Made by a program: the position numbers and the translations under genes
Shown: piece by piece, positions 1 through 64,000 of the stretch
How the letters are laid out: each line of letters opens with the position of its first letter
How positions within the stretch are numbered: position 1 is the first letter of the stretch
Notes under the pieces: model-generated
Databases searched by the model: none
The model's input: only the letters and a program-made list of their open reading frames with translations
Told to the model about the DNA's origin: nothing
Source: a virus
DNA length: 64,000 nt
Strand: one strand, 5' to 3'
Virus record (IMG/VR): IMGVR_UViG_3300020455_000014
Span: 1 to 64,000 of that record

Positions 1-1
1 G

Positions 2-493
2 GTATCAGGTACTAGTCAATATACTTTAGAAGCAGACACAATTGATTTGCTTGACCATGTTATACGTCAGAACTCTGGTAATACTTCTACACAATCTGAT
101 CTTACTATATCACGTATTGGTGTAAGTACTTACGCGTCTATCCCTAACAAGTTATCACAGGGGAGGCCAATACAAGTATGGGTAGAACGTTTACGTGATG
201 CTCCCCGTATAAACGTATGGCCTATCCCTGATTCTAATGATTATACTTTTGTGTATTGGAGGATGAGACGTATAGAAGACGCAGGAAGCGGTGTAGAAAC
301 AGCAGATATGAATTTTAGGTTTTATCCTGCTCTTGTAGCTGGTTTAGCTTATCATATAGCTTTAAAAGTTCCTGGGGCCTATGAGAGAATACCTGTACTA
401 AAACAAATGTATGATGAACAATATAACTTAGCAGCAGGTGAAGATAGAGAGAAAACCTCTGAACATTTTGTACCACGAGTGAATAGGATATAA
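2..493 (+). CDS. 5'-truncated connector/head-completion-like virion protein
   Basis: The reading frame is open from the first complete codon of the window (position 2) with no convincing start, so the gene begins outside. About 163 residues are visible. The visible part is a mixed alpha/beta protein with a Trp/Tyr-rich middle (WVERL, FVYWRMRR) and an ALVAGLAYHIALKVP helix near the C terminus. This layout resembles portal-proximal connector proteins of marine podovirus-like phages, but no diagnostic motif allows a firm name. It is followed after one base by a tiny basic gene, in a tightly packed operon that continues to the adaptor gene at 1986. Confidence 0.7.
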   Translation, partial: VSGTSQYTLEADTIDLLDHVIRQNSGNTSTQSDLTISRIGVSTYASIPNKLSQGRPIQVWVERLRDAPRINVWPIPDSNDYTFVYWRMRRIEDAGSGVETADMNFRFYPALVAGLAYHIALKVPGAYERIPVLKQMYDEQYNLAAGEDREKTSEHFVPRVNRI

Positions 494-494
494 T

Positions 495-677
495 ATGCCA
501 GGTAGACAAGCACAATTATTAGCTTTAGCAGAAGAAGGTGATGAATCAGCAATAAATGATTTATTTAAAGAGTTTCCTAGTCTATACAAAAAAATGTATG
601 GGGGAAAAGAAGGAAAAGCTAAAGGCGGCAAAGTAGGAATGCGAAAAGGTGGATTAGCTAGGAGAAAAAGAAAATGA
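495..677 (+). CDS. small Lys/Gly-rich basic protein (60 aa)
   Basis: A 60-residue protein with a helical, partly acidic N-terminal half and a strongly basic C-terminal tail, KGGKVGMRKGGLARRKRK. The same tail ends the next protein (674-820), and the coding DNA of the tail is nearly identical, so the two share a recent duplication. The stop overlaps the next start as ATGA. The tail could bind DNA or an acidic virion surface; the function is unknown. Confidence 0.7.
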   Translation: MPGRQAQLLALAEEGDESAINDLFKEFPSLYKKMYGGKEGKAKGGKVGMRKGGLARRKRK

Positions 678-820
678 AAAAAATAAACCAATCAACCCAA
701 CCAGGTTTAGCTGCTTTAAAAAAAGAAAGTCCTGAAACTGTAAATAAAATGGGATACATGAAAAAAGGCGGTAAAGTAGGAATGCGAAAAGGTGGATTAG
801 CTAGGAGAAAAAGGAAGTGA
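621..820 (+). repeat. 57-bp near-identical direct repeat (621-677 and 764-820)
   Basis: The last 57 bases of two consecutive tiny genes are almost the same, differing at only a few positions near the 3' end and at one synonymous site. Both copies encode the KGGKVGMRKGG basic tail and end in the next gene's overlapping start codon. Confidence 0.85.
674..820 (+). CDS. small Lys/Gly-rich basic protein (48 aa)
   Basis: A 48-residue ORF starting MKKINQSTQPGLAALKKESP and ending in the same basic tail as the preceding gene. It starts within the stop of the previous gene (ATGA) and its own TGA overlaps the GTG start of the next gene. This unbroken chain of overlaps is the main support that it is translated. 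The N-terminal part predicts a helix; no known domain is recognised. Confidence 0.7.
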   Translation: MKKINQSTQPGLAALKKESPETVNKMGYMKKGGKVGMRKGGLARRKRK

Positions 821-1167
821 CAGCATTTGCGTCTTCAAAAAATGCTTTAGGAATCTGCGATGTATGTGGGTTTCAATATAAATTACGTGAGCTTAGAAGC
901 TTAACCGTAAGAGGGCGTGTTGTTAATACTTTAGCTTGCCCTGAATGCTGGAATGAAGATCACCCACAAAACGAACTAGGTAAATACCCTGTACGTGATC
1001 CTCAAGCATTACAAGACCCTAGACCTGATTCTGCAGAAATAAAACCTAGCAGAGGTTTACAATGGGGGTGGAACCCTGTTGGCTATGGGGGAGATTTTTA
1101 TGATTTGACCCCAAACAATCTAGTAGCTAAGACAGCTGTTGGAACAATAACAATTGAAATAACTTAG
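817..1167 (+). CDS. zinc-ribbon-like virion/assembly protein (116 aa)
   Basis: Starts at a GTG overlapping the upstream TGA. Residues around 14-17 (CDVC) and 41-44 (CPEC) form two CxxC knuckles about 23 residues apart, a probable zinc ribbon. The C-terminal part is Gly/Trp-rich (GLQWGWNPVGYGGDF) and ends in short beta strands. I recognise this architecture from uncultured marine phages, where it sits in the virion gene block, but its role is not known. Confidence 0.75.
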   Translation: MTAFASSKNALGICDVCGFQYKLRELRSLTVRGRVVNTLACPECWNEDHPQNELGKYPVRDPQALQDPRPDSAEIKPSRGLQWGWNPVGYGGDFYDLTPNNLVAKTAVGTITIEIT

Positions 1168-1179
1168 GAGATTATTATT

Positions 1180-1305
1180 ATGAGAAAGATGGCAAAAGGA
1201 ATGCGCGGTGGCGGAAAAATGGCTAAAGGATACCGTTTAGGTGGAAAAATGGCTAAAGGTAGCCGTGCTGGAGGAAAAAAGAAGAAAACAACAAAGAAGA
1301 GATAG
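1180..1305 (+). CDS. tiny Gly/Lys repeat protein (41 aa)
   Basis: An ATG at 1180 follows an AGGAG ribosome binding site at 1166-1170, and the stop abuts the next ATG at 1306. The protein contains three consecutive copies of a roughly 9-10-residue unit with core GGKMAKG (the first is slightly altered) followed by a run of lysines. It has almost no acidic residues, so it should bind nucleic acid or an acidic surface. It is the third tiny basic gene in 800 bases. Confidence 0.65.
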   Translation: MRKMAKGMRGGGKMAKGYRLGGKMAKGSRAGGKKKKTTKKR

Positions 1306-1989
1306 ATGTCATATTTAATTAGCAATATCCCTTATTTTAAATGTTGGGTTCGGAGGGAGTTCACTTGTAATCATATGCGATACCATGGGGAATACCTCCA
1401 TGGTTTGGCTATTGCCGTTAATACTATTCCAGATAGGTGTCTTAGCTTTCAAGTTGTTTTTACTGGTTGTGAAGCCGAAGGAGAACCTGAAGATACCATA
1501 CATGGTGGAGCTATGTGGGCAAGAATGCCTATAACAGCGTTAGTTGCAGACATTCCTCTTGAAGAATGGCCTACCCCAATGGAAACACATTTAGTTCAGC
1601 CTTGGGACTGTAGTTCTCGTCATCACTCTATTGTTAACATGGAGAGAGTAAGTTCTTCTCCTTGGATGTGTAAAATCAACGGTGATTTCTACCAAGGTAA
1701 GTATTTATTTACAGTGGACTACACAGATAGTCATATTGGAGATGATCCTGCACAACACAAACAAAGTCATGTTATACAACTAACAGACGCAGGAGAATGG
1801 ACAGGAAATATTGTAGCTTTACCTAATAACAGGGTTAGAGCAACCAGCCCTGCAATGTGGCAAACGGGAGAAGGACCACCTGACTTTAAACCAAGTCAAC
1901 ATATTCATTCAGCTGAAATACATGATAGTTATTTAGACCCTAAAATAACTTTTAATAATTTATATGTAGGTGAGGAAACTAAGAAGTGA
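1306..1989 (+). CDS. hypothetical virion protein (227 aa)
   Basis: Directly abuts the preceding stop and its last bases overlap the GTG start of the adaptor gene. The protein is rich in His, Trp and Cys (for example CNHMRYHGEYLHG and WDCSSRHHSIVNME), so metal binding is possible. Beta strands dominate the prediction by eye. No family is named. Its position between the basic proteins and the head-tail adaptor suggests a structural or assembly role. Confidence 0.75.
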   Translation: MSYLISNIPYFKCWVRREFTCNHMRYHGEYLHGLAIAVNTIPDRCLSFQVVFTGCEAEGEPEDTIHGGAMWARMPITALVADIPLEEWPTPMETHLVQPWDCSSRHHSIVNMERVSSSPWMCKINGDFYQGKYLFTVDYTDSHIGDDPAQHKQSHVIQLTDAGEWTGNIVALPNNRVRATSPAMWQTGEGPPDFKPSQHIHSAEIHDSYLDPKITFNNLYVGEETKK

Positions 1990-2612
1990 ACTACACAGAC
2001 TTAAAAGCTAATATACAAGATATAGTTGAAAGCACTTTTACAGATGCTCAACTTGCGTTGTTTGTTCAACAAGCTGAACAGAAGATTTATAATTTTGTAA
2101 ATATACCAGCGTTAAGAAAAAATGTTACAGGAACATTAACAAATGGTAATAAGTATTTAGCTTTGCCAACTGATTTTTTATATAGCTATAGTTTAGCTGT
2201 TGTAGATACTAACGGGGTTTATAATTTTCTTTTACAAAAAGATGTTAATTTTATGAGAGAAGCTTATCCTAACCCCGCCACTACAGGGTTTCCTAAACAC
2301 TATGCTTATTTTGATAAAGATTTCATAATCTTAGGCCCGACTCCTAATGGTAATCATACTACAGAGTTTCACTATGGGTATTACCCACCATCTATAGTAA
2401 CTGCAGGTACAACTTGGCTAGGAACTGATTTTGATTCTGCGTTACTCAATGGATCTCTCATGGAAGCTGCTAGATTTATGAAAGCTGAACAAGATGTTGT
2501 AGCTATGTACGAAAAAGAATACTTACAGGCTATCGCCTTGTTAAAACAATTAGATGGAAAGTTAAAACAAGATTTTTATAGGGCTGGAGAACCAAAGAAA
2601 GAGGTAAAGTAG
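1986..2612 (+). CDS. head-tail adaptor protein (phage adaptor family)
   Basis: A 208-residue protein beginning MNYTDLKANIQDIV, with a helix-rich N terminus (FTDAQLALFVQQAEQKIY), a central beta region (YLALPTDFLYSYSL) and a C-terminal helical bundle. This matches the adaptor family that docks under the portal in P22-like and T7-like podoviruses. Start is GTG at 1986 overlapping the upstream TGA; a GAGG element lies 10 bases before it. It ends just before the ATG of the next gene. Confidence 0.75.
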   Translation: MNYTDLKANIQDIVESTFTDAQLALFVQQAEQKIYNFVNIPALRKNVTGTLTNGNKYLALPTDFLYSYSLAVVDTNGVYNFLLQKDVNFMREAYPNPATTGFPKHYAYFDKDFIILGPTPNGNHTTEFHYGYYPPSIVTAGTTWLGTDFDSALLNGSLMEAARFMKAEQDVVAMYEKEYLQAIALLKQLDGKLKQDFYRAGEPKKEVK

Positions 2613-2897
2613 ATGTTTGAAATGAAAATGGATGTACCTTCGGTTGAAGTTATGACAACAAATAATAGGGGCTTTTCCCCTGAAGAAGTAGCTCAAGAGT
2701 GTATGAAAAAAGTTATTTATATTTCGGATAATACTGATCCAAATATAAGAGATCAGGCGAGAGCATTTTCTAATCAGATAGAAAAAGTAATTGTACAATA
2801 TATGAAAGAAGCTATTAATAGTGATAGAACTACTGTATATAATGCAATTATGGATGCGGGACATCCAGAGTTAGCCAAATTGATAAGGAGATTATAA
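2613..2897 (+). CDS. small helical protein next to the adaptor (94 aa)
   Basis: Translation begins immediately after the adaptor stop. After a short beta N terminus (PSVEVMTTNNRGFSPEEVAQ) the protein is entirely helical. The same kind of protein commonly follows the adaptor gene in uncultured marine phages. It may be a connector or assembly cofactor; no catalytic motif is seen. Confidence 0.75.
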   Translation: MFEMKMDVPSVEVMTTNNRGFSPEEVAQECMKKVIYISDNTDPNIRDQARAFSNQIEKVIVQYMKEAINSDRTTVYNAIMDAGHPELAKLIRRL

Positions 2898-2898
2898 A

Positions 2899-3399
2899 AT
2901 GGCGTTTGACGGAAATAATTACATGTGCACTTCTTTTAAAAAAGAACTTTTAGAAGCTGTACATAACTTTAAACTTTCAGGTGGTAGTGCTTTTCAAATT
3001 GCTTTGTATACAAATAGTGCTGCAGGAAATAACGGGTTTGGCGGAACTAGTACTGATATGGATGAAACCATAACAAATTATTCTGCTAATAACGAAGTTG
3101 CCAATGGTAATGGGTACACCACAAAAGGAGAACCTCTTACTAGAATTGATCCTACAACTGGGCAAGCAGCGGGAGGTAGCCCAGCTACTACAGCTTATAC
3201 CTCTTTCCAAAGTAGTTCTGCTGTATGGCAGTCTTCAACTATTACAGCTAGAGGAGCTCTTATATTTAACGATACCGCAAGTAATGATGCTGCAGTGATA
3301 GTATTAGATTTTGGTAGTGATAAGTCTTCTAGTTCTGGTGATTTTAAAGTTGTATTCCCTACCGCAGCTGCAGGAAGTGCTATAATAAGGATTGCTTAA
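2899..3399 (+). CDS. virion beta-sandwich protein, tail/decoration type (166 aa)
   Basis: Begins MAFDGNNYMCTSFKKELLEA and contains the pattern IALYTNSA, ANGNGYTTKG, WQSSTITARGALIFN and VVFP, which I recognise as a widespread family of phage virion proteins of unknown exact place. It is mostly beta strands with Ser/Thr/Gly loops. The A of its TAA stop is the first base of the next ATG, so the pair is translationally coupled. Confidence 0.75.
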   Translation: MAFDGNNYMCTSFKKELLEAVHNFKLSGGSAFQIALYTNSAAGNNGFGGTSTDMDETITNYSANNEVANGNGYTTKGEPLTRIDPTTGQAAGGSPATTAYTSFQSSSAVWQSSTITARGALIFNDTASNDAAVIVLDFGSDKSSSSGDFKVVFPTAAAGSAIIRIA

Positions 3400-3755
3400 T
3401 GTCTAAACTAGGTAACAGAATCAAAGTTGGTGTTTCTGCTATACCTGGTGGTGCACAAGGTACTCTTACTTTAGGTAACCCCGAAGATGGTTTCTTTGAC
3501 TTTACAGAAGGTGGTATATTAGATCAAAACACTGTTAGATATGTTATTGAAGAAGGTAATGATTTTGAGATAGGAATCGGAAAATTTACAGCTTCAGGAA
3601 CTACTCTATCAAGAGATACTGTAGAACAAAGTTTAATAAGTGGTTCAGCAGGAACTACAAAAATTAACGCATCAACTAATTCTGTTGTATTTGTAACAGC
3701 TACTTCAAGAAACTTTTCTTACCAAACAGCTATGACTTTGATATATGGGGTATAA
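3399..3755 (+). CDS. virion beta protein (118 aa)
   Basis: The ATG overlaps the previous stop. The sequence contains NTVRYVIEEGNDFEIGIGKF and SGTTLSRDTVEQS, a pattern seen in many phage fibre-region proteins that precede tail fibres. It has no signal peptide or membrane segment. A likely role is a small structural component of the fibre attachment region; this is inferred from context. Confidence 0.75.
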   Translation: MSKLGNRIKVGVSAIPGGAQGTLTLGNPEDGFFDFTEGGILDQNTVRYVIEEGNDFEIGIGKFTASGTTLSRDTVEQSLISGSAGTTKINASTNSVVFVTATSRNFSYQTAMTLIYGV

Positions 3756-3757
3756 AG

Positions 3758-3982
3758 ATGACTTACAAAGTATCAGTTACTGTAGATATAGATGATGAAG
3801 ATAAACTAGGAGAGGCAGCTGTAGCTAAATTAAAAGCAGGTGGAAAGTCTGATTCTGAAGCAAAAGAAATGGTATATGATGGTGATCTTGTACAACCGCT
3901 TAAAGCTTTACCTGTCATGACAGACTATTGGGCAGGATGGGCAGGGTGTACAATAAATAAAACAGAAATAGAGGATATATAA
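3758..3982 (+). CDS. small hypothetical protein (74 aa)
   Basis: A short protein starting MTYKVSVTVDIDDEDKLGEA and ending with a Trp-rich segment (MTDYWAGWAGCTINKTEI). A short helix lies between two beta parts. It is spaced by 2 bases from the previous gene and abuts the next, so it belongs to the same operon. No family is recognised. Confidence 0.65.
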   Translation: MTYKVSVTVDIDDEDKLGEAAVAKLKAGGKSDSEAKEMVYDGDLVQPLKALPVMTDYWAGWAGCTINKTEIEDI

Positions 3983-4342
3983 ATGCCAGTAAATATAGCA
4001 GCTGCAACTTCGATTGTAGGAAAAACAAAAGTATTTCAAATGAATACTACTTCTTTAGATGAAGCATTAGATAACCAATCTGCAACAGAATTAGTTAAAA
4101 TAAATAGCGTTGTTATTACTAATCTTGCTAATGCTGATGCTGATGTTTCAGGGACTATATCAGACGCAAGTGGAGGATCAGATGTAATAATTGCTCATTT
4201 AATTACAGTACCTGCAAAAACTAATTTAGTCCTTATTTCAGCAGATATGAGAATTTACTTAGAAGAAAATAAAGCTATTAATTTACAAGCATCAGTTGCT
4301 AATCGGTTAGGTTATTGTATAAGCTATGAGGTTATATCATAG
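3983..4342 (+). CDS. beta-sandwich virion protein, paralogue 1 of 3 (119 aa)
   Basis: Resembles the genes at 7140-7571 and 19370-19693: each has a loop rich in Asn/Ala/Asp (NLANADADVSGTISD here), a central phrase on the order of HLITVPAKTNLVLIS, and a C-terminal strand (GYCISYEVIS). These look like compact beta sandwiches used as decorations or fibre adaptors. Similarity between the copies is weak and judged by eye. Confidence 0.7.
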   Translation: MPVNIAAATSIVGKTKVFQMNTTSLDEALDNQSATELVKINSVVITNLANADADVSGTISDASGGSDVIIAHLITVPAKTNLVLISADMRIYLEENKAINLQASVANRLGYCISYEVIS

Positions 4343-5359
4343 ATGAGTCAAGGTTATAGGCTTAATGGTGGGGTAATTGGTTTTACTAACTCTTGGGAAA
4401 GCGATAAGCCAGGTGTTTGGGATGTTAAAGCTCCTTATTTAAATCTTAATACACCTCCAGTTCCTGCTGGGGAATATTTATACACTACCACAGGTAATCA
4501 TACCTTTACAGTACCAGCTAACGTAACAAGTATTTGTGTACTAGTTATTGGTGGTGGTGGAGGTGGTATGTATTGGGGTGGTAGTACTGTCGCATCTTAT
4601 AGAATGAATGGTGGAGGAGGAGGTGGGTTAACTTATAAAAATAATATCAATGTTACTCCTGGTACTTACTATTCTGTAGCTGTTGGTGCTGGGGGGGTTA
4701 GAGGAGGTTACTCTTCAGGTAGTACAGCAGGTGGTACTAGTTCCTTTCAAGGGGGAGGGATTAATTTACAAGCAACGGGGGGTAATCCTGGAAGATACAA
4801 TAATACAATTTATGGTGGTTCAGGTTCTGGGGGGGATAGTAACCGAACAGGAGGAATGTCACAAGGGTATAGTTCAAGTAATTATGGTCCTGCAGGTGGT
4901 GGCGGTGCTGCTGGTTATACAGGAAATGGAGGAACTGGGGGGAATAGATATTCTGGATACGGATCTTCAGCTGGTTCAGGTGGCGGTGGCGGCGGTGGAG
5001 GATGGAGTACATCTTACTATTATTCCTTTGGTGGTGGAGGAGTAGGTATATATGGTCAAACATCAAATGGATCAGCTGGGGGTGCAAATTCTAATAGTAA
5101 TGGTGGTTCTGGACATGGGAGTCCTTCTGGTGGACAAGCTGGAGGTACGAGTAGAAGTTTAGGCACTAGTTCATTTTACGATTATTACCAAGGGGGTGGT
5201 AAATTTGGTGGTGGTGGAGGAGGTTCTTCTTCAACATATAGCGGTTATGCAGGAAATGGAGGACAAGGAGCAGTAAGAATTATTTATGGTGAAGGTCGTG
5301 CTTTTCCTAGCACAAATACTAATTTAGCTTCTAGTGCAGGAAACCAAACAATAGTGTAG
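4343..5359 (+). CDS. glycine-rich tail adhesin
   Basis: A 338-residue protein. Residues 1-40 form a probable attachment domain. The phrase GNHTFTVPANVTSICVLVIG (about 52-71) is the hallmark start of the glycine-rich adhesin-type domain found at phage fibre tips. After it come about 240 residues dominated by GGGG runs separated by Ser/Tyr/Asn loops, which would suit a polyglycine-II lattice like that of T-even gp38-type adhesins. The protein ends GAVRIIYG, as is typical for this domain. A role as a host-binding tip is likely. Confidence 0.8.
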   Translation: MSQGYRLNGGVIGFTNSWESDKPGVWDVKAPYLNLNTPPVPAGEYLYTTTGNHTFTVPANVTSICVLVIGGGGGGMYWGGSTVASYRMNGGGGGGLTYKNNINVTPGTYYSVAVGAGGVRGGYSSGSTAGGTSSFQGGGINLQATGGNPGRYNNTIYGGSGSGGDSNRTGGMSQGYSSSNYGPAGGGGAAGYTGNGGTGGNRYSGYGSSAGSGGGGGGGGWSTSYYYSFGGGGVGIYGQTSNGSAGGANSNSNGGSGHGSPSGGQAGGTSRSLGTSSFYDYYQGGGKFGGGGGGSSSTYSGYAGNGGQGAVRIIYGEGRAFPSTNTNLASSAGNQTIV

Positions 5360-5366
5360 GTAATAT

Positions 5367-6320
5367 ATGTTAGGCTTTTCTCCATTATCACAAGGTCCTG
5401 TAGGAACATCTGGTGGTGTTTCAGGAAATATAACTGTAAGTGTATCTGGTGTTGCAGCTACAGGGCAAGTAGATAGTGTAACTCCTTCTATTCCTGTTAC
5501 CTTTGTACTCTCTGGTTGGGATTTTGGTGCTTGGAACCAAAACAGTTGGGGTATAAATGATACTCTCCCAATAGCTACTGGAGCAGTAGGAAATGTAAGT
5601 CTAGAATTAGATACAACTGTAGATGTTACAGGGGTTGAAGCTAGAGGAGCCTTTGGTATTGGATGGGGAGGTGGAGCTTGGGGGGCAAATACTTGGAACT
5701 CCCAGCCAGTTACAGTAGAAACAGGTACAGGAGTATCTATAAATGTAACTGGTATCACAAGTACAGGACAAGTAGGTAATGGTACTACTGTTATTGGAGG
5801 ACAGGCTGGGGAAATAAATGTATCTGGTATTGAAGCTGTAGGTGTAGTAGGTAACGTAACTCTTAGTCTTGGTACATCAACAACTGTAAATGGAGTACAA
5901 AGCACAGGTCAAGTTGCTGGGGTAACTGTACTAGAGGGTCAAGGGGTATCAACAACTGTAAGTGGCTTGCAAAGCACAGGCCAAATTGCTAGTGTAACAG
6001 TTATTGGTAAGGCTAATGTATACCTAAATGGTGTTCAGGGTACAGGAGCTCTAAGTAGTGTATCAATAGAAATTGATAAAACAGTAAACGTAACTGGAGT
6101 TTCTGCTAGCGGATTCGCAGGAAATGTGTTAGTTTGGGGTAATATTATACCTAATCCAGGTACTGTTTGGGCAAATATAGGTCCTAGTCAAGGTGCTGGT
6201 TACAACCCTGTAACTACAAATCAGACACCAAACTGGAATCCTATAAGCACTAGTCAAACACCAAATTATAGTGTAGTATCCACTAACCAAACACCAAACT
6301 GGAAAGATATAGCAGCATAG
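5367..6320 (+). CDS. repeat-rich fibre-region protein (317 aa)
   Basis: Built from about nine copies of a unit with core VNGVQSTGQVAGVTV (variants ISVSGV, VTGVEA, LNGVQG), each predicting two short beta strands. Two Gly/Trp inserts (WDFGAWNQNSWG and GGGAWGANTWN) interrupt the repeats. The last 50 residues switch to a Trp-containing series (NQTPNWNPI, SQTPNYSVV, NQTPNWKDI). The composition suggests an elongated structural or fibre protein. A similar repeat occurs in other marine phages, from memory. Confidence 0.75.
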   Translation: MLGFSPLSQGPVGTSGGVSGNITVSVSGVAATGQVDSVTPSIPVTFVLSGWDFGAWNQNSWGINDTLPIATGAVGNVSLELDTTVDVTGVEARGAFGIGWGGGAWGANTWNSQPVTVETGTGVSINVTGITSTGQVGNGTTVIGGQAGEINVSGIEAVGVVGNVTLSLGTSTTVNGVQSTGQVAGVTVLEGQGVSTTVSGLQSTGQIASVTVIGKANVYLNGVQGTGALSSVSIEIDKTVNVTGVSASGFAGNVLVWGNIIPNPGTVWANIGPSQGAGYNPVTTNQTPNWNPISTSQTPNYSVVSTNQTPNWKDIAA

Positions 6321-6329
6321 GGATAAAAA

Positions 6330-7127
6330 ATGAGTACATATGTTAATAATTTAAGACTTGAAGAAATTGGTACTGGTGAACGTTCTGGTACTTGGGGTAC
6401 AGCCACCAATACAAACCTTGAGTTGATAGGTGAAGCATTAGGTTACGGGACGGAAGCCATACCTACTAACGCTACTACACATGATAGTATTGTTGCTGAT
6501 GCTACCGCTGATGCTGCTAGGTCTATGTATATAAAATACACTGGTTCATTAAATGCTCCTTGCACAGTTACAATTGGTCCAGACACTATGAAAAGAGTTC
6601 ATATCATAGAAAATGCGACAGGTGGTAGTAATCAGAATATACTTATAAAACAGGGCAGTGGTGGTGGGGCATCTGTTACAATCCCTAGCGGTGCAACTAA
6701 AATTGTTTATTTGGATGGAGGTGGTTCTGGAGCCATTGTAACAGACGCATTAGCTTCAGTAAAAATAGATACTACTGGTGCTATAACTGCAAGTGGAGCT
6801 GCTGGTGTTATAACAGGTACTACTATTGAAGCTACAGGTGATACTTCAGCAAGTGATAATGCTGCCATGGGTTATACAGCTACAGCAGGGTTGATTTTAA
6901 CAGGAGATGGTTCTAGTAATGATGTTACAATCAGAAATAATGCAGGCGCGGATGTTATAAAACTTCCTACTGGAACAACAGATTTTGATATTGCTGCACA
7001 TAATGGTAGTAGTACAGGATTAAAGCTAGGTGGTACACTTGTTACTGCTACAGCTGCACAATTAAACGCTAGCGGAAACGCAACAACAACTGGAAAAGCC
7101 ATAGCCATGGCAATTGTATTCGGATAA
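6330..7127 (+). CDS. tail fibre-like protein (265 aa)
   Basis: The N terminus, with YVNNLRLEEIGTGERSGTWG, is a common start of short tail fibre or attachment proteins in marine phages. The middle is beta-rich with Gly/Ser turns, and the C terminus carries SSTGLKLGGTLVTATAAQLN, a typical fibre stalk phrase. It lies between two small beta proteins in the fibre block. Confidence 0.75.
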   Translation: MSTYVNNLRLEEIGTGERSGTWGTATNTNLELIGEALGYGTEAIPTNATTHDSIVADATADAARSMYIKYTGSLNAPCTVTIGPDTMKRVHIIENATGGSNQNILIKQGSGGGASVTIPSGATKIVYLDGGGSGAIVTDALASVKIDTTGAITASGAAGVITGTTIEATGDTSASDNAAMGYTATAGLILTGDGSSNDVTIRNNAGADVIKLPTGTTDFDIAAHNGSSTGLKLGGTLVTATAAQLNASGNATTTGKAIAMAIVFG

Positions 7128-7139
7128 AGGAGATATAAT

Positions 7140-7571
7140 ATGGCTCAACCAAATATAGTAGGTGTAACAAGGATATATGGTCAGTCGATAGCAATGGCTT
7201 TGACCACTACAACAGCTGTTGGTACAGCTACCGATTTTGCTTTCACGGTTAAAACAGGCAATGTTTTAAAAGTAAATAATATTATATGTTCTAATATACA
7301 TGCTTCAAATGCTGGAACTCTAGATATTTTTATTGAACAGGTAAATGTAGATACTTCTGTAGCAAACGAAGGACCTTTTACTGAAAATAAAACAATACCT
7401 ACGGGAGCTATGTACCTTGTAGAAGGTGTGTCTGTAGCTACAGGTTCTTCTTTAGTAGTTTTAGATCACCCTTTATATTTAAGAGAGGGAGTTAAATTCA
7501 AAGCCAAGGCTAACGCGGCTTCTACTTTACAGTTAATTATGTCTTATGAGATTATAAATACCATTGCCTAG
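7140..7571 (+). CDS. beta-sandwich virion protein, paralogue 2 of 3 (143 aa)
   Basis: Preceded by an AAGGAG ribosome binding site. Related in layout to the genes at 3983 and 19370: hydrophobic strands, an Asn-rich loop (CSNIHASNAGTLDIFIEQ), a central VASGSSLVVLD-like strand and a C-terminal QLIMSYEIIN strand. It is placed directly upstream of the first large repeat adhesin and may connect it to the tail. Confidence 0.7.
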   Translation: MAQPNIVGVTRIYGQSIAMALTTTTAVGTATDFAFTVKTGNVLKVNNIICSNIHASNAGTLDIFIEQVNVDTSVANEGPFTENKTIPTGAMYLVEGVSVATGSSLVVLDHPLYLREGVKFKAKANAASTLQLIMSYEIINTIA

Positions 7572-7582
7572 GAGTATTTATT

Positions 7583-10210
7583 TTGAAAGTTATCGGCAAC
7601 GAAGATCAAGACGGGAAATTTGTAGCTACAGCTAGTGGGACATTGTCTAACGGTGCTGTTGTTACTATAAATAGTGCAGGTACAGTATCTGTTATTTCTG
7701 ATACAAACCAATTATTAGGAGATTCGGTTGATCCTTCAGGTTCTGGAAGCGCGCCATCTCATACTTCAGTAACTTATGACCCTGATACTGATAGATATAT
7801 TTTATTTTATAACGATGGTGGTAATAATTCTTATGGTACAGCTGTTGTTGGACAAGTAGATGGAACAACTATTACTTTTGGAACTCCTGTAGTTTTTATT
7901 ACTGGTGTAACATACTACAACAGTTGTGACTATGATACAAATCAAAACAAGGTGGTAAATGCTTACCAGAATATGAGTAGTAATGGTTGGGGGTACGTAA
8001 TTACAGGTACAGTAAATGCAAGTGATAATTCTATATCTTTTGCTACACCTGTTGCGTTTGAAAGCGCAAGTGTATCAATTCAAGCTTCACACATTTACCT
8101 TCATTTTGTATCTGGCCAAAATAAGATAGTTATTGGTTATAAAGAAGTTACATCTAATAGCTATGATGGTTGGGGAATAGCAGGGGAAGTTCAGGCAAAT
8201 GGAAGTGTAACTTTTGGGACTCGTCAACAATTTTTAAATAATACTGGTAATGATTTATACCTTGCAGTTAATAGTGAAGGTAATAGAATTATATTTGCTT
8301 ATAGTTATGGTAATACGGGAGTAGTTAGATGTGCAGAGCTTAGTGGTACTAGTCTAGCTATGAACTCATCACAAGTCCAATTTATGACTAGTATGGTAAC
8401 CAATATTGATGTAACTTTTGATAGTAATAGAACTCGACATATTATCGCTTTTAGAAAAAATGATAGTTATGGGTATGTAATATCAACAAGTGGGTTAACA
8501 GGATCTGGTAGTAGTGTAACTACCACTTTTCCAATGCCTGCTGTAGCTTTTACTGGAAATGCTACTGACCAAATAAGTATTTCATATAACCCCGATGTAA
8601 GACGTTGCTTTATAGGCTTTAGAGATAGTAGCAATAACCTACAAGTTAGACAAATAAAACTATATATTTATAGTGGTAATCCAGTTATAAGGCTTGACTA
8701 CGATCAGGTCCAATCAAATGCTAATAACATCGAAATACAATCAGCAGGAGATGATTATACCTCAAATTATGGGGGAGGAAAAATTTGTACTCTTTATAGA
8801 AGTAGCAATGAAAGTAGCGCAGTCAGGTCTAGAATCCTTCAACCTGAAGATAAAAAAATATTCCCAAGCCCTAACACAATTATTGGTAGTGGTATAAGCC
8901 AATCCTATTATACTATGACTTATGATACTACTAACAAAAGATTAGTTTACGCATATAGAAATACTTCTACTAATAAAGGTATGGCAGTAGTTGCTACGCA
9001 TGTAGGAGGAACTTCTGGTATTACTAGTGTTGGAACCCCTGTACAATTTTCTAATAATCAAACGGCAGATATGGCTATGACTTTTCACCCTGAACAAAAT
9101 AGGGTGATAATTTGTTTTAAAGATAATGGTGATTCTGGAAAATTTAAAGTTGTAGCAGGATCTGTTGACAAAGACAATAATTCTATAAGTTTTGGGAGTG
9201 TCGTACAACTTTCAAACGGGGCAAGTTTTTTTGGTGCTTGTTGCTATGTACCTACAATGAATAGAATCTTTGCTTGTTGGAGAGATGAAAATAACTCTTC
9301 AAAGCTTTATGGTACTAGTATTAATGTAAGTGGTACAACTTGTAGTATTGCTAGTATACAACAAGTAGTTAATTACCAATCAGATGCTTTTAATGTGGCT
9401 TATAATTCAGTAGCAGACAGAGTAGTTATAAGTTTTCAAGACGCTAATAATTACCCTACGCTAATAGCAGGAACCCCTGACCGAGATAACGCGGCTGTAG
9501 TATTTGGCACTCCTGTAATTGTTGCGGGTGTAGTGTCTAGTGGTAATAATTTATGTTATGATAGTACGAATGATAGAATTATAGTAACTTATACTGATGA
9601 CAGTGCTTCTGAAGGAAAAGTAGCGGTAGCTAGCCAATCCCAATCAAACTTTACTTTGGGAGCCATAAATAGGTTTAGATCTGGTACTGGTTTTTATAAC
9701 CAAGTTGTACATGATCCAGATTCAAATAAAATTATATTTCTTACATCTGATAATAGTAATTTTATGAGGTATAATATAGGAACAATAAATGCTGTAGCAA
9801 ATACTATTAGCATTACTGAATCAGATAATAGTAGTGGCAATGGATTTAATTTTGCTTGTGATTATCAACAGGGAGCTGCAAATGTTACTAGTAGTATAGT
9901 TTATAATCCAGATAAAAAAGCAACCGTATTTTCTTGGGAATCAGGTGGTGCAGGAAAAACATCAATACTTACTGTGGGGGCTTCTAGTTTAAAAGCTAAT
10001 AATGTTATAGGTATTTCTGATGGGGATCATGCAGATACCACTAACGCTACAGTTAACCTTGCTAATAGCATTAGCCGAAATCGAACAGGAATTACAGCTG
10101 GACAAACTCATTTTGTATTGTCAGATGGATCAATAAGTACAACAGCTGGAGACCCTTCAGTTCCAGTAGGAACAGGAATATCAACCACAGAACTAATTAT
10201 AGAAGGATAG
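7583..10210 (+). CDS. large beta-repeat adhesin, copy 1 (875 aa)
   Basis: Start is TTG at 7583, decided by an AGGAG element at 7570-7574 with 8 bases spacing. After an N-terminal module (GTLSNGAVVTINSAGTVSVI) the protein is a long series of about 50-residue units with cores such as YDPDTDRYILFYNDGG and TITFGTPVVF, like beta-propeller blades. The C-terminal module ends PVGTGISTTELIIEG and is shared with the adhesins at 10477 and 12304. Probable receptor-binding or side-fibre protein. Exact blade number and fold need structure prediction. Confidence 0.75.
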   Translation: MKVIGNEDQDGKFVATASGTLSNGAVVTINSAGTVSVISDTNQLLGDSVDPSGSGSAPSHTSVTYDPDTDRYILFYNDGGNNSYGTAVVGQVDGTTITFGTPVVFITGVTYYNSCDYDTNQNKVVNAYQNMSSNGWGYVITGTVNASDNSISFATPVAFESASVSIQASHIYLHFVSGQNKIVIGYKEVTSNSYDGWGIAGEVQANGSVTFGTRQQFLNNTGNDLYLAVNSEGNRIIFAYSYGNTGVVRCAELSGTSLAMNSSQVQFMTSMVTNIDVTFDSNRTRHIIAFRKNDSYGYVISTSGLTGSGSSVTTTFPMPAVAFTGNATDQISISYNPDVRRCFIGFRDSSNNLQVRQIKLYIYSGNPVIRLDYDQVQSNANNIEIQSAGDDYTSNYGGGKICTLYRSSNESSAVRSRILQPEDKKIFPSPNTIIGSGISQSYYTMTYDTTNKRLVYAYRNTSTNKGMAVVATHVGGTSGITSVGTPVQFSNNQTADMAMTFHPEQNRVIICFKDNGDSGKFKVVAGSVDKDNNSISFGSVVQLSNGASFFGACCYVPTMNRIFACWRDENNSSKLYGTSINVSGTTCSIASIQQVVNYQSDAFNVAYNSVADRVVISFQDANNYPTLIAGTPDRDNAAVVFGTPVIVAGVVSSGNNLCYDSTNDRIIVTYTDDSASEGKVAVASQSQSNFTLGAINRFRSGTGFYNQVVHDPDSNKIIFLTSDNSNFMRYNIGTINAVANTISITESDNSSGNGFNFACDYQQGAANVTSSIVYNPDKKATVFSWESGGAGKTSILTVGASSLKANNVIGISDGDHADTTNATVNLANSISRNRTGITAGQTHFVLSDGSISTTAGDPSVPVGTGISTTELIIEG

Positions 10211-10213
10211 AAT

Positions 10214-10474
10214 ATGAAAACAATAGTTCACAAAGATAATAAAGAATCTAAGTATTTACTTGAAGATTCAAAACCCGTCATAATAGCATCACATCAAATA
10301 ACAGTAGGGAGTAACCCCGTTGATTTTTATGTAGCAGATATGAACTCTTCTAATGCTATATTATATGAAAATGTAACAAATGCTCCTTCTGATTGGACAG
10401 GGTGTAAATACTTATTTGATGGAAAAGTATGGACTAAAAATTCTAAATATGTAGAACCTAAAAAAGATAGTTAA
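10214..10474 (+). CDS. small conserved fibre-associated protein (86 aa)
   Basis: Contains the phrases SKYLLEDSKPVIIASHQITV and WTGCKYLFDGKVWTKNSKYV. Similar small proteins are widespread beside fibre genes in marine podo- and myoviruses, in my recollection. It lies between two of the large adhesins with only a few bases on each side. It may be a fibre chaperone or cap; no proof is visible in the sequence. Confidence 0.7.
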   Translation: MKTIVHKDNKESKYLLEDSKPVIIASHQITVGSNPVDFYVADMNSSNAILYENVTNAPSDWTGCKYLFDGKVWTKNSKYVEPKKDS

Positions 10475-10476
10475 TC

Positions 10477-12300
10477 ATGCGTACTATAGGAAACGACCTT
10501 TCAGCTAAAAAACAAAATAATTTTATAGCTAGTGGCACATTGGATAACGGTGCATCTGTTATTGTTAACGCTGATGGAACCGTTTCTTCTGTCGTACAAA
10601 CTGCGTTCACATCAGCTGATGGTAATGTTACAGAGAATTCTAGTGTATCTGGTTCTTATGATTTTACAGCTTGTTATGATAGCACAAATAAAAGAGTAGT
10701 CGCTTTCTATAATAGAAGTGATTCTTTAGTAGCACAAGTTGGTTCAATATCTGGTACAACTATAACTTTTCTCCAGGAAAATGTAATCACATATAGTACT
10801 CCAGCGGAGATGAATTGCTTTTTTATACCACCAACCGCGTCAAGAAATGCTAAAATAGGTTTAGTATATAGACTTACTTCAGGAAGTACGGGTATTAAAT
10901 GTAACATATGTGAAATAACTGATGGGACAGGTACTCTTTCGTATATAAATACTAGTAGTTCTACGAATATTACTAGTAATGGTAGATATCCCAGAGCTGC
11001 TTATGATCCAGACAATGATCTAGTTGTAATTATGTACAGAAACCAATCTAATGGTAACTGTGTTGCTCTTTCATGTAATTTTACTGGGACTGGTTTAAGC
11101 ACAGCTGTAACTGTACCTGGTTCTGAACAAACTATTAAAAATCAATTTCTTAGTTCTGATGCAGGAAAATTTTTTATAACTTATGATACTAATGCCAACA
11201 GATTTGTTTTTATTTATTTTGATGGTTCTACAGGTTATCCCCGCTCTAAAGTTGGTTTTGTAAATACTCCCGCTAGTGGTGCTATGACAATGGGGAGTGA
11301 AGTAACTATTGAGTCTTCAGCAATGTCAGGGCCTTATTATGGTAATATAATTTATGACCCAGATCAAAAGAAAGTAATATTATTATATAGAACTAGTGGT
11401 GGTGGAGGTAAAATCATAGCAGGAACTGTATCAGGAACTTCAATTACGTGGGGGACAGCTGTAGCTGTTGATGGTAGTATGACTACAGCTAACTTAGTAT
11501 ATGATTCACAAGCAAAAAAAGTTTTAGTTCTCTACATGAATACCAGTAATAATTATGGCAGAATCCGTGAAGTTACAGTAAATGGGACTACTTTGACAGT
11601 AGGATCAGAAAGTGTTCCTCTTTCCCAAGATCTTTCAACGACTACACAATTTGGCCTAGCTCATGATTCTGACCAGAACGTTAATTATGTTACCTTTAGA
11701 AAAAGTAGTTCTGGTGGTAGATTTGCGGCTATGTGTATACGGCTTGCTCATCTTAGTGAGAATCTTACTTCTGAAAATTTTATAGGTATGCCCGAATCTC
11801 GTGTAGCAAATTCAGCTACGGCAACTGTAAAAACACAAGGAGCAATAGCAAAAAATGCTTTTAATAATGGTTATGTTATTACAGTGCAAAATGTATCAGG
11901 AAACAATAAGTATTTTATAGATGGAGTACAACAAGACACCCTAACTCTTTACAGAGGAAATACTTACTTCTTTGATTGGTCTGCAGCTTCAACACATCCA
12001 TTTAGTTTTTCAACTACATCAGATGGAACACATAACAGTGGGAGCGAATATACAACAGGAGTTACAAAAGATAATAGTGCTTATACAACGTCAATAACAG
12101 TTGATTCAAGTGCTCCTAATACTTTGTACTATTATTGTAGTGCTCATAGTGGTATGGGTGGTAGTGCAACTATATCAAATGTAATTCCAGGAAGAACCTA
12201 CTATGTCCAAAAAAATGGAATATTAAAAACTACTGCTGATACACCTAGTGTTGTAGCAGGAACTGCTTTATCAACTACAGAACTAATTGTAAAAGGGTAG
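10477..12300 (+). CDS. beta-repeat adhesin, copy 2, with an inserted cupredoxin-like domain (607 aa)
   Basis: Shares the N-terminal module (GTLDNGASVIVNADGTVSSV) and the C-terminal module (ADTPSVVAGTALSTTELIVK) with its neighbours but has about half as many blade-like repeats. Around residues 462-570, splitting the C-terminal module, is a domain with STHPFSFSTT and YYYCSAHSGMGG. His507, Cys554, His557 and Met560 are placed like the ligand set of blue-copper cupredoxins, although the CxxHxxM spacing is two residues shorter than in plastocyanin. Copper binding is therefore possible but unproved. The role in the fibre is unknown. Confidence 0.75.
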   Translation: MRTIGNDLSAKKQNNFIASGTLDNGASVIVNADGTVSSVVQTAFTSADGNVTENSSVSGSYDFTACYDSTNKRVVAFYNRSDSLVAQVGSISGTTITFLQENVITYSTPAEMNCFFIPPTASRNAKIGLVYRLTSGSTGIKCNICEITDGTGTLSYINTSSSTNITSNGRYPRAAYDPDNDLVVIMYRNQSNGNCVALSCNFTGTGLSTAVTVPGSEQTIKNQFLSSDAGKFFITYDTNANRFVFIYFDGSTGYPRSKVGFVNTPASGAMTMGSEVTIESSAMSGPYYGNIIYDPDQKKVILLYRTSGGGGKIIAGTVSGTSITWGTAVAVDGSMTTANLVYDSQAKKVLVLYMNTSNNYGRIREVTVNGTTLTVGSESVPLSQDLSTTTQFGLAHDSDQNVNYVTFRKSSSGGRFAAMCIRLAHLSENLTSENFIGMPESRVANSATATVKTQGAIAKNAFNNGYVITVQNVSGNNKYFIDGVQQDTLTLYRGNTYFFDWSAASTHPFSFSTTSDGTHNSGSEYTTGVTKDNSAYTTSITVDSSAPNTLYYYCSAHSGMGGSATISNVIPGRTYYVQKNGILKTTADTPSVVAGTALSTTELIVKG

Positions 12301-12303
12301 TAA

Positions 12304-14982
12304 ATGAAAACGATACCTCCAGAAACTAAAGACAAAGTTAGAATAAAAGCTACTGGTACACTACCTAATGGAGCTCCTGTTATAATAAATTCAGATGGTA
12401 CAGTCTCTACGGCTATAGATAATTCAGAAACACCTAATCCTCAAAAAGAATATATTGATCAAGCGTCTCCTAACTCTCCCGCTTATATTGCCAGTGTATA
12501 TGATAGCTATAACGATAGAGTTGTGTTTGCTTGGAGAGATCAAAACAACAGTAATTATGGAACTGCTATTGTAGGACAGATTAAAGGTCGGACTATTACA
12601 TGGGGTACTAAAACAACTTTTCTAACAGCCCAAGCAGAATATATAAGTATGGCGTTTGATACTAGCCAAAACAAAGTTTTAATTTGCTTTAAACATGATG
12701 GAGATGCGCAGAAAGGGTATGGTATAGTAGCTACAGTAGATCCTAGTAATAATAGTATAACTTTTGGTACTGCTGTTAAATTTAATGATAATGGTGTCAC
12801 GTTATATATAAGAGCTGCTTTTGATAGTAATTCTAATAAAACAGTTATTGTCTACAGTGATGGAGGAGATTCGTATCATGGATATAGTATTGTAGCAACT
12901 ATATCAGGAACTTCTGTTAGTTATGGAACCGCTGTAGAGTTTGTAAATATCGAGGTAAATGAACTAGCAGTTACTTTTGATAGTGAACACAATAAAATAG
13001 CCCTCGCATACAGAAAAGGTTCTCCTAATTATTATGGAGCTTTTAAAGTTGGAGATGTAAGTGGAACCTCAATTACATGGGGACTAGATATAGATATTCT
13101 TACAGCTAATATGCAGTATCATAATATTACATTTGATACGACAAATAATTTTGTTGTTGGTTGTTTTATGGATGGTGGGTCTGGTAACAAAGGAACTTTG
13201 TATGTTTTAGAAATAACTGATTCGTTTGCTAGTAACGCTACTAATGTAGTTGGGATAACTGCAACCGTTTTTGCTACTACTGTAAGTCAACATATAAATG
13301 TAGTATATAATCCTAATTCTAGAACTACAGCCATACTGTATTACAATGGAAATAGTGGGCATAGTTATATATTGGAAGCAGAGGTTCACAATGATAGGAC
13401 AGTTGATTTTTTCAATAATTCAGGTACTGCACTAGCAGGTGAAACTACTATTACTTATGTTTCGACATACCATGCACCAATATATTCCTCTAGTAGTAAA
13501 CAAGTAGTTACATTCTACGTTCACGGTGGGTTTGGTGGTGTAGGCTATATGATAAAGAAATTTAGAAGAGATGCTTTCGGAGCTGCCGTACAGTTTGAGT
13601 CTCACGCGGTCAATGATGTGAGCGCAGTATATAATGCTGCCACAAAAAGAGTAGTTGTAGCGTATAGAGATACAGGAGAGGGTAAGGGGTACGCAGTTGT
13701 TGGAGCTGTAGGATCTGATAATACAATAAGTTTTGGAACGCCTGTAGAATTTTACTCATCACAACCTAACCAAGTATCACTTGTTTCTCTCCGAGAAGAA
13801 CAAGACAACAATGACAAAGTAGTAATTGTATTTGCCCAGACTAATAGTCAGATATGGGGAAGACCAGCTCAAATAAACCCTGCTAATAATTCTCTTACAC
13901 TTGGAAATGCTAATAGTCTCAACTCTAATGTGACTAGTGGAGGTAGTAGGATCGGGTGTTGTGCTTATCCTCCTTCTGGAGATGCTATTATAGTTTCTTT
14001 TGATACTAACGCTGGTACAGCAGGTGGGTATACTGCTGTTGGTGTACTTAATACAGCTGGTACAGATATAACTTTTGGGGGTAATTATATTTTTAATGCT
14101 GGGGATTCCCCAGAAGCTACAATGGAGTATGACCCCACTAACCAGGTTGCTGCAGTTTTTTATAGGGATGATGGCAATAATAATTACGGTACTTCAAGAA
14201 CTTTAGCAGTGACTAATACTAATCAAATTAATTACAACAGTGAGGTTGTATTTAGTTCTGTTAACACCACCTACAGGATAGATGTTACTTTTAAGACTGA
14301 ACATTATGGCACAAACCAGCCTAGATTTGAAATAGCTTTTATGAATACAGCACTTAATAATGGTACAGGACAAATTGTATATGGATTTATAAGTGGTAGT
14401 TCAATAGTTTTTTCAGGAGCTGCAAGTTTTCAGCTGGCGGTTGGGGGGTATAATCCACAACCTAGTAATATAAGATTATCTTATAATGAAGAAGCAGATT
14501 TAACTCCTATTTTATATCAAAAAGATAGCCAAAATAAAACTGTATATACCTTATATCGAACTGTTGTAGGTGGGGGCCAGGAGTTTTTTAGTGTTAAAAG
14601 AAGTCTTAGATCAGAAGCTTCTCCAATATATAATATAAATTCAGATTCTCATGATATTGTTTATGATGCTAATGCTAAGAAAACTATAGTATTTTTTAAA
14701 GATGGAGGAGCTAGTAATGTAGGAAAAGCCGTAGTTATAGATATAGGAACCGCGAATCTTACCTCTGAAAATTTTATAGGTATGGTAAATGGGGGTACAG
14801 TTCCTACAGACGGTCAAGCTATAGTTGATATTGTTGGTACAGTAAATGAAAATCAATCGGGTCTAACAATAGGGCAACAATATTATGTCCAAAAAGATGG
14901 AACTTTAAGTACAACCGCAGATACTCCTAGTGTACTAGCAGGCACTGCTCTTTCCACAACAAAACTATTGGTGAAAAAATAA
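12304..14982 (+). CDS. large beta-repeat adhesin, copy 3 (892 aa)
   Basis: Paralogue of the 875-aa and 607-aa adhesins. Begins with GTLPNGAPVIINSDGTVSTA, followed by about fourteen units with cores such as FDSNSNKTVIVYSDGGD and ISGTSVSYGTAVEF. The C-terminal module (NLTSENFIGM and YYVQKDGTLSTTADTPSV) is closest to copy 2. The stop overlaps the next start (TAATG). Three related adhesins in one operon suggest a branched fibre or different receptors. Confidence 0.75.
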   Translation: MKTIPPETKDKVRIKATGTLPNGAPVIINSDGTVSTAIDNSETPNPQKEYIDQASPNSPAYIASVYDSYNDRVVFAWRDQNNSNYGTAIVGQIKGRTITWGTKTTFLTAQAEYISMAFDTSQNKVLICFKHDGDAQKGYGIVATVDPSNNSITFGTAVKFNDNGVTLYIRAAFDSNSNKTVIVYSDGGDSYHGYSIVATISGTSVSYGTAVEFVNIEVNELAVTFDSEHNKIALAYRKGSPNYYGAFKVGDVSGTSITWGLDIDILTANMQYHNITFDTTNNFVVGCFMDGGSGNKGTLYVLEITDSFASNATNVVGITATVFATTVSQHINVVYNPNSRTTAILYYNGNSGHSYILEAEVHNDRTVDFFNNSGTALAGETTITYVSTYHAPIYSSSSKQVVTFYVHGGFGGVGYMIKKFRRDAFGAAVQFESHAVNDVSAVYNAATKRVVVAYRDTGEGKGYAVVGAVGSDNTISFGTPVEFYSSQPNQVSLVSLREEQDNNDKVVIVFAQTNSQIWGRPAQINPANNSLTLGNANSLNSNVTSGGSRIGCCAYPPSGDAIIVSFDTNAGTAGGYTAVGVLNTAGTDITFGGNYIFNAGDSPEATMEYDPTNQVAAVFYRDDGNNNYGTSRTLAVTNTNQINYNSEVVFSSVNTTYRIDVTFKTEHYGTNQPRFEIAFMNTALNNGTGQIVYGFISGSSIVFSGAASFQLAVGGYNPQPSNIRLSYNEEADLTPILYQKDSQNKTVYTLYRTVVGGGQEFFSVKRSLRSEASPIYNINSDSHDIVYDANAKKTIVFFKDGGASNVGKAVVIDIGTANLTSENFIGMVNGGTVPTDGQAIVDIVGTVNENQSGLTIGQQYYVQKDGTLSTTADTPSVLAGTALSTTKLLVKK

Positions 14983-15140
14983 TGAGTGATGATTTAAGAA
15001 CAGAATTTGAAGTACATAAAGCTGTTAGTGAGGAACGTTGGACAGTTATATTAGGTCGTGTAAAGAGACTAGAAATGATACTTATAGGAGCGAGTGGTAC
15101 TACAATAGTGTTATTAATCTCGTTAGTAATGAAGGCATGA
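14982..15140 (+). CDS. small membrane protein, holin-region (52 aa)
   Basis: Starts at an ATG overlapping the previous stop. Residues 1-31 form a charged amphipathic helix (VHKAVSEERWTVILGRVKRL). Residues 32-50 are a single hydrophobic segment (MILIGASGTTIVLLISLVM) with a short basic end. The architecture resembles small XhlA-type or accessory holin proteins. It opens the lysis cassette that ends with the M15 endopeptidase. Confidence 0.7.
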   Translation: MSDDLRTEFEVHKAVSEERWTVILGRVKRLEMILIGASGTTIVLLISLVMKA

Positions 15141-15143
15141 TGT

Positions 15144-15665
15144 ATGGTACTAAGCGACATAGTAACTGGTATCCAACTTGTAAAACAAAGTGTGGACTTT
15201 ATAAAGTCGAGCATAAGTACAGCGAAAGATGTAAACGATATCGTAGGTGCTATAGATAATTTACTAGATGGGGAGCAACAAATAAATGCGAAGCGTAGTA
15301 AAAAAGATGGAATAGGATTAAAAGATCAATTTGGAATAAAGAGTGTTGCCCATGAAGTTATTGATGCAAAGATTGCTGCAGAAGAGCGTTACAATATGTC
15401 GGTCCTTATTGACCAGCGTTTCGGACATGGTACGTTTAAGTCCATTGTGGATTTACGCGCAAAACGTATACAAGAAGCTAAAGAACGTGCCAAAGTACTT
15501 GCAGGGGAAAGGCAAAAAAGAAAAGAAGAAATAATGGAAATGGTAGCCATAGGAATAGGTATTTTACTTGTAGGTGTACTTGCAATTACTGTATTTGGTG
15601 CATTGTTAGTAAATGCAATGGAACGTGGTAGTCCTAGTTTTAGAGAGTGGTACAATGGAAGTTAA
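15144..15665 (+). CDS. membrane-anchored helical protein of the lysis region (173 aa)
   Basis: Long helices with a strongly charged stretch (residues about 95-130, RAKRIQEAKERAKVLAGERQ) lead into one membrane segment near the C terminus (about 134-156, VAIGIGILLVGVLAITVFGA) and a short tail. I have seen this type in uncultured marine phages next to holin genes. It could be a lysis regulator or spanin-like partner, but the C-terminal placement of its membrane segment does not fit a classic inner spanin. Confidence 0.7.
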   Translation: MVLSDIVTGIQLVKQSVDFIKSSISTAKDVNDIVGAIDNLLDGEQQINAKRSKKDGIGLKDQFGIKSVAHEVIDAKIAAEERYNMSVLIDQRFGHGTFKSIVDLRAKRIQEAKERAKVLAGERQKRKEEIMEMVAIGIGILLVGVLAITVFGALLVNAMERGSPSFREWYNGS

Positions 15666-15747
15666 AGATTTGTTATTTATTTTTATTGTTCTTTCTGCTT
15701 ATTATTGGTGTGTAGTGTTTCCACCGAAATGGTTATTTATTAGGTAA
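15655..15747 (+). CDS. 30-aa single-pass membrane microprotein
   Basis: ATG at 15655 lies inside the last codons of the preceding gene. The 30-residue product is almost all membrane-spanning (DLLFIFIVLSAYYWCVVF) followed by PPKWLFIR. Its position, filling exactly the space between two lysis-region genes, supports it, but it is too short for firm proof. Confidence 0.5.
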   Translation: MEVKDLLFIFIVLSAYYWCVVFPPKWLFIR

Positions 15748-15753
15748 GTTAAT

Positions 15754-16104
15754 ATGGCACAGAAAAAACTGGAAAAAGACAGTGCTTGGGAAAAAGCAGA
15801 CTCTAATGGAGACGGTGTGATTACTGATGCAGAATTGGGCCGTAGAGAACGTATGGTTCTCCTTGAAAACCGTGATAAAAAAGAAGATCAGCAACGGTGG
15901 CTTGTATGGTTTTCTGCATTAACTGTAACAGTTTTTATTATTGTGTTAATGACACCTATTATACCTATAGATCGTATTGACCATTTGAGTGGAATTGCTG
16001 AAATTTGGATATTATCTAATATGGGCATAATTGGTAGCTTTATTGGATTTAATCAACTATCTAGAAGAGGAACTAAGGGAGATAATTTTGAGCTTAATAA
16101 GTAG
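15754..16104 (+). CDS. EF-hand membrane protein, holin-like (116 aa)
   Basis: Residues 16-27 (DSNGDGVITDAE) are a textbook 12-residue EF-hand loop with calcium ligands at D16, N18, D20 and E27. Two membrane segments follow, about residues 48-69 (WLVWFSALTVTVFIIVLM) and 81-102. The N terminus and loop should face one side of the membrane. Such a protein between holin-type genes could link calcium to lysis; that link is inference. The end of the gene contains the ribosome binding site of the next. Confidence 0.8.
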   Translation: MAQKKLEKDSAWEKADSNGDGVITDAELGRRERMVLLENRDKKEDQQRWLVWFSALTVTVFIIVLMTPIIPIDRIDHLSGIAEIWILSNMGIIGSFIGFNQLSRRGTKGDNFELNK

Positions 16105-16489
16105 TCTTATACAACCTGTCGGTGATATTTTAGATAAAGTAATCCCTGACCAGGATCTAAAAAGGAAGCTGTCCCATGAGATAGCTACTATGTCTGAAAA
16201 ACATGCCCAACAAGCTTTACTTGCTCAACTTGAAATAAATAAAGCAGAAGCAGCTTCTGGTAGCTTGTTTAAGGGTGGATGGAGACCCGCTGTGGGCTGG
16301 GTTTGCGCAATTGCTTTTATGTATCATTTTATCCTTAAAGATTTAATTATATTTGGTGCTGCATTTGCAGGAGTTGAATTACCTGAATTACCAGAATTTG
16401 ATATGGGTACACTTTTAACCGTTCTCGGAGGTATGCTCGGAATCGGGGGACTTAGGACATATGAAAAGCAAAAAGGTTTAACAAAATAG
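16088..16489 (+). CDS. holin of the 3TM (GTA holin-like) family
   Basis: The TTG at 16088 is chosen over the upstream TTG at 16031 because AAGGGAG at 16075-16081 lies 7 bases before it; this gives 133 residues. A short amphipathic N terminus and charged helix (IPDQDLKRKLSHEIATMSEK) precede GGWRPAVGWVCAIAFMYHFI and two more hydrophobic segments ending LLTVLGGMLGIGGLRTYEK. This matches the three-transmembrane holins found in gene transfer agents and marine phages. It permits release of the endolysin encoded 11 bases downstream. Confidence 0.8.
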   Translation: MSLISSLIQPVGDILDKVIPDQDLKRKLSHEIATMSEKHAQQALLAQLEINKAEAASGSLFKGGWRPAVGWVCAIAFMYHFILKDLIIFGAAFAGVELPELPEFDMGTLLTVLGGMLGIGGLRTYEKQKGLTK

Positions 16490-16500
16490 GAGAAAGAATA

Positions 16501-16956
16501 ATGGCTTTCGCGCTAGGAAAAAACAGTTTATCAAAGTTATCTACAGTAGATAAACGACTGTGGACTATCTGCCAAGATGCTATAAAGATTACACGTATTG
16601 ATTTTGGCGTGATTTGTGGGAAAAGAACACTCGCAGAACAAGAAGCCCTTTTGGCCAAGGGCGCGACCCAAACAATGAAATCAAAACACCTTGATGGGTT
16701 AGCAGTTGATCTCATGGCATATATTAATGGCAGAGCTTCTTGGGAACTAAATTTGTACGATGATATTGCTGATGCAATGAAGGAAGCGTCACGTAAAAAT
16801 GATATCCCTATACGATGGGGTGCAGCGTGGCATATAGATGATATAAGTAAATGGACTGAATCAATGGAAGATGCTATGAACTCCTATATTGACTTAAGAC
16901 GTAGCCAAGGCAGGAGACCATTCATTGACGGACCCCACTTCGAGCTTACAGGATAA
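16501..16956 (+). CDS. M15-family peptidoglycan endopeptidase (endolysin)
   Basis: A 151-residue single-domain enzyme. FGVICGKRTLAEQEALLAKG leads to the zinc site motif SKHLDGLAVD (His63, Asp70), and GPHFELTG at the end supplies the last zinc ligand (His146). This is the VanY/T5-endolysin type of D-Ala- or L-Ala-D-Glu peptidase. It has no signal peptide, so it depends on the adjacent holin. The length is normal for stand-alone phage M15 endolysins, and a good ribosome binding site (AGGAGA) precedes ATG. Confidence 0.9.
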   Translation: MAFALGKNSLSKLSTVDKRLWTICQDAIKITRIDFGVICGKRTLAEQEALLAKGATQTMKSKHLDGLAVDLMAYINGRASWELNLYDDIADAMKEASRKNDIPIRWGAAWHIDDISKWTESMEDAMNSYIDLRRSQGRRPFIDGPHFELTG

Positions 16957-16965
16957 CGTGTTATT

Positions 16966-17178
16966 ATGTGGATGTCAATTATGATATTATGTGGTAGTCT
17001 GTACGCCCAATCTTGTATGGTAATTACAGGTAATGTACTACATACAAACAAAGAAAAGTGCTTCGAATACGCTATTGAGAAAGCTAATAAAGCACTTACA
17101 TTTCCCAATGTGTTTCAGGCTAAACCCTTTTGTCAGGTTATACCTGGTACACAGAAAGAAGGCGAGGTAGACACTTAA
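16966..17178 (+). CDS. small secreted Cys-containing protein (70 aa)
   Basis: The first 15 residues (MWMSIMILCGSLYAQ) look like a short signal peptide with cleavage after YAQ. The mature part has three cysteines and ends with an acidic tail. It directly follows the endolysin and overlaps the next gene by TAATG. It may act in the periplasm during lysis, but there is no lipobox to support an outer spanin. Confidence 0.65.
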   Translation: MWMSIMILCGSLYAQSCMVITGNVLHTNKEKCFEYAIEKANKALTFPNVFQAKPFCQVIPGTQKEGEVDT

Positions 17179-19184
17179 TGCCATTAAAAAAGCTACTATT
17201 AAAACCAGGAATTGATCGTGAAAACACTAGTTATACAAGTGAAGGCGGTTGGTATGACGGTGACAAAATAAGATTTAGGCAAGGCACTCCTGAAAAAATA
17301 GGAGGTTGGTCACCAATAAGTATTGGTAAGTTTTTTCTTGGTGTATGCCGTTCTTTATGGAACTGGACTTCTCTTACGAGTGTAAATTTTACAGGTGTAG
17401 GTACTAATATAAAGTTTTATATTGAAATGGGTAGCGCGTACTATGATATAACCCCCTTACGATTAACTACAGCTGCAGGGGATGTAACTTTTTCCGCTTC
17501 TAATGGATCTCCTATAATAACAGTAACAGAAGCCAATCATGCAGCAATAGTCGGAGACTTTGTTACCTTTAGTGGTGCTGCTGGACTGGGCGGTAATATT
17601 ACTGCAGGGGTTTTAAATCAAGAATATAGTATTGCAAGTGTTATTAGTTCTACTCAATATACTATTATGGCAAGAGTTGCAGGGGTTACTATTTCTGATA
17701 TTACTACTCAAACAGGTTTAGTCCCATTCCCATCTTCAGTTACTGCAACTGGTTCAGATTCAGGTAATGGTGGTAGTAATACTGTAGCAGCATATCAAAT
17801 TAATATTGGTGTTGATGGAGAAGTTCCTATAACAGGTTATGGTGCAGGTACATGGGGAGAAGATGCCTGGGACCACTCTACATTAGGTTCTACTATAAGC
17901 TCTCTAAGAATGTGGTCACAAGGTAATTTTGGAGAAGATTTAATTCTTGGGTATAAAGGCAGTCCTTTGTATTATTGGGATGCTTCTAATGGATTAGGTA
18001 CTCGTTGTGTTTTATTATCTTCTTTAGCTGGTGCTTCTAATGTACCTACAGCACAAAATTTCTCTCTTGTATCTGATAATAGATTTGTCTTTTGCTTTGG
18101 AACAAACCCTCAAGGTAGTGCAACATTAGACCCTATGTTAGTTCGTTGGTCTGACCAAGACAATCCCGTTGAATGGGGTGCTTCCGCCTTAACACAAGCA
18201 GGTGATATGCCTTTATCCAGAGGAACTGAACTTATGTCTGCTATACAAGCAAGGCAAGAGATATTAGTTTGGTCTGATTCTGCACTGTATTCTTTTCAGT
18301 ATGTAGGCGTAGATTCTGGAGTATGGGGATCTCAAATATTAGGTGATAACATATCAATAATTTCTAAAAATGCCGTAGCTTATTCTAGTGGTATAGCTTT
18401 TTGGATGGGGAAAGATAAATTTTACAAATATGATGGTACTGTAGCTCCTCTTCCTTGTAAGGTTAGGAAATATGTTTTTGATGATATAAATAAAGACCAA
18501 TTTGAACAAGTATTTTCGGGTACAGTTGAATCTTTTAATGAAGTATGGTGGTTTTACTGTTCAAAATCATCAAGTACAATAGATAGATATGTTGTTTTCA
18601 ATTACTTAGATAATATTTGGTATTACGGTACTTTAGACAGAACTGCGTGGCTAGATGCTCCAGCAAAAGATTTCCCACTAGCAGCTACTTATAAACAAAA
18701 TATAGTAAATCATGAATCTGGTACAGATGATAACGAGTTAGGAGAAGCTAATGCAATAACTGCTCATATTTCGTCAGCAGAGTTCGATTTAGATGATGGA
18801 CACCAATTTATGTTTGTGCATAGGGTATTACCCGATATACGTTTTGATGGCACTCTTGATGGAACTACTCCTTCTGCTACTTTATCTCTTCTACCTTTAG
18901 CTAATTCAGGTTCTGGATATAATAATCCTTTGACTTTTAGAAATAATAACCAAACAACTATAACACGTAGTGCTGTTACGCAGACTGTGTATAATACTGA
19001 TAGTGATAAAAATTCAGTCCCACCCCAAAACCCAAAAACTTATAATATAGAACAATATACTGGGCAGTTAAATGTGAGAGCTAGAGGTCGTCAAATGGTA
19101 ATGAAAGTTGAATCTTCAGGTCTAGGAGTGCAATGGCAATTAGGTTCTCCAAGACTTGATATGCGACCTGATGGGAGGAGATAA
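17178..19184 (+). CDS. tail nozzle/stabilisation-like virion protein (668 aa)
   Basis: The ATG at 17178 overlapping the previous TAA is preferred over an upstream in-frame codon. It gives the N terminus MPLKKLLLKPGIDRENTSYT followed by GGWYDGDKIRFRQGTPEKIG, which I recognise as a conserved tail protein of marine podovirus-like phages. The start recalls P22 gp10-type nozzle proteins. The body is beta-rich and contains a Trp-rich WGASALTQAG/LPLSRG region like a propeller. It probably closes the tail below the adaptor. Confidence 0.7.
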   Translation: MPLKKLLLKPGIDRENTSYTSEGGWYDGDKIRFRQGTPEKIGGWSPISIGKFFLGVCRSLWNWTSLTSVNFTGVGTNIKFYIEMGSAYYDITPLRLTTAAGDVTFSASNGSPIITVTEANHAAIVGDFVTFSGAAGLGGNITAGVLNQEYSIASVISSTQYTIMARVAGVTISDITTQTGLVPFPSSVTATGSDSGNGGSNTVAAYQINIGVDGEVPITGYGAGTWGEDAWDHSTLGSTISSLRMWSQGNFGEDLILGYKGSPLYYWDASNGLGTRCVLLSSLAGASNVPTAQNFSLVSDNRFVFCFGTNPQGSATLDPMLVRWSDQDNPVEWGASALTQAGDMPLSRGTELMSAIQARQEILVWSDSALYSFQYVGVDSGVWGSQILGDNISIISKNAVAYSSGIAFWMGKDKFYKYDGTVAPLPCKVRKYVFDDINKDQFEQVFSGTVESFNEVWWFYCSKSSSTIDRYVVFNYLDNIWYYGTLDRTAWLDAPAKDFPLAATYKQNIVNHESGTDDNELGEANAITAHISSAEFDLDDGHQFMFVHRVLPDIRFDGTLDGTTPSATLSLLPLANSGSGYNNPLTFRNNNQTTITRSAVTQTVYNTDSDKNSVPPQNPKTYNIEQYTGQLNVRARGRQMVMKVESSGLGVQWQLGSPRLDMRPDGRR

Positions 19185-19369
19185 TGCCTACTAAAGCAAA
19201 TGTTAATTTTAAAGCACCCGTATTACCCGATCCACCACAGGAATATGATAAAGTTGCTTTTGCACGTTTTAATAATATACTAAGACTTTACTTTAACCAA
19301 GTAGATGACGCGCTACGTAGTGCTAATTTAAAAGAACAATCTGATGCAATGAGCTGGTTTTTAGGGTAG
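19184..19369 (+). CDS. small virion-associated protein (61 aa)
   Basis: Begins inside the previous stop and abuts the next ATG. The motif PDPPQEYDKVAFARFNNILR and a helical remainder are typical of a short protein that follows the nozzle gene in related phages. It has no catalytic residues, and the role is unknown. Confidence 0.7.
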   Translation: MPTKANVNFKAPVLPDPPQEYDKVAFARFNNILRLYFNQVDDALRSANLKEQSDAMSWFLG

Positions 19370-19693
19370 ATGGCTAATACATATAAAAACGCAAAAGTAG
19401 ACTTAACTTCTACAGGGGTAACCACCCTATATACAACTCCTGCAAAGGCAACTTCTATAGTAAAATCTATATTGGTATCAGAAGACTCTAATAATGCAGA
19501 TACTATTACAGTAACAATTACTGATTCTACAGCTGCTGTTTTTAGTGTTTTTAAAGAGAAAGCTATTTTTGCAAAGCAAACATTAGAATTATTATCCGCA
19601 CCTCTTGTACTAAATACAGGAGATATTTTAAAAGTAACTGCTGCAACAGGTAACAGACTACATGTTATAGCTAGTATATTAGAGATAAGTTAA
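19370..19693 (+). CDS. beta-sandwich virion protein, paralogue 3 of 3 (107 aa)
   Basis: Shortest of three related small beta proteins (with 3983 and 7140). Pattern: TLYTTPAKATSIVKSILVSE, NADTITVTITD, APLVLNTGDILKVTAATGN, ending HVIASILEIS. Similar proteins often decorate phage tails and fibres. Its separation from the other two, on the far side of the lysis genes, hints at an older duplication. Confidence 0.7.
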   Translation: MANTYKNAKVDLTSTGVTTLYTTPAKATSIVKSILVSEDSNNADTITVTITDSTAAVFSVFKEKAIFAKQTLELLSAPLVLNTGDILKVTAATGNRLHVIASILEIS

Positions 19694-19694
19694 C

Positions 19695-20153
19695 ATGAAA
19701 ACTCAAATAGATAGTAATCAGAAAAAACTACCTTTCTCTGTAATAGTTAGTAACGCCATATTGACTAGATATCCTGTAGAAACAAAAAAGACAGCAAAAG
19801 ACTTTTTAGTAGTAGAAAAATTAATGACTGAACCAAATACAGAAACTATGCAAGTAAATAACACGGTTTTTATAGTAAGAATAAGAGAAGAAAAACAAGC
19901 TTGTTTAATTATACCATTTAACATGGATACAGAAGAAAACTATGTAAAAAACATAATTACTGTAATCACTAATTTAATAGAAAAAGGTACTAAACGAGGT
20001 GTGTTTATGGATGTTCCCGTAGCAAATGGGGGTTTTGGCGTTTATAGAACCGTAAAAGAACAAATAAATGTACCGACAGGAATTTCTCAAACAGGTAATA
20101 GACTAACTTTCATATGGGATTCTTCTATATCTCTTAAAGGTAAAGATAAGTAA
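19695..20153 (+). CDS. hypothetical protein before the ejection proteins (152 aa)
   Basis: A soluble alpha/beta protein starting MKTQIDSNQKKLPFSV, with no recognised motif. The middle (NNTVFIVRIREEKQACLIIP) predicts beta strands followed by a long helix. It abuts the start of the 1506-residue internal protein and may be an assembly partner. Confidence 0.65.
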   Translation: MKTQIDSNQKKLPFSVIVSNAILTRYPVETKKTAKDFLVVEKLMTEPNTETMQVNNTVFIVRIREEKQACLIIPFNMDTEENYVKNIITVITNLIEKGTKRGVFMDVPVANGGFGVYRTVKEQINVPTGISQTGNRLTFIWDSSISLKGKDK

Positions 20154-23100
20154 ATGATTTTTGGTTGGATTTCAGAAAAAATTAATGATGCTCTTGATGA
20201 TATAAATACAGCATATGATAATCTTACGGACAGTTTTCGTGATTGGGATATTAGTAAATTAGAAAATCCAAGTGTTATTGACCCTGGAGATTGGGGTCCT
20301 TCTGTTGTAGATGGCTTAGAAACTGTAGTAGATACTGTCGAAAATACTGTAAAAGCTATAGCAGATAAACCTGTACAATTTATAATTCAAGCAGCGGTAA
20401 GTACCTTTGCTCCTAGTTTAGCTCCTATTGTAAATGGAGCCATAGCTGCTACAAATGGGGCAAAACCGTTAGAAATATTAAGAGCTTCTGTTTTAACTGC
20501 TGTGACACCTAAAGTTGCCGAAGCAGCTGGTAATTATACTTCAGATTTTCTTACAAATGTAGATATTAGTAGTAATCTTACTACCTCTATTTCAAATATT
20601 GCTGAAAAATATACAGAAGCAAGGTTACAAGGTGGAGACGCTGAATTATCTCTTGTTACAACTGTTTTAGATAGCGTAAGAACTCCTATCCAAGAAACAA
20701 TATCTGAATTTACTAAGCTTATTGAGGGAATAGAGATAGATATTGATACAGGTGAAATTATTGATTCTGAATTAGAGGAAGCAATAAAAAAGGGAGTAGA
20801 TGCTTTTATAGATACAGGCACAGTAAGTGGTGCTGTAACAAGTTTAGTTGCTGAACAAATAACTCCCCTAATTGATAACTTTTCAGATTTAGCAGGTGCA
20901 AATAAAGCACAAATACAAACTGCTATAACAGCTGCTGTAACAGCAGGGTTAGAAGGAGGTGGGGAAGAAGCTGTAAATGCTGCATATTATGGTTCTTTAG
21001 CAAAGTCTAGTGGAGAAGAATTAGGAGCATTGCTTGAAAAACCTATTACAAATTTTGCTACAGGGATGTTAGAGAGTTTAGGGTTTATACAGAAAAAGGA
21101 TGGTACTCTAGTAAATAAAAACAATGTAATTGTTGATGGTACAGGGCAAGCTGTTAAAGGAGAAGATGGTAAACCTATAGTTTGGAAAGGCGGATTTAGG
21201 GAAGGGGAACAAGACTTAGTTTTTATATTTAATGATGGATCTGCTGTTGAACTTGGCGATGTATTCATAAGTGAAGTTGCGGAAGCTTTAGATCCTAAAA
21301 AATTCAAAAACGCAGAAGAATATATAGAGGCATTAAGATACCAAGTAAATGGCCTTAGAGCCTTACCAGATCAAACTGCGGTTGAATCTAAAATAAATAA
21401 TTTAGAAAAAGTTATTAATGGGGTATCTATATATGAAGGTAAACTGCCTGATGACATATTAGAAAAAAATTATGTATATACTAAAAGACAACAACAACTA
21501 ATTGATGGTATAACTCAATATGGCGGTGCGACAACTTCTGCAGGACAGAAAGCAGCTGCTGTTGCTGACTTAACAGCATATGCTAAAGATATTCCAACCT
21601 ATGCAGAACATAAATTAGACGAAAATATTACACCTGAAATGGTACGTCAATTTATAGATCATAATGAAGTTAATCCTGACTATCTATTGTACAGAGATTC
21701 TAAAGTTGGAAAGAGTACAGCAACAAAAACGGTTTCAGGTACTGAAATGAGTTATGATGAGTTTGGAGATCCAACTATTCCAGAAATAACTTATAATTAT
21801 TCTCCAGAATCTAGTGTATTTGGTACTAAGTTTGAACTTAAGGCGGGAGATAAGATTGAGGGTGTCTCTGATCCTGATCCTTTTTTATCCTATACTCAAG
21901 AAGATATATTAAGCGAAATAGCAAAACACAACGAATTAGCTGAAAGTCTGGGGGCAAATGATTTAAAAGTTACTTTAAAAGCAGGAGATACTCTTTCTTC
22001 TACAGATGCAGCTAAGTTAATGTTAGGAGCGAATATAAGTTATAGTAATGTATATGCCCTTAATAATTTACTTGGAACTAACGTAGATGGAAAAGTAACA
22101 GATGAAAATTTTAAAGATTTAACTATGAAAGAGGTAGGAGAACTTACAGATAGTATGATAACTGAAGATTTTAAAACCACTGCAGCATTTCAAAGTTCTC
22201 AAAAAGAAGATTCCGCTAGCCAAGGAATAATGACTGGACCTGGCCCTGAAATTTTTTTTACGGGGGGAACACCTCAACTACTTCATAAGGCGGGGATTAC
22301 TTTATCTACGATACCTATAAAACTTGCAACTCAGGCAGGAAGAAAGGAACTTGCAGCTCTTTTGGGGGTAAATGTAGCAAGTCTACCTTCTGCAAAAAAT
22401 TTTGCAACGGGAAGTTTTTCTTCTCTCTGGAGTGCTATGAAAGGAACTACGGGGTTATCTGCTAAAGCTGCATTATTTGGAACAGAGGCTTTAAAATACG
22501 ACTTTAACTCAACGATGGAAGAACTTGTAAAGCAAGAAGGAGGAGCTACTCAATTTTTAGCTAGAATGTTTGGGTCTGATAACGTTAAGAATTGGGGTGT
22601 TCAAGGACTTGAGATGGGTTGGGCTACGGCTTTAGGTTTTGAGGAGTTAAAACAACAAGGGATAGAAAAAGTATTCGGGTACGAAGGAGGTAACGAAGTA
22701 GACCTTACTCAACAGTGGGTTGATTATAAACTTGGTTTAGGTGAAAATCCTTATTCATCAGAAACACCTTATGTAAAACTAACCAAAGCAAAACAAGAAG
22801 AAATGAGTAAGTATTTTAGCCCAGAAGCAAAAACCCTATTAGAACAAAATGTAGCTTCAGGAGATGTACAGTTTAAATACGATCCAAATCTAGGCACGTA
22901 TATGCCTGTTGCACTACACAATGTATCTTTTGGTGACGATCCTTCCCTTGCTGGTACATATTTAAAAGCAAATGGTGGGGTAATGGATGTTATAGCTGAC
23001 GTATTAATGTTTAGTTCAGGACCAGTTGGTAGCGCATTAGGGTTTGCACAAAACACATTTGAAGCAAGCGGAGCAACTGTTGCTGCTATTGAACAAGCGT

Positions 23101-24674
23101 TACTTAATAAGTTTGAAAATCCAGACGATAGTTTTACACAAGAGTTTAATTCGTACAAAGAAGCTTATGGTGGGGATTTTGAAGCAATGCAAGCTTTGAT
23201 GAGGGATGCAAAAAAAGTAGTTTTAACTTCAGGTTTAGTAGGTGCAACTATAGATAAAGCGCAAGCAGCAATGATATTAAAGCCTATAACAAAAGCTGGA
23301 TCTAGACTTTTAAACGCGGTTGGGGGAGCTACTTTAGTTGCAGCGGGCGAATCACTTAGTGAAGGTATAGAAGAATTAGTTGCTAATATAGGTATTGCTG
23401 AAGGTACTCTTCAAAAAGGTCTTGATTGGTGGAATACGGTAGGAAACAATTTAATTGGGGCAGGTATAGAAGGAGGCATTGAAGGTTCTCCTGGTGGTGG
23501 AGCTGCGGGAGTAACAGGGGCTGTATCTAATCCTAATTTTGCTTTAAGTGATATTAATGAAGCTGGGAAGGCACTAGCAGAAGAAAATGGTTTACAATTT
23601 GAAACACGGACTGGCACAACAGTTATAAAGAATTTAAATAATAGTGATTTTGCGAAAAGGTTCCCTAATTTTATTGATTTAGGTGAATCAACAATTACTA
23701 ATGACCAAGTTTATGAAAGCGTTGCGTGGGCTTTAATTGATGCCGAAAGTAAAGGACTTGATGGATTAAGCGGAGAAACTATTAACCAACTTTCAAATTT
23801 ATATCCTGAATCTAATATTAATGAAGTACAAAATACTGTAAAGAATGCTATAAATAGTGCTAAAACTTCTAATATAAATTTTCTAGACGGTAATATAGAA
23901 GATAATTTAGCAAAAATAACAGAAAATATTAATATAACAAATACAATACCTGTTACTCCAGCTGGAGATGATACTACTTATACTTCTCTTGACCAACTAA
24001 CAATACCAACAGGTGAAGGAGAAACTACAACAGGGACAGCTACAGATTTTGGTACTTTTACTTCAGGTACAGACACAGCTACTACGACAGATACTACTAC
24101 GACAGGTACAGATACAAACCAGAATACAGCTACAGACTTTAGTACTTTCACTTCGGGTACAACTACTACAAATACAGCTACAGACTTTAGTACTTTTACT
24201 TCGGGTACAGATACCACTACTACGACAGATACCACTACTACAACAGATACAAACCAAGACCAAGATAAAGATACAGATAAAGAACAAGACACTCAAATTA
24301 ATCCTCTAATTAATACTCTTATAACTACACAAGTTGAAGACATACCTGATGAAGAAGAGGAAGAAGAAGAAGAGTTATTTGAAACTTTAGGGGGGGCATC
24401 TCAAGCTGGGTTAATGAAAGTAACTACCCCTGAACCTGGTGATATTGATTATATTTATGATTTTAGTAGTATATTTCCTAACCCAAAATCAGAGGAGTTA
24501 TTACCCACACCTTATGCACCAGAAAAAAATTTCCTTGATGAAATAAGAAATATAGTGCAAAAAGGACCATATGAAGATATAATAAATCCTGAAGGTGAAG
24601 CAGAAAAAGAACAAGAAGAAAAAGAAGAAGCAGAAGAGCTACAAAGACGTGCCAGATATAGAAGGATAGCATAA
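20154..24674 (+). CDS. very large internal/ejection virion protein (1506 aa)
   Basis: Starts with a short helix (IFGWISEKINDALDDI) and Ala/Val-rich amphipathic segments (QFIIQAAVSTFAPSLAPIVN), then long helical regions. A low-complexity Thr-rich section (about residues 1295-1370) contains three copies of a TDFSTFTSGT phrase and long TTTDTT runs. It is followed by an acidic Glu run and a charged C terminus. Length, helical content and position match the internal core proteins that podoviruses eject into the host. No enzymatic motif is seen. Confidence 0.75.
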   Translation: MIFGWISEKINDALDDINTAYDNLTDSFRDWDISKLENPSVIDPGDWGPSVVDGLETVVDTVENTVKAIADKPVQFIIQAAVSTFAPSLAPIVNGAIAATNGAKPLEILRASVLTAVTPKVAEAAGNYTSDFLTNVDISSNLTTSISNIAEKYTEARLQGGDAELSLVTTVLDSVRTPIQETISEFTKLIEGIEIDIDTGEIIDSELEEAIKKGVDAFIDTGTVSGAVTSLVAEQITPLIDNFSDLAGANKAQIQTAITAAVTAGLEGGGEEAVNAAYYGSLAKSSGEELGALLEKPITNFATGMLESLGFIQKKDGTLVNKNNVIVDGTGQAVKGEDGKPIVWKGGFREGEQDLVFIFNDGSAVELGDVFISEVAEALDPKKFKNAEEYIEALRYQVNGLRALPDQTAVESKINNLEKVINGVSIYEGKLPDDILEKNYVYTKRQQQLIDGITQYGGATTSAGQKAAAVADLTAYAKDIPTYAEHKLDENITPEMVRQFIDHNEVNPDYLLYRDSKVGKSTATKTVSGTEMSYDEFGDPTIPEITYNYSPESSVFGTKFELKAGDKIEGVSDPDPFLSYTQEDILSEIAKHNELAESLGANDLKVTLKAGDTLSSTDAAKLMLGANISYSNVYALNNLLGTNVDGKVTDENFKDLTMKEVGELTDSMITEDFKTTAAFQSSQKEDSASQGIMTGPGPEIFFTGGTPQLLHKAGITLSTIPIKLATQAGRKELAALLGVNVASLPSAKNFATGSFSSLWSAMKGTTGLSAKAALFGTEALKYDFNSTMEELVKQEGGATQFLARMFGSDNVKNWGVQGLEMGWATALGFEELKQQGIEKVFGYEGGNEVDLTQQWVDYKLGLGENPYSSETPYVKLTKAKQEEMSKYFSPEAKTLLEQNVASGDVQFKYDPNLGTYMPVALHNVSFGDDPSLAGTYLKANGGVMDVIADVLMFSSGPVGSALGFAQNTFEASGATVAAIEQALLNKFENPDDSFTQEFNSYKEAYGGDFEAMQALMRDAKKVVLTSGLVGATIDKAQAAMILKPITKAGSRLLNAVGGATLVAAGESLSEGIEELVANIGIAEGTLQKGLDWWNTVGNNLIGAGIEGGIEGSPGGGAAGVTGAVSNPNFALSDINEAGKALAEENGLQFETRTGTTVIKNLNNSDFAKRFPNFIDLGESTITNDQVYESVAWALIDAESKGLDGLSGETINQLSNLYPESNINEVQNTVKNAINSAKTSNINFLDGNIEDNLAKITENINITNTIPVTPAGDDTTYTSLDQLTIPTGEGETTTGTATDFGTFTSGTDTATTTDTTTTGTDTNQNTATDFSTFTSGTTTTNTATDFSTFTSGTDTTTTTDTTTTTDTNQDQDKDTDKEQDTQINPLINTLITTQVEDIPDEEEEEEEELFETLGGASQAGLMKVTTPEPGDIDYIYDFSSIFPNPKSEELLPTPYAPEKNFLDEIRNIVQKGPYEDIINPEGEAEKEQEEKEEAEELQRRARYRRIA
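24036..24260 (+). repeat. imperfect coding repeat in the 1506-aa protein
   Basis: Copies starting at 24036, 24126 and 24174 encode TATDFxTFTSGT, separated by ACT/ACA-rich runs encoding poly-Thr/Asp. Slippage or recombination could change the length of this linker. Confidence 0.8.
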
Positions 24675-26698
24675 TGAGTTGGAAAGAAGAATTAGCAAAA
24701 ATTTTCTTATACGATACTGATAAGGGGAAGACAAAACCTGATGGTTCACCTGCAACGGAAGAAGGCGAAGGAAATTATTTACTAGATCCTAGGAAAATCG
24801 CGGCTATGCTGGGGTTTGGTCTAAGTGCTTCAGGTGCTTTAGCTCCCAAAGATCCTCCTGTTGGTTATCAAGGCACTGTTCCTAAATATAATTTTGTTCG
24901 TGATCGGGTACAAAATACTTATGATCCTAATAGAAGACCAGGAAGTGGGGGACAACGTTACTTCTCTACACCTCAATTTGTAAAGCAAACTGATAATATG
25001 ACAGGTGAACAGATAGGAACTTATGAAGATGATTTAAAAGCCGCGCAAGATGCGGCTGCTACAGAGGTTGGTGGACTAGAAACTTTAAACAGAGAAAATT
25101 TAGCAAGCTATCCTGCTCCTGTTACTACAACTCCAGAAGAAACAAACACTGGTATCGCGTCTCTTCCATCTATACCATTAGAAGCCGATCAACTTACTGG
25201 GCAAGTAAATCTTGGTATGGCAAATGGTGGTATTGTAGGTTTGAAAAAAGGAACTTTTAGTGATTTTATTAGTAATCTTGGAAGTGGCATAAAAGATACA
25301 GCATCAAATATTGGAAGTAGTATAAAAGATATGGGAAGTGGTATGTATAAAGATGTAGTTTATGGCCCAATGCAAGGGCCTAATTTACCAAGTGAAACAC
25401 ATGGAAGTTTAGCTAATTTAGATAATCCTTTTGGAAAAACATCATATGATTATGGGCCCTTTACTTTAAGTACAGATGGAACAACTGCAGAACAACATTT
25501 TGGTCAAAGTGATGCTGAAGAAGAAAGAAGTAAAGCTTATGCAAATTACAAAAGAGCCATAGGTGCGGGCGCAGGTGAAGGTGTATCTCAAGATTATGTA
25601 AGAGGCCGTTCCGATGCTCGTGCTGAAAATTTCTTAGGGGGTCAAAATTATGATGCGGTTGTATCACAAAATGAAGCAACTCCTGGAAGTCATGACATGA
25701 GTGTTTATAATAACCCCTTAACAAGTAAAGTCATAAATGGAACTACTCTTGTTGGATATGAAAACGAAGATGGCTTGTTTCAACCTATATCTTACAACGA
25801 TGCTAACAGAGCTTTAGATGCAGGAATTGTAGATAATCCAGATATAATGGGAACAAACAATACAACTACAGATAATACAACTACAGATAATACAACTAAT
25901 ACAACTACAGATAACACTTCTGGTCCTACTGGTCCCACTGATTTTACTGGGTTTCTAAGTGCTATAGATACAGGAAGCACTTCTTATACTGGTCTTTCCG
26001 ATAATGTTACTAGTTTTGCAGATACAATCGGTACAGATCTTTCCCCTACTGTGGTTACAACAGATATATTACCTATTACAACACATTATTCAAACCTTCC
26101 AAGCGAAGAAAAAGAAACTTTCTACAATCTTATTTCTTCTGGTGATGTAGTAACTAATGTAACAGATCCAGAAACAGGAGAAGTAACTAGTGTTCCAATT
26201 CCTCAAAATAAGCTAAACGCGTATAAAAAATGGTTAGATTATATTAATACTTTAGGTAATGAAGCACTTCCAAGACTCATAGAAGATTTAACCATTTTAA
26301 GAGATTTTACAGGTGTATCAGGGCAAGCAGGTACAGGGGGTGCAGCTTATGGTGGTGCAATAAAAGGATACGCTATGGGAGGAATGGGAGAACCCCCTCA
26401 AGGACTTTCTGCTTCTCCTGGTCTACCTTCAGGATTATTAAAAAGCAATGAAGATGGTATGGCAGATACCATACCCGCGCAAATGGGGGAGCAGCCTATT
26501 AACTTATCTGGAGGCGAATATATTATGGATGCAGAAACCGTTGCATTTTTAGGTAATGGTAACACTGATGCAGGTGCTCAAAAACTAGATGATTTTAGAG
26601 AAACTTTAAGAATGGCAAAGAACGGTGGTGAAGACCAAGGAAATCAAATAAATTCCGAAAACTTTTTAGGTAGATTACAACAAGTGGGAGTAGCATAA
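24674..26698 (+). CDS. internal virion protein with GG-I/V-G motifs (674 aa)
   Basis: The N-terminal part has a hydrophobic patch (IAAMLGFGLSASGALAPKD). At about residue 185 stands MANGGIVGLKKGTF, a motif also present in the 893-aa neighbour as MADGGIVGFKEGTD. A Thr/Asn/Asp tandem repeat follows in the middle (TTDNTTTDNTTNTTTDN). The C terminus holds NLSGGEYIMDAETVAFLGNG and NTDAGAQKLDDFRETLRMAK, a pattern I know from uncultured marine phage virion genes. Likely part of the ejected core. Confidence 0.7.
   Translation: MSWKEELAKIFLYDTDKGKTKPDGSPATEEGEGNYLLDPRKIAAMLGFGLSASGALAPKDPPVGYQGTVPKYNFVRDRVQNTYDPNRRPGSGGQRYFSTPQFVKQTDNMTGEQIGTYEDDLKAAQDAAATEVGGLETLNRENLASYPAPVTTTPEETNTGIASLPSIPLEADQLTGQVNLGMANGGIVGLKKGTFSDFISNLGSGIKDTASNIGSSIKDMGSGMYKDVVYGPMQGPNLPSETHGSLANLDNPFGKTSYDYGPFTLSTDGTTAEQHFGQSDAEEERSKAYANYKRAIGAGAGEGVSQDYVRGRSDARAENFLGGQNYDAVVSQNEATPGSHDMSVYNNPLTSKVINGTTLVGYENEDGLFQPISYNDANRALDAGIVDNPDIMGTNNTTTDNTTTDNTTNTTTDNTSGPTGPTDFTGFLSAIDTGSTSYTGLSDNVTSFADTIGTDLSPTVVTTDILPITTHYSNLPSEEKETFYNLISSGDVVTNVTDPETGEVTSVPIPQNKLNAYKKWLDYINTLGNEALPRLIEDLTILRDFTGVSGQAGTGGAAYGGAIKGYAMGGMGEPPQGLSASPGLPSGLLKSNEDGMADTIPAQMGEQPINLSGGEYIMDAETVAFLGNGNTDAGAQKLDDFRETLRMAKNGGEDQGNQINSENFLGRLQQVGVA
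25857..25918 (+). repeat. short tandem repeat ACTACAGATAATACA in coding sequence
   Basis: Three to four copies of a 15-base unit, with one interruption, encode TTDNT repeats inside the 674-aa protein. This is probably a flexible linker. Confidence 0.75.
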
Positions 26699-27492
26699 TG
26701 GCAAATGCAACAACAAGTGGCGATGATACTACACTTCCTGGTTCAGGTGAAATAGGGGATGTAACAGGAAAAGAAAGTTCCCTAAGTAATTATGCAGGTG
26801 AATACGTCACTAATATGATGGGTAAAGCTGAAGCTTTAGCAGATGAACCTTATCAGGCATATACTGGACCTCTTACCGCAGGAGAATCAGAGCTTCAAAC
26901 ACAAGCTTTTGAAGGTATAGGCGGATTATCAGTACCTACAGGAGCCATGGGTGAGATGACTGCAGATTCACTATCTCCATATATGAACCCTTATTTAGAG
27001 ATGTCTTTGCAGCCACAAGTTGACGCTGCTATTAGAAATGCTGATATACAAAGAATGAAAGATGCTTCAAGGTTGACAAAATCTGGATCTTATGGTGGCA
27101 GCCGACAAGCTGTTATGGAAGCAGAAGGTAACAGAGCACTTGGTGACACGTTATCAGGTATATATGGAACTGGATACAGAGACGCGTTTGATAGAGCAAC
27201 AGGTCTGTTTAAAGATGACCGACAGTACGGGTTAGACGCGTTACGAGAACAAGCTAGCATGGGTGAAACACAAAGGGCTATTGAAGCAGAAGGTATTCAA
27301 GCAGATAAAGATCAATTTTACGAAGAAATGGATGATCCTTATAAAAAATTACAATTTCAACAGTCTTTTTTACAAAATCTTCCTCTTGAATCTCAAGATT
27401 ATATATCACAAATGGGTAATATGCTTACAGCTGCGGGAGGGGATGCAGTTGGGTTTTATAAATTAATAGAAGAATTATTGGGGGGTGATTAA
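26698..27492 (+). CDS. internal virion/assembly protein (264 aa)
   Basis: ATG overlaps the preceding TAA. It contains YQAYTGPLTAGESELQTQAF, SPYMNPYLEMSLQPQVDAAI and TKSGSYGGSRQAVMEAEGNR, conserved phrases of a protein found next to the GGIVGF proteins in related phages. It is nearly all helical from residue 70 onward. It may help load or organise the ejection proteins in the head. Confidence 0.75.
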   Translation: MANATTSGDDTTLPGSGEIGDVTGKESSLSNYAGEYVTNMMGKAEALADEPYQAYTGPLTAGESELQTQAFEGIGGLSVPTGAMGEMTADSLSPYMNPYLEMSLQPQVDAAIRNADIQRMKDASRLTKSGSYGGSRQAVMEAEGNRALGDTLSGIYGTGYRDAFDRATGLFKDDRQYGLDALREQASMGETQRAIEAEGIQADKDQFYEEMDDPYKKLQFQQSFLQNLPLESQDYISQMGNMLTAAGGDAVGFYKLIEELLGGD

Positions 27493-27493
27493 T

Positions 27494-30175
27494 ATGCTTC
27501 CTACAGATATAAATAAAGATGTTGCCGACACAGCTAATGTATACGAGAACAATGTAACAGGGTTACAGAACAAGGCAAAAAAAGATCAAAAATCTGGAGG
27601 TTTACCAGAAGCCCTTGTAGAATTATTAGCTCTAAGTGAGGTAAAGAAAAAGACAGATGCAGCTAAAAGGCAGATACAACTAGACATGGCGCAAGCTAAA
27701 GGCCAACCAACTAGTATTGCTGAAAAATTAAAAAAAGGTGTAATAGATCAAGCTATAAGTGATAAAATTAAAGGTGTTGCAGGAGTTCTTCAAAAACAAG
27801 CAAAAGATAGAAACAAATATATGAACAATCTTGTAAATAAAGGAGCAAAAAATGCTACGCAATTTGCAAGACCTACCCTTCCTTTTGCACAACAAAAACC
27901 AGGACCTAAAGTAGGGTCTACAAGAATGACACAACAAATGCCTACTCAATATGCTGCTATGGGTGGGGGTATTGCACGTATGCCTAGACAGAATCTTACA
28001 AACATGGCAGATGGAGGTATCGTAGGGTTTAAAGAAGGCACAGATAGTAATTGGTTAAGTAAAATAGCTGAAAAATTTAGTATGCCAACCTCTACAACCC
28101 TTGATCTTTTAGTAGATAACCTATCACAATTACCTGGGGATCTAAAAGAAAAGGTTATTTCTCTAGCCAATAAAGTGAAAACCAAAACAAATGAAGTAAA
28201 AACTAACACATCAGAAAGTGTAAAGAACCGTAGCGATAAGGTTAATCAAACAGTAAGTGACTTATTTGGTAGAGGTAAAGATTTAGTAAGTTCAGGTATT
28301 GAGACTGGTAAAGATTTAATAAGTTCAGGTATTGAGACTGGTAAAGGGATTGCTCCTGAAGTTATTCCTGCAATTAAAAATTTTGCTAATAGAGAAGTTG
28401 AGGGAGCTAAAGATCTTATTTTTGGGGGAGAATATTCAAGCCCTGCTCCAGAAGTGTTAGGCGGAGGAAACCAAAATGTTAACGCAGCAGCTAACCAAGG
28501 ATTATCAAATCTTCGTTCTGATTTATCTGGCGCAAAGCAAAATATAGATGACCTAAAAGGCGGGATAGCTAATGCTGATAAACGTATAGCTCAAAATGAA
28601 ACTCTGCGGGATAGGTTTGGTGACGAAGCAGATAGAGCAGAAGATTATTTAGAAGGTTACGATAAAGATTTTAAAGAGATTGGTAAACCAATTCCTGGGA
28701 CTGAACAAGATTTAATAGACAGAAATACAGCTATAGCAGATTATGCTAATAGACAATATGATGCAGCTACTAACGCTAGAAGTAAATTTAGAAAAGATAA
28801 AAAACAATTTGAAGGAGAGCTAGGCGGAGCTGAAGAAGCTTATAGCGATATTGCAAGTGAAGTAATGTCTATGCAGGACATGGCTAGAAGAGCTAGAATG
28901 GGTGATCCTGAAGCTATAGCTTTTATGAATCAGCAAGGGAAGGCAAACATTCAGCAAGGTCTAGCAGGTATTTATGGAAACCAAAATGTAGATCCTTCTA
29001 TGATGAAAATGGTAGAAGCACAACAATTCCCATCTATGCAAAGAAATGTAGATGCAGATGCTATAAAAGCCGCGGAAAAATCAGATTTTATACCACAAAG
29101 AACTAATTATCCTACTACTTCTCTTGCAAATAGAACTGCTGGTATTTTTAGTTTGCCAAGTGAAATGATGGCGCATAGCATGGATATGCAAAAAAATACA
29201 GTTTTAAATAATGCTAAAAAACAATTACTACAGCTCAACCCTAACTTATCTGAACCAGCACTAACCGAGCAAGCAGAACAAATGATAAAAAATAAAGAAG
29301 CACTTGCAGGGTCAGATACAGAATTTGAATTACCTACATATCCAGAAATGATATCAGGTTTAGACAAAGGCTTAAATTATTTAAGTGATATGTTTACTGG
29401 AGGCGGGGAAGAAAACACTAGTGGTATAGATACTTCTAAACAAATGAAAGTAATAGATGAACAAGACTCTAATACTTTTGATGCTATGGGGAAAGTAGGT
29501 GAATACGCGGACACAGATGACGGTGGAGGAAATGCTTCAAATAAAAAAGTAGCTAACGCTGTAATACAAACCGCTGGTTCTTCTGACTTTAATATAGGTT
29601 CTATGAAAGATGTTATGGAGTTCTATGATATGATGGAACAAAGAGCAGCTGACAAAAGTAGAAAAGATGCTACATTGTACGCTCTTGCTAATCTTTCAGG
29701 TTTTAAAGGGTTTAGAGAGTTTATTCCTTTATTTGAACAGTATACAAATGCACAAAAAGCTAAAGCTAGAGAATTAGCAGATAAAGCTCTTAATTATGGT
29801 TTACAAAAACAGAAGATGGCTCTTCAAGGGCAAGCTAACGCTTTAAAGATGCAAATGATGAGAGATAACAGACTGTTAAATAATAATAGACTTCTCCAAG
29901 CAGAATTAAATGACCAACTACCCAACTTACAAATGGCTAAACAACAATTAAATATTTTGAATATTCCAGATTATGGAGGTACTTATGGTGAATTATTACA
30001 AGAACTAGCAGAGTTACGGAGTAAAGGTGTAGAGCAACCAGAAGATGAACAAGAATTATTAAAGTTTAAAGAGATTGCTGAGAATGCTACTCCAGAAGGT
30101 GAAGCTGTTGTTATGTACCAAACTGCTGTAGATACCATTAGAAGTATGATTCAACCATTACCTCCAATGCAATAA
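27494..30175 (+). CDS. internal/ejection coiled-coil protein (893 aa)
   Basis: ATG at 27494 is chosen because GGGGGTGA sits 5 bases upstream; an in-frame GTG at 27485 would overlap that element. Residues about 155-185 carry NLTNMADGGIVGFKEGTDSN, related to the preceding 674-aa protein. A tandem 11-residue repeat (GKDLVSSGIET) follows, then an extended coiled coil (about 340-470) and a helical C terminus rich in Gln/Leu. Such elongated proteins form part of the ejectosome in podoviruses; this role is inferred from size and position. Confidence 0.7.
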   Translation: MLPTDINKDVADTANVYENNVTGLQNKAKKDQKSGGLPEALVELLALSEVKKKTDAAKRQIQLDMAQAKGQPTSIAEKLKKGVIDQAISDKIKGVAGVLQKQAKDRNKYMNNLVNKGAKNATQFARPTLPFAQQKPGPKVGSTRMTQQMPTQYAAMGGGIARMPRQNLTNMADGGIVGFKEGTDSNWLSKIAEKFSMPTSTTLDLLVDNLSQLPGDLKEKVISLANKVKTKTNEVKTNTSESVKNRSDKVNQTVSDLFGRGKDLVSSGIETGKDLISSGIETGKGIAPEVIPAIKNFANREVEGAKDLIFGGEYSSPAPEVLGGGNQNVNAAANQGLSNLRSDLSGAKQNIDDLKGGIANADKRIAQNETLRDRFGDEADRAEDYLEGYDKDFKEIGKPIPGTEQDLIDRNTAIADYANRQYDAATNARSKFRKDKKQFEGELGGAEEAYSDIASEVMSMQDMARRARMGDPEAIAFMNQQGKANIQQGLAGIYGNQNVDPSMMKMVEAQQFPSMQRNVDADAIKAAEKSDFIPQRTNYPTTSLANRTAGIFSLPSEMMAHSMDMQKNTVLNNAKKQLLQLNPNLSEPALTEQAEQMIKNKEALAGSDTEFELPTYPEMISGLDKGLNYLSDMFTGGGEENTSGIDTSKQMKVIDEQDSNTFDAMGKVGEYADTDDGGGNASNKKVANAVIQTAGSSDFNIGSMKDVMEFYDMMEQRAADKSRKDATLYALANLSGFKGFREFIPLFEQYTNAQKAKARELADKALNYGLQKQKMALQGQANALKMQMMRDNRLLNNNRLLQAELNDQLPNLQMAKQQLNILNIPDYGGTYGELLQELAELRSKGVEQPEDEQELLKFKEIAENATPEGEAVVMYQTAVDTIRSMIQPLPPMQ
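28274..28347 (+). repeat. 33-bp tandem duplication
   Basis: Two copies, 28274-28306 and 28307-28339, differ at one base and are followed by a partial third. They encode GKDLVSSGIET and GKDLISSGIET in frame within the 893-aa protein. Confidence 0.9.
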
Positions 30176-33100
30176 ATGGCTACATATGAAATTTATAAAA
30201 AAGACGGGACTCCTGTAAGAGTTCAAGGACCTCCAAACTTATCTTTTAAAGAGGTGCTTTCTATCTATGAAAGTGGAGGAAAATCTGCACCCTCTCAACC
30301 TTCTGTATCTCAACCAAGAATTAAAGCAAGAGAACCTGATGTATTAGATAGACTAGGAGAAATACCTAAAAGTGTAGGTAGAGGTGTTTTAAATTATCTT
30401 GAAGACGGTATAAAAGGTTGGACTATTCCTTTAAGCGAAGGACCAGAAAGTTATTTAAGAGATAAAATTACAGGAGGGATTGGAGCTCTTAGGGAATATA
30501 CAAAACCTGACTTATATTTTCAACAAGCCCAGATGGATCCTAACGCTTCTTTTATGGATGTAGTTCCTAATAAGTTTGGGGAAGCATTAGGTTCTTTTGT
30601 TGGTATAGGAGGTACAGCCCTTATACCTGGCGCAGGGATTCCTCTTGCAGCAGGACTTGTTGTAGGCGGAGGAATGGAGGAACAAAAGCAACGAGCCATT
30701 GCTGCGGGTAAACTAGATCAATTAAGTGCAAGAGAGGTACTTTATGGTGGTGCAGTAGGGGTTACAGAACTTATACCTATAAGACTTTTAAGGGATGGTT
30801 CAAAAGCGTCTCTTACCGTTTTAAATCGTTTAAAAAGAGCCTTTATAACAGGTGGAGTGGAAGGTTTACAAGAAGCGTCAGCTCAATATGCACAAAACTG
30901 GATTGAACAAACAGGTTATAATCCCCAAGTAGAATTAGAAGAAGGCACAGGAGAAGCATTTGCATACGGTGATGCTGTAGGTTTTTTTGTTCAAGGTGTT
31001 ATGGATCTTATAGCTCCTAGGCGTGGGGTTAGAGCTACTACTGTTGCACAAGAATTAGAAGATATCGGAGTCACACCTAAAGATGATGATCCTTCTACAA
31101 AAGCTCCAGGCGCACCAATAGTAGGAGAAGGAGGACAATTTGAATTTGATCTTGGAAAAGATACAAAAGGTCCAAAAATTTTATCTAAAGAAAGAGAAGC
31201 TAAAGAACTTGGAGTACCAACACTCACTAAAAAAGAAATAGCACAAAGAGAAAAAGATCTACTTAAAACTGATACAGAAGAACAATTAGAATTTGATTTA
31301 AGAAAACCTATTGAAGATAAAAAACCTGTTAAAGAAGAACAACTTGAATTAGACTTACCTGCACCAAGAAAAAGACCTACAATAGTAGAAGAAGATAGTG
31401 GACAAATAGGGTTTGACTTTGATAAGAAACCAAAAAACACTAAAGAAGCAGTAGAAAAAATAATAAAAGAAAGAGTACAGGAAAAAGAAAATGTCGCTTC
31501 AAACATTGACAAGAGAACAGATGGAGTTAGCACTAAAGATAGTGGACAAGATGCTGTATCAAAGGGAGACATTGGTATTGATTCCGAAGGAGCTAAAGCA
31601 TCTACAAGCGATGGATTGGGAAATATTGGGAGAGATACTAGACCAGACAATGTTGCAGAAGAGCAGAGAGACGATACACTAACTCCTTTACAGAAAAGTA
31701 TACTAGATACATATAGAAAAACGGGTGTTGTTCCTCCATTCCAAGATCGAAGTGCTAAAATATTTAAGAGAATGGGGTATGATGTAAAAAATCAAGAAGA
31801 TATAGCAAACGCCCTAAAAGACTTAGAAGCAAAAGATACTACAGATACTACCCAAGTTGAACCACCTGTTGCTACGCCACCTGTTGCTGCGCAACCTAAA
31901 AAAGGACAAATGGAATTATTTCCTGGTGTTAATCTTGGAACTACAACTAGGCCTGAAGAAGTTGTTGAAGACCAACCTGATACACCTGTTACAGATCCTA
32001 ACCAATTAGAAATAGACTTTAATAAAAAAGAAACACAAGATTTATTAAGTTTAGTAGTTGATGATACCTTACCAGGTTTTGATGAAAAAAATCAAAAAGC
32101 TATAGACTATGAAAATGAAACTTTTGACAGAGATATGGCTAGAGGAGAAGCTCTTGCTGAAGCTTTTAAGAAAATAGAAAAAGGACTTATAGATAAGGGA
32201 ATATTAGAAGGAAGGGCAATAAGACGTGCTATAGAGAAAGCAAAGCCTAAAATAAAAGTTACTTCTGACCAAGCTAAAGAGATAATTAAAAAAGATAAAG
32301 TTACCCAAAAACAAATAGCAAAAGATAAACAAAAAGAAACAGCTAAGACTGCAGAAGCAAAGGAAAAAACAGCTAAAAAACGTGCGTATGAAAAAGATGC
32401 ACCAAAAAGACTAGAAGCTAAAAAAATAATAAATGATATATACGAAGGTAATGCTAAAAAACCACAAACTGGTACACAAAAAGGAGCATTATTAAAAGAA
32501 TTTCATGATAATCAAGAATTAAATAAAGATACAGTTGATTATAAAATTATAAGTTCAGATCTAGCAAGTATTGGTATCTTAATGAATACTTCAGATTATA
32601 AACTTAAAAAAGAATTTCCACCTAAAGAAGGTCAAGCTTCTATTGGAGTGTCAGCAAAAAGATATTTTACTAAATCTTCTAACCCAAATGTTGTAATTAG
32701 TATGATAATAGAAGATTCGTTGGGGGATATTAATTATAGAGCAGATCCAGAAGTGTCTGCTGCCGAGAACGCTTTTTATGAATTTACAGGGCCAAAAGAA
32801 GCAAAGAACGCTTTGCTTTGGATAAAAGAAAATTTAGGTACAGATTTAAATAATACTATCGAAGAAAAAATAAAAGATAGTACAACAGAAATAGCATCAG
32901 AAGAATTTGGTAAAGTTATTTTGACTTCAAAAACTAATGCAGAAGTTAATGCTATAGTTGCAAAAAATGAAAAACAACAAGACTTTAATGATGCGTTAGA
33001 TAAACAAGGACTTCTAAGAGGGGGGTTAGATCCATTTAAAGTTGATAGCGATATGAGAAACTTTTCTCTTGATAATTATGGAAAAGGTAAATCAAATGTA

Positions 33101-36100
33101 TCTTTAGCTGCTATGAAACCTACTTTAAATAAAATGGGGGAAAAAGGACTAGATCAATCTTCTACTCTTTTACTAAGTATGCCTATGTACTCAATGGCTC
33201 AAAAAGCTTTACGAGGTGGCCAATTAAAAACAGCGTTAAATATTATAGCTGGAAAAAGTTATGGTAAAAGAAATAGAGAACTTGCAAAAGGTTTTAGTAA
33301 ATATATAGGAAGTACTAAAGTTGAAGTCGTTGACAACTTACGTCTAAAAGAAACAGGAAATAAAGTTTCAGGATTATTTGACCCTCAAACAAATACAATT
33401 AAATTAGATTCAAAGACAGGATTAAATAACCATACACTTTTCCATGAGTTAACTCATGCTACTACATCAGCTACGCTAGCGAACCCGTCTCATCCTTTGT
33501 CTAAACAAGTTACTATGTTATATAACGCAGTCAAGGACCGCCTGGGCACAGTGTATGGGTCTAGAAATACAGAAGAATTTTTAGCTGAAGCAATAAGTAA
33601 TTCAGAATTTAGAAAAGATTTAGCTACTATTTACGTCAAAAAAGAACCTTACAGCAGTCTTGATAAATTTTTACATGCCTTAAATAATTTTGTACGTAAG
33701 TATATATTAGGGAAAGAAACAATTACTTTACCAGATTTTAAAGGGTACACACAGTTTAGATCTCCTTTAGGTATGTTTGATATAACTAATGCACAAGAAG
33801 AAGTTACAAGATTGGTAAATGAAATAAATGCGCCTTCCCCTAAAAATAGAGATGCGTTTGAGTTAGGGTTAGAAGATGCCAATGCAATAATAACAGATTT
33901 ACAAAACATTTCTGAAAAACAAAAAGGTAAATATAATCCTAAAAAGTTTGCAAAAGAAGTTACAGCCCTAGCAACAGGTACAGCAGGTGGTCTTGGAGCA
34001 AGAGCTAGACAACTATTACTACAACTTTTACCTATGCAAACTACTGGTGATCTTTTAAATTATCAAGATAGAGATGGTTCAAAAAACTTTGATGGTTTAG
34101 GTATGCAGAGAGTTCTTTTTGACCAAGAAGCAGGAATTGTAAAACAAAGTGAACGAATAGAAGGTTCTATTGAAAGTATACAAAGAAATATTCCTAGAGG
34201 GAAACTAGATAATTTTAATAAAGTAGTAAGTTTAAGTAGTAGATTTCAAGTTGATCCTTCTAAAGGAAGAAAAGCATATGAAAAAGATCCTGAAAAGTTA
34301 GAAGTATGGCAAACTATGCAACCTATGTGGAATGAGCTAGGTGATAAAGGTAAAGGAGCATATCAAGATTTAAGAAATGTTTATGTAACTATGTTTAACC
34401 AATTAAAGGATGTTATTTATGGTAGAATAGACGGTTTAGACGTAAACAAGGGAGCAAAAAAACAACTAAAAGAAAAGGTTTATGGTCAATTTTTTGATAG
34501 AAATAACATTGAAGTCTATTTTCCATTAGTAAGAACTGGATCTTATTGGATAGAATTTCAAGCTAATGACCCAAATAAAAATAATGCGTTAGAACAAGTT
34601 ATTATGGCTTTTGAAAGTGAAGGACAAAGAAGAAAAGCTATATCTACTTTAAAGTCAGAGTATAACATAGACGCTAAAGCTTTCCAAAAAACAGATGCTA
34701 AAACAAAAGTTTTTGATAGAGCTCCTAGTGATTCATTTATGGCTCAAGCGTTAGATATTCTCCAAAAAGGTAAGATAAAACCAAAGATACAAGATGAGTT
34801 TATGAACTTGTTTATTGAATCTTTACCTGAAACTTCTTTTGCAAAATCTTTTTCTCCTAGAAAAGGCACATTGGGTTTTAACGAAGATGCTATTTTAGCT
34901 TTAAAAACTAAAGGTTATAATCTTGCAAGACAAATAGAAAGATTACGACATGCCCCTGAAATAAGAAAAGAAATACAAAGATTAGAAGAAGTTCAAAGAA
35001 AAAATACTAGCAATATAGGGTTTACATCAGAAATTATAGAAGAACTCAAAGAAAGAGGAAAGTTTGCATTAAATCCTCCTCCAGATAACCTTGCTAGAAA
35101 TCTAAATAGATTTGCATTTGGTATGACTCTAGGGCTTAATATATCTTCTTCTTTTGTTAACTTTTCTCAAATACCTCTTGTAATGCTTCCTTATTTAGGA
35201 GGTAAATATGGGTATGGTAAATCTACAAAAGAAATATTTAAAAACTTTTCTATATTAAAAAATAGTGGACTTAGTAGAAGTATTGCTACTGCCATCCCAG
35301 ATGGAAAAGGAGGATATAAAACTCAAAAAGTACAAGCTGCACCTTCTTGGGATAACTACTACGATTTACAAAAAGATGGTACTTATAAAATAAGAGAAGA
35401 CGTTAAAAATAATCCAAAATTTAAAAAAGAATTTGTTAAAGAAATAGAAGATATGCAAGCACTTGTTGAAGCTGCATCAGCTCAATTAGGTAAATCTATA
35501 TTCTTTGATACTTTAGGAATACAAGGAGTTAAAAGAGGTACAAGTATTTTTGATAGCGCAAGTATGTATTCTGCGTTTTTCTTCCACCAAGTAGAAAGAT
35601 TTAACAGACAGGTTGCTTTAACAACTTCTTATAAATTAGAATTAGATAGGTTAAATGGGAAAGGAAAATACCCACCCTCTGAAGCAGAGGCAAAGCTTAG
35701 TCAAAAACAAAAACAACAAGTTGCAGCGCAAAATGCTATTTACCAAGCACAAAAAATAAATGGCGGATCGCTACTAGTAACAGCACCAAGACTTGCTCAA
35801 AAAGGTTTGTGGCGTGTAGCACTTATGTTTAAATCTTATGGTATACAGATGTATGCTACAATGTTTCAAATAATGTACGATGGTGCATATAACGCATGGA
35901 AAGGTTTAGGCAGCAGTGATGTTGAAGCGAGACGACAAGCTAGAATAGCACTTAAACAAATGATAGGTATTACGGGATCTTCTATAGCATTAGCAGGTAT
36001 TCAAGGTTCTATAATTGGTACTTTTATATGGATGGCTAATGCTGTTCTTTGGGCAAACGGGGAAGAAGACGAAACAGCAGAAAGTATTGTACGTGGTCAT

Positions 36101-36832
36101 CTTGGTGAAGGTTGGTGGAAAGGGCCTCTTGTTCATTATTCAGGTGTAGACGTGTCAGCACGTATAGGTCTATCTAATTTGTTATGGAGAAGCAATCCAT
36201 ACTCTGGGGATCAATCTATGGCAGATAAGTTGTTAGAAACTTTTGGAGGACCTGCAGGTAGTGTACTTAACCAACAATCTAGAGCAGTAGGAGAACTGGC
36301 ATCAGCCTTACAAAATAAAGGTGGAAATTATGAAAAAGCTTTTCTAGGAATGTTACCTGTTGCTATAAGAAACGCTTATACAGGTATATTTGATTACGGT
36401 ATTGCAGGGGAAGCTACTAACAGAAGAGGTGATGCTATTATAGATGACATTACTAAATCCGAAGCTGTTTGGAAGTTTATGGGTTTTGAATCAAAAAGAA
36501 AAACTTTTCAGCAACAGTATAGTCAGACAGCTAAAAACATAGAAAGAAATGTAGTCCAAGGGAAGTCTTTGCTTCTAAAAAGATCGAATGTAGCTAGGAG
36601 ACAAAACGATTTAGAAGGAATGCAACGTGTAGAAAAAGCTATAGCAAAATATAATAGAAGATACCCATTAAATATGATAACTCTACAAGATAGAATGAGG
36701 TCTTGGAAACGTTTTAATGAAACAACTCAAGATATAGTGGGTGGTGTGTATATCAATCCAAGAAGCCGACCAATAATAGATCAAAATATAGGTGATTGGA
36801 ACATGGATACAGGTCTATTTGATTTTATTTAA
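30176..36832 (+). CDS. giant ejection protein with zinc-peptidase motif (2218 aa)
   Basis: Residues 130-180 are Gly/Ala-rich and hydrophobic (IGGTALIPGAGIPLAAGLVV), suited to crossing a membrane. A long charged linker (about 300-740) carries six QLEFDL-like motifs. HELTH at 1090-1094, with Glu1133/1134/1138 in EEFLAEA downstream, is a gluzincin-type zinc-peptidase signature. The C-terminal 800 residues are helical, with an aromatic phrase FFFHQVERFNRQVALTTSYK and hydrophobic stretches; they recall the large polyvalent-protein domain seen at phage ejection protein ends. It abuts the previous gene and closes the plus-strand block. The T7 gp16-like position supports ejection with DNA. Confidence 0.75.
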   Translation: MATYEIYKKDGTPVRVQGPPNLSFKEVLSIYESGGKSAPSQPSVSQPRIKAREPDVLDRLGEIPKSVGRGVLNYLEDGIKGWTIPLSEGPESYLRDKITGGIGALREYTKPDLYFQQAQMDPNASFMDVVPNKFGEALGSFVGIGGTALIPGAGIPLAAGLVVGGGMEEQKQRAIAAGKLDQLSAREVLYGGAVGVTELIPIRLLRDGSKASLTVLNRLKRAFITGGVEGLQEASAQYAQNWIEQTGYNPQVELEEGTGEAFAYGDAVGFFVQGVMDLIAPRRGVRATTVAQELEDIGVTPKDDDPSTKAPGAPIVGEGGQFEFDLGKDTKGPKILSKEREAKELGVPTLTKKEIAQREKDLLKTDTEEQLEFDLRKPIEDKKPVKEEQLELDLPAPRKRPTIVEEDSGQIGFDFDKKPKNTKEAVEKIIKERVQEKENVASNIDKRTDGVSTKDSGQDAVSKGDIGIDSEGAKASTSDGLGNIGRDTRPDNVAEEQRDDTLTPLQKSILDTYRKTGVVPPFQDRSAKIFKRMGYDVKNQEDIANALKDLEAKDTTDTTQVEPPVATPPVAAQPKKGQMELFPGVNLGTTTRPEEVVEDQPDTPVTDPNQLEIDFNKKETQDLLSLVVDDTLPGFDEKNQKAIDYENETFDRDMARGEALAEAFKKIEKGLIDKGILEGRAIRRAIEKAKPKIKVTSDQAKEIIKKDKVTQKQIAKDKQKETAKTAEAKEKTAKKRAYEKDAPKRLEAKKIINDIYEGNAKKPQTGTQKGALLKEFHDNQELNKDTVDYKIISSDLASIGILMNTSDYKLKKEFPPKEGQASIGVSAKRYFTKSSNPNVVISMIIEDSLGDINYRADPEVSAAENAFYEFTGPKEAKNALLWIKENLGTDLNNTIEEKIKDSTTEIASEEFGKVILTSKTNAEVNAIVAKNEKQQDFNDALDKQGLLRGGLDPFKVDSDMRNFSLDNYGKGKSNVSLAAMKPTLNKMGEKGLDQSSTLLLSMPMYSMAQKALRGGQLKTALNIIAGKSYGKRNRELAKGFSKYIGSTKVEVVDNLRLKETGNKVSGLFDPQTNTIKLDSKTGLNNHTLFHELTHATTSATLANPSHPLSKQVTMLYNAVKDRLGTVYGSRNTEEFLAEAISNSEFRKDLATIYVKKEPYSSLDKFLHALNNFVRKYILGKETITLPDFKGYTQFRSPLGMFDITNAQEEVTRLVNEINAPSPKNRDAFELGLEDANAIITDLQNISEKQKGKYNPKKFAKEVTALATGTAGGLGARARQLLLQLLPMQTTGDLLNYQDRDGSKNFDGLGMQRVLFDQEAGIVKQSERIEGSIESIQRNIPRGKLDNFNKVVSLSSRFQVDPSKGRKAYEKDPEKLEVWQTMQPMWNELGDKGKGAYQDLRNVYVTMFNQLKDVIYGRIDGLDVNKGAKKQLKEKVYGQFFDRNNIEVYFPLVRTGSYWIEFQANDPNKNNALEQVIMAFESEGQRRKAISTLKSEYNIDAKAFQKTDAKTKVFDRAPSDSFMAQALDILQKGKIKPKIQDEFMNLFIESLPETSFAKSFSPRKGTLGFNEDAILALKTKGYNLARQIERLRHAPEIRKEIQRLEEVQRKNTSNIGFTSEIIEELKERGKFALNPPPDNLARNLNRFAFGMTLGLNISSSFVNFSQIPLVMLPYLGGKYGYGKSTKEIFKNFSILKNSGLSRSIATAIPDGKGGYKTQKVQAAPSWDNYYDLQKDGTYKIREDVKNNPKFKKEFVKEIEDMQALVEAASAQLGKSIFFDTLGIQGVKRGTSIFDSASMYSAFFFHQVERFNRQVALTTSYKLELDRLNGKGKYPPSEAEAKLSQKQKQQVAAQNAIYQAQKINGGSLLVTAPRLAQKGLWRVALMFKSYGIQMYATMFQIMYDGAYNAWKGLGSSDVEARRQARIALKQMIGITGSSIALAGIQGSIIGTFIWMANAVLWANGEEDETAESIVRGHLGEGWWKGPLVHYSGVDVSARIGLSNLLWRSNPYSGDQSMADKLLETFGGPAGSVLNQQSRAVGELASALQNKGGNYEKAFLGMLPVAIRNAYTGIFDYGIAGEATNRRGDAIIDDITKSEAVWKFMGFESKRKTFQQQYSQTAKNIERNVVQGKSLLLKRSNVARRQNDLEGMQRVEKAIAKYNRRYPLNMITLQDRMRSWKRFNETTQDIVGGVYINPRSRPIIDQNIGDWNMDTGLFDFI

Positions 36833-37222
36833 ACACTTATTCCACGTATCTTTTTCCACATTAGGAACTAAAAATGTATTTTTTGAACGTTTTGTATTTG
36901 CCGTTAACACTGGCAGAGAGAATATTACTTTTTTAATATCTAAAGCTACCAAAGCTATGACATCACAATCTTCTTTGGTTAAACGTTTTTTAGTTTTACC
37001 CAATGCAGTAGAGAATCTATAGAAGGGTGTGCCACCACTCTTTACATCGTTTCTAAATTTATAGTGGCTACCTTTTACTTGTATTCTTATAAGTTTTTGC
37101 CCAACAGTTGCTAAAATATCAGTAGCACCAATGTTGACTATCTTACAACTTACATCCATTTCAAGAAGACATATGGCACATATATGTTCTCCTATATCTC
37201 CTTTTTGTAGTGCTTTATTCAT
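36815..37222 (-). CDS. PD-(D/E)XK-type endonuclease-like protein (135 aa)
   Basis: The pattern GDIGEHICAICLLEMD, GATDILAT and LIRIQVKGS gives the E...D...QVK active-site series of small PD-(D/E)XK nucleases. A run of purines (AGGGGG) precedes the ATG as ribosome binding site. Its 3' end overlaps the 3' end of the giant ejection protein by 18 bases, marking the convergent border between virion and early/replication genes. Possible roles are host DNA degradation or resolution of replication intermediates. Confidence 0.75.
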   Translation of the reverse strand: MNKALQKGDIGEHICAICLLEMDVSCKIVNIGATDILATVGQKLIRIQVKGSHYKFRNDVKSGGTPFYRFSTALGKTKKRLTKEDCDVIALVALDIKKVIFSLPVLTANTKRSKNTFLVPNVEKDTWNKCLNKIK

Positions 37223-37320
37223 ACAAAAACCCCCCCTGTGTTAGAGGAGGGGTAGGAGGGAGAACGACAGTGCGAGGATACTGCCAAATACAATATAACA
37301 CATTACTGTGTGTGTTGTAA

Positions 37321-37719
37321 CTATTTTCTTTCATAAAAGATGTGGCTACCAACTCTTTTTACCTCTTTTACGTCAGTTAACCAATAAGGTTTGATGCTTT
37401 TGTGGTGATAATGTGTGACATTTTTGCCGACTGCTCTTACATTTCCTGCGTTTAACATAACCATTCTTGCTAATCTTATCGCTCTGTCAAACTCTTTTTT
37501 CTCGTGCGGAGTATCAGATATGTTATCACAAGTCCAACTAAATGCACAAGATTTCTTTCCTTTTTGATATACAACACCACATACATCATTTGGATAGTAT
37601 TTTGATTCTACTCTATTTAATGTAACTTCTGCTACTGCAACTCTACCAGCTATAGGCTCACTACGAGCTTCATGGTAAATATTCATAGCTAAACATATTA
37701 ACGCGCTCTGTAATAACAT
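37321..37719 (-). CDS. SleB-like cell wall hydrolase
   Basis: LAMNIYHEARSEPIAGRVAV, VTLNRVESKYYPNDVCGVVY and CAFSWTCD are the conserved blocks of the Hydrolase_2 (SleB) family of lytic transglycosylase-like enzymes, with the catalytic Glu in YHEARSE. At 132 residues it is the catalytic domain alone. The first residues (MLLQSALICLAMNIY) are hydrophobic but belong to the domain. It is a second peptidoglycan enzyme, encoded away from the M15 endolysin and on the other strand, so it may act at a different stage. Confidence 0.85.
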   Translation of the reverse strand: MLLQSALICLAMNIYHEARSEPIAGRVAVAEVTLNRVESKYYPNDVCGVVYQKGKKSCAFSWTCDNISDTPHEKKEFDRAIRLARMVMLNAGNVRAVGKNVTHYHHKSIKPYWLTDVKEVKRVGSHIFYERK

Positions 37720-37811
37720 CTTCTCCCTACCTTATGTCTTAACCTAGTTATAGGCATTCTTCTTGTGCCTAACCAGTGGTTTACAAATCTAAATATATTA
37801 CCTTGCCACAT
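37698..37811 (-). CDS. 37-aa basic microprotein
   Basis: The ATG at 37811-37809 overlaps the stop of the upstream gene (TAATG) and has a GGAGG element at 7-8 bases. The product MWQGNIFRFVNHWLGTRRMP continues with a basic tail, and the stop falls 22 bases inside the SleB gene start. The strong ribosome binding site and coupling on both sides support a real gene; the function is unknown. Confidence 0.6.
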   Translation of the reverse strand: MWQGNIFRFVNHWLGTRRMPITRLRHKVGRRCYYRAR

Positions 37812-38041
37812 TATGATAACCTCCATACACGTATTCCAAGTTTGTTACCCTCTATCCTAACGTGGATTTTGATCCCCCAGTCTTTTCGTTTTGCTACTTT
37901 GTTAACTTGGTCAATAGCTTTTTCGGTATTAACACAGGGTATAAATATAGATGCGTTTGGTATCATCTTTTCCCAGTTAACAATTATTCTAACACGATCT
38001 GGGTTTAAATCAAAGTTCTTCAGTACCCCCTGTTTCATCAT
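37811..38041 (-). CDS. small hypothetical protein after the primase-helicase (76 aa)
   Basis: Begins inside the last codons of the primase-helicase gene (32-base overlap) in another frame. The product is beta/alpha (RVRIIVNWEKMIPNASIFIP, then IKIHVRIEGNKLGIRVWRLS). The last codons hold the ribosome binding site of the next gene. Such a small protein is often found at this place in related phages; no motif gives its role. Confidence 0.65.
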   Translation of the reverse strand: MMKQGVLKNFDLNPDRVRIIVNWEKMIPNASIFIPCVNTEKAIDQVNKVAKRKDWGIKIHVRIEGNKLGIRVWRLS

Positions 38042-40763
38042 CTATACCTATCTTACAGTCTACTATAATAACATTTGCTGGAGGTAAGTTAAGATGTGTT
38101 CCCTTACTTAGTCTAACCTTACCTCTAACAGCACCTAGTTTATCCCTTAAATCATTAGTAAAAGAACTATAATCTATTTGATGTGCTCCACACCATTTCT
38201 TCAATGGTTTTGGTAATAAAAATATTTTCTTTAAATCTGTTTCATACCTAGCTACTAATTCACCTCGTGGTACAGCTTCGGGTACAACAAGCGTGGAAGC
38301 ATCTGCCCTCGCATCATCAGTGCTTTTTATCCATAAGACTTTACTATAATGCTCATGTATGTAGTCGTTTAATACTTCTTCCACTGAAGCACCCATATCA
38401 TTACTAGAATGAATATTCTTCTTTAATTGTTTGATAATAAACTGAAATAGTTTCTTAGTATCATAATCCACTAAGCCTAGTTTCTTAGCTATAATTATAC
38501 CTGTCATAGAACAAGCACTTAACGCAGACCAAAATCTATTCTTTGCTGTAAGTCCCGCAACGGTATCAATTTTTATTTGTACTTTTTTTAATAATTCTTT
38601 AGTGCCTTCTATATCATTAAGGATTGATTTAATGTATACTTTACCTGCATGTCCATAGTTACTATAGAGTAGAGAGTTAAATGCGTCTGTTTCCTCTTTT
38701 GTTTCAAACCTCATTTCTTTTGTTTTACATTCTAAGATTCTTTGTGCTTCTGCTTTTGGCATTGCTTTTTTCAGCCCTATCTTATCCACGATACTTAGAT
38801 TGGCACTGGTTACCGCCAACAATTGCCAAGGAAGACCACGATATCGTTCAACGTTAGAACCTCCGCTCATACGATTTCTTTGTCTACCATTTGTAAGTTG
38901 GTAAGCTAAATCACTTAAATGTGAAGAATCACTATTTGTTAATTCGTCTAATATTAATGGTAGGTTATGAAATACCTCTGCCCTATTCATCATAGACGCG
39001 GCTGTATCTGCTACGTTACACATTAATTCTTTCGGATCACCCCACACAGATAAACATGCTTCTTGTACAGTAGATTTTCCTATTCCTGTATCTCCATTTA
39101 AATGCAAAACTCCACAATGTAGAGTTGTAAATCTCATAAGGGGAGAACCGAATGCAGTTGCAAGTACAAACTGATGTATTTCAAAGTTATCTCTATTATA
39201 AAAGTTTGCCATCTCTTTCCATTTTTCAAGGCTACCTTTTGGTTCAAAATGTTCTATGGTGCTTATAGTTTGAGTAGAAGGAGGGTTAGACTTTACACCA
39301 TCTTTGGTTATCTCTTCTTTGCCTATAATAAATCTATCGTATGATTCACCTATCCACCCATATTGTTTATGAGCTATATCGGCTTCCCCTTGCAGTTGTA
39401 GTTCGTTTACCCAAGCTGTTGTATATGTCATAAGTTCATCCATCTTAGTTACTGCCACGCCCTGCATGGCCATGTGTTTTCTAAATTCTTCTCTTGATGT
39501 TACAGCAGTTAAAGGAACTGTAAACTCTCTAACACCATCTTTTGGTAGATGCAGTCGCATGACGACACCTTCTCCCGTTTCGGGATCTTTCAGTCTACTA
39601 ACAACGTATAAGTCGTTATGGTATATTAACTTGTCCTCTGGATCGCCATCCGCATTGGAGTATCTCACATATACTCCACCATTTTTACCTCTAAAATAAG
39701 GGGAAGGATACTTAGGTATATTACTTTTTATACCCAATGCTTCTTCTATTTCTTCATCTGATTCTTTTATTCTAGAGCCTAACACAAGAGGGGATTTTAT
39801 CTTACCCCAAAAAGGACAACTAGGGCAGATGTCGGGGTTGTGTTGGTCAAACGTACTACAGAGATAAGGCCCCTCTATCCTGTTCATCTTATCTATTGTT
39901 TTTTCTTCTGAATACTCTGGATGTTTTTTTGATATATTTATTGATGCTTTATCTGCATCTACACAAAACTTTGCGATAGACAAACCACCTCTCCACAGTG
40001 GTTCACTTATAGTAGCTTGGTTTTTTATAATGTATTTTATCTGTTCGCAGCCGTTACCCTTTATTGTTCTTTGGAGAATACGCATAAATACATTCTCCAT
40101 GTTATCATGTAATTTTTCTTTTGTAGCACTCGGAGGTAACTTTTCTTTTGTTGTTTCTATATTTCCAAGTGTGGCGGAGAAAGACTGAAAGACATGCGCC
40201 CCTTGTGTATTTCCTAACACCTTAACTTGTAATGGTGTGTTACCCTTGAAGTTGTGGGACCCTGGAACACGTAAAACCCTAGCACCATCAGAGGTCACGG
40301 CAGGGTCAGCTAATAAGTTATACTCTGCACATAATGATTTTAATTTTTCTGCTACAGGAAACCAATCTTTGTATTCTACTTCTGTTTCTAAAGGCCAATA
40401 ACAGTGCACTCCATTTCCAGAATCTACTATAACAGGTTTTGGTAACTTAACCTTCTGACAAAAATGTCGTAGGGCTGTCAAAGCTTCGCCTTTGTTTGGG
40501 TAATCTTTTGTTTCGCCACAATCTAAGTCAAGGAAGAAAGACTTTAGATATTGTATGTTATCTACCTTCCTTGAACCATCTTCTTTAAAAGTGGCTAACG
40601 CATAAAATGTGTTATAATTATTACCGTCTAGATATTTAGTTTGTTCTATAGCTTCGTCTACTGACGAATAAAATTTCTGTATAACCGAATCACCTTTGTA
40701 TCCCCATACACAATATGATCCTTTGTTACTTAATACAGATTGTAAAAATTCTTTTGTTTCCAT
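38010..40763 (-). CDS. primase-helicase (AEP-type primase fused to DUF927-like helicase)
   Basis: ATG at 40763 is chosen because AGGG lies 8 bases upstream, while the in-frame GTG at 40772 has no spacing from it. Product of 917 residues. The N-terminal archaeo-eukaryotic primase shows FFLDLDCG (Asp79, Asp81) and SGNGVHCYW (His120). A Cys-rich stretch (CSTFDQHNPDICPSCPF, about 305-320) may bind zinc. The C-terminal helicase has Walker A GDTGIGKST (about 556-564) and Walker B LPLILDEL (about 604). It should prime and unwind DNA for the family A polymerase encoded in the same block. Confidence 0.85.
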   Translation of the reverse strand: METKEFLQSVLSNKGSYCVWGYKGDSVIQKFYSSVDEAIEQTKYLDGNNYNTFYALATFKEDGSRKVDNIQYLKSFFLDLDCGETKDYPNKGEALTALRHFCQKVKLPKPVIVDSGNGVHCYWPLETEVEYKDWFPVAEKLKSLCAEYNLLADPAVTSDGARVLRVPGSHNFKGNTPLQVKVLGNTQGAHVFQSFSATLGNIETTKEKLPPSATKEKLHDNMENVFMRILQRTIKGNGCEQIKYIIKNQATISEPLWRGGLSIAKFCVDADKASINISKKHPEYSEEKTIDKMNRIEGPYLCSTFDQHNPDICPSCPFWGKIKSPLVLGSRIKESDEEIEEALGIKSNIPKYPSPYFRGKNGGVYVRYSNADGDPEDKLIYHNDLYVVSRLKDPETGEGVVMRLHLPKDGVREFTVPLTAVTSREEFRKHMAMQGVAVTKMDELMTYTTAWVNELQLQGEADIAHKQYGWIGESYDRFIIGKEEITKDGVKSNPPSTQTISTIEHFEPKGSLEKWKEMANFYNRDNFEIHQFVLATAFGSPLMRFTTLHCGVLHLNGDTGIGKSTVQEACLSVWGDPKELMCNVADTAASMMNRAEVFHNLPLILDELTNSDSSHLSDLAYQLTNGRQRNRMSGGSNVERYRGLPWQLLAVTSANLSIVDKIGLKKAMPKAEAQRILECKTKEMRFETKEETDAFNSLLYSNYGHAGKVYIKSILNDIEGTKELLKKVQIKIDTVAGLTAKNRFWSALSACSMTGIIIAKKLGLVDYDTKKLFQFIIKQLKKNIHSSNDMGASVEEVLNDYIHEHYSKVLWIKSTDDARADASTLVVPEAVPRGELVARYETDLKKIFLLPKPLKKWCGAHQIDYSSFTNDLRDKLGAVRGKVRLSKGTHLNLPPANVIIVDCKIGIDDETGGTEEL

Positions 40764-40785
40764 GATATCCACCCTTCAATAAAGA

Positions 40786-40869
40786 CACCGTGGCAGGGGC
40801 ATTTTGCACTATGCCCTTTTCGGATAGCGAAATGGAGGAACGCTTTGGGTACAACTCCTAGCCACAGTG
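40786..40869 (-). ncRNA. cloverleaf-like structured RNA upstream of the primase-helicase
   Basis: In the RNA sense of the minus strand, CACTGTGGC (40869-40861) pairs with GCCACGGTG (40794-40786) as a 9-bp closing stem. Inside are three hairpins: GGAG/CTCC (40858-40855 with 40837-40834), TTTCG/CGAAA (40832-40828 with 40822-40818) and GGGCAT/ATGCCC (40816-40811 with 40802-40797). The closing stem is perfect only on this strand, with one G-U; the plus strand would have a C-A mismatch. The ribosome binding site of the primase-helicase lies just downstream. It is not a canonical tRNA. Regulation or RNA processing are possible roles. Confidence 0.55.
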
Positions 40870-40884
40870 AAGTGTATTGTTTAC

Positions 40885-41559
40885 CTAGTCATCCCAGTTG
40901 TCAACAATATCACTTAACTCATCATCAGTCTGTTGGTTGGGTGGTTTTACAGGATCAGACTTCTTGACAAGTTTCTTTGGTTCTTCGACTTTCTGTTCTT
41001 CTTGAAATGCGTTATCAAGATCAGCAGACGAATCGAAACCATCTTCCTCCTCAAATGGAGAAGGTTCTTCCATAGGAATATACTTTAATACTTGCACTGC
41101 CCTTAGTCTTAGGGAAACACCTGCTTCCCCTCTCATAAACCAAGGGTAAAAAGATACAAGTACGTTAACCTTACTTCCAGTAGTTAGGAGAAAATCTACA
41201 TCTAACTTATTACCTTTTGCATCATATTGTGATGGCTTTCTAGTAGCATCTTGTCCATAAGCACCCTTTAACCTAGCCTTACCTATGTACATACCATCTT
41301 CATCTTTTGCAAACGGCATCTTTAATTTTTCTGGCCAACCTTTTGCTTTCTTAGCCGTAAAAGATTTAGCCATTTCTTTGTATAACTCTTTGGCCTGTGA
41401 TTCAGTCATTTTAAACTGCATGGAATACTCTGCTCCATCGTCAAAAGCACTACAAGTTACAGACCTATTTTCGGCACTATCAAACCTGTAAGTAGTATTT
41501 ATTTTAGGCCATAAAGCTTCTACATTTTTTACTTTAAAATTTGCACTCATCTCTGCCAT
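40885..41559 (-). CDS. single-stranded DNA-binding protein-like (T7 gp2.5-type)
   Basis: A 224-residue protein with a beta-rich N-terminal domain and a strongly acidic, Pro/Lys-spotted C-terminal tail ending DELSDIVDNWDD. An OB-fold core with an acidic tip ending in aromatic and acidic residues is characteristic of phage SSBs, which use the tail to contact polymerase and helicase. It lies between the HTH protein and the primase-helicase. An AGGAG element 8 bases before ATG supports the start. Identification rests on composition and context rather than a unique motif. Confidence 0.7.
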   Translation of the reverse strand: MAEMSANFKVKNVEALWPKINTTYRFDSAENRSVTCSAFDDGAEYSMQFKMTESQAKELYKEMAKSFTAKKAKGWPEKLKMPFAKDEDGMYIGKARLKGAYGQDATRKPSQYDAKGNKLDVDFLLTTGSKVNVLVSFYPWFMRGEAGVSLRLRAVQVLKYIPMEEPSPFEEEDGFDSSADLDNAFQEEQKVEEPKKLVKKSDPVKPPNQQTDDELSDIVDNWDD

Positions 41560-41570
41560 TCTCGATTCTC

Positions 41571-41843
41571 CTATCTATCAAAATCAAATTCTAGTTGTTC
41601 TTCTTGAGCTTCCTCTTGCTCTATGTCCTCACTTATTGAGTCCATAAGCTCTTCTGGTGAGTGCATGTCTACACTCTTTAATGCTTCCGCTACATCGCTT
41701 ACACGAAATCGGTAAGTACTACCAACTTTTATGTAAGTTTCTTGGGGTATATACGACTGCCTTACCCAAGCACGAATTGTAGATATAGAGACGGAAAAAT
41801 GTTTTGCAACACTCTCTATAGGTACGTATGGTTCTTGACTCAT
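41571..41843 (-). CDS. helix-turn-helix protein (HTH_17/excisionase-like) with clamp-motif-like C terminus
   Basis: PYVPIESVAKHFSVSISTIR and AWVRQSYIPQETYIKVGSTY, then RFRVSDVAEAL, fit the winged HTH of the excisionase/MerR-like class, so it likely binds DNA. No integrase is present, so an excisionase role is unlikely; early gene regulation or replication is more plausible. The acidic tail ends EEQLEFDFDR, similar to repeated motifs of the 2218-aa ejection protein and to beta-clamp-binding peptides. Its start overlaps the previous gene's stop. Confidence 0.75.
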   Translation of the reverse strand: MSQEPYVPIESVAKHFSVSISTIRAWVRQSYIPQETYIKVGSTYRFRVSDVAEALKSVDMHSPEELMDSISEDIEQEEAQEEQLEFDFDR

Positions 41844-42229
41844 GATCTATTCTTCCTAACTGATATGACATATTCCGTTTCAGTATTTAAACCTTCTGGT
41901 AATTTGTCGGGGTTTTCTTCTAAAAACTGTCTTACATGTGTTTGATTAAGACGTTTATCAAGGAACTCTGGAACAGCATTGTCAACAATAAACTTATACA
42001 TAGATTCCCAATCAGCAGTCCAATACTTAGTTTTTGCAGTCCTATAAAACATACCCTCGGCAGTTTTAGCACTTTCTAAGTTATTAATATCGGAATACTC
42101 ATTGATTGCCTGTTTAATCATATCTTGTTGTCTTACAAGATCAGAATCTTTTTCTTTAAAACTTGCTTGTAAGCTAGACCGCTCATCTCTTATTTTTATA
42201 TAAGCTTTTATTAATTTTGCTATATCCAT
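41840..42229 (-). CDS. hypothetical coiled-coil protein (129 aa)
   Basis: The ATG at 42229 has GAGGAGG 5 bases upstream and is preferred over an upstream in-frame ATG at 42259. The N-terminal 55 residues form a charged coiled coil (YIKIRDERSSLQASFKEKDS). The C-terminal part (WTADWESMYKFIVDNAVPEF) is a compact helical domain. I know similar proteins next to SSB and HTH genes in marine phages but not a function. A good promoter lies just upstream. Confidence 0.7.
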   Translation of the reverse strand: MDIAKLIKAYIKIRDERSSLQASFKEKDSDLVRQQDMIKQAINEYSDINNLESAKTAEGMFYRTAKTKYWTADWESMYKFIVDNAVPEFLDKRLNQTHVRQFLEENPDKLPEGLNTETEYVISVRKNRS

Positions 42230-42256
42230 AAGTTCCTCCTCGCTTTGAATAATTAA

Positions 42257-42285
42257 CATATAGTATCATATAATACATTAGTCAA
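42257..42285 (-). promoter_or_regulatory. predicted sigma70-type promoter, minus strand
   Basis: Reading the minus strand, TTGACT (42285-42280), 17 bases, then TATATG (42262-42257). It overlaps the end of the SNF2 helicase gene and precedes the coiled-coil/HTH/SSB/primase genes. Its spacing is ideal, but the -10 hexamer is imperfect. Confidence 0.45.
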
Positions 42286-43813
42286 GTATTTCTTTGTATA
42301 AATCTATAATTTTTGTGTGAATGTGTATTCTATTATCTAATAGTCTGTAAACGTGTTTCTCCGCATCAGATCCTTGTAGTTGCACAACTGTACATTTATG
42401 TGTCTGACCACTCCTATGTATACGAGCGTTGGCTTGAGCATAAGTTTCAAGGCTACTCGTGGGGCCCCACCATACAACAGTATTAGCGCGTGTTAACGTG
42501 ATACCGTGTGCTGCTGCTTGTGGTTGTATCACAAGGACTTGTGGGTCTTCGGTCTCTTGAAAATATTTAAATATGTTAGTACGTTTTGTTAAAGGCACTG
42601 AACCATCTATAATCTCTGCATGTATCCCATCTTTGTTCAGAGCTTGCGATACCATTTGTATGGCATGTTTAAAAGGTACAAATACTAATACTTTTTGGCT
42701 TGACTCATCTATAACCTCACGCAGAACTTTATACCTATTGTCAATATCGAAACCTATAGCTTCCCCGTCATCGGTATATATACCACCTGCGGATATTTGT
42801 AGTAACTTGTTAAGGTGTACAGCTGCGTTCACGGCGGTAATCTCTTCGCCTAACACTTCCATAACCATAAGGTCTTGTAGCTTCTTATAATATTTATTTT
42901 GTTGGGGGGTAAGTTCTACTTTTCTCTTGACATAGATCATCTCTGGAAGGTCAAGACATTCATCTTTTGTAAATCGTATCGCAGGTTGTAATGCTTTATG
43001 CACTACTTCTACTGCATCTTCTCTAGGTTTCCAAGTAAATTGGGATACTCTAAACATAACTCGTTCTTTAAATGTACTAAAGAAAGAAGGTACACCTGAT
43101 GGATTGACAAGTTTAGCTAACCCATAAGCATCAACTGGACTTTGGGAAGCAGGAGTTCCTGTCATTAACCATAACCAAGGATTAGATTCCTTAATTATTT
43201 TATATAGTTTTTTCCATCTGGTCGTCTGTGCATTTTTATAATGAGTTGCTTCGTCCACTATCACCAGATCAAAATCACATTTTACCAGATCATCTATGAC
43301 TATGGCAATACCATCATAGTTAATAATTGTAAATTCTGTGCTTGACTTTAGAATTTCTTTTCTTTTCTTTGCTGTACCATGTGCAATTGATACACTCCTA
43401 TGTGGAGCAAAGGTAAATAAATCTTCTCTCCATGCACTATCCATAATAGACAAAGGGCATATTATAAGAACACGCTTGACTAATCCTATATTCATAAGGT
43501 AGTCAGATGCCCAAATAGCACTTGCCGTTTTACCCGTACCTTGTTCGTTAAAACAAAAAGCTTTTCTATGTAAAGTTAAAAAAGATGCGGTATGTATTTG
43601 ATGTTTAAATGGGGTCTTGCCAGGCCAGGAATACTGTCCGCATATAGGTGATGGTACGTTAATCTTTAACGCATTTAATATTGCACTTTCTTTTAACCCC
43701 CAATCAACCATGACTTTGTTGTCTGGAAGCTCCTTGCTACTTGTTATATGATTTATCACTCGTTTGGGGTCACGTAATCGTAACAACAAACTTTTGTTGT
43801 CTATTATCTCCAC
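42278..43813 (-). CDS. SNF2-family DNA helicase/translocase
   Basis: GTG start at 43813 with AGGGAGG 6 bases upstream. The protein has 511 residues. Motif I NEQGTGKT, motif II VDEATHYKN (DEAT), motif III LMTGTPASQ and the C-terminal motif NARIHRSGQTHKCTVVQL are those of the SNF2 group of superfamily 2. Two RecA-like lobes span roughly residues 65-240 and 310-500. Phage SNF2-like proteins probably remodel replication or recombination structures. It overlaps nothing essential and is flanked by an HNH-like small gene. Confidence 0.9.
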   Translation of the reverse strand: MEIIDNKSLLLRLRDPKRVINHITSSKELPDNKVMVDWGLKESAILNALKINVPSPICGQYSWPGKTPFKHQIHTASFLTLHRKAFCFNEQGTGKTASAIWASDYLMNIGLVKRVLIICPLSIMDSAWREDLFTFAPHRSVSIAHGTAKKRKEILKSSTEFTIINYDGIAIVIDDLVKCDFDLVIVDEATHYKNAQTTRWKKLYKIIKESNPWLWLMTGTPASQSPVDAYGLAKLVNPSGVPSFFSTFKERVMFRVSQFTWKPREDAVEVVHKALQPAIRFTKDECLDLPEMIYVKRKVELTPQQNKYYKKLQDLMVMEVLGEEITAVNAAVHLNKLLQISAGGIYTDDGEAIGFDIDNRYKVLREVIDESSQKVLVFVPFKHAIQMVSQALNKDGIHAEIIDGSVPLTKRTNIFKYFQETEDPQVLVIQPQAAAHGITLTRANTVVWWGPTSSLETYAQANARIHRSGQTHKCTVVQLQGSDAEKHVYRLLDNRIHIHTKIIDLYKEILD

Positions 43814-43825
43814 ACTGTTCCTCCC

Positions 43826-44071
43826 TTATTTTTTCTTTTGATAATTCCTACTTCTATTCTTTGATGGACTTTCCAACCTCGTTCCTTGCTTATTTGATCC
43901 ACCTTTACTTAAAGCTTTATTATGAGATACGTCTTTACCTTTTCTACTTATACCTTTTTTATCATAAGCACGTCTTGCCCTCTGGCGTTCCATTCTATTT
44001 GCATGTTCACCTCTTGCTTTTTGTTTTTTATACTCATGCTTGTAAGGTCTTGGTGATTTTGTATATGGCAT
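43826..44071 (-). CDS. small basic HNH-like protein (81 aa)
   Basis: A very basic protein. The phrases KGISRKGKDVSHNKALSKGG and SPSKNRSRNY resemble the core of a minimal HNH fold (aspartate-x-histidine, GG turn, final Asn) known from uncultured marine phages. The expected second Asn is degenerate (TRLES), so nuclease activity is uncertain. GAGG at 6 bases before the ATG supports the start. Confidence 0.65.
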   Translation of the reverse strand: MPYTKSPRPYKHEYKKQKARGEHANRMERQRARRAYDKKGISRKGKDVSHNKALSKGGSNKQGTRLESPSKNRSRNYQKKK

Positions 44072-44074
44072 TTG

Positions 44075-44236
44075 CTACCTCTTCTTATGTCTTTGCACGG
44101 TATCATATAATTTTAACTGTGCTTCATTCAAATCTTGATACTCTTTCGTATTTTTTAAGTAAAGTTCACTATCTATATAATAGTTGATAGCTTGTATAAT
44201 TAATTTTACTTCTTGTTCTTCTAAATCTACTAACAT
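44075..44236 (-). CDS. small helical protein (53 aa)
   Basis: ATG at 44236 overlaps the stop of the RecB-like nuclease gene (TAATG), and the stop lies 4 bases before the next ATG. The product (VKLIIQAINYYIDSELYLKN and YQDLNEAQLKLYDTVQ) is predicted to be two helices, perhaps a dimerising partner of a neighbouring nuclease. No family is recognised. It fills what would otherwise be an empty gap. Confidence 0.65.
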   Translation of the reverse strand: MLVDLEEQEVKLIIQAINYYIDSELYLKNTKEYQDLNEAQLKLYDTVQRHKKR

Positions 44237-44904
44237 TACCTATTTGCTCCATTGTATATACATTCCGATACAACGCAATGTCTGTAACAAAGACCACTAG
44301 GGTGAGGATTCCAGACACCCGTATTCAATGCTACTTTCATTCTATCGTGCCTACCTCTCCATTGTTCCCATAATACACTAATTTGTCCTCTATTGTAACT
44401 CTCCTTTATAAATTTTTTCTTTACAGTAAACAATAATCCTGCATGGATTTTATCCACATCTGGAAAGTGAGCAAACACAGATAAAGCCATAAGTTCTAAT
44501 TGTCCTGTGTCAGCAGTTTGAACATTCTTACCTGTTTTGTAATCTATGATCCATGCTTTATCATCTCTTATGATTACCAAGTCTACTATACCTCTCCACC
44601 AAGCATACCTATCGTTAAACTTGCATGGCTTTAAATCTTCCGTTAAACCCATACGCATTTCTGTAAACTTGTTACCACGCCTGTTGTTAAGTGCCTTGAG
44701 AACTTTTTGCATATAAGAAAATTTAGGAGGAACTGGTTTCCCATCACGTATGTACTCTTCAGCAACAAGATGAGCTTGTGTACCATAACGCATGGCTTCT
44801 GTTTCTTTTTCAGTATAATCCTTTAGCACTTTCACATGGTAAAACTGTTTAGGGCATTGCTCAAAAGATTTAAGCCTACTAAAAGACCAAGGAGTTATGC
44901 TCAC
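44236..44904 (-). CDS. RecB/Cas4-like PD-(D/E)XK exonuclease
   Basis: GTG at 44904, overlapping the polymerase stop (GTGA) with GGAG 7 bases upstream, is favoured over a TTG at 44910. It begins SITPWSFSRLKSFEQCPKQF, the usual opening of PDDEXK_1 nucleases. It carries GIVDLVII and AWIIDYKTGK (the D...DYK site), then QLELMALSVF. A Cys-rich end (GLCYRHCVVSEC) together with the early Cys may bind an Fe-S cluster or zinc, as in AddB/Cas4 proteins. A role in recombination or end processing next to the polymerase is probable. Confidence 0.85.
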   Translation of the reverse strand: MSITPWSFSRLKSFEQCPKQFYHVKVLKDYTEKETEAMRYGTQAHLVAEEYIRDGKPVPPKFSYMQKVLKALNNRRGNKFTEMRMGLTEDLKPCKFNDRYAWWRGIVDLVIIRDDKAWIIDYKTGKNVQTADTGQLELMALSVFAHFPDVDKIHAGLLFTVKKKFIKESYNRGQISVLWEQWRGRHDRMKVALNTGVWNPHPSGLCYRHCVVSECIYNGANR

Positions 44905-46721
44905 TCGCAATCTCCATAAGATTTTCCTGTTCCAGACTCACAATTCACGGGAAGTCCTCCTGCCCATATCGGTGTCCACCTCATACATTCTTCAATAAAT
45001 TGTTGTGCTTCTTTTGTTTCTTCTTCTTTTACACAACACAAAATGCTATCGTGAACAGTTAAAACAACTCTATACCTCTCTGCTATTCTTAGCATTTGTT
45101 CACCAATAATGCAACGTGCTATCGCTTGGCATACATTTTCTATTATTTTACCACCATATATACGGGTCTCACCATTACGTGTTCTATAGGTATAATCAAA
45201 ACCTATATCTGTTTTTGTAGCTTTCAACCCATCATATGCAATATACAAACCAGAGGGTAATTTTATTCTACCATTTTGCACTTGTAAAACACCATGCAAG
45301 CCAAAAGATGTATCTTCTTTATTGGTAGCGTCCTTCAGGTAGTGTTGTGCAGAACGCCATAACTTGTTAATCTTCCAGTTCGTACTCCTGTAGATCTGTA
45401 TTACACGTCTTGCTTCATCAATATCCATATCAAAACCAAATGTTTTTAGTTGGTTCTGAAACTTGACTGCACCCATACCATACCCTGCTCCAAGTATAGT
45501 TGTCTTCCCTACAAATCTTTGGTCTTTAGTTACCTTATCTTCTTCCACACCATAAATAGCTGATGCCATTTTCTTGTAGACATCATCACCATTTCTAAAT
45601 GCTTGTGTTAAATCGTCCTGTTGTGCAAGCCATGCCAACACCCTAGCTTCTATCTGTGAAGAATCAGCATCTACAAGCATATGACCTTTGGGGGCAATGA
45701 TACTACGTTTTAGTTTTTTGCCATCTGCTCCACGACTAGGTAGATTTTGTAAGTTTATCTTATCATCTCCACCCCATCTCCCTGTATGAGCAGAGTAGTA
45801 TCTTATTGGTACAGGCAACAAGCCACGTTTACTTATGTCTATAAATCTTTGAGTTCTAGTTTCTTCTAATGTGCTTTTAACCCCAAGTCTTGCATTAACT
45901 AATGCTCTCACTTTTTCATCGGGGTGCTGACATAATTTTTTAAACTCTTCATCTGCCTTTGCTAATGCTAAAGTTTCTTTGCCAGTTGTAGGACTTATCT
46001 TGGTTGGAGGTTCTACCCCTAGCTTTCTTAATAGTTCCGCAAACTTTAAGTTACTTAGGAGGTCATCACGACTTGTTTTAGGGCCCTCTAACAGAGCTTC
46101 CTTACGTTGACGTGTTTCCATGAGATGTTGCTCCAGTAGATCGAGATCCAAATCTAAGACGGGGTCTATAAACATACGTAGGGTAGTATCTATTAATTTA
46201 AGTTCCTTTTTAGGGAAGTTCTTTCCCATCTGTTTGAACAACTCAAAAGTTAAATCAACGTCATTAATGCAATAGTCACCAAATTTAGATAGTTCTTCTG
46301 GTGTAAAATCTTTTCTGTGCTTACCTACAGTATTTAGTATCTCTTTTCCCTTTACACCGATACCATACTTTTTAGACAAGGCATCAAGGCTCGCACTTCT
46401 GTCCACTCCATGCAAACCTCTAGCCATACACAATGTATCTGCAAACAATTTTGGTTTAATGTCAAACACCCAATTAAGAATAGCACCATCAAACATAGTG
46501 TTATGTGCGTTTAGAACACTGGAAGGCCAGGGAAACGTAAGTAAATACTCCTTAACTTGTTCGTGTGTACCACTCGCCCACTGGGTTTCCTGATTGTTTA
46601 GCTTAATACCTAAACCTATTACTTCAAAGTGTGGACTACGTATATACTCTTCAGTTGTTAACTTCTTCAAAGAGTATTGCTTGTCGTAATAGGTTTCAAA
46701 GTCTAGTGTAATTAAGTTCAT
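44901..46721 (-). CDS. family A DNA polymerase with 3'-5' exonuclease
   Basis: 606 residues. The N-terminal exonuclease shows LITLDFETYY, NAHNTMFDG and FGDYCINDVDLTFEL (exo motifs I-III). The polymerase part has DADSSQIEARVLAWL (motif A), RFVGKTTILGAGYG (motif B, residues 402-415) and VHDSILCC (motif C, Asp558). At the position equivalent to E. coli Phe762 stands Leu410. In motif C the usual Glu after HD is Ser559, while both catalytic aspartates remain. It lacks a 5'-3' nuclease domain, as in T7-like enzymes. This is the main replicative polymerase of the phage. Confidence 0.9.
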   Translation of the reverse strand: MNLITLDFETYYDKQYSLKKLTTEEYIRSPHFEVIGLGIKLNNQETQWASGTHEQVKEYLLTFPWPSSVLNAHNTMFDGAILNWVFDIKPKLFADTLCMARGLHGVDRSASLDALSKKYGIGVKGKEILNTVGKHRKDFTPEELSKFGDYCINDVDLTFELFKQMGKNFPKKELKLIDTTLRMFIDPVLDLDLDLLEQHLMETRQRKEALLEGPKTSRDDLLSNLKFAELLRKLGVEPPTKISPTTGKETLALAKADEEFKKLCQHPDEKVRALVNARLGVKSTLEETRTQRFIDISKRGLLPVPIRYYSAHTGRWGGDDKINLQNLPSRGADGKKLKRSIIAPKGHMLVDADSSQIEARVLAWLAQQDDLTQAFRNGDDVYKKMASAIYGVEEDKVTKDQRFVGKTTILGAGYGMGAVKFQNQLKTFGFDMDIDEARRVIQIYRSTNWKINKLWRSAQHYLKDATNKEDTSFGLHGVLQVQNGRIKLPSGLYIAYDGLKATKTDIGFDYTYRTRNGETRIYGGKIIENVCQAIARCIIGEQMLRIAERYRVVLTVHDSILCCVKEEETKEAQQFIEECMRWTPIWAGGLPVNCESGTGKSYGDCE

Positions 46722-46840
46722 CAGTCTTTAAAAAAAGCTATATAAATGCAAAGACCAAGTATGATGAGTTTACCATAATCTAAATCCCATTTAGTACCCT
46801 CACCAAACATATTATAATAATCTTCAATTTTCTTTCTCAT
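46721..46840 (-). CDS. 39-aa single-pass membrane protein
   Basis: ATG at 46840, with AGGAG and 7 bases spacing, overlaps the end of the zinc-ribbon gene. Its TGA overlaps the polymerase ATG (ATGA). The first half is soluble (RKKIEDYYNMFGEGTKWDLD) and the second is one membrane helix (LIILGLCIYIAFF). Coupling on both sides and a good ribosome binding site support it; the role is unknown. Confidence 0.65.
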   Translation of the reverse strand: MRKKIEDYYNMFGEGTKWDLDYGKLIILGLCIYIAFFKD

Positions 46841-47000
46841 TTACCATCTCCTCTTTTGGTTGTGCCATTTGTTGGCAAGTTAATCCATTACAACAATCAT
46901 CTACTACACTCATACAAATAATACATTGGTAATGACCATGTATTGGAATCATGCTCGTTTCTTGCCCACATCTAGGGCATATCGTTATTTGTTTTACCAT
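46824..47000 (-). CDS. zinc-ribbon protein (58 aa)
   Basis: The ATG at 47000 is preceded at 8 bases by AGGAGG, so it is chosen over GTG at 47009. ITICPRCGQE and YQCIICMSVV provide two CxxC pairs, followed by DDCCNGLTC, which could complete a second metal site. Zinc ribbons of this size often modulate transcription or bind nucleic acids. It is part of a chain of overlapping genes leading to the polymerase. Confidence 0.75.
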   Translation of the reverse strand: MVKQITICPRCGQETSMIPIHGHYQCIICMSVVDDCCNGLTCQQMAQPKEEMVNEKEN

Positions 47001-47253
47001 GAAATTCACCTCCTAATGCTCCGTATCCACAAATATCCACCCACGAATCTTCTTTATCGGAGTGTATTAACCTAGCCATTTTCATAGCTACCATACATAA
47101 TATAACGTGTTTTACTGTTATCTCTCGCTCAAGGATGACACTCCACAAGTCAGCTATCCTTTTGTGATTAGTATAAGCATCACCATAATCTTTGGCTCTA
47201 TCACCATTAATTAGGCTCATTGCTACTTGTAATATATCATCTCTATTTTTCAT
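46972..47253 (-). CDS. DUF6378-like phage protein (93 aa)
   Basis: LINGDRAKDYGDAYTNHKRI, ADLWSVILEREITVKHVILC and MVAMKMARLIHS, KEDSWVDICGYGAL are the conserved phrases of this small helical phage family, from memory of the pattern. Members resemble a nucleotide-pyrophosphohydrolase-like helical fold but their function is not established. The ribosome binding site AGGGAG lies 6 bases before ATG. The gene is preceded by a structured leader and a predicted promoter of its own. Confidence 0.75.
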   Translation of the reverse strand: MKNRDDILQVAMSLINGDRAKDYGDAYTNHKRIADLWSVILEREITVKHVILCMVAMKMARLIHSDKEDSWVDICGYGALGGEFHGKTNNDMP

Positions 47254-47273
47254 TTGTTCTCCCTTTTTATTTG

Positions 47274-47317
47274 CCCCTAGAGCTGATAATGAGCATTTGT
47301 AGATGCTCCCCTAGGGG
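47274..47317 (-). promoter_or_regulatory. structured 5' leader: double-stem element
   Basis: In RNA sense, CCCCTAG (47317-47311) pairs with CTAGGGG (47280-47274) and encloses GAGCAT/ATGCTC (47308-47303 with 47296-47291, 6-base loop). The first strand is also half of a palindrome CCCCTAGGGG (47308-47317), so an alternative pairing exists. The predicted transcript would begin at this stem. It ends 10 bases before the ribosome binding site of the DUF6378-like gene, suggesting control of stability or translation. Confidence 0.55.
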
Positions 47318-47321
47318 ACTA

Positions 47322-47351
47322 AGTTTATCGTACTTTCTCCGACAAGGTCAA
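47322..47351 (-). promoter_or_regulatory. predicted promoter, minus strand
   Basis: TTGACC (47351-47346), 18 bases, TAAACT (47327-47322). Transcription would start around 47315, exactly at the 5' arm of the leader stem, and serve the DUF6378-like, zinc-ribbon and polymerase genes. Confidence 0.45.
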
Positions 47352-47485
47352 TAGTTGAAAGGAGTCAGACATGAATACAATCTGCTAAAAAACTACCCCT
47401 TGTTGCAATGGTTATTCATATGTAAAGGCACTCATTGCTTACCCTTTTCGGAGGGGACAAACTAAAAAACCCCCGACTAGACAAC

Positions 47486-47824
47486 TCATTGCATCATTTT
47501 GTAAACATCATCATAGTTAACTTCGCAAGTATTTCCTGCAACATGACCTATAATTATATCTACAATATTGTGCATATTACTCTCGTTAACTACCAAAGCC
47601 ATACCACCTGCCTTACTAATATCTCTTAAATTATTTTCTTGTAAAGCAGTTGGTTTATTTTTCCCTGCCTTACACTCTAATGCTATAAAATATCCTTCAT
47701 AACATAATACTATATCTGGAACGCCACTACCTCCGTACCCACCTGTGACGGGATAGAAATAGTATGCACCCATAGTTTTTAGGGCAGTTGTTACAACTTT
47801 TTTAACTTTTGCTTCTGGTTTCAA
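47486..47824 (-). CDS. VRR-NUC domain nuclease
   Basis: The start is taken as TTG at 47824, overlapping the preceding TGA, with GGAGAGGAG 8 bases upstream; the frame is open a little further. The 112 residues contain AYYFYPVTGGYGGSGVPDIV and YFIALECKAGKNKPTALQ, the D...E-x-K core of the VRR-NUC class of PD-(D/E)XK nucleases (Holliday-junction-resolvase and FAN1-like). It should cut branched or flap DNA during replication or before packaging. Confidence 0.85.
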   Translation of the reverse strand: MKPEAKVKKVVTTALKTMGAYYFYPVTGGYGGSGVPDIVLCYEGYFIALECKAGKNKPTALQENNLRDISKAGGMALVVNESNMHNIVDIIIGHVAGNTCEVNYDDVYKMMQ

Positions 47825-47976
47825 AATGGTATCTCCTCTCCTTCGTGTTTTGGTATCCAAACTTCGTATTTAGGTAGTGTATCATTACCTTGTTTTTCTG
47901 GTAAAGTTATTTCTTCAAGTATACCATACTCTCGCATAAACATTACCAAATCAAGAGGTAAATTATTTGTTTTCAT
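47821..47976 (-). CDS. 51-aa hypothetical protein
   Basis: ATG at 47976 lies inside the end of the upstream gene and the TGA overlaps the TTG start of the nuclease. The product begins MKTNNLPLDLVMFMREYGIL and ends HEGEEIPF, acidic with one helix and two strands. The last codons carry the ribosome binding site for the nuclease. Its own ribosome binding site is weak, so translation probably depends on coupling. Confidence 0.55.
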   Translation of the reverse strand: MKTNNLPLDLVMFMREYGILEEITLPEKQGNDTLPKYEVWIPKHEGEEIPF

Positions 47977-48265
47977 ATTTTTTAGTCACAATGCTACTGA
48001 TAATGTTTGACATTCTTACAGACATTTTTGCATCATGCTTGTCAAAATATTCTTGTACTTCTCTCAAAGTCCATAGGAGTACGTCTTCCCTTCTTTTTTC
48101 AAAAGCCTCTGCTCTTTCTTTTCTAGCTTTTACTCTTTCTAAATAAGTATTACGTTTAGTTTTTTGAGCTTTCTGTTCTTTATACTTTGTCAGAGCCTGT
48201 CTACCTATACCAAAGTAGCTAGCTTTCTTAATTGGTTTTAATTTAAATTCTTCTTCTATTGACAT
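47963..48265 (-). CDS. charged helical protein (100 aa)
   Basis: ATG at 48265, with GAGG 4 bases upstream, is chosen over a further upstream start lacking a ribosome binding site. The middle is a highly charged helix (RVKARKERAEAFEKRREDVL) followed by EVQEYFDKHDAKMSVRM. It may bind nucleic acid through the basic part; no family is recognised. An RNA hairpin precedes it. Confidence 0.65.
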   Translation of the reverse strand: MSIEEEFKLKPIKKASYFGIGRQALTKYKEQKAQKTKRNTYLERVKARKERAEAFEKRREDVLLWTLREVQEYFDKHDAKMSVRMSNIISSIVTKKYENK

Positions 48266-48298
48266 ATTACCTCGCTTATTTGTTGTTGGAACTGGTAT

Positions 48299-48330
48299 CA
48301 ACCCACTCAACCGTGAGGTCAAGTGGGTTG
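48299..48330 (-). promoter_or_regulatory. intercistronic RNA hairpin
   Basis: CAACCCACT (48299-48307) and AGTGGGTTG (48322-48330) are perfect inverted repeats. In minus-strand RNA the stem extends by two G-U pairs and one A-U pair to 12 bp with an 8-base loop, while the plus strand would have mismatches. No T-run follows, so it is not a classic terminator. It lies between two minus-strand genes and could act as an RNA-processing or stability element. Confidence 0.55.
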
Positions 48331-48343
48331 GGCAAAGGTTAGA

Positions 48344-48604
48344 CTAACCGTATATCCAGAATGTTTCTTCTGATAATCGTTTTCCTATTCCTTTCACTTC
48401 GGTTGGTGGTGGGTTGGGGTCGCACAACATAAGTATAGCTATACGACCTTGTATCCACCTCGGTAATTCATTTATACCCATATAACAATTATCAAGTGTG
48501 TTGTCAAGACATTCAATACCAATACATATCACATTAACTCTTTTCTTATCCTTTGGTATGTTAACGTGATATACTACACCATCTGGTATATTATTGAGTG
48601 ACAT
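48344..48604 (-). CDS. hypothetical phage protein (86 aa)
   Basis: MSLNNIPDGVVYHVNI starts at 48604; an in-frame GTG at 48616 is an alternative. The C-terminal phrases ELPRWIQGRIAILMLCDPNP, EVKGIGKRLSEETFWIYG belong to a short protein that I recognise from marine phages, although it has no named function. It overlaps the end of the 305-aa gene and closes the AAA/VWA block. Confidence 0.7.
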   Translation of the reverse strand: MSLNNIPDGVVYHVNIPKDKKRVNVICIGIECLDNTLDNCYMGINELPRWIQGRIAILMLCDPNPPPTEVKGIGKRLSEETFWIYG

Positions 48605-49508
48605 AAAAACAACCACTGCTTTCTTTGTAGCCTACATCATCAACAAACTCTTGTTCTTTGAGCATAGTAAGACAAGATAGTTTACCCATGATATCTTCGG
48701 GTATCGTGTCCTCTGTGTAGGTATTCAGTTGACCATTTGCTTTTTCAATCGCAGAGTTGGGGTCATGGTTTATATTGTCAAAAGGTACAACGTCAAACTT
48801 CTGTTGTCCATCTTCCATATACACCCTAACGTGATACAGACTAAGAGTTTTTCTATCTCTTTCCCTAGATACATCATAGGCTTCTAAAAAGTCAGAAACA
48901 GCACCCCCGAATGATTTGTCAATAAACTCATAGCCACTATCTAGGATAGACTTAAACTCCTTCGCAAGTTTATCCTCGTTATACATAGTGCTAGATAAGT
49001 TTCTCAGCTTTTGACTAAGGTCGTAACCTATATCATCAAACTTTCTCTTAGCATCACGTAGATGTAAACTTGCAATATCATAAGCATTTGGATTACGTAA
49101 CCATTTGCAAGCGTTCTTAACGGCTTTAGTTTCATGTATTGTTCTCACCATGTGATAAGGTGTGCTATAGTCACTATACTTATTGTTCTCAATAGGGTGA
49201 GAATAAACTGCGTACTCATCTTCTGCTCCAGATACATGAGTATTAAAATCACCATAGCCTATGTAACCCATAGTGTATGGCATATCTTTCATATATACCC
49301 ACAGTTCTGGACTACTGCTATTGTCTCTCTTCCATGCAAACGAGATACCACGCATAGCATTAGCGAGCCTTGTTGCCATACCATGTAACCTTGAGTATCG
49401 CCTATAATCTTTAAAGCTACTTCCAAGCAAAGTATTGATATCAAGTTCTTCTAACTCTTCAGTTAGCTTTCTCTCAAAGTTATGTTTTGTAAAATTACTT
49501 GTGTCCAT
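48591..49508 (-). CDS. uncharacterised protein of the AAA/VWA block (305 aa)
   Basis: AAGGAAGG precedes the ATG. A soluble, largely helical protein with an aromatic-rich middle (SPELWVYMKDMPYTMGYIGY) and a C-terminal beta part (LYHVRVYMEDGQQKFDVVPF). No motif is recognised. It shares the Trp/Tyr-rich style of the 169-aa and 496-aa genes upstream and is directly coupled to them, suggesting they act together, perhaps as substrates or adaptors of the AAA ATPase. Confidence 0.7.
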   Translation of the reverse strand: MDTSNFTKHNFERKLTEELEELDINTLLGSSFKDYRRYSRLHGMATRLANAMRGISFAWKRDNSSSPELWVYMKDMPYTMGYIGYGDFNTHVSGAEDEYAVYSHPIENNKYSDYSTPYHMVRTIHETKAVKNACKWLRNPNAYDIASLHLRDAKRKFDDIGYDLSQKLRNLSSTMYNEDKLAKEFKSILDSGYEFIDKSFGGAVSDFLEAYDVSRERDRKTLSLYHVRVYMEDGQQKFDVVPFDNINHDPNSAIEKANGQLNTYTEDTIPEDIMGKLSCLTMLKEQEFVDDVGYKESSGCFYVTQ

Positions 49509-49702
49509 TACAGACCTTCCTTTCTTATATATGTTAGTGTATCACTAACGTCTTGGGGTTTCTCTAATAAGTCCTTGAGTGTGATATAATCATGGTAGAT
49601 ATGATCGCATTCCCAAGGGTTCTTACATTCTTTATGTTGTAAGGCTATCGGTTCGATATGCTCCAACAATCTATGTAATGATTTCATATGATAATGTTTC
49701 AT
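49508..49702 (-). CDS. 64-aa hypothetical protein of the AAA/VWA block
   Basis: Abuts the next gene (overlap at 49508) and lies 2 bases after the 169-aa gene. Contains a His/Cys-rich segment (HIEPIALQHKECKNPWECDH IYHDY with intervening residues) that could bind a metal. It is small and helical, with no family assigned. Tight spacing indicates it is part of the operon. Confidence 0.65.
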   Translation of the reverse strand: MKHYHMKSLHRLLEHIEPIALQHKECKNPWECDHIYHDYITLKDLLEKPQDVSDTLTYIRKEGL

Positions 49703-49704
49703 AG

Positions 49705-50214
49705 TTATACTACCTCTCTTTCTTTGTGTGCAATAAAGTCTTTTACCGACATAAGGTTCATAAAATTGTGTTGAATATGTTTTGATATGAACATTGAGCT
49801 GTCAAGATGATCTGCAAGAGTTCGACCCTCAATACAACCACTATCCTCTTCACGGCTTTCGTCATCATCAGTATCTTCTCCAACACGTATAAACTTGTAA
49901 GCATATGGAAAGCTACGTTCCTTTTTGAAGTCCCTACATACATCACGTAAAGAATTAATACAATGAACATCTTGGTAGCCATTACCAAAAGGATTTTCTT
50001 CGTACCACTTCCACTGTTCAGCAACGACAACAATACTATACACTTTGTTTGGGAGTTTATCTGGGTTGATTGGTTTCTCCTCACATATCTTAGTGTGTTC
50101 TGACAAATCATACTCTGCGTATCGTTTGTCCATTGACCAAGCAGTAAACACTTCTTGCATATGGCTTATGTCCATAAAAGAATGCACTATAACTAGATCG
50201 CTACGATATCCCAT
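49705..50214 (-). CDS. MGYRSD-type phage protein (169 aa)
   Basis: Opens MGYRSDLVIVHSF, an N terminus shared by small proteins scattered in large and marine phages. It then has a Trp-rich region (VVVAEQWKWYEENPFGNGYQ) and an acidic loop (EDTDDDESREEDSGC). Probably an alpha/beta fold. Function unknown; it sits between two genes of the AAA/VWA block and overlaps the 496-aa gene's stop. Confidence 0.7.
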   Translation of the reverse strand: MGYRSDLVIVHSFMDISHMQEVFTAWSMDKRYAEYDLSEHTKICEEKPINPDKLPNKVYSIVVVAEQWKWYEENPFGNGYQDVHCINSLRDVCRDFKKERSFPYAYKFIRVGEDTDDDESREEDSGCIEGRTLADHLDSSMFISKHIQHNFMNLMSVKDFIAHKEREVV

Positions 50215-51704
50215 TATGCAACCTCTTTCTGGTAGTGAGTGACTACCTTTTTCTCACTTACTGTGCTAACAAGGTCTAGTATCTTGTTGATCCATCTGTT
50301 GTACTGGCTACGCACTCTGGATCTTAGTTTTTGTTCACCAGAACCATCTGTCCAAGTTTCATCAATAGTACCTTGTTTGACATGACGTAAATCACTATCC
50401 AATACAAACATCTCCACAAGTGTAGGTCTTGCTTCATGTGATTGTTTTGTTATGACGTGTTCGATAAACTTACTTTTACCTTTCCAATCCCACCTATAAC
50501 TATGATCTTTGAGTGTATCAATTTCTTCTTTAGTAGCATTTGGGTTTTGCCATAGTGTATAGTGTTCCATAAGTATGGCTTGTCTATCTTGATATATGTG
50601 CCAGTTAACATGACCCTCATCATTCATACCACAATCAAGCAAAGGGTACATAGTCATGATGTACTCATAGAATTTATCCATGTGTGGTTTGATCCTAGCC
50701 TTACGAGTTTTGTTAACTTGGGTGCGTGGACTTTCAAATGTAAACGAGTTACCTGCTATCTTCCAACCGAGATGTTTACCTGATGCAGACACCACTCTTT
50801 CAAACAACAAATACTTGTTGTCATCTCTATCCATACCCCATGCGTTCCATCTGTTCATACCATGCTCATTATCGTTGGGATAGTAAACGTGTTTACACGA
50901 AGGGTTATAATCACTCTTGGGTAGAAAGTATTTACATTCGGGGTGATCCTCAAGATGTTTCCATATCTCTCCCCACTCTATCCATCCCCCATACGTTCCA
51001 TCTTCGACAGACCCTGCTTCTTTCGTGTGATTATCTATTACCTCTTTGTTTATGTTACATACATATTGTTTACCATTCTGAACATGAAACATAAGGTCAC
51101 TTGGTAACGTACACTCAAGAAAACAATAACGTCCTTGATGCCCACCACTACCAGAACCATTACGTACACGTAAGTATTCTTTACCATTCTTCCGATACCA
51201 CATGATCGGTGCTAATTTTTCTATCTCATTAGCAGTTGGTACATGGGGTACATAATACTGTTTAGATGTAGTATCTGTTACTGAAGTATCATACCATGAC
51301 CACCATGATACACTATCCCAAGTACCATCATTGATAAGATACTTGTCATCATTTATTTTCATAATACGTTCCCACTTTCTGTGCCTAGCACCAACAGGTC
51401 TGATATCTTGTTCTCTTGTGTGGTTCTTACTCACAACAGGTTTGACACTATTGTACATTTCTTCTACTTCTGCAAACGTATTTAGTCTTTGATCTATATA
51501 TCTGTTCATTTTGTTTCTCCTTTTTTCTGAACGTTCTTCTCGTATTGATACCAGTTTTTGCATATACTGATGTAGTTCTGGGTGATCCTCAACATTCCAT
51601 TCTTCACTGTAGTCATTGAGCCAAGGCTCACCCAATTTATTTTTGTTCATGTACTCCAACACATTTATTGTAAGTTGAGTTTCTTTAGATAACTTAGAGG
51701 TCAT
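50214..51704 (-). CDS. uncharacterised 496-aa protein of the AAA/VWA block
   Basis: Begins by overlapping the end of the VWA gene by 11 bases. The N terminus is helical and charged. A large Trp/Tyr/Gly-rich central part (GTWDSVSWWSWYDTSVTD, SGSGGHQGRYCFLECTLP) recalls a carbohydrate- or RNA-binding beta domain. The C terminus is helical again. I do not recognise a family. Position directly after the VWA gene makes it the best candidate for a specific client or adaptor. Confidence 0.7.
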   Translation of the reverse strand: MTSKLSKETQLTINVLEYMNKNKLGEPWLNDYSEEWNVEDHPELHQYMQKLVSIREERSEKRRNKMNRYIDQRLNTFAEVEEMYNSVKPVVSKNHTREQDIRPVGARHRKWERIMKINDDKYLINDGTWDSVSWWSWYDTSVTDTTSKQYYVPHVPTANEIEKLAPIMWYRKNGKEYLRVRNGSGSGGHQGRYCFLECTLPSDLMFHVQNGKQYVCNINKEVIDNHTKEAGSVEDGTYGGWIEWGEIWKHLEDHPECKYFLPKSDYNPSCKHVYYPNDNEHGMNRWNAWGMDRDDNKYLLFERVVSASGKHLGWKIAGNSFTFESPRTQVNKTRKARIKPHMDKFYEYIMTMYPLLDCGMNDEGHVNWHIYQDRQAILMEHYTLWQNPNATKEEIDTLKDHSYRWDWKGKSKFIEHVITKQSHEARPTLVEMFVLDSDLRHVKQGTIDETWTDGSGEQKLRSRVRSQYNRWINKILDLVSTVSEKKVVTHYQKEVA

Positions 51705-52914
51705 ATGATTTCACATGAACATACTTACCAACACTAGGCACAACATCATTATCAATGATGCACCAAAGTATCGGACAAGTCCATGCTCCCCAATCACCAC
51801 CTAAGTAACCATCTGTTAACACGATACACGCTTGTGGCTTGATGGATTTCTCCGCCATGTACTGTGGTACACACTCAACCATTGTACCACCTCCACCGTC
51901 TGGCTTTGTTGATTGTACAATGTTAGCTACCTCGTGTTGCTTGTACTCTTCGTCAGCACATACCTGCGTGTCCCAATAAAGTATACGCACAGTATCTGGT
52001 TTTACTGTGTCACATATACCTTTGACTTCGGATAAGAATATATTGAGTTCACGAGTACCTATACTACCAGACGTATCAATGGCAAGCACTAACTCGTCAA
52101 CCTTTTCCGATATACCACTAGGCATATAGATGTTTTGACCTATAAACCTACGATTAGGTCTATTCCATGTTGAGTAGTCCTTACCTCTGCAAGTGGTGGT
52201 AATAAACTCACGCAAGACTTGTTTCCAATCTATCTGTGGTTTGAGTAAGTCACCGAGTTCACGACTACCACCACTACCAGTCTTACCTGCAACCATTGCA
52301 CCTTGACGTATAGCTTCATCAAGATCACGAGCAAGTTCTTTCTTCTCTTCTGGTGTTAACTCGTCAGCACCCTTGTGGTCATGTATGTCAAAGCCATCAG
52401 GTAGTGAGCCACTACCTTTACCTCCACCTTTACCTCGTTTCTCTTTGTTTGGTAAGTCATGGTAAACTCTGGCAGTATCCCAACCCTCATACTTCTCGTC
52501 ATAACAACCTTTCTCAAGTTCACCAGACATTGTGGCAAACCCATCTTCGTTGTCAGCGACAAGTTTGGTATTGATAACCATGTCCATAGCTACGTTTGAT
52601 CTCTCTGCATCATCTTGCACCAAGTGTTTCCATGTGGTGAGATGTTTATATAACTTGTGATAGTTCTCATGTAATACAAGAAACCTAAGTTCTGCATCAT
52701 TGAGTTTCTCAATAAAGTCACGATAGTACCACTCGTGTTTGCCATTGGTACACGCAGTATCACAACCCCCTTTCTCAAGAGGGTCGTTTATTATTTTACG
52801 ATCACCAATCATCAGTATACCTGCAAGTGCAATATACTTCGGTGATCCCATGATATCAACAACGGCTTTACTTAGTCGTTGCTCAGGTGTTAGTTGTTTA
52901 CCTATCTGTAACAT
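51694..52914 (-). CDS. VWA protein with N-terminal metallopeptidase-like domain
   Basis: 406 residues. LRFLVLHENYHKLYKHL holds an intact HExxH at 82-86, and RSNVAMDMVINTKLVADN follows, the layout of DUF2201-type putative metallopeptidases. A Gly/Ser-rich linker (about 160-172) and a helical part lead to a von Willebrand A domain with the MIDAS residues DTSGS (280-284), Thr344 in GGGGT and LTDG (366-369). Such proteins partner MoxR-type AAA ATPases; the ATPase gene lies two genes upstream in the same operon. Confidence 0.85.
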   Translation of the reverse strand: MLQIGKQLTPEQRLSKAVVDIMGSPKYIALAGILMIGDRKIINDPLEKGGCDTACTNGKHEWYYRDFIEKLNDAELRFLVLHENYHKLYKHLTTWKHLVQDDAERSNVAMDMVINTKLVADNEDGFATMSGELEKGCYDEKYEGWDTARVYHDLPNKEKRGKGGGKGSGSLPDGFDIHDHKGADELTPEEKKELARDLDEAIRQGAMVAGKTGSGGSRELGDLLKPQIDWKQVLREFITTTCRGKDYSTWNRPNRRFIGQNIYMPSGISEKVDELVLAIDTSGSIGTRELNIFLSEVKGICDTVKPDTVRILYWDTQVCADEEYKQHEVANIVQSTKPDGGGGTMVECVPQYMAEKSIKPQACIVLTDGYLGGDWGAWTCPILWCIIDNDVVPSVGKYVHVKSYDL

Positions 52915-53039
52915 GTTTTCATGTCCTCCTTTTGTGTTTTCTCCTGGGCTACCTCCTTGAGGTATTTGAGAGCCTTGATTACACGTCTCTTCTGACGCTT
53001 TTGATTAGCCATTACTCTTCTAAATTTACGTCCTCGCAT
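52902..53039 (-). CDS. 45-aa very basic protein
   Basis: ATG at 53039 has AGGAGG 5 bases upstream. The product MRGRKFRRVMANQKRQKRRV continues as a charged helix and ends 13 bases inside the VWA gene. The end of this gene contains the AGGAGG of the VWA gene, so the two are coupled. It probably binds nucleic acid; no domain is known. Confidence 0.65.
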   Translation of the reverse strand: MRGRKFRRVMANQKRQKRRVIKALKYLKEVAQEKTQKEDMKTCYR

Positions 53040-53048
53040 TTAGTCCTC

Positions 53049-54146
53049 CTATTTTTTATCTGCTACAAACATATAATTATTTTGCATAGCCCAATCGGTG
53101 AATTTCTTGTTGGTCATCACCATTGATCTCTTTGCATATTTCTCTGACCTCACACCATTGGCGAATAGACCTTGTGCTTCTTTATCAAGACGCAACATAT
53201 AGTCTAGCCAGTTGTTGATCCAATCTTTCTCAAGGTTAGCAAGTGTACGATACACAACCATGACTACACCACTAGCAGTTGTTGGTACTTTGGCTGTCTT
53301 TGGTTCTTTCTTGATACTATCAAGACTTGGCAAGTCATCTGCTAGTTTAACAAATGCCATCAAGTCCATAGCACCACGTTCACCTATTGAACCCATGAGT
53401 AAACTTGTTAGTGTGTGGTCATCAAACTGATCCCGTAACTTTACCCAATCACTTGCACACTCTAACGACCTCGGTGTAACAAAAGATGTTTGTGTTGCTT
53501 GTGGGTGAAAGATGTATGGATTATCTTCTGGTGTCTTTACATCTTCGAAAGTATGTAACAAGTGTGGATTGTCTTTGACCCAACCAAGTACAGTACTGTC
53601 CATGTCATTGTTGATACCCCATTCGATAAACTCCATGTGGTCTGGCTTGCGTACTTGTACAACAGTAATACGATTGCGACCATGTGGTGGTATGATATCA
53701 CCTACACCCTCTGTACCTAAGTTGGTAGTCGCAAATAATAAACTGTCTGGGTGCATTTCATAGCTACCTATCTTTCTCTCATAGATAAGACGTAACAAAC
53801 CATTGAACACAGCAGGGTTAGCTTTACCAATCTCGTCAACCATCAGTATGATCGGAGTGTTTGCAAGATGTAACCCAAGTTCTTCGTTGGTTGCAAATGT
53901 AACATAGTCGTTACCGTCTTTGTCTTTGAGTTTAGGTATCAACAAGTCACCTAAGTCTTTAGTTGTACAATCAAAGTAACAAGCCATGTAGTTTGGTAAC
54001 AAGTTAGCAAGCATATATAATGTTGATGATTTACCCGTACCTATATGACCTTGCATCAATACAGTTCGTTTGTTACCACCTGCAATGATTGCTTTTACAC
54101 ATTGATCTAAAGATAGTGCGTACATTGTTGTTGCTGAATTTGCCAT
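53049..54146 (-). CDS. MoxR-type AAA+ ATPase
   Basis: 365 residues. Walker A GHIGTGKS (33-40), Walker B ILMVDEIGKA (Asp104, Glu105), sensor 1 FATTN (138-142) and an arginine-finger candidate in GRNR (156-159). The lid domain is followed by a long helical C-terminal extension (about 240-365). The combination with a VWA/metallopeptidase gene matches MoxR-VWA or CobS/CobT-like chaperone pairs, which remodel protein complexes or insert metals. AAAGGAG at a proper distance supports the ATG. Confidence 0.85.
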   Translation of the reverse strand: MANSATTMYALSLDQCVKAIIAGGNKRTVLMQGHIGTGKSSTLYMLANLLPNYMACYFDCTTKDLGDLLIPKLKDKDGNDYVTFATNEELGLHLANTPIILMVDEIGKANPAVFNGLLRLIYERKIGSYEMHPDSLLFATTNLGTEGVGDIIPPHGRNRITVVQVRKPDHMEFIEWGINNDMDSTVLGWVKDNPHLLHTFEDVKTPEDNPYIFHPQATQTSFVTPRSLECASDWVKLRDQFDDHTLTSLLMGSIGERGAMDLMAFVKLADDLPSLDSIKKEPKTAKVPTTASGVVMVVYRTLANLEKDWINNWLDYMLRLDKEAQGLFANGVRSEKYAKRSMVMTNKKFTDWAMQNNYMFVADKK

Positions 54147-54174
54147 TTTAGTTCTCCTTTATTTTTGGTTACAA

Positions 54175-55074
54175 TTATATATCAAGACTTGGCAATGCCT
54201 TGATTGCTTTATCTACGGCTTGTTTTGTTTGTTGCCGTAAATCACTGTCCTCGCGTAAAGCATCTGGTGTAACACCTCGCAAGGCTTTATCTAAATTAGA
54301 CTTCATTGATTTCATGTCTGCATTACCAGTAAGATTGAAGTGATCTAGTAGATCGACAACATCTGCAACATTGGTAACTAGTGTGTCACGAAATGTCTTT
54401 TTATCTTCGTCACCTGAATAATCTAGTCTTTCAGACATACGTGATAACACGTCATGTAATCTATGCCATGCAGTATTCATAGATCTGGATAGTTGTTCCT
54501 CATAGAAAGACGCATACTGTTCTTGCACCTCTTTCAAACCCTCGTTACCAATATCAATACGAAAGTCACCACTCTCTGGTAATGGTATATAGTTCATTGA
54601 CCATTTGAATTTTGATTTGATACTCTCAAGTGATGGATAGTTGTCTGCATGAAATAACGTGCCGAGTTTGTCCTTGGCATCTACAATAGATTGTTCATAG
54701 ATAGCAAAGAAGTTATCACATAGTCTGTGAAACTCTTGTTGCAGTTCTGACATCTGCTTGTTGTATTTGAAATATAAAGATGTGGGGATAAGTTGTAGTC
54801 CAGACTTGCTCCAAGGCAATGTCATTGCGTAATGTATGTTTCTAGCATTACTGACAAACTTTTTTATTGTATCAAGTTCTTGGCAATCACCTAGTAACTT
54901 CTTGTGTACATTTGCAATACCAATGTTAGCATTGTGAGTATTCGTTACTTCCTCTGATGCTTTCTTATCTAGCTTTCTGCCTTCCCACTTAGAGATGTTA
55001 ACCTCTACCAACATAGCACTAGAGTTTAATGTTGGTGCAGTAATGTTCGCTAAAGATGTGTCTTGAATATTCAT
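54175..55074 (-). CDS. DUF3150-like protein, first gene of the AAA/VWA operon (299 aa)
   Basis: ATG at 55074 is set by AAGGAG 7 bases upstream; a further upstream start has none. The N terminus (VEVNISKWEGRKLDKKASEE) and the helical remainder match the DUF3150-type proteins that I recall beside MoxR-like ATPases in phages and mobile elements. It is nearly all alpha-helical with coiled-coil segments. It probably works with the downstream AAA ATPase; the assignment is tentative. Confidence 0.65.
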   Translation of the reverse strand: MNIQDTSLANITAPTLNSSAMLVEVNISKWEGRKLDKKASEEVTNTHNANIGIANVHKKLLGDCQELDTIKKFVSNARNIHYAMTLPWSKSGLQLIPTSLYFKYNKQMSELQQEFHRLCDNFFAIYEQSIVDAKDKLGTLFHADNYPSLESIKSKFKWSMNYIPLPESGDFRIDIGNEGLKEVQEQYASFYEEQLSRSMNTAWHRLHDVLSRMSERLDYSGDEDKKTFRDTLVTNVADVVDLLDHFNLTGNADMKSMKSNLDKALRGVTPDALREDSDLRQQTKQAVDKAIKALPSLDI

Positions 55075-55204
55075 TTGTGTTCTCCTTGTTAAATTGATAC
55101 TTTTTTTATTATACATACATAGTAGCATATGTATCAGTTTGTGTCAAGTAATTTGGAGAGATATGTTTTGGTGTGTTTTGGTGGTATATTGTGGTGGATT
55201 GTGT

Positions 55205-55535
55205 AATGTTCCAAAATGATTTGTAATGTTCCCTTTTTTTTACGCGTAAGTTATTGATAATAAAGTAATGTTCCATTGTTCCGTTTTTTTCAGAGAGTGT
55301 ATGTCTGTGGAGATGATTTTGAAAGTGGAACATTAGAGAAAACCTTGAGGGTCGAAATCCTGCTAGATACATATATATTTTTAAAAAAGGAACATTATAT
55401 ATATAGTGATAAATATAGCACAAATCTTATGCACTAAACTTCACTGTTTACAACGATCTACTACGTTTAGTTATTAAAACCTAATGTACCTTTTTGCAAA
55501 ATAAAAATGGAACATTTGGAACATTGTGGAACATT
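55205..55535. repeat. array of nine TGTTCC / GGAACA octamer motifs
   Basis: AATGTTCC at 55205, 55225 and 55267 and ATTGTTCC at 55275 lie in one orientation on the left. GGAACATT at 55327, 55389, 55509, 55518 and 55528 lies in the opposite orientation on the right. The two groups are thus inverted around about 55300. Iterated, oriented sites fit an origin (iteron-like) or multi-site regulator binding. Confidence 0.75.
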
Positions 55536-55607
55536 AGCTTTTATAAAGGCTAAACACATGGTAACTTGTTAACACGTGCTTCTTTAGGTAACAGCTGCAG
55601 CTGCACT

Positions 55608-55689
55608 CGACTCACAGCTACATTGATAACTGGTATCATATAACACGTTATACATGGGCGACTCACAGCTACATTGATAACTGGTATCA
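55608..55689. repeat. 31-bp perfect direct repeat with dyad core
   Basis: Two identical 31-bp copies (55608-55638 and 55659-55689) start CGACTCACAGCTACAT. Each ends in TGATAACTGGTATCA, whose ends TGATA/TATCA form a dyad. The spacing of 51 bp is close to five helical turns, which suits two operator sites on one DNA face. Confidence 0.75.
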
Positions 55690-55695
55690 AAAGGA

Positions 55696-55724
55696 CAAAA
55701 AAAAGGAGGGTTTTTACACCCTCC
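55696..55724 (-). terminator. rho-independent terminator of the 237-aa gene
   Basis: On the minus strand GGAGGG, an 8-base loop, CCCTCC and then eight T residues directly follow the stop codon of the 237-aa gene. It separates that gene from the AAA/VWA operon. Confidence 0.85.
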
Positions 55725-55731
55725 GATTGTA

Positions 55732-56445
55732 TTATTTAGTAGATGGCTTAGCCTTTGGAGTAGCCAAGACATTTAATGCTTTAGCTACAAACTCACTAGC
55801 CTTAGCAACGTCAACGTATGCAGGAATTTCACCGTCAAGATTTTTTAATGCACCAGTCAACTTATCTGTTGCCTTTTGCAAATCTGTTTTACGGTCAGTA
55901 TCTTTACCAGAAACACCGAGCAATTTAACAGCAATTCTTTTCATTGTTGCCATTTGGTTTTTTAAACCATCAATTGCTTTTGATCCTTCACTAACTTGAT
56001 GTTTGGTTAAGAATACAGATTGTTCTGTTTTATTCATACAGAAATAATCCCATAAACTAATGTCACATTCATTAGCAAACTGACCATAGTTTTCACATAG
56101 TGACTTCATAAAAGCAAAGTATTCTTCTGGCTTATACTTATCACCAAATTGTGTTTCAAGTTCATCAGCTTTACCGTTAGCTATCATTGACATTGCGTAA
56201 TTAACTTTAGTCTTATTATCTTTACGCGTAATTTTAGCTGGACTTAACATCATGTTATAGTTCTCAGTGGTAAGATGACCATCTTTAATAAGGATAGCAA
56301 TCTCTCGTGCCATCTTAGTTTGGCAGTCTTCAGACTTACCTTGATACCTTGCATCTTCACCTGATATAGTTAGTAGGTTATCCCATACTGAAGATAAAGA
56401 AGTAACACTGTCAGTAATAGATAAGTAATTTGAATTGATAGTCAT
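55732..56445 (-). CDS. 237-aa hypothetical protein, separate transcription unit
   Basis: AAAGGA lies 7 bases before the ATG. Mostly helical (TKMAREIAILIKDGHLTTEN, PEEYFAFMKSLCENYGQFAN), Lys-rich toward the end (ATPKAKPSTK). No family is recognised. It has a predicted promoter of its own and a strong terminator, so it is likely the first and highly expressed early gene of the minus strand. A host-takeover or DNA-binding role is possible but not shown. Confidence 0.7.
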   Translation of the reverse strand: MTINSNYLSITDSVTSLSSVWDNLLTISGEDARYQGKSEDCQTKMAREIAILIKDGHLTTENYNMMLSPAKITRKDNKTKVNYAMSMIANGKADELETQFGDKYKPEEYFAFMKSLCENYGQFANECDISLWDYFCMNKTEQSVFLTKHQVSEGSKAIDGLKNQMATMKRIAVKLLGVSGKDTDRKTDLQKATDKLTGALKNLDGEIPAYVDVAKASEFVAKALNVLATPKAKPSTK

Positions 56446-56516
56446 AGTATAATCCTTTCAAGATTATTAACACAAGTCCCACAACAACAGTTATTGTTAT
56501 TGCGTCTTGATAAGTT

Positions 56517-56546
56517 AATATAACCATATCTAATTGGATTAATCAA
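56517..56546 (-). promoter_or_regulatory. predicted promoter for the 237-aa gene
   Basis: TTGATT (56546-56541), 18 bases, TATATT (56522-56517) on the minus strand, about 70 bases before the ATG at 56445. Confidence 0.4.
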
Positions 56547-56653
56547 TAGATCTCAGCATCATATGGCATGACTTGTTATAGTTTATTAGCTTTTACCAAA
56601 GCTAAACAATCCTCGATAGCTAGACCATACCCTACCCCCATGACCCACTTTTT

Positions 56654-56683
56654 TTGACTTAGTAACATGCTCTTCTATATATT
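56654..56683 (+). promoter_or_regulatory. predicted promoter for the packaging genes
   Basis: TTGACT (56654-56659), 18 bases, TATATT (56678-56683). It would give a leader of about 185 bases that includes the hairpin at 56791-56847. Confidence 0.45.
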
Positions 56684-56790
56684 ATTAATTTACACGAATA
56701 ATTCTGTGTTTTTTGAGTTCTACACAGAAAGACCCCCCTATAGGAGTCCCAACTACTTTACAAATAAAAAATTTTTGGTATATATAGATA

Positions 56791-56847
56791 TGTGTGGCCT
56801 CTTTAGTACAATAATAGATTCGGTTTCAACCCACCAGAGGTCACACA
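56791..56847 (+). promoter_or_regulatory. 12-bp leader hairpin before the small terminase gene
   Basis: TGTGTGGCCTCT (56791-56802) pairs with AGAGGTCACACA (56836-56847) over a 33-base loop, with one G-U pair in plus-strand RNA (a C-A mismatch on the other strand). It ends 26 bases before the ATG at 56874, whose ribosome binding site is weak. It may be a regulatory RNA hairpin or part of a packaging recognition site. Confidence 0.6.
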
Positions 56848-56873
56848 CCAACGGTTAACAACCTGCGAAAAAG

Positions 56874-57572
56874 ATGACAATTAGAATAGAACCTGAATTA
56901 GGAATCGCTCTGGATAGCAGCTCACCGCCCCAAGATCTTAGGGAACGAGTGAAAGCCGCGGCTAATACAGCCAAGGAACTAGAAGATCACGGTCTAGATC
57001 TTGAGCCAAACAAAGAGGATAAAGATGTTACAGCTAGAATATCTGCGGTTTATTCTGGAGACCCAGAAGGAACGTCACGGAAAATAACAAATAAGAAGCT
57101 TTCAACGTTAAGACCCGCATCTTTAGTGTTGGCGGACAATGTTTTACAGGAATTTGGGCGGTCAGTTGTCGAAAATTCTATGCAAATTCGGCATTTAGTA
57201 ACCAATAAATTACTATTAGAGACAGATAACCCTGATCCGAGAGTTAGAATACGTGCTTTAGAGCTCTTAGGAAAGATATCTGACGTTGGATTATTTGCAG
57301 AAAAGTCAGAAGTAACAGTAACACACCAGTCAACAGACGATTTAAGAGAAAAATTACGTATGAAGCTGACAAAATTGGTAAATCCAGAAGATGCTGTGGT
57401 TATAGACGGTAAATCTATAGATGTTGACGAAGAATTAGGGCTAAAAGAAGAAGATGAAGCTCCCAAAGAAGAGAAATCCGCAAGCTCACAGCTTAATAGC
57501 GAGACAATTCCAACAAAAAGTGATACAATTAAAGAACAAGATACTCCCAAGGAAGAAAAAGCACAAAAATAA
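56874..57572 (+). CDS. terminase small subunit-like protein
   Basis: 232 residues immediately upstream of the large terminase with a one-base overlap (TAATG). The central part (LRPASLVLADNVLQEFGRSV, MQIRHLVTNKLLLETDNPDP, RVRIRALELLGKISDVGLFA) is helical, like oligomerising small terminases of marine phages. The C terminus is acidic and unstructured. It would recognise the DNA to be packaged; the assignment relies mainly on position and helical pattern. Confidence 0.75.
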   Translation: MTIRIEPELGIALDSSSPPQDLRERVKAAANTAKELEDHGLDLEPNKEDKDVTARISAVYSGDPEGTSRKITNKKLSTLRPASLVLADNVLQEFGRSVVENSMQIRHLVTNKLLLETDNPDPRVRIRALELLGKISDVGLFAEKSEVTVTHQSTDDLREKLRMKLTKLVNPEDAVVIDGKSIDVDEELGLKEEDEAPKEEKSASSQLNSETIPTKSDTIKEQDTPKEEKAQK

Positions 57573-59137
57573 TGCCAGAAACAGCGACCAAGACGGATTT
57601 TGATTTTTCTGAGGCTGAAATTCAGCAAATGTTAGCTAATTTAGACGATTTTGACCATGATGAAGTGGAAGAAATAGATAAATTAGTGGGTGAGCTATCT
57701 AAAAGAAAGCGTAATGAAGCTGCTTTTAATGATTTAATATCGTTTTGTAAGCATATGCAGTCCGATTATATAGCGGGTAGGCATCACAGATTACTTGCAA
57801 ACATGTTAATGGACATAGAAAAAGGCGAAAAAGACAGAATTTGTGTAAATATACCCCCTAGACATGGTAAATCACAGCTTGTTTCTATTATGTTCCCAGC
57901 TTGGTTTTTAGGGCGAAATCCTAATAAAAAGGTTATGATGGTGTCCCATACGACTGATTTAGCGGTGGACTTTGGTAGAAAAGTACGTAATTTGATTGCA
58001 ACAGACGCTTATAAAGAGATATTTCCCACTGTGAGTTTAGCAGTAGACTCTAAATCAGCGGGTCGATGGAATACAAATGTTGGAGGTGAATACTATGCCT
58101 GTGGAATCGGTTCATCTATTGCGGGTCGCGGTGCTGATTTGCTTCTTGTTGACGATCCTCACTCTGAACAAGATGTCATCAACGGTAACTTTGAAATCTT
58201 TGAGAAGGCTTATGACTGGTTTACTTTTGGTGCACGTACACGTCTTATGCCTGGTGGGCGAGTAGCTATCATACAAACGCGTTGGCACATGGATGATCTG
58301 ACAGGTCGTGTGACAAAAGACATGGTACAGAACCAAGGTTCGGATCAGTATGAAGTTGTAGAGTTCCCTGCTATATTAAAAGTAGAGGATAAAAAGACTA
58401 AAGAAGAGGTAGAAAAACCGTTATGGCCTGCGTTTTTTGATTTACCAGCATTACACCGTACAAAAGCTTCTATGCCCGTGTTCCAGTGGAACGCACAGTA
58501 TCAACAGCAACCAACCGCTGAAGAAGCGTCTATTATCAAACGAGAATGGTGGCAAATGTGGAAACAGGAGCAACCTCCCGTATGTGATTACATTATTATG
58601 TCGTTAGACGCAGCTGCTGAAACACATAACAGAGCAGACTTTACAGCCCTCACAACATGGGGTGTTTTCTTAAATGAAGACAAAAATGAGCATCATATTA
58701 TACTTTTGAACAGTATAAAGAAGCGTTTAGAGTTTCCTGAACTAAAAGAACTGTCTATGGAAGAATACGATGAATGGGAACCTGATTCGTTTATTGTGGA
58801 GAAAAAGAGTGCTGGAACGGCTATTTACCAAGAAATGCGTAGAATGGGAATACCTGTACAGGAATATACCCCCCATAGAGGATCAGGAGATAAATTAGCC
58901 CGTTTAAATTCTGTTACAGATATAGTATCATCTGGTTTAGTATGGGCTCCAGAAACAAGATGGGCAGAAGAATTGATAGAAGAGGTTGCAGGATTTCCAT
59001 TTATGAGTCATGATGACCTTGTGGACTCCATGGTTATGGCACTGATGAGATTTAGACAAGGTGGTTTTATTAGGTTGCCAAATGACGAAGCAGATGAGAT
59101 AAGGTACTTTAGAAGAAAAAACAGCGGATATTATTAA
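57572..59137 (+). CDS. terL: terminase large subunit
   Basis: 521 residues with both terminase activities. ATPase: Walker A IPPRHGKSQ (94-102), Walker B LLLVDDPHSEQ (190-200) and coupling motif MVSHTT. Nuclease: IIMSLDAAAETHNRADFTAL (about residue 340 onward) with the first acidic residue, and FMSHDDLVDSMVMALM near the end with the last acidic pair. The sequence is complete and of usual length. It cuts and pumps DNA into the prohead through the portal encoded next. Confidence 0.95.
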   Translation: MPETATKTDFDFSEAEIQQMLANLDDFDHDEVEEIDKLVGELSKRKRNEAAFNDLISFCKHMQSDYIAGRHHRLLANMLMDIEKGEKDRICVNIPPRHGKSQLVSIMFPAWFLGRNPNKKVMMVSHTTDLAVDFGRKVRNLIATDAYKEIFPTVSLAVDSKSAGRWNTNVGGEYYACGIGSSIAGRGADLLLVDDPHSEQDVINGNFEIFEKAYDWFTFGARTRLMPGGRVAIIQTRWHMDDLTGRVTKDMVQNQGSDQYEVVEFPAILKVEDKKTKEEVEKPLWPAFFDLPALHRTKASMPVFQWNAQYQQQPTAEEASIIKREWWQMWKQEQPPVCDYIIMSLDAAAETHNRADFTALTTWGVFLNEDKNEHHIILLNSIKKRLEFPELKELSMEEYDEWEPDSFIVEKKSAGTAIYQEMRRMGIPVQEYTPHRGSGDKLARLNSVTDIVSSGLVWAPETRWAEELIEEVAGFPFMSHDDLVDSMVMALMRFRQGGFIRLPNDEADEIRYFRRKNSGYY

Positions 59138-59150
59138 AAGGAAGTTACTA

Positions 59151-61622
59151 ATGGCCATAGAAAAAGGATTATATCAAGCACCGCAAGGTATCCAACCAAC
59201 ACCTAATGGTGCGGATATGGAGATCGAAATTGTTAATCCAGAAATGGTAACAATGGATGATGGTAGTGTAGAAGTAACTATTATTCCTGGGATGGAGAAC
59301 GCAGGTACGGGTGGTTTTGACGAAAATATCGCTGAAACTTTAGAAGATAAAGAGTTGAATTTACTGTCAAATGATATTGTAGAGATGGTAGATTCTGACG
59401 TGGATAGTCGAAAAGACTGGGCAGACACATTTGTAAGGGGGCTGGACGTTCTGGGGTTCAAATATGAAGAACGTACCGAACCTTGGGAGGGTGCGTGTGG
59501 AGTTTATTCTACAGTATTAGCCGAAGCAGCTATTAGATTCCAAGCGGAAACAATGAGCGAAACATTCCCTGCAGCAGGTCCTGTCAAGACTAAAATACTA
59601 GGGGAAGAGACAAAAGACAAAGAAGAAGCAGCTGCTCGTGTAAAAGCAGACATGAACTATGAACTTACTGAACGTATGGTAGAATATAGACCTGAACATG
59701 AAAGATTATTGTATAGTTTAGGGTTAGCAGGTTCTGCTTTTAAGAAAGTTTACTATGATCCTAATTTAGGTAGACAATGTGCTGTTTATATACCTGCAGA
59801 AGATGTTATTGTACCTTATGGTGCTTCTAACATAGAAACAGCAGAACGTGTTACTCATGTAATGCGAAAAACAAAGAATGAGTTAAAGAAGCTACAAATG
59901 AACGGTTTTTATCGTGATGTAGACTTAGGAGAACCTCAATCCTTTCATACTGATATTGAAGAGAGAAAAGCTGAAGAAGGGGGGTATTCCCTTACAGATG
60001 ATGAAAGATTTACATTATATGAGGTACATGCCGACTTAGTTATAGAAGGAATAGATGGTTCTGAAGATGAAATTGCTAAACCTTACATTGTTACTATAGA
60101 ACGAGGTTCTAGCGAAATTTTATCTATAAGAAGAAACTGGAACCCAGATGACCAGTTAATGTTAAAAAGACAACATTTTGTACATTACGTTTATGTACCA
60201 GGGTTTGGTTTTTATGGACTTGGATTAATACATATCATAGGAGGTTATTCTCGTGCAGGAACTTCAATCATTCGTCAGCTTGTTGATGCTGGCACTCTCT
60301 CTAATCTCCCAGGGGGTCTTAAATCTCGTGGATTACGTATTAAAGGAGATGCTGCGCCTATTGAACCAGGGGAGTGGAAAGACGTAGATGTACCCTCTGG
60401 TAGTATCCGAGACAACATTATGGCTCTACCTTATAAGGAGCCAAGTCAAACATTACTAGCTTTATTAGATAAAATAACAACAGAGGGCAGAAGACTAGGT
60501 GCTATCAGTGATATGAACATATCTGATATGTCAGCTAACGCTCCAGTTGGTACAACTCTAGCTATTTTAGAGCGTACCCTTAAACCTATGGCAGCCGTAC
60601 AGGCTCGTGTACATTATGCAATGAAACAAGAGTTTAAGCTCTTAAAAGCCATAATGACACAATATGCACCGAAAGAGTATTCTTACGTACCTCACCGTGG
60701 GGAGATGAGTGCACGTCAAGCAGATTATACGATGACTGATGTGATACCAGTGTCTGATCCTAACAGCTCTACGATGGCACAAAGAGTTGTACAATACCAG
60801 ACTGTGTTACAAATGGCAGCACAAGCACCACAAATATATGATCTACCGCAGTTACATAGGCAAATGATAGAAGTCCTTGGTATTAAAAACGCAGATAAAC
60901 TTGTTCCAACAAAAGATGATGCTGTACCTGCAGATCCTATCAGTGAGAATATGGATGCTCTTAATGGTAAACCGTTAAAAGCTTTCATGTATCAAGATCA
61001 TGACGCACATATACAGACTCATATGACTTTCTTACAAGATCCTATGATGGCACAGATGGTAAACCAGAACCCACAAGCCAAACGTATATTAGCAGCTACA
61101 CAAGCTCACATTGCTGAACACCTTGGTTTTAAGTATCGTAGGCAGATTGAAGAAGAACTTGGAGCACCTCTACCAGCACCTGGTGAGGAGTTACCAGAAA
61201 GTGTTGAAGTCAATCTTTCTCAATTGGTGGCTCAAGCAGGGGCACAACTAACACAAAAACATATGCAGGAGATGGCAGCTAAGAAAGCTATGGAGAAAGC
61301 TAAAGATCCTGTTATACAAATGCAACAGCAAGAAATGCAGATTAAACAAGCTGAAGTACAACGTAAAGCAGCTAAAGATCAGGCTGATGTATCTATAGAA
61401 CGTGCTAAATTAGAACTTGAAGCAAAAGAAAAAGGTATTAAGTTAGCAAAAGATAAACAAGAGTCTCAAAATAAGATGGAGATGGATATATTTAAAACAC
61501 TTCAAGCAAGTCAAGACAAAGCTAGATCAGAACAGACTAAAGCAAGATCTGAAGCTAACAAGTTAAGACAAGCAGCAGCTATGCAAGCAGCAAAACCTCA
61601 ACCTGAAAAGAAGGAAAAGTAA
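59151..61622 (+). CDS. portal protein (P22-like)
   Basis: 823 residues. After a variable N terminus, the phrases WADTFVRGLDVLGFKYEERT, PWEGACGVYSTVLAEAAIRF and QAETMSETFPAAGPVKTKIL fit the P22-type portal of marine phages. The Gln/Lys-rich C-terminal 170 residues (MQQQEMQIKQAEVQRKAAKD) form a long coiled coil, like the portal barrel or crown. It directly follows the terminase. Portal rings connect head and tail and guide DNA. Confidence 0.85.
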   Translation: MAIEKGLYQAPQGIQPTPNGADMEIEIVNPEMVTMDDGSVEVTIIPGMENAGTGGFDENIAETLEDKELNLLSNDIVEMVDSDVDSRKDWADTFVRGLDVLGFKYEERTEPWEGACGVYSTVLAEAAIRFQAETMSETFPAAGPVKTKILGEETKDKEEAAARVKADMNYELTERMVEYRPEHERLLYSLGLAGSAFKKVYYDPNLGRQCAVYIPAEDVIVPYGASNIETAERVTHVMRKTKNELKKLQMNGFYRDVDLGEPQSFHTDIEERKAEEGGYSLTDDERFTLYEVHADLVIEGIDGSEDEIAKPYIVTIERGSSEILSIRRNWNPDDQLMLKRQHFVHYVYVPGFGFYGLGLIHIIGGYSRAGTSIIRQLVDAGTLSNLPGGLKSRGLRIKGDAAPIEPGEWKDVDVPSGSIRDNIMALPYKEPSQTLLALLDKITTEGRRLGAISDMNISDMSANAPVGTTLAILERTLKPMAAVQARVHYAMKQEFKLLKAIMTQYAPKEYSYVPHRGEMSARQADYTMTDVIPVSDPNSSTMAQRVVQYQTVLQMAAQAPQIYDLPQLHRQMIEVLGIKNADKLVPTKDDAVPADPISENMDALNGKPLKAFMYQDHDAHIQTHMTFLQDPMMAQMVNQNPQAKRILAATQAHIAEHLGFKYRRQIEEELGAPLPAPGEELPESVEVNLSQLVAQAGAQLTQKHMQEMAAKKAMEKAKDPVIQMQQQEMQIKQAEVQRKAAKDQADVSIERAKLELEAKEKGIKLAKDKQESQNKMEMDIFKTLQASQDKARSEQTKARSEANKLRQAAAMQAAKPQPEKKEK

Positions 61623-61903
61623 TGGCTAAATCTCCAGCATGGCAACGTAAAGAAGGTAAATCTAAGAGCGGGGGGCTAAATGCGAAAGGAGTCGCTTCTT
61701 ATAGAAAGGCGAACCCAGGCTCTAAATTAAAAACAGCGGTTACAACAAAACCGTCAAAACTAAAGAAGGGTTCTAAGGCTGCAAATAGGAGAAAGTCCTT
61801 TTGTGCTAGAATGGAGGGAATGAAAAAGAGGAGGACAAGTGCAAAGACCGCACGAGATCCAGATTCTAGAATCAATAAATCATTAAGGAAGTGGAATTGT
61901 TAA
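61622..61903 (+). CDS. small basic conserved phage protein (93 aa)
   Basis: MAKSPAWQRKEGKSKSGGLN, AKGVASYRKANPGSKLKTAV and KRKSFCARMEGMKKR-like phrases identify a small, extremely basic protein that is frequent between portal and scaffold genes of marine phages. Two Cys and an ordered C-terminal half suggest a small fold with a disordered start. It overlaps the portal stop. The function is not known; DNA condensation or packaging support is possible. Confidence 0.8.
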   Translation: MAKSPAWQRKEGKSKSGGLNAKGVASYRKANPGSKLKTAVTTKPSKLKKGSKAANRRKSFCARMEGMKKRRTSAKTARDPDSRINKSLRKWNC

Positions 61904-62056
61904 ATGGCTAAAAAAGGTTTATATGCAAATATTCATGCTAAAAGAAAAAGAATTAAAGCAGGGAGTGGAGAGAAGATGAGGAAACCTGGAGCAAAAGGAG
62001 CTCCTACCGCTGCTAACTTTAAACGTTCAGCTAAAACAGCTAAAAAGAAAGGTTAG
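61904..62056 (+). CDS. small basic conserved phage protein (50 aa)
   Basis: Starts right after the previous stop. MAKKGLYANIHAKRKRIKAG and KMRKPGAKGAPTAANFKRSA match a widespread 50-60-residue phage protein of unknown function. It is highly basic and Gly-rich. It is too short for most automatic callers but its pattern is conserved. Confidence 0.8.
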   Translation: MAKKGLYANIHAKRKRIKAGSGEKMRKPGAKGAPTAANFKRSAKTAKKKG

Positions 62057-62058
62057 TA

Positions 62059-62256
62059 ATGGCAAAAACCGTCTTTGACGTGCTAAAAGAAAAAATCGAA
62101 GTTGACAAGCAAACAGCAATAGATTTTCTTGCAAAAGCAGGAGCAAAAGATTTTTCAGAATATAAAGAGTTAACTGGTCTTATTCGGGGTCTGGAGACTA
62201 GTTTATCACATATTGAAGACCTCTCGCGCAACTATATGGAAGATGAAGATGAGTGA
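62059..62256 (+). CDS. 65-aa helical protein
   Basis: AKTVFDVLKEKIEVDKQTAI and YKELTGLIRGLETSLSHIED form two helices with an acidic end (MEDEDE). It overlaps the following GroES-like gene by a few bases. Proteins of this size at this location are common in related phages, and may be assembly factors. Confidence 0.7.
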   Translation: MAKTVFDVLKEKIEVDKQTAIDFLAKAGAKDFSEYKELTGLIRGLETSLSHIEDLSRNYMEDEDE

Positions 62257-62671
62257 AATAAAAGTAACAGAAGAGAACCCACAATCAGCAAAAATATATA
62301 CTTATGACCCGAATATGTCGGATGATGAGTTAGAAGTTCAATTACCTAAACCTGTAGGGTATAGAGTCCTTGTAGCTATGCCTGAAATAGAAAAAACCTT
62401 TGATGGTACAAATGTGTTAAAAACAGATGCAGCTATGCACAATGAACACATTATGTCTATTATAGGTATGGTATTGGATATGGGAGACCAAGCATATAAT
62501 GATAAAGAAAGGTTTCCAGATGGTCCTTGGTGTAAAACAGGAGACTATGTAATGTTTCGTGCCAATACGGGTACAAGATTTAAAGTGGCTGGTGTAGAGT
62601 ATCGTTTAATGAATGATGATTCTATCGAAGCCGTAGTAGCCGACCCTCGCGGTGTAACGAGAGCAATATAG
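62249..62671 (+). CDS. GroES-like co-chaperonin
   Basis: The ATG at 62249 (within the previous gene's end, GGAAG upstream) gives 140 residues. EVQLPKPVGYRVLVAMPEIE, GMVLDMGDQAYNDKE, CKTGDYVMFRANTGTRFKVA and EYRLMNDDSIEAVVADP follow the beta-barrel order of Cpn10/GroES, with an insert where the mobile loop (FDGTNVLKTDA) is expected. No GroEL is encoded here, so it would cap the host chaperonin, as T4 gp31 does for capsid folding. The neighbouring scaffold gene supports this. Confidence 0.8.
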   Translation: MSEIKVTEENPQSAKIYTYDPNMSDDELEVQLPKPVGYRVLVAMPEIEKTFDGTNVLKTDAAMHNEHIMSIIGMVLDMGDQAYNDKERFPDGPWCKTGDYVMFRANTGTRFKVAGVEYRLMNDDSIEAVVADPRGVTRAI

Positions 62672-62681
62672 GAGATAGCAT

Positions 62682-63698
62682 ATGGCAATAGAAAAAGTAG
62701 AGTATAGCTTTCCTCATGAAGATGAGGATGAAAAAGTTATAGAGGTAGAACCTTCTTCTGCAGAAGAAATTAAAAAAGCTAAGAAGGAAGAGCCTGAAAA
62801 AGTAAAGGTTGAAGTTGAAAAACCGAAAGAAAAAGAAGTAGAAATCGAAGTTGTCGATGATACTCCTAAAGCAGATAGGAATAGAAAACCTTCTGCTCCT
62901 CCAGAAGATTTAACAGATGAAGAGCTTGAACAGTATTCGGACAAAGTTCGCAATAGGATTAAGCATTTTAGTAAAGGTTATCACGATGAACGTAGAGCAA
63001 AAGAAGCCGCTTCTCGTGAACGCCAAGAGCTAGAAAATTATGCTAAATCTATTATGGAAGAGAATAATAAGCTTAAGGGTGATTTAACTAAAAACCAAGA
63101 AGCTCTTTTAAAACAAGCAAAGTATAATGTTGAAGAGGATCTAAAAAAAGCCAAAGCAGCTTACAAAGTAGCCCATGAGTCTGGTGATTCTGATGCTCTT
63201 TTGGCAGCACAAGATGCTCTTACTACTGCTAAGCTAAAAACTGATAAATTAGCAGATATAAAAATACCTACTTTACAACAAACAGATAATAATGTAAAAC
63301 TAGATACTAATAGTGCCCCTAAGCCAAAACCAGCCGATGAAAAAGCTGTGGCATGGTCAAAGCAAAATCCTTGGTTTGGGTCGGATGACGAGATGACAAG
63401 TCTTGCCATGGGGGTACATACGAGACTTGCAAAGCAGGGTGTAGACCTGCAGAGCGATGAATACTACGATGCTATAAATGCACGTATGCGAGAAGTGTTT
63501 CCAGATAAGTTTGAGAGCACTGACAAACCAGAGGCCGAAGGGTCAAAAAAGCAGTCGAATGTGGTTGCCCCCGCAACGCGGAGCACAGCACCTAAAAAGG
63601 TGCGATTAACGCAAACACAGGTACAGATTGCTAGGAAGCTCGGAGTGCCACTAGAACTATACGCCCAAAAGGTTGCAGAAGAAATGAGGAAAACATAA
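62682..63698 (+). CDS. scaffolding-like protein (338 aa)
   Basis: Highly charged: an acidic/Lys-rich disordered N terminus (about 1-80), a long coiled coil (about 85-200, RRAKEAASRERQELENYAKS) and a C-terminal helical region (VRLTQTQVQIARKLGVPLEL YAQKV in two parts). This is the typical composition of a podovirus scaffold placed between portal and major capsid genes. The capsid gene itself is not in the window. It overlaps the next start as TAATG. Confidence 0.75.
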   Translation: MAIEKVEYSFPHEDEDEKVIEVEPSSAEEIKKAKKEEPEKVKVEVEKPKEKEVEIEVVDDTPKADRNRKPSAPPEDLTDEELEQYSDKVRNRIKHFSKGYHDERRAKEAASRERQELENYAKSIMEENNKLKGDLTKNQEALLKQAKYNVEEDLKKAKAAYKVAHESGDSDALLAAQDALTTAKLKTDKLADIKIPTLQQTDNNVKLDTNSAPKPKPADEKAVAWSKQNPWFGSDDEMTSLAMGVHTRLAKQGVDLQSDEYYDAINARMREVFPDKFESTDKPEAEGSKKQSNVVAPATRSTAPKKVRLTQTQVQIARKLGVPLELYAQKVAEEMRKT

Positions 63699-64000
63699 TG
63701 GCTGAAAATCGAATAAACCGTGAAACTACGACACGAGAAAAAGTAGAACGAAAAAAAGCCTGGACAAGACCAGAGGTTTTACCCTCGCCAAATCCTGAGC
63801 CAGGATACTCGTTTAGATGGATTCGTGTTGCAACACAGGGTCAAGTCGATCCAACCAATGTGTCCTCGAAATTACGTGAAGGTTGGGAGCCTGTAAAGGC
63901 AGTAGACCATCCAGAAATTACAATGGCAACTATCGAGAATGATAAATTCAAAGATAACATTGTGATTGGTGGTTTAATGCTTTGTAAAGCTCCAAAAGAA
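63698..64000 (+). CDS. partial virion-region protein, cut by the window end
   Basis: 101 residues are visible. RINRETTTREKVERKKAWTR, PEPGYSFRWIRVATQGQVDP and LREGWEPVKAVDHPE are well-known phrases of a conserved small protein located upstream of the major capsid gene in uncultured marine phages. IVIGGLMLCKAPKE is near its normal end. The frame is still open at 64000. Confidence 0.75.
   Translation, partial: MAENRINRETTTREKVERKKAWTRPEVLPSPNPEPGYSFRWIRVATQGQVDPTNVSSKLREGWEPVKAVDHPEITMATIENDKFKDNIVIGGLMLCKAPKE

Follow-up and report, generated by a model that had tools for sequence, protein, structure and literature searches.

A DUF3150-like protein, a MoxR-type ATPase and a metallopeptidase-VWA protein form a candidate three-subunit machine of mobile elements, with fast-evolving partners in one phage clade

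MoxR-clade AAA+ rings work with VWA co-chaperones in NorQ/NorD, CbbQ/CbbO, RavA/ViaA and midasin, for which the known clients comprise respiratory enzymes, rubisco and the ribosome. The NorQ-NorD study put forward a ring-plus-VWA-finger and MIDAS-client model (PMC9976466). Among viruses, p618 and p892 of Acidianus two-tailed virus (ATV) are a MoxR-VWA pair with demonstrated physical interaction (PMC4124505); ATV is an archaeal virus in which the pair is tied to tail development, and its VWA partner has no peptidase domain (PMC7824862). In jumbo phages, MoxR is found with a VWA protein that carries an N-terminal metallopeptidase (Iyer et al. 2021, PMC7824862). On plasmids, the pCAR1 genes ORF100-103 are conserved in R478, Rts1, SXT and R391, and the sections of the pCAR1 report used here assign no function to ORF101-103 (PMC2642839). 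In ternary conflict systems of multicellular bacteria, MoxR and vWA are joined by a third component, which is VMAP, iSTAND, FtsH or a beta-propeller (eLife 2020, PMC7159879).

Here we describe a related module of a marine phage, in the first 64,000 nucleotides of the virus record IMGVR_UViG_3300020455_000014 (the window). The minus-strand operon runs from 55,074 to 48,344 and encodes a DUF3150-like protein, an AAA+ ATPase, a 45-aa protein, a HExxH-VWA protein (DUF2201), p496, p169, p64, p305 and p90. Every gene named in the first-pass annotation corresponds to an open reading frame at its assigned position, and the neighbourhood is conserved, with identical gene order in dozens of IMG/VR contigs. 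Hence, these are genuine genes, not frames open by chance. Position 55,074 is the ATG of the first gene, which follows an AAGGAG ribosome-binding site; the longer frame, which opens at 55,128, is a less likely start.

The proposal of a MoxR/VWA-metallopeptidase module held for the pair and for its conserved neighbourhood and failed for ten genes as one unit, which is refuted by the patchy p169, p64 and 45-aa gene. We found the core is DUF3150-AAA-VWA, with p305 and p90 near-obligate in the clade and p496 usual. The remaining three genes, all on the minus strand, are accessory: the 45-aa basic protein (52,902-53,039) was detected in no contig but that of the window virus and the near-identical L022, p169 (49,705-50,214, beginning MGYRS) occurs in a minority of contigs, and the small protein p64 (49,508-49,702) was found beyond the window virus only in its closest relative, L003.

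The ATPase (365 aa; 53,049-54,146, minus strand) belongs to the MoxR/midasin/CbbQ group. It carries the AAA+ hallmarks (Walker A and B, the sensor residues and the conserved arginines), a VWA partner gene adjoins its gene, and it matches AAA_5 (Pfam, E=6e-7, above the curated cut-off) and phrog_1297 (PHROGs, E=1e-45). Walker A was present in 35/35 ATPase sequences, and G36-G38-K39, D104-E105, N142 and R226 are invariant. NorQ and midasin were detected as structural relatives, the closest solved structures being midasin AAA modules (E 2e-32), with NorQ at E 5e-4. The pairing of a MoxR-clade AAA+ protein with a VWA protein is that of NorQ/NorD, CbbQ/CbbO, RavA/ViaA and midasin; unlike the window module, these systems have no HExxH domain or DUF3150 described in the portions of the literature used here.

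The VWA protein (406 aa; 51,694-52,914, minus strand) is, judging from its domains and motifs, a putative metallopeptidase with an intact MIDAS. Pfam assigned DUF2201_N (E=3e-25, 89.8 bits against a gathering score of 23.2) and the VWA-like DUF2201 (E=2e-14, 54.3 against 26.4 bits), and the module matched phrog_1314 (PHROGs, E=2e-84). The N-terminal HENYH noticed earlier is indeed an invariant HExxH motif, present in 42/42 full-length VWA proteins from the loci analysed and in all members of a 15-sequence alignment that included N4 gp25. Both HExxH and the MIDAS residues D280-S282-S284-T344-D368 are invariant from the window phage to N4, Vequintavirus and phage G. VWA homologues were found in 767 of 50,697 phage records, every one at less than 60% identity. 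The ATPase/VWA pair is already known from N4-like, Vequinta- and jumbo phages: N4 gp24/gp25 and the jumbo-phage pair (PMC7824862) are the same two proteins, with identical HExxH and MIDAS motifs. N4 gp25 carries the label HNH endonuclease.

The DUF3150-like protein (299 aa from the ATG with the ribosome-binding site; 54,175-55,074, minus strand) matches DUF3150 (PF11348) at E=0.004, below the gathering score (17.0 against 24.9 bits); 6 of 9 family members match PF11348, the best at E=2e-7. On plasmids, a DUF3150 homologue lies between or beside the AAA and VWA genes. Judged by co-inheritance and these plasmid homologues, DUF3150 appears to behave as a dedicated third subunit. Unlike the window phage, N4, D505, MaxBurger and phage G have no detectable DUF3150 near AAA and VWA in the stretches examined, and no p305, p496 or p90. 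Nor was any DUF3150 found near the pair in the examined records of Schitoviridae, Vequintavirus and phage G, and Synechocystis pSYSA and the Acinetobacter pRBH2-3 element have AAA and VWA without detectable DUF3150 in the stretch examined. Hence, DUF3150 is probably dispensable in some branches. Three candidates encoded nearby, gp569, bas54_0056 and N4 gp30, proved not to be DUF3150.

DUF3150, AAA and VWA are inherited together in a way that the phage backbone does not account for. With DNA polymerase distance controlled, partial Mantel values were 0.84 for DUF3150-AAA, 0.79 for DUF3150-VWA and 0.82 for AAA-VWA (permutation p = 0.0005); the neighbouring nuclease gene p124 gave 0.12-0.18 with the trio genes (not significant). 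Of the contigs that extend more than 5.5 kb upstream of p305, every one carried all three genes (26/26). Outside the window clade, the trio occurs in cyanophage Pag-Yong1 and on plasmids of Robbsia, Rhodovastum, Cupriavidus and Simplicispira. Where plasmids carry the window-type DUF3150 branch, the VWA gene is 5-106 bp away (41/41). The same three components make up pCAR1 ORF101-103, in the order AAA-DUF3150-VWA, and the VWA protein has HECSH and DKSGS motifs, that is, HExxH and MIDAS as in the window trio. The pCAR1 DUF3150 is very divergent (6-15 bits to phage and plasmid profiles), and the cassette, unlike the window phage, is without p305, p496 and p90. The Rts1 homologue was not found within the 50 kb inspected. 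Beside the Pag-Yong1 trio stands an AcrVA2 label, which is the depositor's annotation only.

Three partners are specific to the clade. p305 (48,591-49,508, minus strand) lay downstream of VWA in 37/37 contigs with enough sequence present and was never found without the trio, so that the earlier concern of partners occurring without the AAA/VWA pair did not materialise; since the contigs are interrelated, these counts are not independent. p90 (48,344-48,616, minus strand; 86 aa from the ATG at 48,604) duplicates the C-terminal domain of p305 as a separate protein (hhalign, prob 97.5%, E 5e-12). p496 (50,214-51,704, minus strand), whose start overlaps the VWA stop, was present in 34/37 contigs and was replaced or simply absent elsewhere. 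In the window phage clade, linkage to the trio is near-obligate for p305 and p90 and usual for p496. Partial Mantel values for p305 were 0.68 with DUF3150, 0.55 with AAA and 0.53 with p496, and only 0.07 with p124, although p124 is closer.

As first annotated, p496, p169, p64, p305 and p90 are without recognised function: none has a significant Pfam or PHROG match, and p496, p169, p305 and p90 have no NCBIfam or PADLOC match. AF2 models of p496 (pLDDT 82) and p305 (pLDDT 75.5) matched no PDB fold at E <= 0.001, and BFVD matches of the p305 model at E <= 0.001 were uncharacterised phage proteins only. At the sensitivity used, neither INPHARED phages nor GTDB contigs yielded relatives of p496, and INPHARED phages yielded none of p305. 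Profile comparison gave no homology between p496 and p305. Mean pairwise identity was 0.70 for the polymerase, 0.58 for AAA, 0.57 for VWA, 0.37 for p496 and 0.29 for p305; by this comparison p305 and p496 change several-fold faster than the trio does. Positive selection on them found no support: dN/dS was 0.1-0.6 except for one pair with dS 0.012, and no pair of adequate divergence reached 1. Rapid change with no dN/dS clearly above 1 fits relaxed constraint as well as it fits conflict.

The module heads the replication operon and probably has a promoter of its own. A sigma70-type promoter, a consensus match only (TTGACA-17-TACTAT with TG before the -10; 55,119-55,147, minus strand), has a TTGACA that is invariant across a 5-phage alignment of the upstream region. 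An intrinsic terminator closing the preceding gene p237 (55,705-55,724, minus strand) is predicted to isolate the module's transcription unit. Upstream of the promoter lies an unstranded array of 8 AATGTTCC octamers in two converging groups (55,205-55,535), a candidate origin or operator. The octamers are phage-specific, and the array is conserved just upstream of the module in fixed synteny with VRR-NUC/polymerase genes. The operon also holds primase/helicase, SSB, exonuclease and polymerase genes, and the module is on the strand opposite terminase and portal.

On balance, we favour a three-subunit mobile-element MoxR machine, composed of an AAA+ ring, DUF3150 and a zincin-VWA adaptor, with the clade-specific partners p305, p90 and usually p496. 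This reading draws directly on gene content, motifs, synteny, co-inheritance, plasmid homologues and the rate difference. In the machine that we infer, the AAA+ protein would form an ATP-driven hexameric ring on which the VWA protein would dock, with its MIDAS metal site capturing the client, and DUF3150 would be the unchanging subunit, with a structural or a coupling role. The client would be remodelled through ATP hydrolysis, and the N-terminal HExxH domain may cut it. p305, p90 and p496 may be client-facing proteins or clients themselves, and hence would change fast while the motor stays constant. Given the probable promoter of its own at the head of the replication operon, the likely time of action would be early or mid infection, and the likely target a complex of the cell or of replication, not virions alone.

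Virion assembly or processing, with MoxR-VWA as the folding or assembly factor of head or tail proteins and HExxH as the peptidase that trims them, was proposed by Iyer et al. 2021 for the same architecture in jumbo phages (PMC7824862). ATV p618 and p892 bind each other, and p618 also binds virion proteins (PMC4124505); roseophage RPP1 encodes four virion proteins near its gp24/gp25 homologues (PMC4193335). However, N4 gp24/25 are middle genes (PMC4193335), plasmid trios have no virion genes nearby, and the window trio is in a replication operon opposite terminase and portal. Plasmid occurrence and placement at the operon head argue against a purely virion-assembly role, and we hold a virion chaperone to be unlikely. 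If the target were instead the phage or plasmid replisome or initiator, the module would have reason to lie next to the polymerase genes and the putative origin array. The fixed synteny of the octamers with VRR-NUC/polymerase genes agrees with such a target, as do trios on plasmids, one with toprim and partition genes nearby, and a local minimum of cumulative GC skew at 54-56 kb, although this skew is confounded by gene orientation. The trio was not detected, however, in related records of pelagiphage type, whose polymerase and terminase are similar (50 kb each examined), and is therefore dispensable for replication in that group; we consider replisome remodelling quite unlikely.

Conserved gene order over the clade's whole replication arm raises the question of whether phage architecture merely holds functionally unrelated genes together. 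This is improbable, since trio and p305 are co-inherited beyond the backbone, the neighbour p124 is not, and the trio is kept across plasmids and phages of otherwise different gene content. A machine for counter-defence or host takeover would dismantle a host complex, with p305, p496 and p90 as target-specific adaptors in an arms race; fast evolution, loss and replacement of p496, trios on unrelated mobile elements and the promoter-proximal position are all in keeping with this. Yet p305 is almost never lost, dN/dS stays below 1 as above, PADLOC gave no match, and the AcrVA2 label has no Pfam match behind it, so we rate this as possible, if doubtful, and the earlier suggestions of countering defence or remodelling a host complex were not borne out. 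Ternary conflict systems do share with the window trio the logic of MoxR, VWA and a third conserved component. However, the window module is phage-borne, its bpMoxR match is below cut-off, and no VMAP, iSTAND, FtsH or beta-propeller was recognised in any module protein; with no PADLOC match either, an assignment to conflict systems is not supported.

We speculate, with considerable reserve, that DUF3150-AAA-VWA/zincin may be one general unfolding-and-cleaving machine of phages, conjugative plasmids and integrative elements, which element-specific adaptors would direct to different host or element proteins; p305, p90 and p496 would then be the first identified adaptor set.

Hundreds of phages, the model phage N4 among them, and many plasmids carry the MoxR-VWA-metallopeptidase pair. 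What is new here is sequence-based evidence for DUF3150 as a constant third subunit of one widespread branch, and for a coupling of the trio, in one phage clade, to a genetically linked set of fast-evolving partners. Hence, p305, p90 and p496 are concrete candidates for client or adaptor, and the client question becomes testable in two tractable systems, N4 and plasmid pCAR1.

The first-pass annotation had described a minus-strand operon (55,074-48,344) encoding a DUF3150-like protein, an AAA+ ATPase, a 45-aa protein, a VWA protein, and p496, p169, p64, p305 and p90 (named by length in aa; the annotation gave p90 as 86 aa), and our ORF check found it exactly so. The IMG/VR virus record behind the window has 67,274 bases, of which the window covers 64 kb, and the terminases of the nearest cultured or named phages are 41-47% identical (023Pt_psg01, the pelagiphages HTVC027P and HTVC023P, DSL-LC04, and the Pag-Yong1 group of cyanophages). 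The start codon of the DUF3150-like gene is the ATG at 55,074, with AAGGAG in front. Before it lies a predicted minus-strand promoter matching the sigma70-type consensus (55,147-55,119), whose TTGACA is invariant in an alignment of five relatives; farther upstream, after the preceding gene p237, is a predicted strong minus-strand terminator (55,724-55,705). Genes for the nuclease p124, a PolA-type polymerase, an exonuclease, a helicase, a Gp2.5-like SSB and a primase/helicase follow 3' of the module in the same direction, and the terminase and portal are on the opposite strand. Hence, the module is promoter-proximal in the replication arm.

Between this terminator and promoter, we found an array of eight AATGTTCC octamers in both orientations (55205-55535): five in one orientation, then three reversed, as converging groups around an AT-rich centre. 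The 64 kb hold nine copies relative to 2.7 expected. Most clade contigs have the array at the same place, with the last two octamer bases phage-specific (CC, CG, CT or AC). The cumulative GC-skew curve dips to a local minimum at the array, though gene orientation also flips there. The array looks like candidate replication-origin iterons or an array of operators, and the protein recognising it would co-diverge. A perfect 31-bp direct repeat (55608-55638 and 55659-55689) is in the same intergenic region.

Two domains of the 406-aa protein score far over the Pfam cut-off, DUF2201_N (a putative metallopeptidase) and one that is VWA-like, and HExxH is kept in all 42 full-length VWA proteins from the fetched loci. 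HExxH and the complete MIDAS set are invariant across the window phage, N4 gp25, Vequintavirus and Bacillus phage G. The 365-aa ATPase carries the AAA+ residues in alignments, and its top profile matches are midasin modules (E 2e-32), with NorQ far weaker. The 299-aa protein is sub-threshold for DUF3150 by itself; of nine proteins in its family, six match (best E 2e-7), and on this profile evidence we place it with DUF3150.

The ATPase/VWA pair is already known: a VWA relative occurs in 767 phage records and an ATPase relative in 332, and experimental precedent for a viral MoxR-VWA pair comes from ATV p618/p892 (PMC4124505). Where Schitoviridae and Vequintavirus records were examined, rIIA/rIIB lies near the pair or one member of it. 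PHROG and RefSeq label phrog_1314 / N4 gp25 (NC_008720.1 11164-12306) 'HNH endonuclease'; this label appears wrong, the family being DUF2201 metallopeptidase-VWA with HExxH and MIDAS. In the literature searched, we found no mention of DUF3150.

We found that the pairwise divergences of DUF3150, AAA and VWA correlate after polymerase divergence is removed (Mantel test, 16-23 contigs; partial r 0.79-0.84 for 21-23 contigs), whereas the neighbouring p124 tracks no trio gene (0.12-0.18, n.s.). Hence, exchange or replacement relative to the backbone has affected the trio as one unit. The Planktothrix cyanophage Pag-Yong1 also carries the trio, in the order AAA-DUF3150-VWA; just 3' of it is a gene (22084-23124) with the depositor label anti-CRISPR AcrVA2 and no Pfam match. 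In the related contig L047 (1351-5945), the order is AAA-DUF3150-VWA rather than DUF3150-AAA-VWA, and the trio diverges from the window more than the polymerase does; the whole cassette looks replaced.

The DUF3150 homologue sits between AAA and VWA on Robbsia, Rhodovastum and Cupriavidus plasmids and directly precedes VWA on a Simplicispira plasmid; these homologues score 135-194 bits with the phage profile, bit scores being the measure to read for DUF3150 in plasmid loci, pCAR1 and AAA+VWA phage stretches, where hmmsearch E-values come from tiny sequence sets. A plasmid-wide search found the phage-type DUF3150 branch in 41 plasmids, with a VWA gene 5-106 bp away in every one, and VWA also on plasmids without this branch. 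Plasmid pCAR1 has a highly divergent AAA-DUF3150-VWA set with HExxH and MIDAS; its authors report genes of ORF100-103 as conserved in R478, Rts1, SXT and R391 (PMC2642839). The simplest reading is that the trio would be a three-subunit machine of mobile elements.

Among contigs of one clade, retrieved by polymerase and p496/VWA queries so that counts are not independent (many are fragmentary, some represented by more than one locus), VWA is upstream of p305 in 37/37 with at least 2.5 kb available there, all three trio genes are present in 26/26 with >5.5 kb, and p496 is detected in 34/37. Nothing of p496 size is at its place in L081, L073 and L106. In L083 (5127-5525), L087 (6617-7075) and L076 (901-1209), two unrelated small genes replace p496, encoding a small conserved protein (YVVTSYGDHFPLFIWE...) and a small protein that is HTH-like by eye. 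The p169, p64 and 45-aa genes are accessory by their presence across contigs. Some contigs have a protein between VWA and p496 that is cell-wall-hydrolase-like by eye (ALAVYFEARGEP motif; L006 3244-3732, L009 3257-3694).

In a profile comparison, p90 matches the C-terminal domain of p305 (E 5e-12) and is a free-standing duplicate of it. The predicted structures of p305 (pLDDT 75.5) and p496 (pLDDT 82) had no PDB match at E <= 0.001, and p305 matched only uncharacterised models from uncultured phages. In L018 (363-1402), p305 is broken into two overlapping reading frames (frameshift or assembly error). Mean pairwise identity is 0.70 for the polymerase, 0.58 for AAA, 0.57 for VWA, 0.42 for DUF3150, 0.37 for p496 and 0.29 for p305; in close pairs, dN/dS is mostly 0.2-0.6 for p305/p496 vs 0.02-0.2 for AAA, VWA and polymerase. 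Hence, p305 and p496 evolve fast yet remain constrained. Beyond the backbone, p305 co-varies with DUF3150 (0.68) and AAA (0.55) but not with the nearer p124 (0.07); hence, p305 appears functionally tied to the trio.

Beyond these gene-level facts, the mechanism we infer is by analogy with NorQ-NorD (PMC9976466). The AAA+ hexamer would grip the VWA protein, whose MIDAS metal would bind an acidic site on the client, and force from ATP hydrolysis would be passed to that client. Set beside the NorQ-NorD ring-VWA model, the window VWA protein has a fused HExxH domain; therefore, remodelling may be coupled to cleavage. DUF3150 would be the constant structural partner, and p305/p90 and p496 may be adaptors or clients.

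The module's place close to the promoter points to early or middle action, and the N4 pair gp24/25 are middle genes (PMC4193335). For the target, we weighed host takeover, counter-defence and replisome remodelling, and give none of them more than a low probability. In jumbo phages, where MoxR accompanies a VWA protein fused to an N-terminal metallopeptidase, virion assembly has been suggested (Iyer et al. 2021, PMC7824862). Carriage of the trio family by plasmids argues against an exclusively virion-related role, though the substrates may differ per element.
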